A stretch of DNA of 39,958 nt from Draconibacterium orientale (GTDB lineage: Bacteria; Bacteroidota; Bacteroidia; Bacteroidales; JAIFNL01): contig DZBP01000010.1 in assembly GCA_022729915.1 (NCBI GenBank), positions 1 through 39,958 on the forward strand, read 5' to 3'. The notes beneath the pieces were generated by a model, which was given only the letters and a program-made list of their open reading frames with translations, ran no database searches and was not told where the DNA came from. The position numbers and the translations under genes are program-made. Below are positions 1-39,958 of this stretch, piece after piece. Within the stretch, counting starts at the first letter, position 1. Each line of letters begins with the position of its first letter.

Positions 1-2265
1 GAAAAGGAACATGAGGGGCATAAGCACGACGAACACAGCGAGCACGACGGGCACGACCATTCCAAAACTTCGAGCCATAACGAAAGTGAAGCAAACCATG
101 AAGAGCACGAAAATAATATTTCCGGTAAAATAAACGAACTTTCCACTAACGGCTCACTCGAAGCCGTTGTGGGAGCTAGTGTTTATTGGGCAGGAACAAC
201 TTCCGGTACGCTGAGCAACGAAAACGGTGAATTTCAACTAACTAAACTAGGCGAAACAAATCGCCTAGTAATTAGTTTTGTGGGTTATTCAAACGACACT
301 ATTTTAATAAACGAATACAATTTTTTGGAGCTAACACTCAAAAAAGGCATAGAAATGGAAGAAATAGATGTGGTTTACAAGCGTAAAACCACTGAAATGT
401 CGTTTACAAATTCCATTAAATTGATGACCATCAATCAAGAAGAACTCAAAAAAGCGGCTTGTTGCAATCTTTCCGAAAGTTTCGATACCAACCCTACGAT
501 TGATGTGAGTTTTACCGATGCAATAACTGGAACAAAACAAATACAAATGCTCGGGTTATCAGGTGCTTATGTGCAAACAACCCGCGAAAATATTCCCGAT
601 GTACGAGGTTTAGCCGTATTGCAAGGTTTAAATTATACCCCTGGTCCATGGATTCAAAGTATTCAACTAAATACCGGAACAGGCAGTGTAATAAATGGTT
701 ACGAAAGTATAACCGGACAAATTAATGTAGAAATTAAAAAACCTCAGGACTCTGAAAGAATTTACCTAAATATTTATGCCAATAGTGAAAATAAAATTGA
801 AGCGAACTTAAATACTCGTATTAAATTTAACGATAAATGGAGCACCGGATTGTTGGTTCATGGAAGTTTTTTGAATACCGAATGGGACATGAATGACGAT
901 AATTTTATTGACCATCCTACTATGAATCAAAAAATTGCACTCAGCAGAACTACTTACCAACACGACGGTTGGCATATCGATTTGGGTTTAAAAGGAACTA
1001 TTTCCGACATCAAAAGCGGACAGCTTTCATCTTTAAACCAAACTAATCTTTGGCAATCGGAAATGAATACCCAACGAATAGAATCGTGGTTGAAAGTAGG
1101 TAAAGTATTAGATTTTGAACAATTTACAAGTTTTGGTTTTCAAACGTCAGTTACTTTGCATCAGCAAGATGCCTTTTTTGGAGCTAGAAATTATGATGCA
1201 AATCAAAACACTTTTTATACCAACTTAATTATCGAAAGAGAACTAAAAGCAAAAGGAAATGAAATTAAAACGGGAATAAGTTTTCAAGCAGACAAACTAA
1301 ATGAAAATGTAGTGGCTTTTGACTATTTGCGCAATGAAAAAGTACCCGGTATTTTTTTAGAGCATACCTATTCTAAAAATCCAAAGTTCACTCTTGTAAC
1401 AGGTTTGCGTGCCGATTTGCATTCCAATTATGGTATTTTTTTTACACCACGCTTACACATACGCTATGCACCTAGCGAACAAACAGTTATAAGACTTTCG
1501 GGCGGAAAAGGTTGGCGTACAGCAAGTATTTTTGCCGAAAATATTGGAATGTTTGCTTCAAACCGAACTATTATTGTACAATCAGAAGATACAGAAAATC
1601 CTTACGGGTTATCGCCGGAAGTTGCTTACAATCTGGGATTTAACTTTGCTCAAACTCTTTATTTGGGAAGCAAAGAGCTTGTAGTAAGTATCGACCTGTA
1701 TCGCACTCAATTTCAAAATAAAATTATAGCAAATTACGACGTTTCACCTCAAGAAATAAATTTTTATAATCTTAAAGGTGAGTCGTTTGCAAATAGTATT
1801 CAAATACAAATAGACCTTGAGTTATTCGAAAATTTTAATACTCGTTTAGCTTATCGTTTCAACGATACAAAAACAAATTTTAATCAAGATCAGCTCGAAA
1901 CCACACCTTTAACATCAACACACAGAGCATTTATCAACATGTCCTATTCAACAAAAAAGGAATGGAATTTTGATTTAACGGTAAATTATCAAGGAAAAAA
2001 ACGTATTCCAAATACCAGCTCAAATCCTGAAATTTACCAATTACAAGAATTTTCGCCAGCGTTTTTCCTTACAAACGGACAAATTAGTAAACATTGGAAA
2101 AAATTTGAACTTTATTTGGGCGTGGAAAATTTATTCAATTTTGTTCAAGAAAACCCAATTATTTCAGTTGAAAATCACGATTCGGAATATTTTGATGCCT
2201 CTTTGATTTGGGGTCCAATTCTGGGAAGAAAAACTTATGGCGGTTTGCGTTTTTTTATAAAATAA
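1..2265 (+). CDS. TonB-dependent receptor, 5'-truncated by the window edge, with His-rich N-terminal segment and carboxypeptidase-regulatory-like domain
   Basis: Reading frame is open back to base 1 (EKEHEGHKHDEHSEHDGHDHSKTSSHNESEANHEEHENNISGKINEL...), so the listed ATG at 169 is internal. GASVYWAGTTSGTLSNENGEFQL resembles a CarboxypepD_reg domain; plug/barrel-like remainder ends in an aromatic-rich strand (GGLRFFIK). Confidence 0.88.
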   Translation, partial: EKEHEGHKHDEHSEHDGHDHSKTSSHNESEANHEEHENNISGKINELSTNGSLEAVVGASVYWAGTTSGTLSNENGEFQLTKLGETNRLVISFVGYSNDTILINEYNFLELTLKKGIEMEEIDVVYKRKTTEMSFTNSIKLMTINQEELKKAACCNLSESFDTNPTIDVSFTDAITGTKQIQMLGLSGAYVQTTRENIPDVRGLAVLQGLNYTPGPWIQSIQLNTGTGSVINGYESITGQINVEIKKPQDSERIYLNIYANSENKIEANLNTRIKFNDKWSTGLLVHGSFLNTEWDMNDDNFIDHPTMNQKIALSRTTYQHDGWHIDLGLKGTISDIKSGQLSSLNQTNLWQSEMNTQRIESWLKVGKVLDFEQFTSFGFQTSVTLHQQDAFFGARNYDANQNTFYTNLIIERELKAKGNEIKTGISFQADKLNENVVAFDYLRNEKVPGIFLEHTYSKNPKFTLVTGLRADLHSNYGIFFTPRLHIRYAPSEQTVIRLSGGKGWRTASIFAENIGMFASNRTIIVQSEDTENPYGLSPEVAYNLGFNFAQTLYLGSKELVVSIDLYRTQFQNKIIANYDVSPQEINFYNLKGESFANSIQIQIDLELFENFNTRLAYRFNDTKTNFNQDQLETTPLTSTHRAFINMSYSTKKEWNFDLTVNYQGKKRIPNTSSNPEIYQLQEFSPAFFLTNGQISKHWKKFELYLGVENLFNFVQENPIISVENHDSEYFDASLIWGPILGRKTYGGLRFFIK

Positions 2266-2358
2266 AGACCTACATTTTTTGGAAAATTTCAAAAAAAAGC
2301 ATATATTTACTTGCTCATTTTATTAAAATATATCGCTCTTTTTTGAAATTTTTAAATT

Positions 2359-3312
2359 ATGGAAAATAGAAATTATGCTAAAGATATTTTGCTAGGAGTA
2401 GCCGTGGGTGATGCTTTGGGAGTACCTTTTGAATTCAAAAGCCGAACCACAATTGCCTATCACCCAGCTACCGATATGGTTGGATACGGTACTTATGGGC
2501 AACCAGCCGGCACTTGGTCTGATGACAGCTCGCTTACTTTTTGCTTAGCAGAATCATTGCTCAATGGATTGAGTTATAATGATATAGCACAGAGTTTTAT
2601 TGATTGGTTTTATTACAATCGTTGGACTCCTTATGGCGAAGTGTTTGACGTGGGAAATACCACACAAGTAGCCCTCGAAAGGTTAAAACGTGGTATTGCA
2701 CCGGATTTAGCAGGCGAAAATTCCGAATCCTCTAATGGAAATGGTTCTTTGATGCGTATTTTGCCGCTTTTACTCTACACACACAACAAGCCCATTGATG
2801 CGCGTTTTGAGATTACTAAAAAAATTTCTTCCATTACGCATCGTCATATTCGTTCAATAATTGCCTGTTTTTATTATTTAGAATTTGCTCGTCATCTGCT
2901 CTATGGAGTAGAAAAATTTGAAGCCTATCGACTTCTTCAGACACAAATTCCAGAATTTTTAGTAACAAAAGAAATTCCTTTGAGCGAAATAAAGCCGTTT
3001 GAACGCCTTTTGGAAAAAAATATTTGGCAACTGCGTGAAAGAGAAATAAATTCGTCGGGTTATGTAATAGACTCATTAGAAGCCGCTTTGTGGTGTTTAC
3101 TCACAACAGACAATTATAAGAAAGCAGTTTTGAAAGCAGTAAATTTGGGCGAAGATACCGACACAACGGCTGCAATAGCTGGAGGATTGGCAGGTTTAAT
3201 TTATGGTTGGGAATCAATTCCAGCATTATGGGTGAGTGAGTTAGCTAAAATTGACGATATATTAACTTTAGCATTGCACTTATCTCAAAAATACCAAATG
3301 TCAATAAAATAA
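2359..3312 (+). CDS. ADP-ribosylglycohydrolase (DraG/ARH-like) family protein
   Basis: LLGVAVGDALGVPFEF, WSDDSSLTFCLAESLL and GEDTDTTAAIAGGLAGLIYG motifs of the family. Confidence 0.92.
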   Translation: MENRNYAKDILLGVAVGDALGVPFEFKSRTTIAYHPATDMVGYGTYGQPAGTWSDDSSLTFCLAESLLNGLSYNDIAQSFIDWFYYNRWTPYGEVFDVGNTTQVALERLKRGIAPDLAGENSESSNGNGSLMRILPLLLYTHNKPIDARFEITKKISSITHRHIRSIIACFYYLEFARHLLYGVEKFEAYRLLQTQIPEFLVTKEIPLSEIKPFERLLEKNIWQLREREINSSGYVIDSLEAALWCLLTTDNYKKAVLKAVNLGEDTDTTAAIAGGLAGLIYGWESIPALWVSELAKIDDILTLALHLSQKYQMSIK

Positions 3313-3380
3313 AAGAAATAGATTAATGTGTAAAATCTAAAAAAAGATTCCAAAACTTTTAAGTTATTCAAAAAAAAAAA

Positions 3381-3407
3381 AACGGCTAAGGTAAAATCTT
3401 AGTCGTT
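3381..3407. terminator. Putative bidirectional intrinsic terminator between convergent genes
   Basis: AACGGCTAAG-gtaaaat-CTTAGTCGTT stem flanked by an A-run on the left and a T-run on the right, between a plus gene ending at 3312 and a minus gene ending at 3450. Confidence 0.85.
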
Positions 3408-3449
3408 TTTTTTAGTATAAATCAAATGTAATTTCAAAAAAAAGAATAA

Positions 3450-4652
3450 CTAAATATAAGCTAATTCTTCCAAAGCTTCTTTAATTAGCATATAAGTATG
3501 CTCAATATCATTATCCAAACCTACCGAAAAACGAACCAATCCTGGCGAAAGCCCCATTTCCGACTGAGTTTCGGCAGGTACTTCCGATGAGGTACTCGAA
3601 CCCGAATTGCTAAAAAGTGTTTTGAAATAACCCAAGCTAACTGCGAGGTAACCAACCCCTTTGGCTTGCATCAATTCCATTAAACTATCGGCGCGCTCTT
3701 TGGTTTGCATGTTGATAGCTATAATTCCTCCGTAACTAAATTGCGAATTCATCATCGAATTAAGCAATTCGTGTCCAGGGTGTGATTTCAAACCCGGGTA
3801 CGAAACTTGTATGCCAAGCTCAGTAAAGCGATTGGCTAAATACATTGCGTTGTGTCCGTGTTGTTTCATTCTAATGTGCAGAGTATGAAGGTTTTTCAAG
3901 ATTCCAGATGAGCGCAAAGGGTCAAGTGCCGGACCTAATAACATAGCCGTTCCGGAATTTACATTTACCAAGTCATTAATAAATTTAGAATCAGCGCAAA
4001 TAGCTCCAGCTACTAAATCATTTTTCCCATTAATAAACTTGGTCATACTATACACAACTATATGAGCACCAAGCTTATGAGGAGCAAGAATCATGGGTGA
4101 AAAAGTATTATCAACCACTAATTTAATTCCATGTTCATTTGCAATTTTCGCCATTTCAGGAATATCCGATATTTGCAACAATGGATTTGAAATTGATTCG
4201 GTATAAATAAGTTTTGTATTTGGTTTAATAGCTTTTCTAATTTGCTCTAAATTAGTAGGATCAACAAAAGTAACTTCAATATTAAATTTAGGCAAATAAT
4301 TTTTTAAGAAAGCAAAAGTACCTCCGTAAGTAGTCATACTCGAAACAATGTGGTCTCCAGCGTTGCAAAGTTGCAGCATAGTGCAAGTAATTGCAGCCAT
4401 TCCTGAGGCTGTAACCCACGCACTTTCAGTTCCTTCCATAGTAGAAAGTGCATCTGCCAAATATTTATTTGATGGATTCCAATGGCGCGAATACAAAAAA
4501 CAACCTTCTGCAACACCTTCAAAGGTATCGACCATAGTTTTCGCACCTAAAAAAGTAAAGGTCGAAGAATCAGTTATTGAGGGATTTACATCGCCAAACT
4601 CGCCAAATTGTGCAAGATATTGCACTTGGGTTGCTGGATCAAAATTTTTCAT
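3450..4652 (-). CDS. Cys/Met-metabolism PLP-dependent enzyme (methionine gamma-lyase / cystathionine gamma-lyase-like)
   Basis: VVYSMTKFINGKNDLVAGAI (PLP-lysine motif), TESISNPLLQISDIPEMAKIA, LVVDNTFSPMILAPHKLGAHIV; fold-type I family. Confidence 0.92.
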   Translation of the reverse strand: MKNFDPATQVQYLAQFGEFGDVNPSITDSSTFTFLGAKTMVDTFEGVAEGCFLYSRHWNPSNKYLADALSTMEGTESAWVTASGMAAITCTMLQLCNAGDHIVSSMTTYGGTFAFLKNYLPKFNIEVTFVDPTNLEQIRKAIKPNTKLIYTESISNPLLQISDIPEMAKIANEHGIKLVVDNTFSPMILAPHKLGAHIVVYSMTKFINGKNDLVAGAICADSKFINDLVNVNSGTAMLLGPALDPLRSSGILKNLHTLHIRMKQHGHNAMYLANRFTELGIQVSYPGLKSHPGHELLNSMMNSQFSYGGIIAINMQTKERADSLMELMQAKGVGYLAVSLGYFKTLFSNSGSSTSSEVPAETQSEMGLSPGLVRFSVGLDNDIEHTYMLIKEALEELAYI

Positions 4653-4998
4653 ACGTTCTTGGTTTTATTTAATTTTTCTTGGGTTCAAAGTTTTTGTTAT
4701 GAGTGCTATAAATAATTTTTTTGAGAAATTACACATCTTCATGTACAAACTTTCGGGGGCAAATGTATGAATTAATTTAATACAAAATACGAATTATGTT
4801 CAATAACATTTTTGCAAAAAAAGTGAAAAAAGTAAAGATTGTAAAGTGAAGGTATTTGCACAAAAAGAAGGAAAAAAAGTAAAAATATATGAATTTCAAT
4901 GTATTTTTTTTCAAAAAAAATAAATAATGAATAAAATTAAGATTATATTTTAAAATTATATTATAACTAAAAATAATAAAAAATTAGCACTAAAATTT

Positions 4999-6213
4999 TT
5001 ATAGCTGAAAACCGATAATCAAAATATCATCTACTTGTTTTGTGATTTTTCCAGAACCGTTTTCGGCATCTTTCCACGCAACAAAGGCTTCTTCAAATTT
5101 TTCAGCTTGCTCAGGTAATGCTATTTTTTGAGCATTTAGTTCAATAATCATATTTTTTAGCGCGGTATATCCAAATTTTCGGTTATCCTTGCCCCCAAAT
5201 TGGTCGGCAAAGCCGTCAGAAAAAATATAAAAAACATCACCCTCTTGAAATTCAATATCTGTATTTTCAAAATTACGTTCTTTAGCATAAATTCCTATCG
5301 GATTTTTTACCGATTTAGTTACCAAAAGTTCGCCATCTCTAAGCATGTAAAGTGGATTGTTTGCTCCTGAGAATTGCATTTTTCTATTTTTTAGATTTAC
5401 AATACAAATAGCCATATCCATTCCATCTTTTGAAGTAGATTCTTTGGATTGAGATAACGATTCTTTAACAAGAATTCTCATATTTTCGAGTATTTGTGCG
5501 GCATCTAAGTTGTTGGGTTTAACTGTTTCGTTCAAAAAAGATATTCCTAACATGCTCATAAATGCACCGGGTACACCATGCCCTGTGCAATCAGCTGCTG
5601 CAATTACAAGTGAATCGTCTATTTGTCTTATCCAATAAAAGTCGCCAGAAACAATATCTCTTGGTCGCCAAAAAATAAAATAATTTGGTATTTTTTTGTT
5701 CAAAATTTCTTTTGATGGTAGCAGAGCCGTTTGTATTTTTTGAGCATATTTAATACTATCCGTTACTTCATTGTGGCGTCTTTCTATTTCTTTTTTTAAT
5801 TTGTCAATTCGTTCTTTTTCTTTGTGAATGGCTAAACTTTGTTGCCAAAGTTTTTTGTTTTTTTCGGTAAATTTTTCTTTTTCTATTTCAAGTTCCTCTT
5901 TTTCAGAGATTAAGCTTTTCAATTGAAGCTGAGTATCTATGTTTTTATTTTGGGCTAAAGATTCAGAATCGTTTGTTTTATCACAATTCATGTTTTCAAG
6001 TTTTCGCTTGTAATCGGTCAAAATATAGTTTAGCCGATTGATTTCTTTCTCTGAATCTTTTTTAAGCTCTAAGTGTTTTTTTTCTAATTTTGAATATTTT
6101 TCTGTTGGTTTATTGAATTTTCGCTTCAAAAACCAAAACATAAAAACACTAAAAACGCTTAATACAATTAAGAGAACAGCATAAAAATAGATATTTTCAA
6201 AAAAAGCAAACAT
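4999..6213 (-). CDS. Membrane-anchored SpoIIE/PP2C-type serine phosphatase with coiled coil
   Basis: N-terminal TM (FYAVLLIVLSVFSVFMFWFLKRK), coiled coil, then RPRDIVSGDFYWIRQIDDSLVIAAADCTGHGVPGAFMSMLGISFLNE and FYIFSDGFADQFGG. The ORF track starts at 6255 with TTG; the ATG at 6213 (MFAFFENIY) is the likelier start. Confidence 0.9.
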   Translation of the reverse strand: MFAFFENIYFYAVLLIVLSVFSVFMFWFLKRKFNKPTEKYSKLEKKHLELKKDSEKEINRLNYILTDYKRKLENMNCDKTNDSESLAQNKNIDTQLQLKSLISEKEELEIEKEKFTEKNKKLWQQSLAIHKEKERIDKLKKEIERRHNEVTDSIKYAQKIQTALLPSKEILNKKIPNYFIFWRPRDIVSGDFYWIRQIDDSLVIAAADCTGHGVPGAFMSMLGISFLNETVKPNNLDAAQILENMRILVKESLSQSKESTSKDGMDMAICIVNLKNRKMQFSGANNPLYMLRDGELLVTKSVKNPIGIYAKERNFENTDIEFQEGDVFYIFSDGFADQFGGKDNRKFGYTALKNMIIELNAQKIALPEQAEKFEEAFVAWKDAENGSGKITKQVDDILIIGFQL

Positions 6214-6255
6214 TTTATATTTTTTTAATTTTATAACTATTCGAAAAAAATTCAA

Positions 6256-7461
6256 TTATTCCATCAAAACAGTTCCATCTGTTTTTGTTTTTAGTACAAA
6301 TATATTTTCGACACCAAAACTATTTTTCTTTCCAAGCAACGTTAGCGAGCCCGAATGATTTACAAATACTCCAATACCTGTAGTTCCTTCATTACTACGT
6401 ACTTCGCCTAATTCCGTATAAGTATTATCAGATAACTTAGACCAAGACATACTGAGCTTGTTTAGTTCAAAAATATTGTTAGTTACCACTCCTACAAAAT
6501 AAATATCGCTATTTATTAAGCTAGTAGATAAGCAAATAAATTGTTTGTTTCCGGTATTAATGTCGTAAGTATTTATGCTATTACCTTCAAAATCATATTC
6601 TTGTATCTGATTAGTTCCATTATAATAGCTATTTGTTATAAAAAAATAATGGTCGTTAGCGACAAGCGAATAAGTTAAGTTTCCACTGATATAAACAGAC
6701 ATAGTATCGATAACATTTCCCGTATAGTCGATAGTAAAAATATAGGGTTTATATCCAGATACTGAAAACATTGGCGAATCGAAAATAATGGAAAATTGAT
6801 TGTTTTCGTACCTCAAAACTTTCCAAAATTCATAAGCTTCAGGTATAACAAGTTTTACGTTAGAAAGTAATTCGCCTGATTGTGAATACTTTGAAATTTG
6901 CAAAGTCAATATATTTATAAATGTATTATCGTCCCATTTTGAGTTCTTACTCAAGCAAATAATATTTCCTTGATTATCTTGATATGCGCTGAAATACGAA
7001 AATAAATTTGCTTCATTTTCTGATCCGTCAATTCCATCGATTAAAGGTTTTTGCCAATTAAAAAGCACGTTTCCACTTTGGTCGAACTTGATAAATTGAA
7101 CGTGCTGAATCGTATTTCTGTATTTAACCGAATCGGTATGCACAACCGCTAAAAGAAATTGATTATCAGTAGTTTTATCTAATACAAAATTTGAAATATC
7201 AACTTTTGCTGAGAAATTAAATAATTCGGCAAGTTTGTTTTGCCAAAGAATTTCACCAGAAGAGCTAATTTTTGTCAAATATCTTAATTTTTCGCTTTCG
7301 GTAATCAACACAAAACCATCGTCGGTAATAATAGGAGTAAGTATTGCTTTTTGGCTATATACCAGCAGATTATGTTCGTCGGCTGTTGCTAATGTAATTT
7401 CATATTTTTGGCAAGAAGCTACAAAAAGTGCCATAAGCAACACTATAACTATTTTTTTCAT
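6256..7461 (-). CDS. Putative lipoprotein, beta-propeller-like
   Basis: Lipoprotein signal MKKIVIVLLMALFVASCQKYE; repeated ITKISSSGEILWQN / IKFDQSGNVLFNWQ-type strands. Confidence 0.75.
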   Translation of the reverse strand: MKKIVIVLLMALFVASCQKYEITLATADEHNLLVYSQKAILTPIITDDGFVLITESEKLRYLTKISSSGEILWQNKLAELFNFSAKVDISNFVLDKTTDNQFLLAVVHTDSVKYRNTIQHVQFIKFDQSGNVLFNWQKPLIDGIDGSENEANLFSYFSAYQDNQGNIICLSKNSKWDDNTFINILTLQISKYSQSGELLSNVKLVIPEAYEFWKVLRYENNQFSIIFDSPMFSVSGYKPYIFTIDYTGNVIDTMSVYISGNLTYSLVANDHYFFITNSYYNGTNQIQEYDFEGNSINTYDINTGNKQFICLSTSLINSDIYFVGVVTNNIFELNKLSMSWSKLSDNTYTELGEVRSNEGTTGIGVFVNHSGSLTLLGKKNSFGVENIFVLKTKTDGTVLME

Positions 7462-7636
7462 TATTCTGAATTTTACAAAGTTATTATAAAATATTTAGCC
7501 CATCTTACTTTTATTCTGTTGCAATTAAGTAATATATTAATTGGTTTTCAGAACAAATATCCTAATTATTTAATTGAAAAATATTTAAAAAAAGTAGGAT
7601 AATTTTATAAAGAATGTATAATCGGTCAAAATCAAA

Positions 7637-8668
7637 TCAATATTTTGCTTTGATTTTGTAAAAAAACGTATATTTCAATCCAAAAGTATAAGTTGTTGTT
7701 TTGAAATGAAATAAGTCATCAGTGTAGTACATCTGAAATTCATAAGGCGCACTAACACCAATTTCCTTTTTGGTAAAAGGCAAAAGATTCATTGAATTGT
7801 TTGCTTTTAGTGAAAAAGTAAACCTATCGAGCCTATAATCAATTGCTAATCCTAAACTTACACCTACATTATCTACATTTCGATAGTTGTCGGTTTTAAA
7901 TTCAATGTTTAGAAGTTCGTTATTGATATTAGAGAGAACACTTTGGTTAAAATATCCATCAAGATTTCTGGCACGTGTATAAAATACTCCGGTATAAATT
8001 GTTGTATAAAATTTCTTGAATACTTTAAAAGAAGAACTTAATTCAATTGGAAATTTAAGTTCTGAAAAGCGTTCGTCGAAATACAAATAAGTAGTATCAG
8101 AAAACGGAATTTTGCGAGAATATGAAAATTTTGTTGTTGAAATTCCAAAATTTAAATTTAAATATTTGAAGATATTTTTACTTAAATCGACTTGAAAAAG
8201 AGTTGAATTAGACAAAATATATTCTTGTGTATAGTCTGCTTTATCCCAAATTGTGTATCTTTTTATAATTATGGGCTTAATTATAGCTGAACCAACAGTG
8301 AAACCAATTGTTAAACTCGGATAACGTTCAAATTTACTCAGAGCTTCCGAAAACAAAACAGGGTCAGTGGTTTGCGCTTCGTATAATGGTTCTTTTTTTA
8401 AGAAACGATACGTTAATCTATCGGCTTGTTCTATGTTGTCGATTTCGTAATGAGCGGCGGCTAAGTACTTGTATGCCTGAGTTTTTTCACTACCTCTGTA
8501 TTTACATGATTTCATTTTATCTTCCAAAAGCTGAATCGTTTGTTCAAACAAACCTCCATTATAAAGTTCGATAGCTTTTCCTAAATCTTCGCGACAAGTG
8601 GTCTGCGAAAATGCTGAAAAACTAAACGACGAAAATAAAATTAATAAGATATAATTTAATCTTTGCAT
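7637..8668 (-). CDS. Putative outer-membrane protein with TPR-like N-terminal region
   Basis: Signal peptide (LNYILLILFSSFSFSAFSQ), helical TPR-like stretch, then alternating beta-barrel-like C-terminus ending TYTFGLKYTFFYKIKAKY. Confidence 0.65.
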   Translation of the reverse strand: MQRLNYILLILFSSFSFSAFSQTTCREDLGKAIELYNGGLFEQTIQLLEDKMKSCKYRGSEKTQAYKYLAAAHYEIDNIEQADRLTYRFLKKEPLYEAQTTDPVLFSEALSKFERYPSLTIGFTVGSAIIKPIIIKRYTIWDKADYTQEYILSNSTLFQVDLSKNIFKYLNLNFGISTTKFSYSRKIPFSDTTYLYFDERFSELKFPIELSSSFKVFKKFYTTIYTGVFYTRARNLDGYFNQSVLSNINNELLNIEFKTDNYRNVDNVGVSLGLAIDYRLDRFTFSLKANNSMNLLPFTKKEIGVSAPYEFQMYYTDDLFHFKTTTYTFGLKYTFFYKIKAKY

Positions 8669-8706
8669 AGTTCACTTTTTTTCGATATTTTTAGTCAATC
8701 AAATCT

Positions 8707-11700
8707 CTAACGTTTGATTTCTTCACCAATGTATTTATTCCATTCTTCGGTTGTTAAATCTCTAGTAATGAGTGATTTTACTTTTTCAACATAATTTTTT
8801 AACGAGAGTTCCCAAAACCGCAAACTGCTATCGTAGCACAATGCGTATATTCTGTTATTTTTTATTGAAAGCTTCTTGACGTTTTGTTCGTGATCGCTTA
8901 TAGTTATGGGGCTTGCTTCAAAATCAGTAACCGAATAAAGATTAATGCGTTCATCGTCTGTTGCAATAGCCAAAGTACTTGAATTTTCGTCAAAAACTAA
9001 ATTACTCACTCCTGCCGAACTTGCATAAATTGAAGTTTTAAATGTTATTTTATCGGAAACAGTAAAAACATCAATTACACCATTAGAATATCCAACCGCT
9101 AACAAACTTTGGTCTGGAGAAATTGCGATAGCAGTTGCTCTATTTTTTTTAGTTGAAATATTCTTTTTCTCATAACTATCTAAATCAATTCCAATAATAT
9201 TTCCGTTGTTGCAAGCTGCAAACATCATGTTCTTTTTGGGGACAAAAACAAAATCATTTATTCTTTCTTCAAAAACAATTTCGATAATTAATTTGGGCTT
9301 TTTTTGGTCGAAGCTCCAAATTTTTAAAGCAGGTCCCCTATCAGAAATTGCAATTGTTGAATTACTCAATTTAATAGCTCCACGAATGTAGTCGCTATAA
9401 TCTGGAAATTTTTCTACCTGATTATTTTCGTAATCCCACAGATAAGCTGTTTTGTCTTCGTAACCAATAATGGCATACTTTGCGTCAAGTACATACGATG
9501 AATTTACTGGAATTTTAGACGATAAAGTCTTTGAAACAGAGGGTTTTCCGCCATTAAAATCGTATTTTTGGAGTTTTCCATGTTTTGAAACTAACGTAAT
9601 AAGTCCGTTGAGGCTCATGTTTGTGAAATTTTCTTTCTCAAGCGGGATTATATTTTTTTCGCCCGAATTAAGAATTGCAAAATTCAAGGCTTTATAAATT
9701 TCAGGGTCTTGCTCTGAACCTCCGTAATCTTTATTAAATTTATATGCTTGGTAAGCCAAAAGTAAATTCACTTGTTTATCGTTGTAATTTTGCTTCGATT
9801 TTAATGCTAAAGACTGTGCCATAGCTAAATACGACAAAACATTTGCTCTTTCACGCTCCGACTCGGCAATTTTGCGTTCGTTTTCAGAAAGTAAGCGCAT
9901 TTCTTCGGCTTTATCGCGAGCCAATTTTGCATTTTCGGCTTCTTTTTTTGCATATTCGGAGCTTAATTCGGCAAGAGCACGCATTTTTTGTGCATCGGTT
10001 TTAGCACTATCGGAAAGCAATTTTGCAACCAAAGCTTCGTAAGCATTTAGCTCGGCACGTTTTTTTTCTTCTTCGGCAAGTTCGGTTGCTTTTATGGCTA
10101 TTTCTTTCTGGTCTTCGGCTATTTCTTTTTGTTTTTCAGCCTTCTTTTTTTGTTGTTCTATCAAAACAGCTTGCGTTTCGGCATATTTTCGAGCGGTATT
10201 TGCTAAAAATGCCACACCCGAAAGAGTAACAATTATTATAAGAGCTGCTATAAGTAAAATAGTGCGCAAACGCTGTTGTTTTCTCTTTAGTGCAAGTAAA
10301 TATTTTCTGCTGGCTTGTAAAAATTCAACAATTTCAGAAGAAAGTATTTCGGCATTTTCGAGTTTTTCTTCTTTAGAAAAAGCGTTCATGTCGTACTTTG
10401 CAATCCAATATTTATTTGGTTTGCTTTTGTTGTACCAATCTTCAAAATAGGCAAGTGCACCGGCAGCCAATAAAAAGCCATCGGCTTTGTTGTTGTCTTT
10501 CCACCGGTTTAATTGAATTTGAAAATCTTTCAGATTAGAAAGATTGTCCATTTCTTCGGCTTCCCATTCTTGTAAGTATTTCCAATTTCTAATGAGAGCC
10601 TCGTGTGTAATATCGAACGTGTCGTCAGCCGAAAGATATTGAGTAGCAATATCTTCATCGTTTATAAATGGTCTAACAAAAGTACTGTCTTGCAAACGAT
10701 AAATATTCATTACACCACAAACTATTTCGTAAGAAATGTGAGGAACGTTTATAATTTGAGTTATTTCTCGTAAAGTAATTCGGTTTCTAACGGCTCTTCC
10801 TTCATCTATTTTAGTAAGTGATTTGAAAGCAATTTTAATAATTAATTGAGCATCTGCTTTGGTAATGTTTTGTTTAGCCCAATCAATATTTTGCGAAAAA
10901 TAATCGAACGATTTTTCATACAAAATGTTTGCGTGAGTATTTAAAACATTGGTAAGCATAGGTTTATCGTAGTAAACTTGCCTAAAATCTTCAATTTCTA
11001 AAAGCCAAGCATCAAAATTTTCTCTATCTTCGGCTTTTAAAATTTTACTAGGCATTCCGGCTATTTTGGCTAAATGCAATAAATTAAGTTCTTGATTTCC
11101 ATCGTCAGCTACTTTCCAAAGCCTGTTCATAATGTGCTGAAGCAGTGGAAGTTGGTCAAAACCATTTGGTAAATCGTTAATTAATTTTTCCGAAAGACTT
11201 TTAGAAACTTTTCCACCTGATAAAATGGCAGGTTCTTCGATAATTTGTTGAAGCTCATTCCGCTTCAAACGTGGAACAAAAAACTGGCTAAAGCCAATAA
11301 ATTCGGGTAATCCTTTAAATGCAACACTCTGGCTTATGTAGTCGGAGCGCATAGTAAAAGCTATGTAAATAGGCAAATCGGCTTCGGAAGCTATTCGAGC
11401 TGTTTCGAGCAGTAAGTTGATGGTTGTGTATGCATTAGCCGAAGGTTTATTGTTGCTAAAATTCTCGGAATTGGTAAAAAATTCTTCAAATTGGTCAGCC
11501 AAAATAAATAAATTTGAAGCACTTTGCTTCATTTTTTTTTGCTCTTCTTTGCTTGCATTTATCCACTTTTCTGAATTATAATCGATGTAAAATTTTGATT
11601 CTTTGTAAAGCGAAGTTAAAGCCGAAAAACCATAGCCCAATTCTTCCTCCACAAATGCTGCATCGAGTTCTAAATGCTGCGAAATAGTGCGTGCTAAATT

Positions 11701-11967
11701 TTGCAAAGGACTGCGTTCGGGGCGGAAATCGGTGATGAGCCAATTGCTAAATTTTGCTCTAAAAAATCCAGCTCTTGCATTAGGAATTACGCCTGCATAC
11801 ACCAAGGACGATTTTCCATCGCCAGAAGCTCCGGTTATCATCACAAACTTTTTTTCTTCCAGTTGGCGAATAATTTGCCGAATGTGTACTTCTCTACCTT
11901 TAAAGAAAATGGATTCATTTTCAGTAAAAGGACGCAAACCCGGATATGGACAAATTTTCTTTTCCAC
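8707..11967 (-). CDS. nSTAND1-type NTPase with TM helix, coiled coil and C-terminal WD40-like propeller
   Basis: CPYPGLRPFTENESIFFKGRE, Walker A GASGDGKSSL, Walker B-like LFILADQFEEFF, TM RTILLIAALIIIVTLSGVAFLA, Ala/Glu/Lys coiled coil, then AISPDQSLLAVGYSNGVIDVFTV-type blades. GTG start at 11967. Confidence 0.88.
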   Translation of the reverse strand: MEKKICPYPGLRPFTENESIFFKGREVHIRQIIRQLEEKKFVMITGASGDGKSSLVYAGVIPNARAGFFRAKFSNWLITDFRPERSPLQNLARTISQHLELDAAFVEEELGYGFSALTSLYKESKFYIDYNSEKWINASKEEQKKMKQSASNLFILADQFEEFFTNSENFSNNKPSANAYTTINLLLETARIASEADLPIYIAFTMRSDYISQSVAFKGLPEFIGFSQFFVPRLKRNELQQIIEEPAILSGGKVSKSLSEKLINDLPNGFDQLPLLQHIMNRLWKVADDGNQELNLLHLAKIAGMPSKILKAEDRENFDAWLLEIEDFRQVYYDKPMLTNVLNTHANILYEKSFDYFSQNIDWAKQNITKADAQLIIKIAFKSLTKIDEGRAVRNRITLREITQIINVPHISYEIVCGVMNIYRLQDSTFVRPFINDEDIATQYLSADDTFDITHEALIRNWKYLQEWEAEEMDNLSNLKDFQIQLNRWKDNNKADGFLLAAGALAYFEDWYNKSKPNKYWIAKYDMNAFSKEEKLENAEILSSEIVEFLQASRKYLLALKRKQQRLRTILLIAALIIIVTLSGVAFLANTARKYAETQAVLIEQQKKKAEKQKEIAEDQKEIAIKATELAEEEKKRAELNAYEALVAKLLSDSAKTDAQKMRALAELSSEYAKKEAENAKLARDKAEEMRLLSENERKIAESERERANVLSYLAMAQSLALKSKQNYNDKQVNLLLAYQAYKFNKDYGGSEQDPEIYKALNFAILNSGEKNIIPLEKENFTNMSLNGLITLVSKHGKLQKYDFNGGKPSVSKTLSSKIPVNSSYVLDAKYAIIGYEDKTAYLWDYENNQVEKFPDYSDYIRGAIKLSNSTIAISDRGPALKIWSFDQKKPKLIIEIVFEERINDFVFVPKKNMMFAACNNGNIIGIDLDSYEKKNISTKKNRATAIAISPDQSLLAVGYSNGVIDVFTVSDKITFKTSIYASSAGVSNLVFDENSSTLAIATDDERINLYSVTDFEASPITISDHEQNVKKLSIKNNRIYALCYDSSLRFWELSLKNYVEKVKSLITRDLTTEEWNKYIGEEIKR

Positions 11968-12050
11968 TATTATTGTATTTAACTGATTTTAAGCTTATAA
12001 AAAAGGAAAATAGATTGAATCAAATGCAAAGAAAACTTCATAAGTAATTT

Positions 12051-12950
12051 TTAATTTTTAATTGCATCTAAGTGTACTTTTATTTCCAAAGGCATCAATT
12101 CAGCCGAAAGCATCATCGAATTTACATTTGGTATTGCAATATTCTTATTTTCATTGGTTTCTGTTTCTAAATCGCCCAAAAATAAAATAGGCGTTTGAGA
12201 AGAAGCACCTCCGGTTTTGTTCCAAACTTGCTGAACAAAATGAGTTGCCCAATCAGAAGTTCTATTAAAATAAATTACAAGTAACTTGGTCTTAGTCATT
12301 TGATTAGCAATAAAAGTCATGTAATCATCTGGCGAACTCTGAACAATGCCTAATTTTGTAACATCGGCAATATCACTAACCAATTCAATAATTTCATGGG
12401 CTTCATCTTCATCTAATTCATTGTAAATAAAGAAAATATCAGTATCTTTAATGTCTTTTATTTCTTTCTTGTCTGAAAGCATAATCGAGCGAAGGTCTTC
12501 CACAAAAACTACTGGCGACTCATGGTTTGAATACACCATGTTTGACGAAATATTGTTGCGCACAGAGTTAATAAAATCTTCTTGCGAAGCATCTAAAGGC
12601 TTATCAATCAAATCTTGAGGATACCAAATAAATATTTTAGATATTACATTTTCTTTTTGATAATTTTGAGCTACATAAAACTGAAATTCACTCAACGAGG
12701 TTTGTTTTTTATTCTGTATTATTTTCCCATACGAATGCCCTAAAATATGAATAGTGCAATCCGCTTTTTTTACTTCGTCTAATATTCTGTTAGTCAGAAT
12801 TTCATCGTCTATTTCTTCGTAGTTGGCGTTGAGAAAAATTATTTCCATACCAGCTCTGACCAAGATTTTACTCAAAAAATCTTGGGTTGATTTCATTTCT
12901 TCCGACACGTCTGATAAGAAAACTCTAATTGTATCTACGTTTTTCGACAT
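12051..12950 (-). CDS. Putative DUF4062-like plus TIR-like two-domain protein
   Basis: IRVFLSDVSEEMKSTQDFLSKILVRAGMEIIF...ADCTIHILGHSYG resembles DUF4062/TIR-like Rossmann folds; second half DIFFIYNELDEDEAHEIIELVSDI...LLVIYFNRTSDWATHFVQQVW is TIR/flavodoxin-like. Assignment by eye. Confidence 0.6.
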   Translation of the reverse strand: MSKNVDTIRVFLSDVSEEMKSTQDFLSKILVRAGMEIIFLNANYEEIDDEILTNRILDEVKKADCTIHILGHSYGKIIQNKKQTSLSEFQFYVAQNYQKENVISKIFIWYPQDLIDKPLDASQEDFINSVRNNISSNMVYSNHESPVVFVEDLRSIMLSDKKEIKDIKDTDIFFIYNELDEDEAHEIIELVSDIADVTKLGIVQSSPDDYMTFIANQMTKTKLLVIYFNRTSDWATHFVQQVWNKTGGASSQTPILFLGDLETETNENKNIAIPNVNSMMLSAELMPLEIKVHLDAIKN

Positions 12951-13499
12951 TTACCTTATTTTTTGTTTGTTTTTGTACAAAACTTTTTAAGCGATATCTA
13001 TTATTTTAGATAACTTCAAAATTAGTTATTTTATTTGTTTTTTCAAAGTTAAAAGGCATTAAATATTGTTAAACACTCAAAATATATATATTATTATACT
13101 TACTAATTTATTTTTATTTGAAAAATTAAGGTATTCAAATAATTTAAAATAAAATATTTAACAATTGTATAAAAATAAATAATGTACAAAAAGTTTTTTT
13201 TAAAATTCATTATTAATTTAAAGAGAATCTTTTGTAAAAGTAAAGATTCTAAAGTGTAGGTATTTACAGAAAAAAAGATAAAGAAAACAAAAATATATAA
13301 AAATATTAGAGTGTTTTTAAGAAAAAATAATATTAAAATAATAGATTTAGAATATAATACACAATGTTGTTTAGTTAAGATTTATTCTAAAAAGAAAAAT
13401 TCTATTCGCGAAACAGTTCAAAACCGCAAAACGAGTAGAGTTTTCTAACTTAACTTCATTAATGTAATGTAATGCAATAAAATACAAACGCCAACAAAT

Positions 13500-13640
13500 T
13501 TTACAACTCAATACCGATAATTAATTAAAGTTTCGTTTCAAAAAACAAAATATAAAAACACTAAAAACGCTTACTACAATTGAGAGAACAGCACAAAAAC
13601 AGCTATTTAAAAAAAAAGCATTATTTATAATTTTTTTATC
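13500..13640 (-). pseudogene. Internally deleted remnant of a SpoIIE phosphatase gene homologous to 4999-6213
   Basis: 13527-13620 aligns with about 6118-6208 (shared cgyttcaaaaa.caaaayataaaaacactaaaaacgctta.tacaatt.agagaacagca.aaaa), decoding to AVLSIVVSVFSVFIFCFLKR versus AVLLIVLSVFSVFMFWFLKR. About 13503-13521 resembles the gene's 3' end near 5000-5018. Frameshifts and stops present. Confidence 0.7.
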
Positions 13641-13698
13641 TCAGTAAGTTTTTGTTATTTTGCCGTTTCAAAAATAGAAATTCACTTATTTGAAAATA

Positions 13699-14046
13699 AT
13701 GTTTGCTGAAATTTATATACAAGGACCGCTTTTAGGACTGTTTGCTTTTTTTGCCATTGGTATTTTTCACCCCATAGTAGTCAAAGCTGAATATTATTTC
13801 AGCAAAAAAATAGGTTGGATTTTTTTGCTGTTTGGAGTTATTCTTTCTTCATTTTCACTGTTTGTAGAGGGTTTTTGGAGTTATGTATTGGGTGTTTTTG
13901 GGTTTGCTCTATTCTGGAGTGTGCTGGAAATTATAGAACAACACAAACGAGTTTTGAAAGGCAGAGCCAAGCGAAATCCAAATAGAGTTTACGAACAAAA
14001 AAACGAACAAAAATGGAAACTCTCAATTTTGATGGGATTATTTTAG
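13699..14046 (+). CDS. Small multi-TM protein, DUF4491-like (copy 1)
   Basis: Paralogous to the next ORF: FGFALFWSVLEIIEQHKRVLKGRAKRNPNR versus LGFSYLWGIQEVIEQEERVAKGWFPKNPKR. The ORF track starts at a TTG (13690); ATG at 13699. Confidence 0.75.
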   Translation: MFAEIYIQGPLLGLFAFFAIGIFHPIVVKAEYYFSKKIGWIFLLFGVILSSFSLFVEGFWSYVLGVFGFALFWSVLEIIEQHKRVLKGRAKRNPNRVYEQKNEQKWKLSILMGLF

Positions 14047-14312
14047 GAGCAGCCAGTTTTTTGATTATCATGATTTCCCGATATTCGTGTATTGCGGGAG
14101 AATATCATTTTACAAAAAAAATATGGAAACTGTTCTTAATTATTGGAATTAGTAGTGTTGCTGCGGCTTTTTACATTCCCAACATGCTCGTTTCAGGCAT
14201 TATTGCTATTTTGGGTTTCTCTTATCTTTGGGGGATTCAGGAAGTTATAGAGCAAGAAGAGAGAGTAGCCAAAGGCTGGTTTCCTAAAAATCCAAAACGA
14301 ACCAATAAATAA
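14013..14312 (+). CDS. Small multi-TM protein, DUF4491-like (copy 2)
   Basis: ATG start overlaps the end of the preceding ORF in another frame; family-like C-terminus SYLWGIQEVIEQEERVAKGWFPKNPKR. Confidence 0.8.
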   Translation: METLNFDGIILGAASFLIIMISRYSCIAGEYHFTKKIWKLFLIIGISSVAAAFYIPNMLVSGIIAILGFSYLWGIQEVIEQEERVAKGWFPKNPKRTNK

Positions 14313-14318
14313 ATTACT

Positions 14319-14675
14319 ATGTTTTTTGTAGGTATTTTTTCTTCTCAAATAGCAACAATATTAATATATCTAGCGATATTCCTTTACTTTTCATTGTCGC
14401 TTGCTAGCCACGAAATGCCACAAAATTTACCATTAATCTTTTCTACTGAAAAGCAAATTGTTTTTGAAGAAAAAATAAATACTGAGCACTTTACAATATT
14501 TTCTTTCGCAAAAGAAAAAAATCAAAAAACAGAAAAACCGTCCTTTTACAAGCTCATTGAGTTTAGCTTATGCCGACTGAAAAATAATAATCACAAACAA
14601 ATACTCGAATCCAAATTAATTTATAGTTACCACCCCGAAAACAGTATTTTCAATCGCCCACCGCCTTGTGCCTAA
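14319..14675 (+). CDS. Small single-TM hypothetical protein with C-terminal NRPPPCA
   Basis: ORF beginning 6 nt after the upstream gene, N-terminal hydrophobic helix (IATILIYLAIFLYFSLSLAS), co-directional with the TonB receptor. Confidence 0.55.
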   Translation: MFFVGIFSSQIATILIYLAIFLYFSLSLASHEMPQNLPLIFSTEKQIVFEEKINTEHFTIFSFAKEKNQKTEKPSFYKLIEFSLCRLKNNNHKQILESKLIYSYHPENSIFNRPPPCA

Positions 14676-14735
14676 AAATCTCCAACAGGTAAGACTAATT
14701 AATTCAATATCAATAATTTAATATTCAATACTCAG

Positions 14736-14751
14736 TACAAAGTACTTTGTA
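14736..14751. promoter_or_regulatory. Perfect 16-bp palindrome TACAAAGTACTTTGTA upstream of the TonB receptor
   Basis: Self-complementary 16-mer in the 125-bp leader of the 14801 gene. Function unknown. Confidence 0.35.
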
Positions 14752-14800
14752 TCAAATACATTGTGCAAACTACTCTGTACTTTAAAAATTCAATCGCAAA

Positions 14801-16846
14801 ATGAAAAAAATCATTATATTATTCCTATTCTTCATTCCTTATGTAGCCAATGCGCAAATAAAGGATACCATTAATTTAGAAGAAGTTACCATTAGTGCCG
14901 ACAAACAAGGTGGCAAATTGCAAAACATTCCCATTAGTGTAACTCATATTGCGTCTAAAAAACTCGAAATTCAGAATATCAACAACTTAACAGATTTGAG
15001 CGCACGCATTCCCAATTTATTTATGCCCGATTACGGTTCGAGGTTAACAACACCAATCTTTATTAGAGGAATTGGTGCTAGAATCAATTCTCCCTCAGTA
15101 GGTTTGTATGTAGATGGTGTTCCTTATTTCGACAAAGGTTCATTTAATTTTGAGTTTTTCAATGTTCAGAAAATTGAAGTGCTGCGTGGACCTCAAGGTA
15201 CTCTTTATGGTAGAAATACCATGGGCGGGTTAATTAAGATTTATACCCTCGAAAATCAAGATTATCCCAATGGTAGTTTTTATTCCGAATATGGAAACTA
15301 CAACCAAATAAAATCTGTTTTGCATTACAACATGCCGATAAGCCCAAACTTAACGCTCTCTTTTGATGGTGCATACACTCACAACGATGGAAATGTTACC
15401 AATAGTTTTACCAACACCAAAGCCGATGAATTAGATACTTATTCAGGGCAACTCAAATTAAATTACAAACCATCGGAAAAGCTGAAAATTACTTTTGCTA
15501 CAAATTTTGAAGACAACGACCAAGCCGGATATCCTTATGCGGTGTACAATGTAGAAACAAAAATAATTTCCGATGTAAATTATGACAAAGCAAGCTCCTA
15601 CAAACGCAAACAAAGCTCCAACGGTTTGAACATAGAATACACTGCTCCTAAATTTGTAATAAACTCCTCTACCAGCTTTCAATACGTTGAAGACCAGCAA
15701 GCGATAGACCAAGACTTTACCAATGCCGCAACGTATTTTGTTACTCAAGACCGAAACCGAAAAACTGTGGCTCAAGAATTTAATATCAACTCAAGCGAAA
15801 AATCGAAAATAAAATGGCTTTTGGGTACTTTCGCTTTTAACGAAGACGAAGATAAGGAAGTAATTGTAAATGTGCTTAGCAACGGAATGATAATGCTCAA
15901 AGATTATGTTCAAATATCCAAAGGAATAGCTTTTTACGGACAAACTACTTTGCCTTTGGGCAAATTTGATTTTACTGCCGGACTGCGTTACGACATGGAA
16001 AAAGCAAATTTAGTGTACAACTACGAACGTACTCTCGCCGGAAATACTTCGCACATCAATGATTTTGACAACAGTCTCAATTTTTCGCAACTGTTGCCAC
16101 GATTTGCCATTAATTTTCATGCAAATGAAAATTTAACAATGTACCATTCTATATCAAAAGGTTACAAAGCCGGAAACTTCAATTCAACCTTCACTCGCGA
16201 CGAAGATATTAGTTTCAAACCAGAGTACAGCATCAATTATGAAATTGGAGTAAAATCATCGTTTTTCAACAGAAAACTAACGGCAAATTTGGCTGCATTT
16301 TACATTGACTGGAAAGACCAACAAATTTACCAACCCGTACCCGAAGGAACAGGTTCAATGCTTAAAAATGCAGGCAAATCATTGAGCAAAGGTATTGAAT
16401 TAGAGATAAATACACGCCCTAGCAAAAATTTTGACATTTGGTTGGGTGTAGGATTAAACGAAGCTAAGTTTGTGGATTACCAACGAGACGAAAACACAAA
16501 TTACGGACAAAATTACATTCCATACATTCCCAAATACACTCTCAATGCAGGAATAAATTATACGGTTTTTGTAAAATCGAAACTTATTAAACAAATTGTA
16601 ATGAATTCAAACTATCAACTGTTTGGCAAATTATACTGGAACGACGACAATGTGGCTTACCAAGATGCTTACGGAATATTGAATGCAAAAATTTCGGTTA
16701 GTTCAAGAATATTCCAATGGGGCTTTTGGGGAAAAAATCTAATTTCGGCTGAATACAATGCCTTTTACTTTGAGGCTTTAGGCAAATCTTATGTACAAAA
16801 AGGAAAACCTATTCAGTTTGGTCTCTTTGCCAAAGTAAATTTCTAA
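14801..16846 (+). CDS. TonB-dependent receptor
   Basis: Signal peptide, TonB-box-like LEEVTISADK, plug VEVLRGPQGTLYGRNTMGGLI-like motif (IEVLRGPQGTLYGRNTMGGLIKI), barrel to terminal KVNF. Confidence 0.95.
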   Translation: MKKIIILFLFFIPYVANAQIKDTINLEEVTISADKQGGKLQNIPISVTHIASKKLEIQNINNLTDLSARIPNLFMPDYGSRLTTPIFIRGIGARINSPSVGLYVDGVPYFDKGSFNFEFFNVQKIEVLRGPQGTLYGRNTMGGLIKIYTLENQDYPNGSFYSEYGNYNQIKSVLHYNMPISPNLTLSFDGAYTHNDGNVTNSFTNTKADELDTYSGQLKLNYKPSEKLKITFATNFEDNDQAGYPYAVYNVETKIISDVNYDKASSYKRKQSSNGLNIEYTAPKFVINSSTSFQYVEDQQAIDQDFTNAATYFVTQDRNRKTVAQEFNINSSEKSKIKWLLGTFAFNEDEDKEVIVNVLSNGMIMLKDYVQISKGIAFYGQTTLPLGKFDFTAGLRYDMEKANLVYNYERTLAGNTSHINDFDNSLNFSQLLPRFAINFHANENLTMYHSISKGYKAGNFNSTFTRDEDISFKPEYSINYEIGVKSSFFNRKLTANLAAFYIDWKDQQIYQPVPEGTGSMLKNAGKSLSKGIELEINTRPSKNFDIWLGVGLNEAKFVDYQRDENTNYGQNYIPYIPKYTLNAGINYTVFVKSKLIKQIVMNSNYQLFGKLYWNDDNVAYQDAYGILNAKISVSSRIFQWGFWGKNLISAEYNAFYFEALGKSYVQKGKPIQFGLFAKVNF

Positions 16847-16862
16847 CAAAATAGTAAAAAAT

Positions 16863-16895
16863 ACAAAGTACAAATTCAAAAATTTTGTACTTTGT
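16863..16895. terminator. Stem-loop between receptor and MFS genes (terminator/attenuator or RNA-stability hairpin)
   Basis: ACAAAGTACAAA (16863-16874) / TTTGTACTTTGT (16884-16895), 12-bp perfect arms with a 9-nt loop. Confidence 0.5.
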
Positions 16896-16926
16896 GCTTT
16901 TACCCAATACTTTATAGCAAAAAAAC

Positions 16927-18144
16927 ATGTTCAAACTCAACGATAAATACTTCACACTCCTGAATCTGTATTTAGCACAGTCCATACCCATGAGTTTTTT
17001 TTCAACCGTATTGCCTGTAATTATGCGCATGGAACAGCACTCGCTCACTTCCATCGGACTTATTCAGCTCATCAAATTGCCTTGGATATTAAAATTTCTG
17101 TGGGCGCCCATAATCGACAAAACTTCCGATAATCTAAACAAATACAAACGTTGGATTATTTTATCGGAAATATTTTACGCTTTTGTAATTCTGTGCATTT
17201 CCTTTTTCAGCCTACAAACCAATTTCACAACCATCATTGTACTCATGCTCATTGCCTTTACAGCCTCAGCCACTCAAGATATTGCCACTGATGCCTTTGC
17301 CATTCTCATACTCAAAAAAGAAGAACGAAGTCTTGGAAACAGTATGCAGTCTGCCGGAAGTTTTTTGGGAACTTTGACAGGAAGCGGATTTTTATTGGTT
17401 ATTTATCATTATTGGGGCTGGAATTACTTACTCATTGCCTTAGCCGGATTTGTACTTTTGGCACTCGTACCACTTTACCTTTACAAAACAAAAAACAGAC
17501 AAATAATTGAAACAAAAAGCGAAATCGCGCCCATACGATTCAGCGATATTTTTCTTTTTTTTTCACAAAAAAAACAAGGAAAGCACATTTTCTTTCTCTT
17601 TATTTACTACACCGGAATTATTGGCGTATTAACCATGTTAAAACCATGGTTGGTCGATTTGGGATACGATGTTAAAGAAATTGGATTCATGTCGGGCATT
17701 TATGGAGCAGGAGTAGGCGCGTTGTTTGCATTTCTGGCGGGTTTAGTCATTAAACGAATAGGAAAAAAAAGCAGTTTAATCCTTTTTTCGGCTTTGGCAC
17801 TCGTTACCGTTTCTTATTTTTATATACTAACACTTATTTCTGCCGATTTATTTTTTATTATGGTAGGAATTAGCTTTCTTTGGGGAAGTTATGGAATACT
17901 TTCGGTGCTTATTTACACCATTTCTATGGAAAAAGTGAGAGAAGGACGCGAGGGTACTGATTTTACCATACAAATAGTTCTTACTCATTTAAGTAGTTTA
18001 ATTATTGCCGTTTTGAGTGGAAAATTTGCCCACGCTTTTTCATACAAAACTCTCTTTTTAACAGAAATAATCGTTTCATTACTTGTTCTTATGTATATTA
18101 TTTTTGTTTATACAAAAACAGAAAAAAAAGAAATTTTAAACTAA
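16927..18144 (+). CDS. MFS transporter, AmpG/PAT-like (siderophore-transporter-like)
   Basis: About 12 TM segments; LIKLPWILKFLWAPIIDK, ASATQDIATDAFAI and GNSMQSAGSFLGTLTG motifs of the AmpG/RhtX type. Confidence 0.85.
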   Translation: MFKLNDKYFTLLNLYLAQSIPMSFFSTVLPVIMRMEQHSLTSIGLIQLIKLPWILKFLWAPIIDKTSDNLNKYKRWIILSEIFYAFVILCISFFSLQTNFTTIIVLMLIAFTASATQDIATDAFAILILKKEERSLGNSMQSAGSFLGTLTGSGFLLVIYHYWGWNYLLIALAGFVLLALVPLYLYKTKNRQIIETKSEIAPIRFSDIFLFFSQKKQGKHIFFLFIYYTGIIGVLTMLKPWLVDLGYDVKEIGFMSGIYGAGVGALFAFLAGLVIKRIGKKSSLILFSALALVTVSYFYILTLISADLFFIMVGISFLWGSYGILSVLIYTISMEKVREGREGTDFTIQIVLTHLSSLIIAVLSGKFAHAFSYKTLFLTEIIVSLLVLMYIIFVYTKTEKKEILN

Positions 18145-18148
18145 AAAA

Positions 18149-19513
18149 ATGGACTTATTCAAAAAATACAACGTAGCCATACCACGCTACACCAGCTATC
18201 CTCCGGCAAATTTTTTTCATGCCGATTTTGAGTATGCACAATGCGAACAGCAATTACAGCTTTCCAACAACGAAAAAAAACGCAATCTCTCGTTTTATAT
18301 TCACATTCCGTTTTGTGATAAACTTTGTTACTATTGCGGATGTAATACGTTGATTAGTAATAATAAAGAAAAAATATCCTCTTACGTAGAAAGTCTGAAA
18401 AAAGAAATCTATCTAATGAAAAAATTTCTGGACAAAGACCGGAAAATTTCGCAAATACACTGGGGTGGCGGTACACCCAACTATCTGGCAATAAACCAAG
18501 TACAGGAAATAATGCAGCTGTTTAGTCAAGAATTTGAATGGATAGAAAAAGCCGAAATAGCTATGGAATGCCATCCTGCGCACTTAACTTACGAATACGT
18601 TGACGAACTAATTGAAAGTAAATTTAATAGAATAAGTCTGGGAATTCAAGATTTTGACCCTAAAGTACTCGAAGCCGTGCACCGAAGCGACTCAAAAATT
18701 CCCGTGCCTGAATTGGTAAAATACATCAAAAGCAAAGGCAACATTTCGGTGAATTTGGATTTTATATACGGTTTGCCTTTCCAAGAAGAAGAAAATTTTG
18801 CACAAACCATACAAAAAGCCATTGAAATTTCGCCCGACCGCTTAGTAACATTTTCCTATGCACACGTACCTTGGGTGAAAAAGACACAAGAAAAACTCGA
18901 AAAATTTATTTTGCCCGATGTAAACAAAAAAACCAAACTTTTTGAAATTGCGCACAAATTATTAACCCAAAACGGATACATTTCGATAGGATTAGACCAC
19001 TTTGCCAAGAACGACGATGAATTAAATATTGCGTTAGAAAATAAAACGCTACACCGCAATTTTCAAGGTTATTCCACTTTGGAAACTACCGGACAAGTAT
19101 ATGCGCTGGGCGTGAGCGGAATTAGCCAACTGAGCAACGCCTATTTTCAAAGCACTAAAAACATTGAAAAATACCAAAAAAGCATTGAAAATGGTAAATT
19201 GCCAATAGAAAAAGTATATTTTTTGAACGAAGAAGAAAAAATTATTCGCGAAATAATCGACGAATTGATGTGCAATTTGTACCTAAACTGGGAAAAAATT
19301 GCCAAAAATCATTCAACTACGATTGAAAAAATAAAAGAAATTGTTGAATATTCTGCGGAAGCATTAAAACTATTTGAAGCCGAAAAACTCTTAATTTTTG
19401 ATGAAAATACCATAGAAATAAAACCTTTAGGTCAGTATTTTATCAGAAATATAGTAGCAACATTCGACCCAAAATTAAAGAATACCGACAAACGGTTTTC
19501 TAAAGCGTTATAA
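18149..19513 (+). CDS. hemN: Oxygen-independent coproporphyrinogen III oxidase (radical SAM)
   Basis: YIHIPFCDKLCYYCGCNT (CxxxCxxCxC typical of true HemN), IHWGGGTPNYL, RISLGIQDFDPKVLEAVHR, LDFIYGLPFQ, YSTLETTGQVYALGVSGISQL. Confidence 0.95.
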   Translation: MDLFKKYNVAIPRYTSYPPANFFHADFEYAQCEQQLQLSNNEKKRNLSFYIHIPFCDKLCYYCGCNTLISNNKEKISSYVESLKKEIYLMKKFLDKDRKISQIHWGGGTPNYLAINQVQEIMQLFSQEFEWIEKAEIAMECHPAHLTYEYVDELIESKFNRISLGIQDFDPKVLEAVHRSDSKIPVPELVKYIKSKGNISVNLDFIYGLPFQEEENFAQTIQKAIEISPDRLVTFSYAHVPWVKKTQEKLEKFILPDVNKKTKLFEIAHKLLTQNGYISIGLDHFAKNDDELNIALENKTLHRNFQGYSTLETTGQVYALGVSGISQLSNAYFQSTKNIEKYQKSIENGKLPIEKVYFLNEEEKIIREIIDELMCNLYLNWEKIAKNHSTTIEKIKEIVEYSAEALKLFEAEKLLIFDENTIEIKPLGQYFIRNIVATFDPKLKNTDKRFSKAL

Positions 19514-19557
19514 GAAAAAGAAGTAAAAACACCAATCACGTCAAAACCAACTTAAAA

Positions 19558-20895
19558 ATGAAAAAAATAGCAATCATTGGCGCAGGAATAACAGGCTTAG
19601 CTACAGCATATTACCTTCAGAAAAAAGGAATAAATGTAACCATTTTTGAAAGAGAAAACCATATTGGGGGCGTTATAAAAAGCCCCAACGAAAAAGGCTT
19701 TCTTTATGAAACCGGTCCCAACAGCGGCGTTTTATCTTCGCCCGAAATAGTGAACCTATTTGAGGAGTTGAAAGATTTATGCACACTCGACAAAGCCAAT
19801 CATTCTGCGGCACGCCGATTGATTTGGAAAGGAAATAAATGGCACGCTTTGCCTTCGAGTTTGTGGTCGGCTATTGCTACGCCATTGTTTTCGTGGTACG
19901 ATAAATTACGAATTTTAGCAGAGCCTTTCAGAGCCAAAGGAACAAACCCAAACGAAAACCTTGCAGAGTTGGTAAAACGACGAATGGGCAAAAGTTTTCT
20001 TAATTACGCAATCGACCCTTTTATTTTGGGCATTTATGCTGGCGACCCAGCCTATTTAGTGCCACGCTTTGCCTTGCCAAAACTCTACAATTTAGAGCAA
20101 ACCTATGGCAGTTTTATCAAAGGAAGCATACAAAAAGCCAAAATACCCAAAACAGAGGAAGAAAAAAAAGCAACACGTGAAATATTTTCGGTAAAAGGAG
20201 GTTTAGAACAGTTTCCTAAAGCATTGGTTACAAAAATTGGTGACGAAAATATTGTGTTGAATGCAACCAATTTAAGCGTAAGCAAAGCCGAAAACAAATA
20301 TATATTGAACAATAAGTTGTTCGACGAGATTATTAGTACCGTAACAGCCAACGAATTAGAAAATATTTTCAGTTTTCTTCCCAAAGGAGATTTTGAACAC
20401 ATTAAGAACCTACAATATGCCGAAGTAGCCGAAGTAACTCTAGGTTTTGAGAACTGGAACGGCATGAAACTTGATGCTTTTGGCGGTTTAGTGCCTTTTG
20501 GCGAAAACAAAAATATACTGGGCGTACTTTTCATGTCCACACTTTTCAAAAACAGATGTCCCGAAAAAGGAGCTTGGCTTACTATTTTTACTGGCGGCAC
20601 TCGCAAACCCGAACTGGCGAAACTTTCGGACGAAGAGTTAAAAAATAAAATAAAAAACGACCTCATCCAAATGCTTGAAATAAAAGAATTTAAGCCCACT
20701 ATTTTTCACTTAACTCGCTACAAAAGAGCCATTGCACAATATGGCATTGACAGCGAAAACCGTTTAGAAGCCATTCGCAAAATTGAAACAGAAAACAAAG
20801 GAATTCACCTTGCAGGAAGCATTAGAGATGGTGTAGGAATAGCCGATAGAGTGAAACAAGCCAAAGATTTGACAAATTCCATATCGGCTGATTAA
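19558..20895 (+). CDS. hemG: Protoporphyrinogen oxidase (FAD-dependent, HemG/HemY-type)
   Basis: N-terminal FAD motif KKIAIIGAGITGLATAYYLQKKGINVTIFERENHIGGVI; FLYETGPNSGVLSSPEI; LAGSIRDGVGIADRVKQAKDL. Confidence 0.92.
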   Translation: MKKIAIIGAGITGLATAYYLQKKGINVTIFERENHIGGVIKSPNEKGFLYETGPNSGVLSSPEIVNLFEELKDLCTLDKANHSAARRLIWKGNKWHALPSSLWSAIATPLFSWYDKLRILAEPFRAKGTNPNENLAELVKRRMGKSFLNYAIDPFILGIYAGDPAYLVPRFALPKLYNLEQTYGSFIKGSIQKAKIPKTEEEKKATREIFSVKGGLEQFPKALVTKIGDENIVLNATNLSVSKAENKYILNNKLFDEIISTVTANELENIFSFLPKGDFEHIKNLQYAEVAEVTLGFENWNGMKLDAFGGLVPFGENKNILGVLFMSTLFKNRCPEKGAWLTIFTGGTRKPELAKLSDEELKNKIKNDLIQMLEIKEFKPTIFHLTRYKRAIAQYGIDSENRLEAIRKIETENKGIHLAGSIRDGVGIADRVKQAKDLTNSISAD

Positions 20896-21023
20896 ATGGT
20901 GTCAAATACGCACAAAGTATTTATTTACAATGTATTAATAGAAATTTTTAAATAAGGTACTTTCAAAAGAATTTGCTTTTTTTTTTAAAATTGATTTTAT
21001 TGCAAAGTAAAAATTTGAATTAC

Positions 21024-21181
21024 TTAGTGTTTGAAAGAAAACTCAATTATTTTGAAAAAAAGCAAGGTTTAAATCCGTCAGACCGACTTGTTCGGTCTGA
21101 CGGATAAGTACTTACAAGCTCATCGGACAGACCGGACAAGCCGGTCGAACCGATTTTGGGTCGTTTTCTTTCAAACGCTAA
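21024..21181. repeat. Nested palindromic element (MITE/REPIN-like)
   Basis: Outer 19-bp inverted repeat (one mismatch) 21024-21042 / 21163-21181; hairpin 1 21073-21105 with perfect 14-bp arms; hairpin 2 21122-21154, imperfect; loops CTTGT and ACAAG are reverse complements. Confidence 0.8.
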
Positions 21182-22356
21182 ATAAACCGAACTAGTAAAC
21201 TTGCAATAATTACAGAAGAAATAGTTACATTAACAAAACCGGCAATTAGCATTTGCGGATAGATATTTTCTAATATAAATTCTTGTTCTTCTTTGGTTTT
21301 GCCCACACTTCTGGCTACTTCGTGTGGAATTATATAGGTTCCGGGAAATCCAAACAAGCACGAAATGCCAATACTTATTGATAAATACTTTGAAAATTTA
21401 AGCTTCTTTCCTACCCAAAACGACATAATCACCATGCCTAAAATACCAAGAAATAAAAAAAATAGGAGAGGAACTAGTGTTATTAAAATATGATGTAGGC
21501 TGATAGAGTTAAACGGTTGAAAAATAACTGATAAGACAGAAACCACGGTAAAACCATACGAATTAGCTTTGTTTAGGCTATCAAATTCTAAAAAACCAAT
21601 CTCTTTGAACAAAAAGCCTAAAAAAAGACAAACAACATATTCATTTATAATATTGTTTGTAAGTTTTGCTACAAAAAAACTTAAAAATGCTGTTGCTATT
21701 ATTTTACTCAAAACAATGGTAGGTGAATCGTATTTTGCAAAAAAAATTCTCAAGAATTTTAACTCAATCACAGAAATTTCTGGTTCATGTATCTTTTTAA
21801 ATTGTGATATTTTAAATCTTTTCATTCTATCTTTAGCTTCTTTTTTTAATAAAAATGATGCAATAGGATAGCCAACAAAACTTGAAAAAGATAAAAGTAA
21901 AGTGGTAAAAATTATAATTTGTTCTAAGTTTTGAGTTTCAGCTACCTTGTGAACCATTAGCGTAGCCACAATTCCGCCTCCAATAGGCGGTATTGCTGAA
22001 AAAACAATGTCAGAATCGTAAAAAAAACTCCCAAAACCAATTACAAAAAAAACAATTCCAATTTCGGCACTTATTGCTACTAAAATAACTTTCCATTGTT
22101 TTTGTAATGTACTTATATTGAGAGTAGTCCCTAAATGAACAATTAAAACCGATACAAGCAAACTTCCTAACTGATAAAGGTTTGAACTTTCAAAAATTGT
22201 AGGTGATAAACCATTAGCAAAGGCGATTATAAAAATAATACTGGAAACCAGCATTATAGACAATATTCCTTTGGTTTTTATCGATACAATTTCACTTAGC
22301 GCAAAAACACCAACTACAATGGTCAATGCTTTTAATCCAATATACACATCTTGCAT
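21178..22356 (-). CDS. Polytopic inner-membrane transporter-like protein of uncertain family
   Basis: About 10-12 hydrophobic helices; conserved-looking AIPPIGGGIVATLMVHKVAE and ISIGISCLFGFPGTYIIPHEVARSVG segments. Confidence 0.7.
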   Translation of the reverse strand: MQDVYIGLKALTIVVGVFALSEIVSIKTKGILSIMLVSSIIFIIAFANGLSPTIFESSNLYQLGSLLVSVLIVHLGTTLNISTLQKQWKVILVAISAEIGIVFFVIGFGSFFYDSDIVFSAIPPIGGGIVATLMVHKVAETQNLEQIIIFTTLLLSFSSFVGYPIASFLLKKEAKDRMKRFKISQFKKIHEPEISVIELKFLRIFFAKYDSPTIVLSKIIATAFLSFFVAKLTNNIINEYVVCLFLGFLFKEIGFLEFDSLNKANSYGFTVVSVLSVIFQPFNSISLHHILITLVPLLFFLFLGILGMVIMSFWVGKKLKFSKYLSISIGISCLFGFPGTYIIPHEVARSVGKTKEEQEFILENIYPQMLIAGFVNVTISSVIIASLLVRFI

Positions 22357-22372
22357 AAAAACAATATAATTT

Positions 22373-22475
22373 TAAGCACCCGTGCTATTTTATTTTGAGC
22401 AACCATTTTTGTAATCAAATAATTTTTAAGCACTTGGTAGAATGAAATATGCAATTAAATTTGGTTCACTACTTA
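22373..22475 (+). repeat. 103-bp dispersed repeat, copy A
   Basis: taagcacccgtgctattttattttgagcaaccatttttgtaatcaaataatttttaagcacttggtagaatgaaatatgcaattaaatttggttcactactta. Confidence 0.9.
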
Positions 22476-22687
22476 ACTATTTATCAATACCTAAAATTAA
22501 AAGATAAAGAACCAAAATTTTAGAGCAAATAATTTTCAAATTAAAATAAAATGTTTAATTTTACTCATTATTTTCATGCAAAGAGTCAATAAATATTTAT
22601 TTATTCTTCAATTTACTGTTTATCACAACTTTATATGAAAAAATAATTTTAAAATTTTGTAGCAATACTAATTTTTTTAAAGAAAAA

Positions 22688-24070
22688 ATGGACGAAAAAC
22701 AACAAAAATTAGAACAATTTATTCGCCAAATATTGGAAATTCAAAATAAAGAAAAATCACCCATTCTAAAAACGAACGACTTGAAAAACATTGTTTTAGA
22801 AATGGGAATGACTGAATCTGACTGGCAATTGATTTCTGACACATTCAATGGGCATGCTTTGCGTGGAAAAGGCTTTTTAGAATACAAAAACTGGGAAGAT
22901 GCAATCAAGGAATTTGAACAAGCGCATACTTTAAATCCTTATAATACAGACATTTTGTACGGATTGGCATTGGCTCATAAAAACTTATGGCATCAAACAA
23001 ATATGTCGTCGCACAAAGCCAGTGCCGAGCAATATGCTAAAATGTGCATCAACATCAATCCACAATATAAAGAGGCAATTGCTCTGATTTCTGAAATTAA
23101 AGTGGCTAAAAATCAAAGTGTTAATTCAAATCAAGCAAAGCAAATAAATTCAAATGAAACTTTGCAAACTACTCCAGTAAAAAATCAAAAACTAGTAATT
23201 ATCATGGTAATTTCTATTTTTATTGCAATTTTTTTTATAGGTATCTTTTTTCTTTTAAATCAATCTAGCGATGCAGATTTACAAGAACCAAGTAACTCTT
23301 ATTCAGAGTTAAAAGAACCTGAAGTAACAATCCCAAATGAAGATATTTCAGAACCACAAATACCTGTAATTTTTGTTGAAAATGAACAATCAAAAGGCTT
23401 GAAATTTATTTTAGATAAAATACAAGCCGACGATTATACAACTTCATACAACGTGAGCGCGAAAGGTTATTTTAAATTGGAAAATATTGAACTAAACGAA
23501 TTAAAAATAAAAGCGGATTTGTTGAATAATGAAGACAAAGTTGTTAGTACGAAAATAATAGAACTGGCGCGTGAGTCGAACAATACGTTGCGAAGTGGCG
23601 ATTTATTGCCTTTTGAGTTTAGTAACTATGAAGAAAACAGCGCGTTACCTCAATTCAAAGCCCTTAGGCTAGCGGTTAGTTATATAGTAAAACAAGAAAG
23701 TAATTTCAAATACGAAGCTTCAAAATCAAAACCTATAAATTGGGCTATTGAAAAACCTACGAATTTTGATATTTCGATTAGAGAGCGTTTGAGCAGTGTT
23801 TCAAAACAGTTCTCTACCGGAATTTTTCACCAGATAGTACTTGAAATAGAAAACACTGGCAACTCAAACATAAAGGTTCTTCAAATTCAAATAGTATGGT
23901 TTGACAAAAAAAATAAGCTGGCAAAAACAGATGAATTTTACATTACCACCGATTCTTACGCACCAATAAAAAGAGGTGATATTAGAATTTACGACCGAAT
24001 GTTTGGTGTTGATAATTTGAATTTAGAGAATTATAAAAGCTATGAAATCAATATTTTAGCAGTAAATTAG
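22688..24070 (+). CDS. TPR-containing single-TM protein with C-terminal Ig/FxLYD-like domains
   Basis: TPR-like helices (GKGFLEYKNWEDAIKEFEQAHTLNPYNTDILYGLALAHKNL), TM LVIIMVISIFIAIFFIGIFFLL, beta-rich C-terminus. Confidence 0.75.
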   Translation: MDEKQQKLEQFIRQILEIQNKEKSPILKTNDLKNIVLEMGMTESDWQLISDTFNGHALRGKGFLEYKNWEDAIKEFEQAHTLNPYNTDILYGLALAHKNLWHQTNMSSHKASAEQYAKMCININPQYKEAIALISEIKVAKNQSVNSNQAKQINSNETLQTTPVKNQKLVIIMVISIFIAIFFIGIFFLLNQSSDADLQEPSNSYSELKEPEVTIPNEDISEPQIPVIFVENEQSKGLKFILDKIQADDYTTSYNVSAKGYFKLENIELNELKIKADLLNNEDKVVSTKIIELARESNNTLRSGDLLPFEFSNYEENSALPQFKALRLAVSYIVKQESNFKYEASKSKPINWAIEKPTNFDISIRERLSSVSKQFSTGIFHQIVLEIENTGNSNIKVLQIQIVWFDKKNKLAKTDEFYITTDSYAPIKRGDIRIYDRMFGVDNLNLENYKSYEINILAVN

Positions 24071-24166
24071 CACAAAACAGTTGTTTGTATTTTATAAAAA
24101 AAGCAAAATTCAATAATTTAAAGAAAACAATAAAAACAAATTATTTAACAGCTTAACCAAAGTATA

Positions 24167-26794
24167 ATGAAATTTAAGTATTTATTTATTACATTAATTA
24201 TTCTTTCTAATATTAATTTATTTTCACAAAACAAGTTACAAAATTTAGGAAGCTCTGTAAATTCTAAATTTAGCGAAACGCAGCCTATCATTTCGCCCGA
24301 TGGAACAGAGCTTTATTTTACTAGAAGTAAGAACAGTAGCCGCGACGACGAAGATAGAGATATTTATGTTTCAAAAATATCGAAAACAGGAATTGCTTCT
24401 GGTGCAAAATTGCTCAAAGGTGAATTGAATAATGATGGTTGGAATGCCGTTTGTGGTTTCACTGCCGATGGAAAAACAATGCTTTTAGCCGGAAAATATA
24501 TGCCCGACGGAACTCTCAAAGGTGGATTTTCTACTTCTATAAAAGACGAAAACGGAAATTGGCAAACGCCTGCTCCCATCGTAATGAAAGGTATGACAAT
24601 TGATTACGAAACTCAAACAGCTAGCATTAGTGCCGATGGTAGTGTGATTATTTTTGCTAGCAATATGCCTTTTGGAAAAGAATTTTACGGGCTTTTCGAT
24701 TTGTACATTAGTTTTAAGCAAGAAAATGGCGAGTGGTCTTATCCTAAAAATCTTGGAAAAGCTATAAATTCAACGGCTTACGAAACGGCACCGTTTTTGG
24801 CAGCCGACATGAAAACACTTTATTTTTCATCTGACGGACATACAACTTTGGGCGGAAACGATATTTTTGTTAGCCGAAGAATCGACTCAACATGGACAAA
24901 TTGGAGTTTGCCCGAAAATTTAGGTTCGATTGTAAATACCACTAATTGGGAATCGTATATTTCAGTAACTGCTTCGGGAAAATATGCTTATGTAGGTTCA
25001 ACTAATAAATCTTTAGGTAAAATGGATATTTTTAAAGTTGAGCTAAAGCCAGAGCAAAAACCTGTTGACGATGGTTTGCTTGCTTTTTATTATCAAGGAA
25101 TGATTAAACCTAAAACAAATCATGTAGTTGTAGTTGAAAAAATAGAAATAAAAGAAGTAAATATCAATTTAAATGATGAAAATATAGAAAAAAATGACAT
25201 TACCAAAATTGTAGAAAAAACGGACAAAGCTGAAATAACAGAAAAAGGAATTATTAACCAAGAGGTTGAAACTGTTGAAGCAAAAAAATATACAAGCAAC
25301 GTAATTCCGCTAAATTTAAAATCAACAGGAAAAGCTATAAAGCTCGAAAACTTGGGAACTTTAGTTAATACGGAACTTTCTGAGATGGCTCCTTTGATTT
25401 CTCCCGATGGAAAAACGCTGTACTTTTCGAGAAGTCTGGCTTCGGATTGGAAAAATTTGAACCGCAATATTTTTGTCGCAAATTTAGATGCCAGTGGAAA
25501 TTGGCAATCGGCGCAAAATGCCGGAAAAAGCTTGAATAACAATGGTTGGAACATTGTTTGTGGCATAACTCCTGATGGAAATATGGTACTTCTTACCGGA
25601 AAATATAAGTCGGACGGCACTTTGGGTGGTGGATTTTCAAAAGCGTATTTGACCAAATATGGCTGGAGCCATCCACGTCCGTTAGAAATTGAAAAGTTTC
25701 CAGAACAAGAAGATACTCAATCAGGTACATTAAGTCCAGATGGAAAGGTAATTATTTTTTCGAGTTATTTTAACATTGATGGCGAGTTTTACGGAACGAT
25801 GGATTTGTACATTACTTTTGAAAAGTCTGATGGTACGTGGACTGTTCCTCAAAACATGGGACCCGATATAAACTCGACACAATATGAAACGTCTCCTTTT
25901 TTAGCAGCAGATGGCAAAACCTTATATTTTTCTACCAATGGACATGGCGGGTACGGAAGCCAAGACATTTACGTAACCAAGCGCTTAGATGAAACTTGGA
26001 AAAACTGGTCGAGACCCGAAAATATTGGAGAAGAAGTAAATACTGAAGATTGGGAATCGTATTTTACAGTTTCGGCAGCTGGTGATTTTGCCTATGTTGG
26101 CTCACGAAAAACAACTTTTGGCAAGATGGACATTTTCAAAATTGATTTGAGAAATACTGTAAAACCCGAACCTACTATCATTGTTTCGGGTGAAGTACTT
26201 TCGGCAGAAAATAACCAAGCCATTGCTGCTACAATTAAATACATGTCGCTGAATGACACCTCAATAAACGGAGCCGCCAAAACAAATCCACTTACCGGAA
26301 AATATCAAATAGCTCTTACCACCGGGCATATTTACGGTTTTTTTGCCGAAGCTGAAAATTATTATGGTAAGCATGAAAACATTGACCTCAAAAATCTGGA
26401 AATTTACGACGAAAAAAATGTTACACTTTTGCTAACTCCTTTTAAACAAGGGCAAGTAATGGAGTTGAACAATATTTTCTTTGATATAGGAAAAAGCGAA
26501 TTAAAGCCCGAATCGTTTCCAGAATTAGATAAATTAGCCAACATTTTACTTCAAGACCCATTGGTTGTTATTGAAGTGGGCGGGCATACAGAAATAGGGC
26601 ATTCGGACAAACAACTATCGCAAGACAGAGCCAATGCTGTAAAAAAATATCTTATTGAACATCACAAATTGAGTGAAAAGCGAATAAAAGCAGTAGGTTA
26701 TGCCGATACTCGTCCTAAAACTAGCTCTACAAATACTGACAAACGTGCTCAAAACAGAAGGGTTGAAGTAATTATTTACAAAAAGGACGAATAA
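24167..26794 (+). CDS. OmpA-family protein with two tandem PD40/WD40-like propeller domains and a carboxypeptidase-regulatory-like domain
   Basis: PIISPDGTELYFTRSK and PLISPDGKTLYFSRSL start two paralogous halves; CRD-like VSGEVLSAENNQAIAATIKY; OmpA-C NNIFFDIGKSELKPESFPELDKLANIL...RIKAVGYADTRP. Confidence 0.93.
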   Translation: MKFKYLFITLIILSNINLFSQNKLQNLGSSVNSKFSETQPIISPDGTELYFTRSKNSSRDDEDRDIYVSKISKTGIASGAKLLKGELNNDGWNAVCGFTADGKTMLLAGKYMPDGTLKGGFSTSIKDENGNWQTPAPIVMKGMTIDYETQTASISADGSVIIFASNMPFGKEFYGLFDLYISFKQENGEWSYPKNLGKAINSTAYETAPFLAADMKTLYFSSDGHTTLGGNDIFVSRRIDSTWTNWSLPENLGSIVNTTNWESYISVTASGKYAYVGSTNKSLGKMDIFKVELKPEQKPVDDGLLAFYYQGMIKPKTNHVVVVEKIEIKEVNINLNDENIEKNDITKIVEKTDKAEITEKGIINQEVETVEAKKYTSNVIPLNLKSTGKAIKLENLGTLVNTELSEMAPLISPDGKTLYFSRSLASDWKNLNRNIFVANLDASGNWQSAQNAGKSLNNNGWNIVCGITPDGNMVLLTGKYKSDGTLGGGFSKAYLTKYGWSHPRPLEIEKFPEQEDTQSGTLSPDGKVIIFSSYFNIDGEFYGTMDLYITFEKSDGTWTVPQNMGPDINSTQYETSPFLAADGKTLYFSTNGHGGYGSQDIYVTKRLDETWKNWSRPENIGEEVNTEDWESYFTVSAAGDFAYVGSRKTTFGKMDIFKIDLRNTVKPEPTIIVSGEVLSAENNQAIAATIKYMSLNDTSINGAAKTNPLTGKYQIALTTGHIYGFFAEAENYYGKHENIDLKNLEIYDEKNVTLLLTPFKQGQVMELNNIFFDIGKSELKPESFPELDKLANILLQDPLVVIEVGGHTEIGHSDKQLSQDRANAVKKYLIEHHKLSEKRIKAVGYADTRPKTSSTNTDKRAQNRRVEVIIYKKDE

Positions 26795-26798
26795 AGAA

Positions 26799-27422
26799 TT
26801 ATTCCAATTCGCCAAGTCCTTCGCGCAAAATATTTATTTCACCTTCCGAACAATCAACAATGGTAGAAGGAATATTTCCACCATAACCACCGTCAATTAC
26901 GCAATCGACAATGTTTTTATATTTTTCGTAAATTAATTCAGGGTCGGTTGCATATTCTACCATCTCATCTTCGTCGTAAATAGACGACGAAAGAATGGGA
27001 TTACCCAAAGCATTTACTATTTCGCGCACAATTTTGTTGTTTGGAATGCGAATTCCGACTGTTTTTTTCTTACTTTTAAAAAGTTTTGGCACTTTTTTGC
27101 TGGCATTTAGTACAAAAGTAAAAGGTCCTGGCAAATTTTTGCGCATAACTTTAAATACATCATTATCAACCTGAACTGCATAATCAGACAAATGACTCAA
27201 ATCGTAGCAAATGAATGAAAAATTTGTTTTTTCCAAATTCACTCCTTTTAGTTGAGCTACCTTTTCAACCGCTTTCGGGTTGTTTATGTCGCAACCCATA
27301 CCATAAACCGTATCGGTCGGATAAATAATAATGCCACCTGAACGCAAAATATCAGCCACTTGATTAACTGTTTTTTCGTTCGGATTTTCTTCATAAAGTT
27401 TTAAAAATAAAGCATTTGCCAT
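26799..27422 (-). CDS. Sua5/YciO/YrdC family (threonylcarbamoyl-AMP synthase-like)
   Basis: GGIIIYPTDTVYGMGCDINNPKAVEKVAQLKG, PGPFTFVLNASKKVPKLF, VGIRIPNNKIVREIVNALGNPILSSS. Confidence 0.93.
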   Translation of the reverse strand: MANALFLKLYEENPNEKTVNQVADILRSGGIIIYPTDTVYGMGCDINNPKAVEKVAQLKGVNLEKTNFSFICYDLSHLSDYAVQVDNDVFKVMRKNLPGPFTFVLNASKKVPKLFKSKKKTVGIRIPNNKIVREIVNALGNPILSSSIYDEDEMVEYATDPELIYEKYKNIVDCVIDGGYGGNIPSTIVDCSEGEINILREGLGELE

Positions 27423-27447
27423 TTTAAGTCCTCCATTTTGTCATTTT

Positions 27448-27550
27448 TAAGCATCAGTGCTTTTTTTATTGGAGCAAATCTTTTTGTAATCAAATAAATT
27501 TTAAGCACTTGGTAAAACGAAATATACAATTTATTTTGTCTTAGTACTTA
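27448..27550 (+). repeat. 103-bp dispersed repeat, copy B
   Basis: taagcatcagtgctttttttattggagcaaatctttttgtaatcaaataaattttaagcacttggtaaaacgaaatatacaatttattttgtcttagtactta. Confidence 0.9.
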
Positions 27551-27582
27551 CATATTTTTTTAACAAAAAAAATTTGCGCTAG

Positions 27583-30453
27583 TTAGATTTCTTCAGTTCT
27601 TTTAATTTTATATAAACTATTTTTATTTATTTTGTGAAATTTTCCAAATTTTTTGAGAATTTTCACATCAAAATGCTTTGGATTTCCAACTAAAGCAATT
27701 GTAATTGGTTTAGTTTTGATGTTTTTCTCATAAAAATTGTAAATCTCATCAAAAGTAATATTTTTGTATTGTTCTAAAAGTGCTTTTGCAGGGTCTTCTT
27801 TGTAACCTTTAAATTCCAAAATATCAATAGTTTGGGCTAGTTCTCTAAAATGTACCGAATTTGTTACCGAAGAATTAATAAGATAAGATTTTATCATATC
27901 CATTTTTTCGGGTTCTTTGGGCATATTTTTAATCAAATCGAGATAAACTTCTATTGCTTGAATCGTTTTTTCGCCTTGAGTTTCTATCGAACCTAAAAAT
28001 TTCACTCTCTCATCGGGGCGCAAAGGCACGGAAAGAGCTCCATCAACGGAATAAGCAAGAGAGCGTTTTTCGCGTATTTCTTGCATTAGCAAACCACTAA
28101 AACCTCCATCAAAATATCGATTGAACGTATGTATTACAGCTATTTCGTCCAAATTTCGCTGGTTAATGTCCATAAAAAACAAAATTCGAGATTGATTTGT
28201 TTTTCCGAATTCAGTAAAAAAAACAGTGTCTTCACTATAATTTACATAATCATTTTTTACTGGCGATTCTGACGGTTTTTGATTCTTTTTGGGTGAAAAT
28301 AAATCGGTAATCAATCGCTGTACTTCTGTTTTAGAAGTTTCGCCTACAAAATAGTATTCTTGCTTATATTTTATGGCTTCTTTAAAAATTTCAATAAATT
28401 GTTCGCTCGAAATGGCTTTTATTTCTTTGTCTTTGTATCGATTGATGTAGGGCGATTTTTCGCCATTTAACACAAAGCTATTCAATGCGTTGAAAACATC
28501 TTCTGGCTTCTTGCCTTTTACTTTGTTCTCAGCTTTCAAATCTTCGTACAAAATATCGAGCTGGTCGTCGTCGAGAACAGGATTTTTGAGCAAATGTGCC
28601 AATAATTTCAATGCTTTTTTCAAGTTTTTTTCAATTCCTTCGAGGTAAACAGTCAAATAACTGTTGCTAGTACTAAAATTGTAAGTACAGCCAATTTTAT
28701 CGAATTCTTCTTTCAACTCATCGAGGCTTAACTCCTCTGTACCAGCATAGTTCATCAATGTACCAGTATATTCGAGCAATGGCATTTTTTTAGTGCCTAT
28801 GCCAAAATAAATGGTAAGCTCAAAAATATCGTTTATCGGATTATTAGTATAAAAAAAGGTAGATTCGCCTATTTTCGTTCGTTGTATATCATTCTGAAAA
28901 TCAATAAATTTTGGATTTAATTCCTCAACTTTAATTTCCTCAATAGCTTTTGCAAATTCAGATATTTCGTTTGAATTTGAATTGATTGCATTCATTTTTT
29001 TAGAAGATTTTTTTTTCTTGGCAGGAAAACCTACACGCGAATAAAAAGCCAGATAATTTTTTCCGAAATAAGCATTCGCTACCCGCACAATCTCTTTTTT
29101 AGTAATTGCCATTATTTCTGAAGGTAACTTGCTGATTTGCTGAATATTTCTATTTTCAACAAAAGCCTCGGCAAGCATTAAACCTTTGTTGCTAACATGC
29201 TCTAGCGTAGTTAGATAATTTCGATAAACTTCGTATTTTACAGCATTGAGCAACCAATCTGGAAAATCGCCTTTTTTGAGTTTCTCTATTTCGGCAAGTA
29301 CTAAATTCTCTGCACTTCTTAGAGTTTGTCTCAAAATTTTTGGCATTGCATAAATCGTGGCTTGCCCATAATCTTGGTAATTGTACAACGAAATATCCGC
29401 ATTAAGTATCTTATTATCAATTCGTAACTTATCAAACAAACCGGTTTCGTTTTCGTTGGTCAAAATCCCTGTAAGTACCTCAAAAACAGTTTCGTCAGGG
29501 TGTCCACATTTAGGTGCTCTAAATCCGAGCATTGCATATCTGATTGGACTCATGCGCACCGAAGCAAATTCTCTTCCTTTAAAATCTTTTTCGATATATT
29601 GTTTACTTTCAGGTATTTGAGCTGATTTTAATTTCCCGAAAGTATTTTGAATCATTTCCAACGCTTTTTGAGTGTCAAAGCCACCTGAAAGGCTCAAAAC
29701 CATATTATTAGCTACATAATAGGTATTGAAAAACTCATACATTTTCTTAAGTGAGGGTTTCTGCAAATGCTGCGTGCTACCTAAAATGGACGCTTGCCCA
29801 TAAGGGTGAACCTTGAAAAAACGCTTGTCGTATTCTTGCATAATGCGTTCATTTTCAGAATCTGCCGCCATGCTTTTTTCTTCCAAAACCACTTCCATTT
29901 CGGCTTGAAATGACCGAAAAACGGGTTCGGTGAATCGATGTGCATTTACTTCCAACCATTTAAATAACTGATTAGAAGGTAGTGAGCTGTAATAAATTGT
30001 ACTTTCAAAACTAGTGTAAGCATTGATATTGAAAGCACCCATTTTGCGCAAAACGGTATTAAACTCATTGCTTATTTCGTATTTTGAGGCATTAACAGAA
30101 ATATTGTTGATGGATTCAACAATGAGTTCTTGTTCTTTTTTTGTTTTTGCGGTTTGTAGTTTTTCAAAATTTTCGACTATTGAATTGATAAAAGGCTTCT
30201 CTTCTAGCCAATTGGTTGTGCCCAATTGAGTAGTTCCTTTGAACAACATATGTTCTTGGTAATGAGCCATTCCGGTAGCTGATTCGGGGTCATTTTTTGC
30301 ACCCACTTTAATACCAATAGCTCCAAAAATTTCCGAAGTATTGTGGTCTTCGTTCAAATAAACGGTAAGTCCGTTTTCTAAAACCACTTCGGTAACTTCT
30401 ACTCCTGATTTGATTGATTTTCCTGAAAATAAACTAAATTTATTTTGCTTCAT
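27583..30453 (-). CDS. M16 family (insulinase/pitrilysin-like) zinc peptidase
   Basis: Inverted zinc motif HYQEH in ATGMAHYQEHMLFKGT; second half with RSLAYSVDGALSVP-type R/Y motif. Confidence 0.93.
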   Translation of the reverse strand: MKQNKFSLFSGKSIKSGVEVTEVVLENGLTVYLNEDHNTSEIFGAIGIKVGAKNDPESATGMAHYQEHMLFKGTTQLGTTNWLEEKPFINSIVENFEKLQTAKTKKEQELIVESINNISVNASKYEISNEFNTVLRKMGAFNINAYTSFESTIYYSSLPSNQLFKWLEVNAHRFTEPVFRSFQAEMEVVLEEKSMAADSENERIMQEYDKRFFKVHPYGQASILGSTQHLQKPSLKKMYEFFNTYYVANNMVLSLSGGFDTQKALEMIQNTFGKLKSAQIPESKQYIEKDFKGREFASVRMSPIRYAMLGFRAPKCGHPDETVFEVLTGILTNENETGLFDKLRIDNKILNADISLYNYQDYGQATIYAMPKILRQTLRSAENLVLAEIEKLKKGDFPDWLLNAVKYEVYRNYLTTLEHVSNKGLMLAEAFVENRNIQQISKLPSEIMAITKKEIVRVANAYFGKNYLAFYSRVGFPAKKKKSSKKMNAINSNSNEISEFAKAIEEIKVEELNPKFIDFQNDIQRTKIGESTFFYTNNPINDIFELTIYFGIGTKKMPLLEYTGTLMNYAGTEELSLDELKEEFDKIGCTYNFSTSNSYLTVYLEGIEKNLKKALKLLAHLLKNPVLDDDQLDILYEDLKAENKVKGKKPEDVFNALNSFVLNGEKSPYINRYKDKEIKAISSEQFIEIFKEAIKYKQEYYFVGETSKTEVQRLITDLFSPKKNQKPSESPVKNDYVNYSEDTVFFTEFGKTNQSRILFFMDINQRNLDEIAVIHTFNRYFDGGFSGLLMQEIREKRSLAYSVDGALSVPLRPDERVKFLGSIETQGEKTIQAIEVYLDLIKNMPKEPEKMDMIKSYLINSSVTNSVHFRELAQTIDILEFKGYKEDPAKALLEQYKNITFDEIYNFYEKNIKTKPITIALVGNPKHFDVKILKKFGKFHKINKNSLYKIKRTEEI

Positions 30454-30629
30454 GCCAATATAAAATTGCTTGTAAATACTACAAAATCAAAATGCTTTTA
30501 TAGAAAATGAATTTGCAAAAATAGTGTATTTAAAAACGCTATCAAAATATTGTTTTGATAAAATGGGTGCTACATTCTATTTTAAAGTTGACTAATACTT
30601 TTGATGTAAAATCAATTTCAATTACTTGC

Positions 30630-30732
30630 TAAGCACCAGTGCTATTTTAATTTGAGCAAACCTTTTTGTAATCGAATAGATTTTAAGCACTTGGCAAAAC
30701 GAACTATACAATTTAATTTGGTTCGTAGCTTA
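30630..30732 (+). repeat. 103-bp dispersed repeat, copy C
   Basis: taagcaccagtgctattttaatttgagcaaacctttttgtaatcgaatagattttaagcacttggcaaaacgaactatacaatttaatttggttcgtagctta. Confidence 0.9.
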
Positions 30733-31384
30733 AAACTCATTATTCAAACAATTATAGTTCATTATATCAGCTAATTGGTTGCTTAAAAAAACTAAAATTG
30801 AACTAAATTAAAAGCAAAAAAAGTTTCAATTTTTCAAATAGAAGTGATAAATCAAAGAATGAACAGATTTATTAAGCATTTATAATAAGGTAGTTAGAAG
30901 TATATTTTACCAAATTTGAAATAAATTGATAATGTTGCAAAAATTTGGCAAAACCATGGAAAAGTATATTGGTATTTTATTTTATTTTTAAAGTTTTTTT
31001 TTATGTAAAAAATAAATATCTTTAGCTAAAAATAATATCTACATATAAATACCGAGCGATTTCTAACACAATTTGCATTAAAAAAATATATATCTAACTG
31101 ATTTCAGGTAATTTAATTTTGAAAAAATAAAAAACAAAAAAACTTAAATTTAGCATTTTTTAGTACAATTTTATCGAAAAAAAATTGTTTTATTTGTATT
31201 AAAGTTTTAACTTTGTAGTCAATCAATCAATGTTCTATAAGTTTTTTTTTACCAAACTACTTTTTTAAAATAATGCCAAAGTATTAAAAAAAGCTTTGTC
31301 ATATTTTATATTTAGAACACGCTCTATATGAATATATTTTGTATATTTTGTTATTAAAGTATTATGGTATAAATAATTTAATCT

Positions 31385-33385
31385 ATGTCGAAGAAAACCA
31401 TACTTAGCGTTGTCATTAGTTTACTTGCAATTAATATGCTTGCACAGTATTCGCCAAAATGGCACAAAACAATTGGTACTCAAGGTAACCAAATAGCTGA
31501 ATCTATACTGCAGATTAGCGATGGAAATTATTTGCTTGTTGGAAATTCAAGTACTCAAAGCAACAGTAATTCAGATACTTACAGCCCATACAATTCTAAA
31601 CTAATGCTAGTGAAGCTAGACGAAAAAGGTAATAAAGTATGGGAAACACTCATCGGGTTAGGAAAAAATAATTTCGGAAACTCTGCCGCCGAAACTCACA
31701 ACGGCGATTTTATAGTAGTGGGTGCAAGTAACGATAAAAATGGCGGAATGCACGATTTATGGGTAGTGCGTGCAAACACTAACGGTGAATTTTTGTGGGA
31801 ACAAAAATTTGGAGGTGCTGGTTTAGACGAAGCTTACTGCATAAAAAAGACAAGTGATAGTGGGTTCATTGTTTCTGGTTTAACCGAATCGAAAGGAAAC
31901 GGTGATGCCGATATGTGGGTTTTACGTTTCGATAGATGGGGCAAGCTACTTTGGGACAAAACCTATGGTGGCGCTGGATACGAAGAAGCCCGCTCAATTA
32001 TTGAAACTGCTAATGGCGATTTTATTGTTGCTGGCTGCACAACTTCTGGTGGTGAAGGCAAAAAAGATATTAATTTAATTCGGGTAAATGCTTCTGGCAA
32101 AGAAATTTGGAATAAAAAATACGGTTACGAATACAATGACCTTGCACGAGAGGTAATAGAAACAAGCAATGGCGACATTCTACTGGTTGGTACTTCTGCA
32201 AGCAACGGAGGCCAAAAAACAAATTCAATAGCAATAAGAACCGACTCGAAAGGAGAAGTAATTTGGGAAAAACAATTTGGCAAAACTAACAGAAACATGG
32301 CTTACTCAGTTGTTGAATTGCGCAACAATGAGCTTGTTATAGCAGGTTCTACCTCATCAATCGAAACAGGTTATGACGTTCAATTGATGGTTTTAGATCA
32401 ATTTGGCGACGAAGTTTGGCAACAAGTTTACGGTGGCATTCGATGGGATGAGGCTTTCAGTATCATACAATCTGATGAAAATGTGCTATTTACAGGTTAC
32501 ACAAAGTCTTATCTTGCCAACCAAAGCGATATTTGGACATTTATGCTTGAGCCCGACATTACTCCTCAACAAATTGAAAGTCCGGAGATAATTCCTGCCG
32601 AACAAATTTTTGCCGATGTAGATGATAATATTCCTCAAAGTATTATGAACGGACGCAATACAGTAGCAGTTATTATAGGTATTGAAGATTATAAATATAC
32701 TACAAAAGCTAAATTTGCTGCTCACGATGCTACTATTTTTTACAAATATGCAAAATCTGTTTTTGGCATAGCTGATGAAAATATTCTACTTCTGACGAAT
32801 GAAGAAGCCACAAGCGCTGAATTCAATAAAGCTTTTTTGGAAGGCGGGTGGTTAGAAAGCAAAGTGGATTCAGCCACTGAAATTATTATTTATTATGCTG
32901 GACATGCCGTAACGGACAATAACCCAAGCATTAAAGAGGCTTACCTTGTTCCTTCAGATGTAGATCCAAACTATGCCGATGTGTCGGGTTTTGGAATTAA
33001 TGAGTTGGTAAATTCTTTAGGTAAATTAGGCGCAGTTTCAAGCACCTTGTTTTTTGATGCTTGCTACACCACTATTGCAGGAGAGCTTGCTTACAGAAAT
33101 GTAATAAACCCCAAAACACTGTACAAAGCAAATACCAGTATTCTTTTTGCTACCGATAAAGACGAACCTGCTATTCCTTTTACAAATCAAAACCATGGTT
33201 TGTTTACTTATTACTTGCTCAAAGGTTTATCGGGCGAAGCCAATGGAAGCGATAATAAAATAACTATTGGTGAGTTGCATCAATATGTGAGAGCAAATGT
33301 GAGCTATCAATCGAAAATTTTAAAATCAGAACAAACTCCTCAAATTTACTCTGACCAAAAAGGTAAAGTTTTGGTTGAATTCTAA
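31385..33385 (+). CDS. Secreted beta-propeller plus caspase-fold (peptidase C14) protein
   Basis: Signal peptide; about six repeats of type GDFIVVGxxx...DLWVVRxNxxGExLWEQKFGGxxxDEA; C14 domain VAVIIGIEDYKY, catalytic-His-like IIYYAGHAV, catalytic-Cys-like STLFFDACYT. Confidence 0.92.
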   Translation: MSKKTILSVVISLLAINMLAQYSPKWHKTIGTQGNQIAESILQISDGNYLLVGNSSTQSNSNSDTYSPYNSKLMLVKLDEKGNKVWETLIGLGKNNFGNSAAETHNGDFIVVGASNDKNGGMHDLWVVRANTNGEFLWEQKFGGAGLDEAYCIKKTSDSGFIVSGLTESKGNGDADMWVLRFDRWGKLLWDKTYGGAGYEEARSIIETANGDFIVAGCTTSGGEGKKDINLIRVNASGKEIWNKKYGYEYNDLAREVIETSNGDILLVGTSASNGGQKTNSIAIRTDSKGEVIWEKQFGKTNRNMAYSVVELRNNELVIAGSTSSIETGYDVQLMVLDQFGDEVWQQVYGGIRWDEAFSIIQSDENVLFTGYTKSYLANQSDIWTFMLEPDITPQQIESPEIIPAEQIFADVDDNIPQSIMNGRNTVAVIIGIEDYKYTTKAKFAAHDATIFYKYAKSVFGIADENILLLTNEEATSAEFNKAFLEGGWLESKVDSATEIIIYYAGHAVTDNNPSIKEAYLVPSDVDPNYADVSGFGINELVNSLGKLGAVSSTLFFDACYTTIAGELAYRNVINPKTLYKANTSILFATDKDEPAIPFTNQNHGLFTYYLLKGLSGEANGSDNKITIGELHQYVRANVSYQSKILKSEQTPQIYSDQKGKVLVEF

Positions 33386-33426
33386 CATCTAGGCTTAAAA
33401 AAAGTATTGTCCATTTTCTAAATATA

Positions 33427-33460
33427 AAAATTGCCAAAGTAAAAATACTTTGGCAATTTT
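33427..33460. terminator. Bidirectional intrinsic terminator between convergent genes
   Basis: AAAATTGCCAAAGTA-aaaa-TACTTTGGCAATTTT, perfect 15-bp stem between genes ending at 33385 (+) and 33465 (-). Confidence 0.9.
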
Positions 33461-33464
33461 GTTT

Positions 33465-34649
33465 CTACAAAAGGTTTAAATATATTTTAAACAATTCAGA
33501 TTCTTCATTTTCCCAATTGTACTCAAGTGCAGCCTTTTCTAAATTCTGTTGCCAAAGTTTGCGCTTCGGCAAATTAGTTAACATTTCGTTCAAAGCCCAA
33601 ACAATTTGGTCATTATCAAAGCCTTCTATACTGATTCCTATTTCATACTTATTCATTATGCTTTGCATTTCCGGCAAATTGGAAATCAAAACGGGTATTT
33701 GAGCTTTTATATAGTCAAATAAACGATTGGGAAGTGAAAAACGATAGCTCAGACCTCTATCTTCAAACAAACTAATACCGACTTGAGCCAACTTTGTATA
33801 TTCAAGTAATTGATTGAAAGGCACTTTTCCAATAAAAATTACTTTTGACTGCAAATTCAAATCCTCTACCTCTTGCATTAATTCTTTGCGAATATCGCCA
33901 TCGCCAATTATCAGAAAAACAGCATCTTCTATCAATTGCATTGCTCTAATGACGTATTCGACTCCTCGCCCCACGTTCAACGCTCCTTGATAAAGAATTA
34001 TTTTTTTGTCTTTTAAATAATGTGGTATTTCAATTTGCGAATCTATAATTTCTTTGGTTGGAAAATTGCGAACTACTTTCATTTCAATTCCGTACAACCT
34101 TTGGTATTCATTGGCAATGGATTGGCAAACAGTGTATGAATTTTTAACTCTGGGTAGAATAAATTGTTCTATTTTAAGCCAAATTTTGCGCACTTTTCGC
34201 CCGATGAGTTCGGGTACTTCGGTAAAATATTCGTGAGAATCGTAAACCAATTTTTTTTGTCGGAATGCTGAGGCAAGATAAACGGGAAGTAGAGTATCTA
34301 AATCATTAGCTACAAATACATTAGCTTTAGAAAAAAGCAAATAAAAAAACAACTTGAGATTGTATTCGGCATAAAATAATGGTCCTTTTCTGAAAAATAG
34401 AAATAAACGAAAAGTTTGGTAATCTCGTGCTTCCAAGCGCGCCGAGCGTTGAAACTTTGCGCCGACTAAACAGACTTTAAAGCCTTGATTAAAAAGAGAT
34501 TGGCACACTTTATTCAGTCTTTGGTCTGAAATTAAATTGTTAGTAACTGCTAAAATTATTTTTTTATTTCTTTGCATTTTTTTTTGAACAAACAACTGAA
34601 CGCTTAATTGAATTTTGCAACAAAAAAATAAAAAAAATACGGTTTTCAA
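33465..34649 (-). CDS. Glycosyltransferase family 4/1-like (GT-B)
   Basis: IILYQGALNVGRGVEYVIRAMQLIEDAVFLIIGDGDIRKEL, SYRFSLPNRLFDYIKAQIPVLISNLPEM. True start may be the internal ATG of MQRNKKIILAV. Confidence 0.9.
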   Translation of the reverse strand: MKTVFFLFFCCKIQLSVQLFVQKKMQRNKKIILAVTNNLISDQRLNKVCQSLFNQGFKVCLVGAKFQRSARLEARDYQTFRLFLFFRKGPLFYAEYNLKLFFYLLFSKANVFVANDLDTLLPVYLASAFRQKKLVYDSHEYFTEVPELIGRKVRKIWLKIEQFILPRVKNSYTVCQSIANEYQRLYGIEMKVVRNFPTKEIIDSQIEIPHYLKDKKIILYQGALNVGRGVEYVIRAMQLIEDAVFLIIGDGDIRKELMQEVEDLNLQSKVIFIGKVPFNQLLEYTKLAQVGISLFEDRGLSYRFSLPNRLFDYIKAQIPVLISNLPEMQSIMNKYEIGISIEGFDNDQIVWALNEMLTNLPKRKLWQQNLEKAALEYNWENEESELFKIYLNLL

Positions 34650-34686
34650 AAATAATTTTTACTTTTGGTGTTTAATTAAACTAATT

Positions 34687-34785
34687 AAAGTACAAGTGCT
34701 ATTTTATTTGGAACAAACCTTTTTGTAATCAAATAAATTTTAAGCACTTGGCAAAAAATATACATTAGATTTGGTTCTCTATTTA
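34687..34785 (+). repeat. 103-bp dispersed repeat, copy D (about 4 bp shorter)
   Basis: aaagtacaagtgctattttatttggaacaaacctttttgtaatcaaataaattttaagcacttggcaaaaaatatacattagatttggttctctattta. Confidence 0.85.
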
Positions 34786-34838
34786 TTTTAGAAAAAAGAA
34801 CCGAACTTTTAGCTTTTTAACTTTTTAATAATAAATTT

Positions 34839-36479
34839 ATGCAAAGAATAGTTTTATTTTTTTTAATAGGAACACTTGTTTTTGTGTTTTCGTGCCAAGA
34901 AATTTCAGAGAAATTAAGTTCAAAATCAAAACAAAATGAAAATGTGGAGATGGAAAGCGATGAAGAAGAATATGAAGACCTTGATTCGACTGAAATAAAT
35001 GAAAGTAAACAACTTAGCTTTCATGAAGAATTGTATGGCGAAAAAAATAAAGACACTAGCGAAATCTACCAAAAACTTAAAGTAGATGAATTTAACAACG
35101 AAATAGCTAAATTTATAGCTGGTTTAGAGTCAGAAAAATACAAAGAATTGCAAAAAAAGCCTTTTTACGAAACGCACAAATCGAACATAACGCAAGCTTG
35201 GGAAAAAACTGAAGGTGAAGATTTAGAGCCAATTACACGTTGGACTCGCGAAAACCAAATCGCTGGAAATCCGAATTACGAATCGACTGTATTTTATCCA
35301 TTTTCGGGTCCGGATATTTTGTATGCCAACGCATTTTTTCCGTTCGCAAAGAATTATGTACTTGTTGGTCTTGAGCAAATTGGAAGCCTTCCACACATCG
35401 AAAGTCTGTCTGCTGAAATGCTCAATGAATATTTGACCGGAATTCGCGCTTCGCAACGCTACATCAACAAACACGGCTACTACATGACCAAACACATGCA
35501 AGAAGATTTTTCTAAAACCGAACTCAACGGAACGGTTCATCTAATATTGTACTATTTAGCACTCACTAAACATCAAATACTTGGTGTTGAGGAAATTGCG
35601 CTGGATAATTACGGAAATGTTACCGAAAAAAAACTAGGCAATATTAGAGGCGTAAAAGTAGATTTTGCCAACGAAGATTTAAAAAATAAACAAACGGTTT
35701 TCTACTTTAAACTAGATTTGTCGAACGAAAATATTGAGAAAAATCCGGGTTTCTTACGTTTTTTAAGCAACCAGTTTGATTTGAATACTTACATGAAATC
35801 AGCATCTTACATTTTGCACGATTCGCATTTTAGTACGGTTTGTAATTTTGCATTAGACAAAAGCATAAAAATTTTGCAAGACGACACGGGCGTGCCTTTT
35901 TACAAATTTAAAAATTCTACCTTTGATTTGACTTTTTTTGGGAAATATACCAGCACCATCAAAGATTTTAAAAATCATTATCAACCTGAATTGAAAAAAG
36001 CCATTGATGCACAAGAAGTTGCACACGAACTGCCTTTTATAGTTGGTTATAGTTCGTGGTTGGGCGAAACTTTGTTGATTTATGCCAATAAATCGAAAGA
36101 TTCCGAAAACGATGAAGAAGTTTTAGCTCAAAACAATGAAAAAAAGGAAATTACTAAAAAAGAAGTTAAAAAGAAAGAAGAAACAAAATTGGTAACTAAA
36201 ACCGACAATCAAGAGCGAAAATTGGTTTATAAAGTTCAGATTTTATTTTCGTCACGTTATTTCAAAGAAGGTTCGCCCGAATTTAAAGGACTCAAAAACG
36301 TTGGTTATTACCAAGATAATGGTGCTTACAAATACACTATTGGAAATGAAACAAGTGCCGAAGATTGTATAATGCTTAGAAAAAAAGCCCAACAAGCTGG
36401 TTTTGAAGATGCTTTTATTATTGCACTTTTCGATGGAAAACGTATTAGTTTGCATCAAGCAAAGAAAATAAGCAACTAA
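34839..36479 (+). CDS. Putative lipoprotein with C-terminal SPOR-like domain
   Basis: Lipobox-like LIGTLVFVFSCQE; acidic linker; C-terminal LVYKVQILFSSRYF...YKYTIGNETSAEDCIMLRKKAQQAGFEDAFIIALFDGKRI resembles SPOR-type repeats. Confidence 0.7.
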   Translation: MQRIVLFFLIGTLVFVFSCQEISEKLSSKSKQNENVEMESDEEEYEDLDSTEINESKQLSFHEELYGEKNKDTSEIYQKLKVDEFNNEIAKFIAGLESEKYKELQKKPFYETHKSNITQAWEKTEGEDLEPITRWTRENQIAGNPNYESTVFYPFSGPDILYANAFFPFAKNYVLVGLEQIGSLPHIESLSAEMLNEYLTGIRASQRYINKHGYYMTKHMQEDFSKTELNGTVHLILYYLALTKHQILGVEEIALDNYGNVTEKKLGNIRGVKVDFANEDLKNKQTVFYFKLDLSNENIEKNPGFLRFLSNQFDLNTYMKSASYILHDSHFSTVCNFALDKSIKILQDDTGVPFYKFKNSTFDLTFFGKYTSTIKDFKNHYQPELKKAIDAQEVAHELPFIVGYSSWLGETLLIYANKSKDSENDEEVLAQNNEKKEITKKEVKKKEETKLVTKTDNQERKLVYKVQILFSSRYFKEGSPEFKGLKNVGYYQDNGAYKYTIGNETSAEDCIMLRKKAQQAGFEDAFIIALFDGKRISLHQAKKISN

Positions 36480-36594
36480 TTTTGAAACTTTTGCTTAGCT
36501 TTATACTCGATTATTTTTTGTAAAAATTTATTGTTGTATAGCAATTATTTTGTATCTTTGCTCTTAGGTTTTTATATGGAGTTTTTATACTTTA

Positions 36595-36644
36595 TAACCA
36601 CTAGGTAAAACTAAGCATACAACTATTTTTGGTAAACCTACTTA
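36595..36644 (+). repeat. Degenerate right-half copy of the 103-bp repeat (F)
   Basis: taaccactaggtaaaactaagcatacaactatttttggtaaacctactta aligns with taagcacttggtaaaacgaaatatacaatttattttgtcttagtactta of copy B. Confidence 0.55.
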
Positions 36645-36672
36645 ATGTTTAACTTTTTTAAAATACGATTTA

Positions 36673-37041
36673 ATGAAAAACCTTATTTTGTTTTTATCTA
36701 TTTTATTTTTAACAGGTTGCGCACAGAAGCGGCTATCGGAACATAAAATAGAACAAGGAGGAATTCCTTACACTAAAGTAAACCGAAACGGAATTAGTTC
36801 GGATTACAAAAATCAGAATTTCGTTTGTTCTGACTCTCACAAGAAAATAAGAAAATCAAAGCGAGCTATCAAAGAATTATCAGATATAGGCTGGCTTTAC
36901 ACAAATCCTGATAATGGCGGTTTTGAGCCGATTAAAAAAGAAAAAAAATCAAAGCGCGCCAATAAAAAATCATCAAACACAGGTTGGATTTATACAAGTC
37001 CCGAAACTGGTGGTTTTGAGCCTATTTTAAAAGAAAATTGA
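36673..37041 (+). CDS. Small lipoprotein with tandem 31-aa repeat
   Basis: MKNLILFLSILFLTGCAQKR lipobox; KSKRAIKELSDIGWLYTNPDNGGFEPIKKEK then KSKRANKKSSNTGWIYTSPETGGFEPILKEN. Confidence 0.75.
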   Translation: MKNLILFLSILFLTGCAQKRLSEHKIEQGGIPYTKVNRNGISSDYKNQNFVCSDSHKKIRKSKRAIKELSDIGWLYTNPDNGGFEPIKKEKKSKRANKKSSNTGWIYTSPETGGFEPILKEN

Positions 37042-37220
37042 AAAAAAAGGATTGTTAAGGCTTAATGAATACGTCCTATTTTGCAAACAATTGATACTAT
37101 GGCTTTCGGTTCGTTAAAATAAACGTATTCGGATATTAGGATACAAACGAATTTCAAACATTTACTTGGTAAATTTATATGAACAAAACTGTACGAGATT
37201 CTATATTTTTATAAAAAACT

Positions 37221-39440
37221 ATGAAACAAAAAATACTTTTTATCCTTATTCTTTGCCTATCTTCTGTTATTACAGCTAATGCGCAAAGTGTAGAATTAAC
37301 GCAAGAAGAGATAAGAAAAATAACCGACTTTGAATTCATTTATCCTTTTAGCGAAAAACTTTCCAAAGTAATGGGGCAAGGCAAATGGGGTTATATCAAT
37401 TATGGTGGCGAAACCAAAATACCTTTGAAATATGACGATGCAGGTTCATTTATTTACGGAGTTGCACGTGTGAGGCAAGGTGCAAAGTTTTCAGCTATTG
37501 ATTTTAATGGAAAACAAATCATGCCTTGGTTTGATTATGTGTATCCTTTTTACAATGGGTTGGCGAAGGTAAAAAATAGAAACGAAGTTGCATTTGTTAC
37601 CAAAGAAGGAAAATTTGCATCAACTTGGTTTGATGATGCTCAAGTGTTTTATTATGGTTTGTACAAAGTAAAAAAAGGTCGCAAATGGGCATTTATGGAC
37701 AAAAACGGCAAAGTTGTTACTCAATGGTACTTCAACCCTGACACTTTGACGGCAAAAGTAAAATTTGACCTTACTTACTCCTACGACCAAACTAGCAAGG
37801 TGGCATTGTTTAATGAAAAAGGTCAACGGATTACCGAACAATTTCCTGGAGTTTTTTTTACGCATAGTTTTGGAAATGCTTCACTTTTCGATTCGCTCAA
37901 GTTTGATAAATATTTAGCTGTTTCAGAACACGGGCTTTACACCGAAAATATTTCGATGGTTAAAAATAAAGACGGAAAATATGCTTTTATTAACGATGCC
38001 GGAACACAAATTTCGGAATGGTACGTGAAAGCCGAAAATTTTTACGAAGGAATGGCTATGGTTATGAAAGCTGAAGGGAAGATGGCATATTTAGGCATTA
38101 ATGGAAAACAAGTTACTCCTTGGGTGGAACGAGTGCACCCCTTTTTCAATCGTTTGGCGATGGTCGAAAACAATAATAAATTTGCTTTTATTGACAAAAC
38201 AGGCGAGTTAGTAACCGATTGGTTCGACTACGCGAGTCCATTTTCTGATGGTTTGGCAAAAGTTAGTTTGAACAAAAAGTGGGGATACATCGATAGCAAC
38301 GGAAAACTTGTAATTCCGCTAATTTACGACGATGCCATATCGTTTTCGTATGGCTTTGCTCGTGTGGAATCGGAAGGTAAGCAATTAGTAATCAACAAGA
38401 GTAATAAAGTTTTGCATGGTGCTTTCGATTATATTTATCGTTTTACCGATTCCATAGCTGCTATTCAAATAGATACACTTTTTGCTTACATCGACCAGAA
38501 AGGTGTGCGCATAACACCTTGGTTGCAAGGAGCTTCTGATTTTACTTACGGCATAGCACGCGTGAGGCTCAACAACAAAGTGGCACTCATCAATAACAAT
38601 GCAAAAGTAATAACACCTTGGTACGAAGTAGCTTACTTTATTCCTCCCCACATTGTATTGGGCGACACGCTGCCCAATGGAAAATTGGGACGATACATTT
38701 TGTTCGATTTGTACAAATACGACAACTTCTTTAATAAATATCCATCGACATTTAATTACGACAATTACACCGAAATGGCTTGGAACTACACCGATAGAGA
38801 GCCCAATATGAGCTGGAACGATGGCTTTTTCAAAGAAGGAATTCAATTAATGTACAAATCGAAAGACGATAAAGTAGGAATAGATAATTTTGAATTAATG
38901 GTGCTTGCCGATTACAACGGCAAACCTATTTCGGCTTGGTACAATTCAGTTTACAAATCCGAAGATGGTTACTTAATGGCTCAAAAAGGTGAAAAATTTG
39001 TAATGATAGATGTATATGGAACAGAAATTTCGCAAGAATATGAGGGAATTTATTACCACAATGTGGATACTTTACTGGTTAAGCATGAGGATAAATTTGC
39101 TTTTATTGATAGAGACCAAAAATTTCTGACACTTTGGTACGAAGAAATTGGCGATTTTGTAGAAGGTTACAGTGTAGTAAAGCTAAACGGCGAATATGCT
39201 TTAATGGCTTCTGATTTTAAAGTTATTTCGGGTTGGTACGAATACATGGATAATTCTTTTACATACCAAATGCGTCGTGTAAAAAAATATGGAAAGTGGG
39301 GAGCAATCGATAATTTGGGTTTTGATGTAGTAGATCCGGTTTATGATGAGGCTGACTTTATTAACGGTTTGCTCAGAGTAAAAAAAGAAAAAGACACGTA
39401 TCTTTTCGATTCAAATAGAAATTTAATAAGGATAGAATAA
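37221..39440 (+). CDS. Secreted WG-repeat protein
   Basis: Signal peptide; many WG-type units such as KWGYINYGGETKIPLKYDDAGSF, KWGYIDSNGKLVIPLIYDDAISF, KWGAIDNLGFDVVDPVYDEADF. Confidence 0.92.
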   Translation: MKQKILFILILCLSSVITANAQSVELTQEEIRKITDFEFIYPFSEKLSKVMGQGKWGYINYGGETKIPLKYDDAGSFIYGVARVRQGAKFSAIDFNGKQIMPWFDYVYPFYNGLAKVKNRNEVAFVTKEGKFASTWFDDAQVFYYGLYKVKKGRKWAFMDKNGKVVTQWYFNPDTLTAKVKFDLTYSYDQTSKVALFNEKGQRITEQFPGVFFTHSFGNASLFDSLKFDKYLAVSEHGLYTENISMVKNKDGKYAFINDAGTQISEWYVKAENFYEGMAMVMKAEGKMAYLGINGKQVTPWVERVHPFFNRLAMVENNNKFAFIDKTGELVTDWFDYASPFSDGLAKVSLNKKWGYIDSNGKLVIPLIYDDAISFSYGFARVESEGKQLVINKSNKVLHGAFDYIYRFTDSIAAIQIDTLFAYIDQKGVRITPWLQGASDFTYGIARVRLNNKVALINNNAKVITPWYEVAYFIPPHIVLGDTLPNGKLGRYILFDLYKYDNFFNKYPSTFNYDNYTEMAWNYTDREPNMSWNDGFFKEGIQLMYKSKDDKVGIDNFELMVLADYNGKPISAWYNSVYKSEDGYLMAQKGEKFVMIDVYGTEISQEYEGIYYHNVDTLLVKHEDKFAFIDRDQKFLTLWYEEIGDFVEGYSVVKLNGEYALMASDFKVISGWYEYMDNSFTYQMRRVKKYGKWGAIDNLGFDVVDPVYDEADFINGLLRVKKEKDTYLFDSNRNLIRIE

Positions 39441-39472
39441 ATAAAAACTTGCTGACTAAAAATGTTCAGAAG

Positions 39473-39550
39473 TCATCTGATGAATTTTCAATTGATTTTT
39501 TTAAACGAAGAATCAAATTCAAAAATTCAATTAAACGATTCATCAGATGA
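39473..39550 (+). terminator. Putative long-stem terminator downstream of the WG-repeat gene
   Basis: TCATCTGATGAAT (39473-39485) / ATTCATCAGATGA (39538-39550), nested A/T pairing inside, followed by an interrupted T-rich stretch (ttaactttttttattt). Confidence 0.6.
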
Positions 39551-39584
39551 TTTAACTTTTTTTATTTAGACAATCCGTACAGCT

Positions 39585-39687
39585 TAAGTAGTGAACCAAA
39601 TTTAATTGTATCGTTTATTTTGCGAAGAGCTTAAAAATTATTTGATTACAAAAATGTTTGTCCCAATTAAAAGAGCACTGGTGCTTA
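39585..39687 (-). repeat. 103-bp dispersed repeat, copy E (inverted)
   Basis: Reverse complement: taagcaccagtgctcttttaattgggacaaacatttttgtaatcaaataatttttaagctcttcgcaaaataaacgatacaattaaatttggttcactactta. Confidence 0.9.
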
Positions 39688-39958
39688 AAAGGCATAGTTA
39701 CAATTCAATCAATACAATACGCTTTCGTTAATCTATATTTGAAGAGATAATAAAACAAAAAGATTTATTATTTTTGTATTTATAAAAACATAAAACCTTT
39801 TGTTTTACTTATCATTCCAATATCTATAAACCTCTATTTTTAACCACCAAAAACAAACAATTTACACACGTTTTGAAAAAAAACCTCATTTGTTGTACTT
39901 ATGTTGTACCTGTAATTAAATTATGTTTTTAAGCTATTGATTTATAGACTATCGAATT

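Follow-up and report, generated by a model that had tools for sequence, protein, structure and literature searches.

In the portions of the literature drawn on here, RUP of pneumococcus is a 107-bp, AT-rich, intergenic repeat with ∼110 copies per genome, TA termini, and target duplication, and IS630-Spn1 has been proposed to mobilise it in trans (PMC3049150, PMC2229807). ERIC/IRU of enterobacteria measure 127 bp, with TA termini, a 7-bp inverted repeat, and target duplication, while Correia/NEMIS of Neisseria (∼105–155 bp) have TA termini and putative internal promoters (PMC2229807). The same portions of the review give no parent IS for bacterial repeats besides RUP (PMC2229807).

The 103-bp element described here is closest to RUP and ERIC in size and behaviour and, as far as our tests reach, unrelated to them in sequence. 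It resembles RUP in size, AT-richness, intergenic location, and TA termini with duplication. RUP, however, has another sequence and belongs to another phylum, and its accounts describe a 9-bp inverted repeat and a known parent IS whose ends match; for our element no parent was found, and the inverted repeat of the commoner subfamily is weak. ERIC/IRU differ from it in sequence and length, and the excerpts that treat them describe no TTG-N19-TAnnTTTG motif and leave stop-codon polarity unmentioned. Correia/NEMIS are characterised there by a 24-bp inverted repeat, an IHF site, and divergent promoters, whereas the present element is unrelated in sequence and its motif points one way, outward. REP/REPIN sequences with RAYT genes are alike in forming hundreds of short extragenic repeats per genome that differ between related species; in contrast to them, the element is without a REP-type palindrome, targets TA rather than single-stranded DNA, and coexists with a sole Y1 transposase tied to another repeat.

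The window, by which we mean the whole stretch of 39,958 nt that was analysed, comes from a 3.5-Mb genome of an uncultured member of the Bacteroidota (G000; 299 contigs, 83% complete). Five copies reported in a first-pass annotation, four of 103 bp and one of 99 bp, were recovered independently at the same positions. They were also described as intergenic with matching boundaries, and indeed all five lie between genes, start TAAGCAC-like, and finish CTTA-like; they align end to end, and the flanks beyond TA...TA are unrelated. Two right-end subfamilies are distinguished, v1 (GGTTCACTRCTTA; 144 of 186 copies, the commoner) and v2 (TTTTGTCTTAGTGCTTA; 42 of 186). The features, as read from the sequence, are as follows.

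22373..22475, + strand: copy 1, full 103-bp element with v1 right end (GGTTCACTACTTA)
22427..22475, + strand: right half of copy 1, from the internal TAAGCAC
22434..22463, + strand: promoter-like motif of copy 1, TTG-N19-TAAATTTG, pointing out of the 3' end
27448..27550, + strand: copy 2, 103 bp, v2 right end (TTTTGTCTTAGTACTTA)
30630..30732, + strand: copy 3, 103 bp, v1
34687..34785, + strand: copy 4, 99 bp, with small internal deletions
39585..39687, − strand: copy 5, 103 bp, v1, inverted
Elsewhere in G000, L074 6284–6332, L182 15920–15968, and L128 19512–19560: solo right halves with clean TA-type boundaries

A possible extra fragment of the element, weak and decayed, lies at 36587–36633 of the window (E = 0.006). 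Full copies are absent from the first 22 kb, as had been noted, but this gap has no evidential value, since by our own arithmetic (∼290 copies in 3.5 Mb, or one per 12 kb) the chance of such a gap is ∼16%. Among other observations, two pairs of similar segments, 6109–6225/13521–13637 (83%) and 4828–4919/13236–13327 (82%), flank the 5–13 kb part of the window; they represent a local duplication, and little like them occurs in the rest of the sampled genome. A predicted protein at 31385–33385 combines a caspase-like (Peptidase C14) domain with a PQQ/ASST-type propeller. On contig C22 of G000 (L142 442–3530), a 505-codon gene with an ATPase-like motif (APRQTGKST) at the N-terminus is present in tandem as two 1,520-bp copies without a single difference, which are either a real duplication or an assembly artefact.

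A 26-base core of the element, with up to three mismatches, matched 214 times in the 3.5 Mb of G000, 107 times on each strand, whereas the reversed pattern used as a control gave 0 matches, which excludes chance for the repeat family. The genome-wide search that the first-pass annotation had proposed thus extends the family beyond the window, to at least 214 copies. An HMM found 195 copies in 1.56 Mb of G000 contigs (∼45% of the genome), a raw density that is too high because these contigs were partly picked for holding copies; in 20 consecutive contigs the density was just 43 copies per Mb. Scaling the HMM count by the core count, we estimate a total of ∼286–290 copies.

The element (consensus TAAGCACCAGTGCTATTTTAATTGGAGCAAACCTTTTTGTAATCAAATAAATTTTAAGCACTTGGCAAAATGAAATATACAATTTAATTTGGTTCACTACTTA) is non-coding and has sharp TA boundaries and a fixed length of 103 bp, both TAs included. 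The ends of v2 form a perfect 7-bp inverted repeat (TAAGCAC/GTGCTTA); the terminal inverted repeat of v1 is weak, with only TAAG-A matching between TAAGCAC and the reverse complement TAAGTAG. The v2 consensus is predicted to fold, with its ends paired, into a closed three-way junction (z = −4.0), the v1 consensus folds no better than shuffles (z = −0.69), and the element of a congener, G001, gives z = −3.2. The right half alone (48–49 bp, from the internal TAAGCAC to the end) also occurs elsewhere in G000 with clean boundaries, and either deletion between the two TAAGCAC repeats or transposition of the half on its own would explain these solo halves. In another congener, G002, a 48-nt relative of the element is a near-perfect hairpin (z = −5.5).

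Our first search for relatives used a G000-specific core and missed most of the family, and the full consensus was used afterwards. G001 (JAIFNL01 bin_9), whose proteins are ∼82% identical to those of G000 (median of 67 reciprocal best hits), holds at least 40 copies (187 candidates). All of them are close to 103 bp long; their ends are conserved, and the middle has diverged from the G000 version. When 84,980 species genomes were scanned with a DNA pattern, a set that may leave out the window's own genome, the only assembly matched was ‘Bacteroidetes bacterium isolate bin_9’ (JAIFNL01). The search of the order covered 393 genomes: two from other families (G161 and G085) each contain a full-length relative (77–80%), with an additional partial match in G085, and G286 contains a fragment. 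No match to the element came from viral contigs, plasmids, or phages, nor from Rfam at gathering and permissive thresholds, and a literature search for the motif TAAGCAC found no relevant paper. None of the named families fits, in line with the initial failure to recognise one.

We consider the element very probably a family of MITE-type non-autonomous DNA transposons with TA target duplication. It is shorter than 200 bp, non-coding, and dispersed in many copies with fixed ends; terminal inverted repeats are present (the perfect 7 bp of v2), and TA target duplication is indicated indirectly. The family newly adds to the TA-type MITEs of Bacteroidota and is apparently undescribed.

The boundaries T/AAGCAC and GCTT/A are seen in ∼90% of copies. 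Bases 1–3 outside the TA are 92–95% A/T on the left flank and 83–97% on the right, with the fourth base at 70% and 68%, respectively. The 5'-end TAA of 28 copies terminates an ORF of 60 codons or more. Duplication of the TA of a pre-existing TAA stop requires an A directly behind the right TA. This base was A in 21 of 25 such copies, compared with 384 of 909 TAA stops in general (42%; p = 2e-5), and the difference from other copies was also marked (p = 4e-4). An orthologous empty site in G001 has a single TA, in agreement with this, although aligned empty sites and nested copies fit TA duplication only to within 1–2 bases. The check for target-site duplications and empty sites suggested at the outset thus favours duplication of a 2-bp TA, as judged from the stop-codon test and the symmetric WWW-TA-WWW target. 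Zero target duplication, an idea taken from two nested copies, was dropped after the stop-codon test.

We also found evidence of mobility. Of 32 orthologous gene junctions between G000 and G001, 8 contain the element: 7 in one species only (two of these resting on weak, decayed G000 matches of 16 and 22 bits) and 1 in both species, where the two copies point in opposite directions. Another site (G001 L223, G000 L143) appears common to both species and decayed, which would make the family older than the species split. Three copies sit within other copies, and the most similar copies are 98–99% identical (median nearest neighbour, 92%). The proposal of a MITE-like mobile element is therefore borne out by TA boundaries, an A/T-rich target, species-specific and nested insertions, and near-identical recent copies.

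Each copy has the form TA-AGCACcaGTGCT...-TA, and the flanking TA represents the target after duplication. The AGCAC / RCT ends would be cut by a transposase acting in trans, probably a TA-targeting DDE enzyme such as IS630/Tc1-mariner, and the element would insert into AT-rich WWW-TA-WWW sites; only copies between genes would survive. Because the first base behind the duplicated TA is A, an element that enters a TAA stop would recreate it, and insertions at stop codons would persist.

The transposase with similar ends that the first-pass annotation had suggested looking for was not found. IS630 (DDE_3) and DDE_Tnp_1 transposases are absent from the whole G000 assembly (83% complete), and the 1.56 Mb examined at the DNA level (∼45% of the genome) contains no longer element with matching ends, no parent IS with the same ends, and no visible multi-copy IS. 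The absence of a parent IS is not disqualifying for a MITE, since some known MITE families lack one. Pairs of inverted left ends at L077, L084, L096, and L105 were considered as long elements and rejected, as they enclose ordinary host-type genes. G001 has two DDE_3 genes, on contigs C142 and C235, neither of which carries an exact match to the left end of the element, and G161 has DDE_3 fragments.

Insertion relative to genes is strongly polar. With stricter gene calls, which are simple ORFs rather than curated genes, the 5' end faces a gene end in 73 cases, 23 of which place it exactly on a stop codon, compared with 2 of 57 for the 3' end (p = 2e-5); within 20 bp of a stop codon, the counts are 38 and 10 (p = 5e-5). 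This 5'-end excess is present in both tandem (16) and convergent (7) gaps. G001 shows 1 case for each end among 34 copies, a small sample. A plain TA target does not predict the polarity, since the target is near-symmetric and most copies would recreate TAA at either end. Selection against antisense transcription into the gene end may be one reason why the 3' end hardly ever adjoins a stop codon. True directional targeting, in which the mobiliser or host selection sets the 5' end on TAA stops in one orientation, with the stop restored and the promoter motif pointing off the gene, is a tentative reading that we regard as unlikely.

The spacing of TTG-N18-20-TAnnTTTG is that of the published Bacteroidota promoter form, and its TAnnTTTG part appears in the literature. 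This motif occurs in the 3' half of G000 copies 31 times in sense and once in antisense (n = 157), in G001 copies 14 times and 0 times (n = 29), and in G000 tandem intergenic DNA outside the elements 34 and 5 times, respectively. Through this predicted promoter, copies could drive transcription of the DNA 3' of them. We also regard it as unlikely that an old MITE family has had its members co-opted as portable promoters or gene-end signals, with a distribution that reflects function more than transposition. Such an origin would accord with the outward motif (20% of G000 copies, about half of those in G001) and with the strong stop-codon polarity of the 5' end, but it is weakened by a motif frequency that is independent of what the 3' end faces (19 of 91 for gene starts, 11 of 57 for gene stops; p = 1.0).

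We think it improbable that the element is REPIN- or PATE-like, moved as single-stranded DNA by an HUH (Y1) transposase (RAYT or IS200/IS605 TnpA) that recognises end hairpins and leaves no target duplication. The 5'-end hairpin AGCA-CCAG-TGCT, the foldable right half, and the near-perfect hairpin in G002 are compatible with this mode of movement, which could yield polarity by being directional; the congeners' species-specific populations are reminiscent of REPINs, and a Y1_Tnp protein is encoded in G000. However, this RAYT-type gene, the only one in G000 (contig C245, L124 1–2043), is surrounded by a separate GC-rich palindromic repeat, CGTAGGGCGTTGCCCTACG, and its 2-kb locus holds no copy of the 103-bp element, so that no RAYT gene is flanked by the element itself. 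RAYT/Y1 was accordingly rejected as the mobiliser; the gene and CGTAGGGCGTTGCCCTACG apparently constitute another repeat system, of REP type. The TA duplication test and symmetric WWW-TA-WWW sites favour a double-strand TA target, and the consensus has no evident GTAG/CGTC-tagged REP palindrome.

A cis-regulatory or small RNA element (a riboswitch, a terminator, or an sRNA) conserved by selection at each site, also raised in the first-pass annotation, is largely refuted and very improbable: the stable predicted folds of v2 and the congener element and a 5' end adjoining stop codons would suit it, but relative to tandem flanking genes neither orientation is preferred overall (38 to 33; with a second gene caller, 55 to 37, or 39 to 35 without the stop-codon copies), and copies occur in divergent and convergent gaps too and occupy sites mostly unshared between G000 and G001, while the commonest consensus folds no better than shuffles and Rfam has no match.

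For a TA-type MITE family, sister populations in two congeners make insertion dynamics directly readable. The 23-to-2 polarity and the outward motif make it testable whether such elements rewire transcription and how tightly packed genomes tolerate hundreds of insertions. Directional targeting, if true, would be a built-in way to insert without damage.
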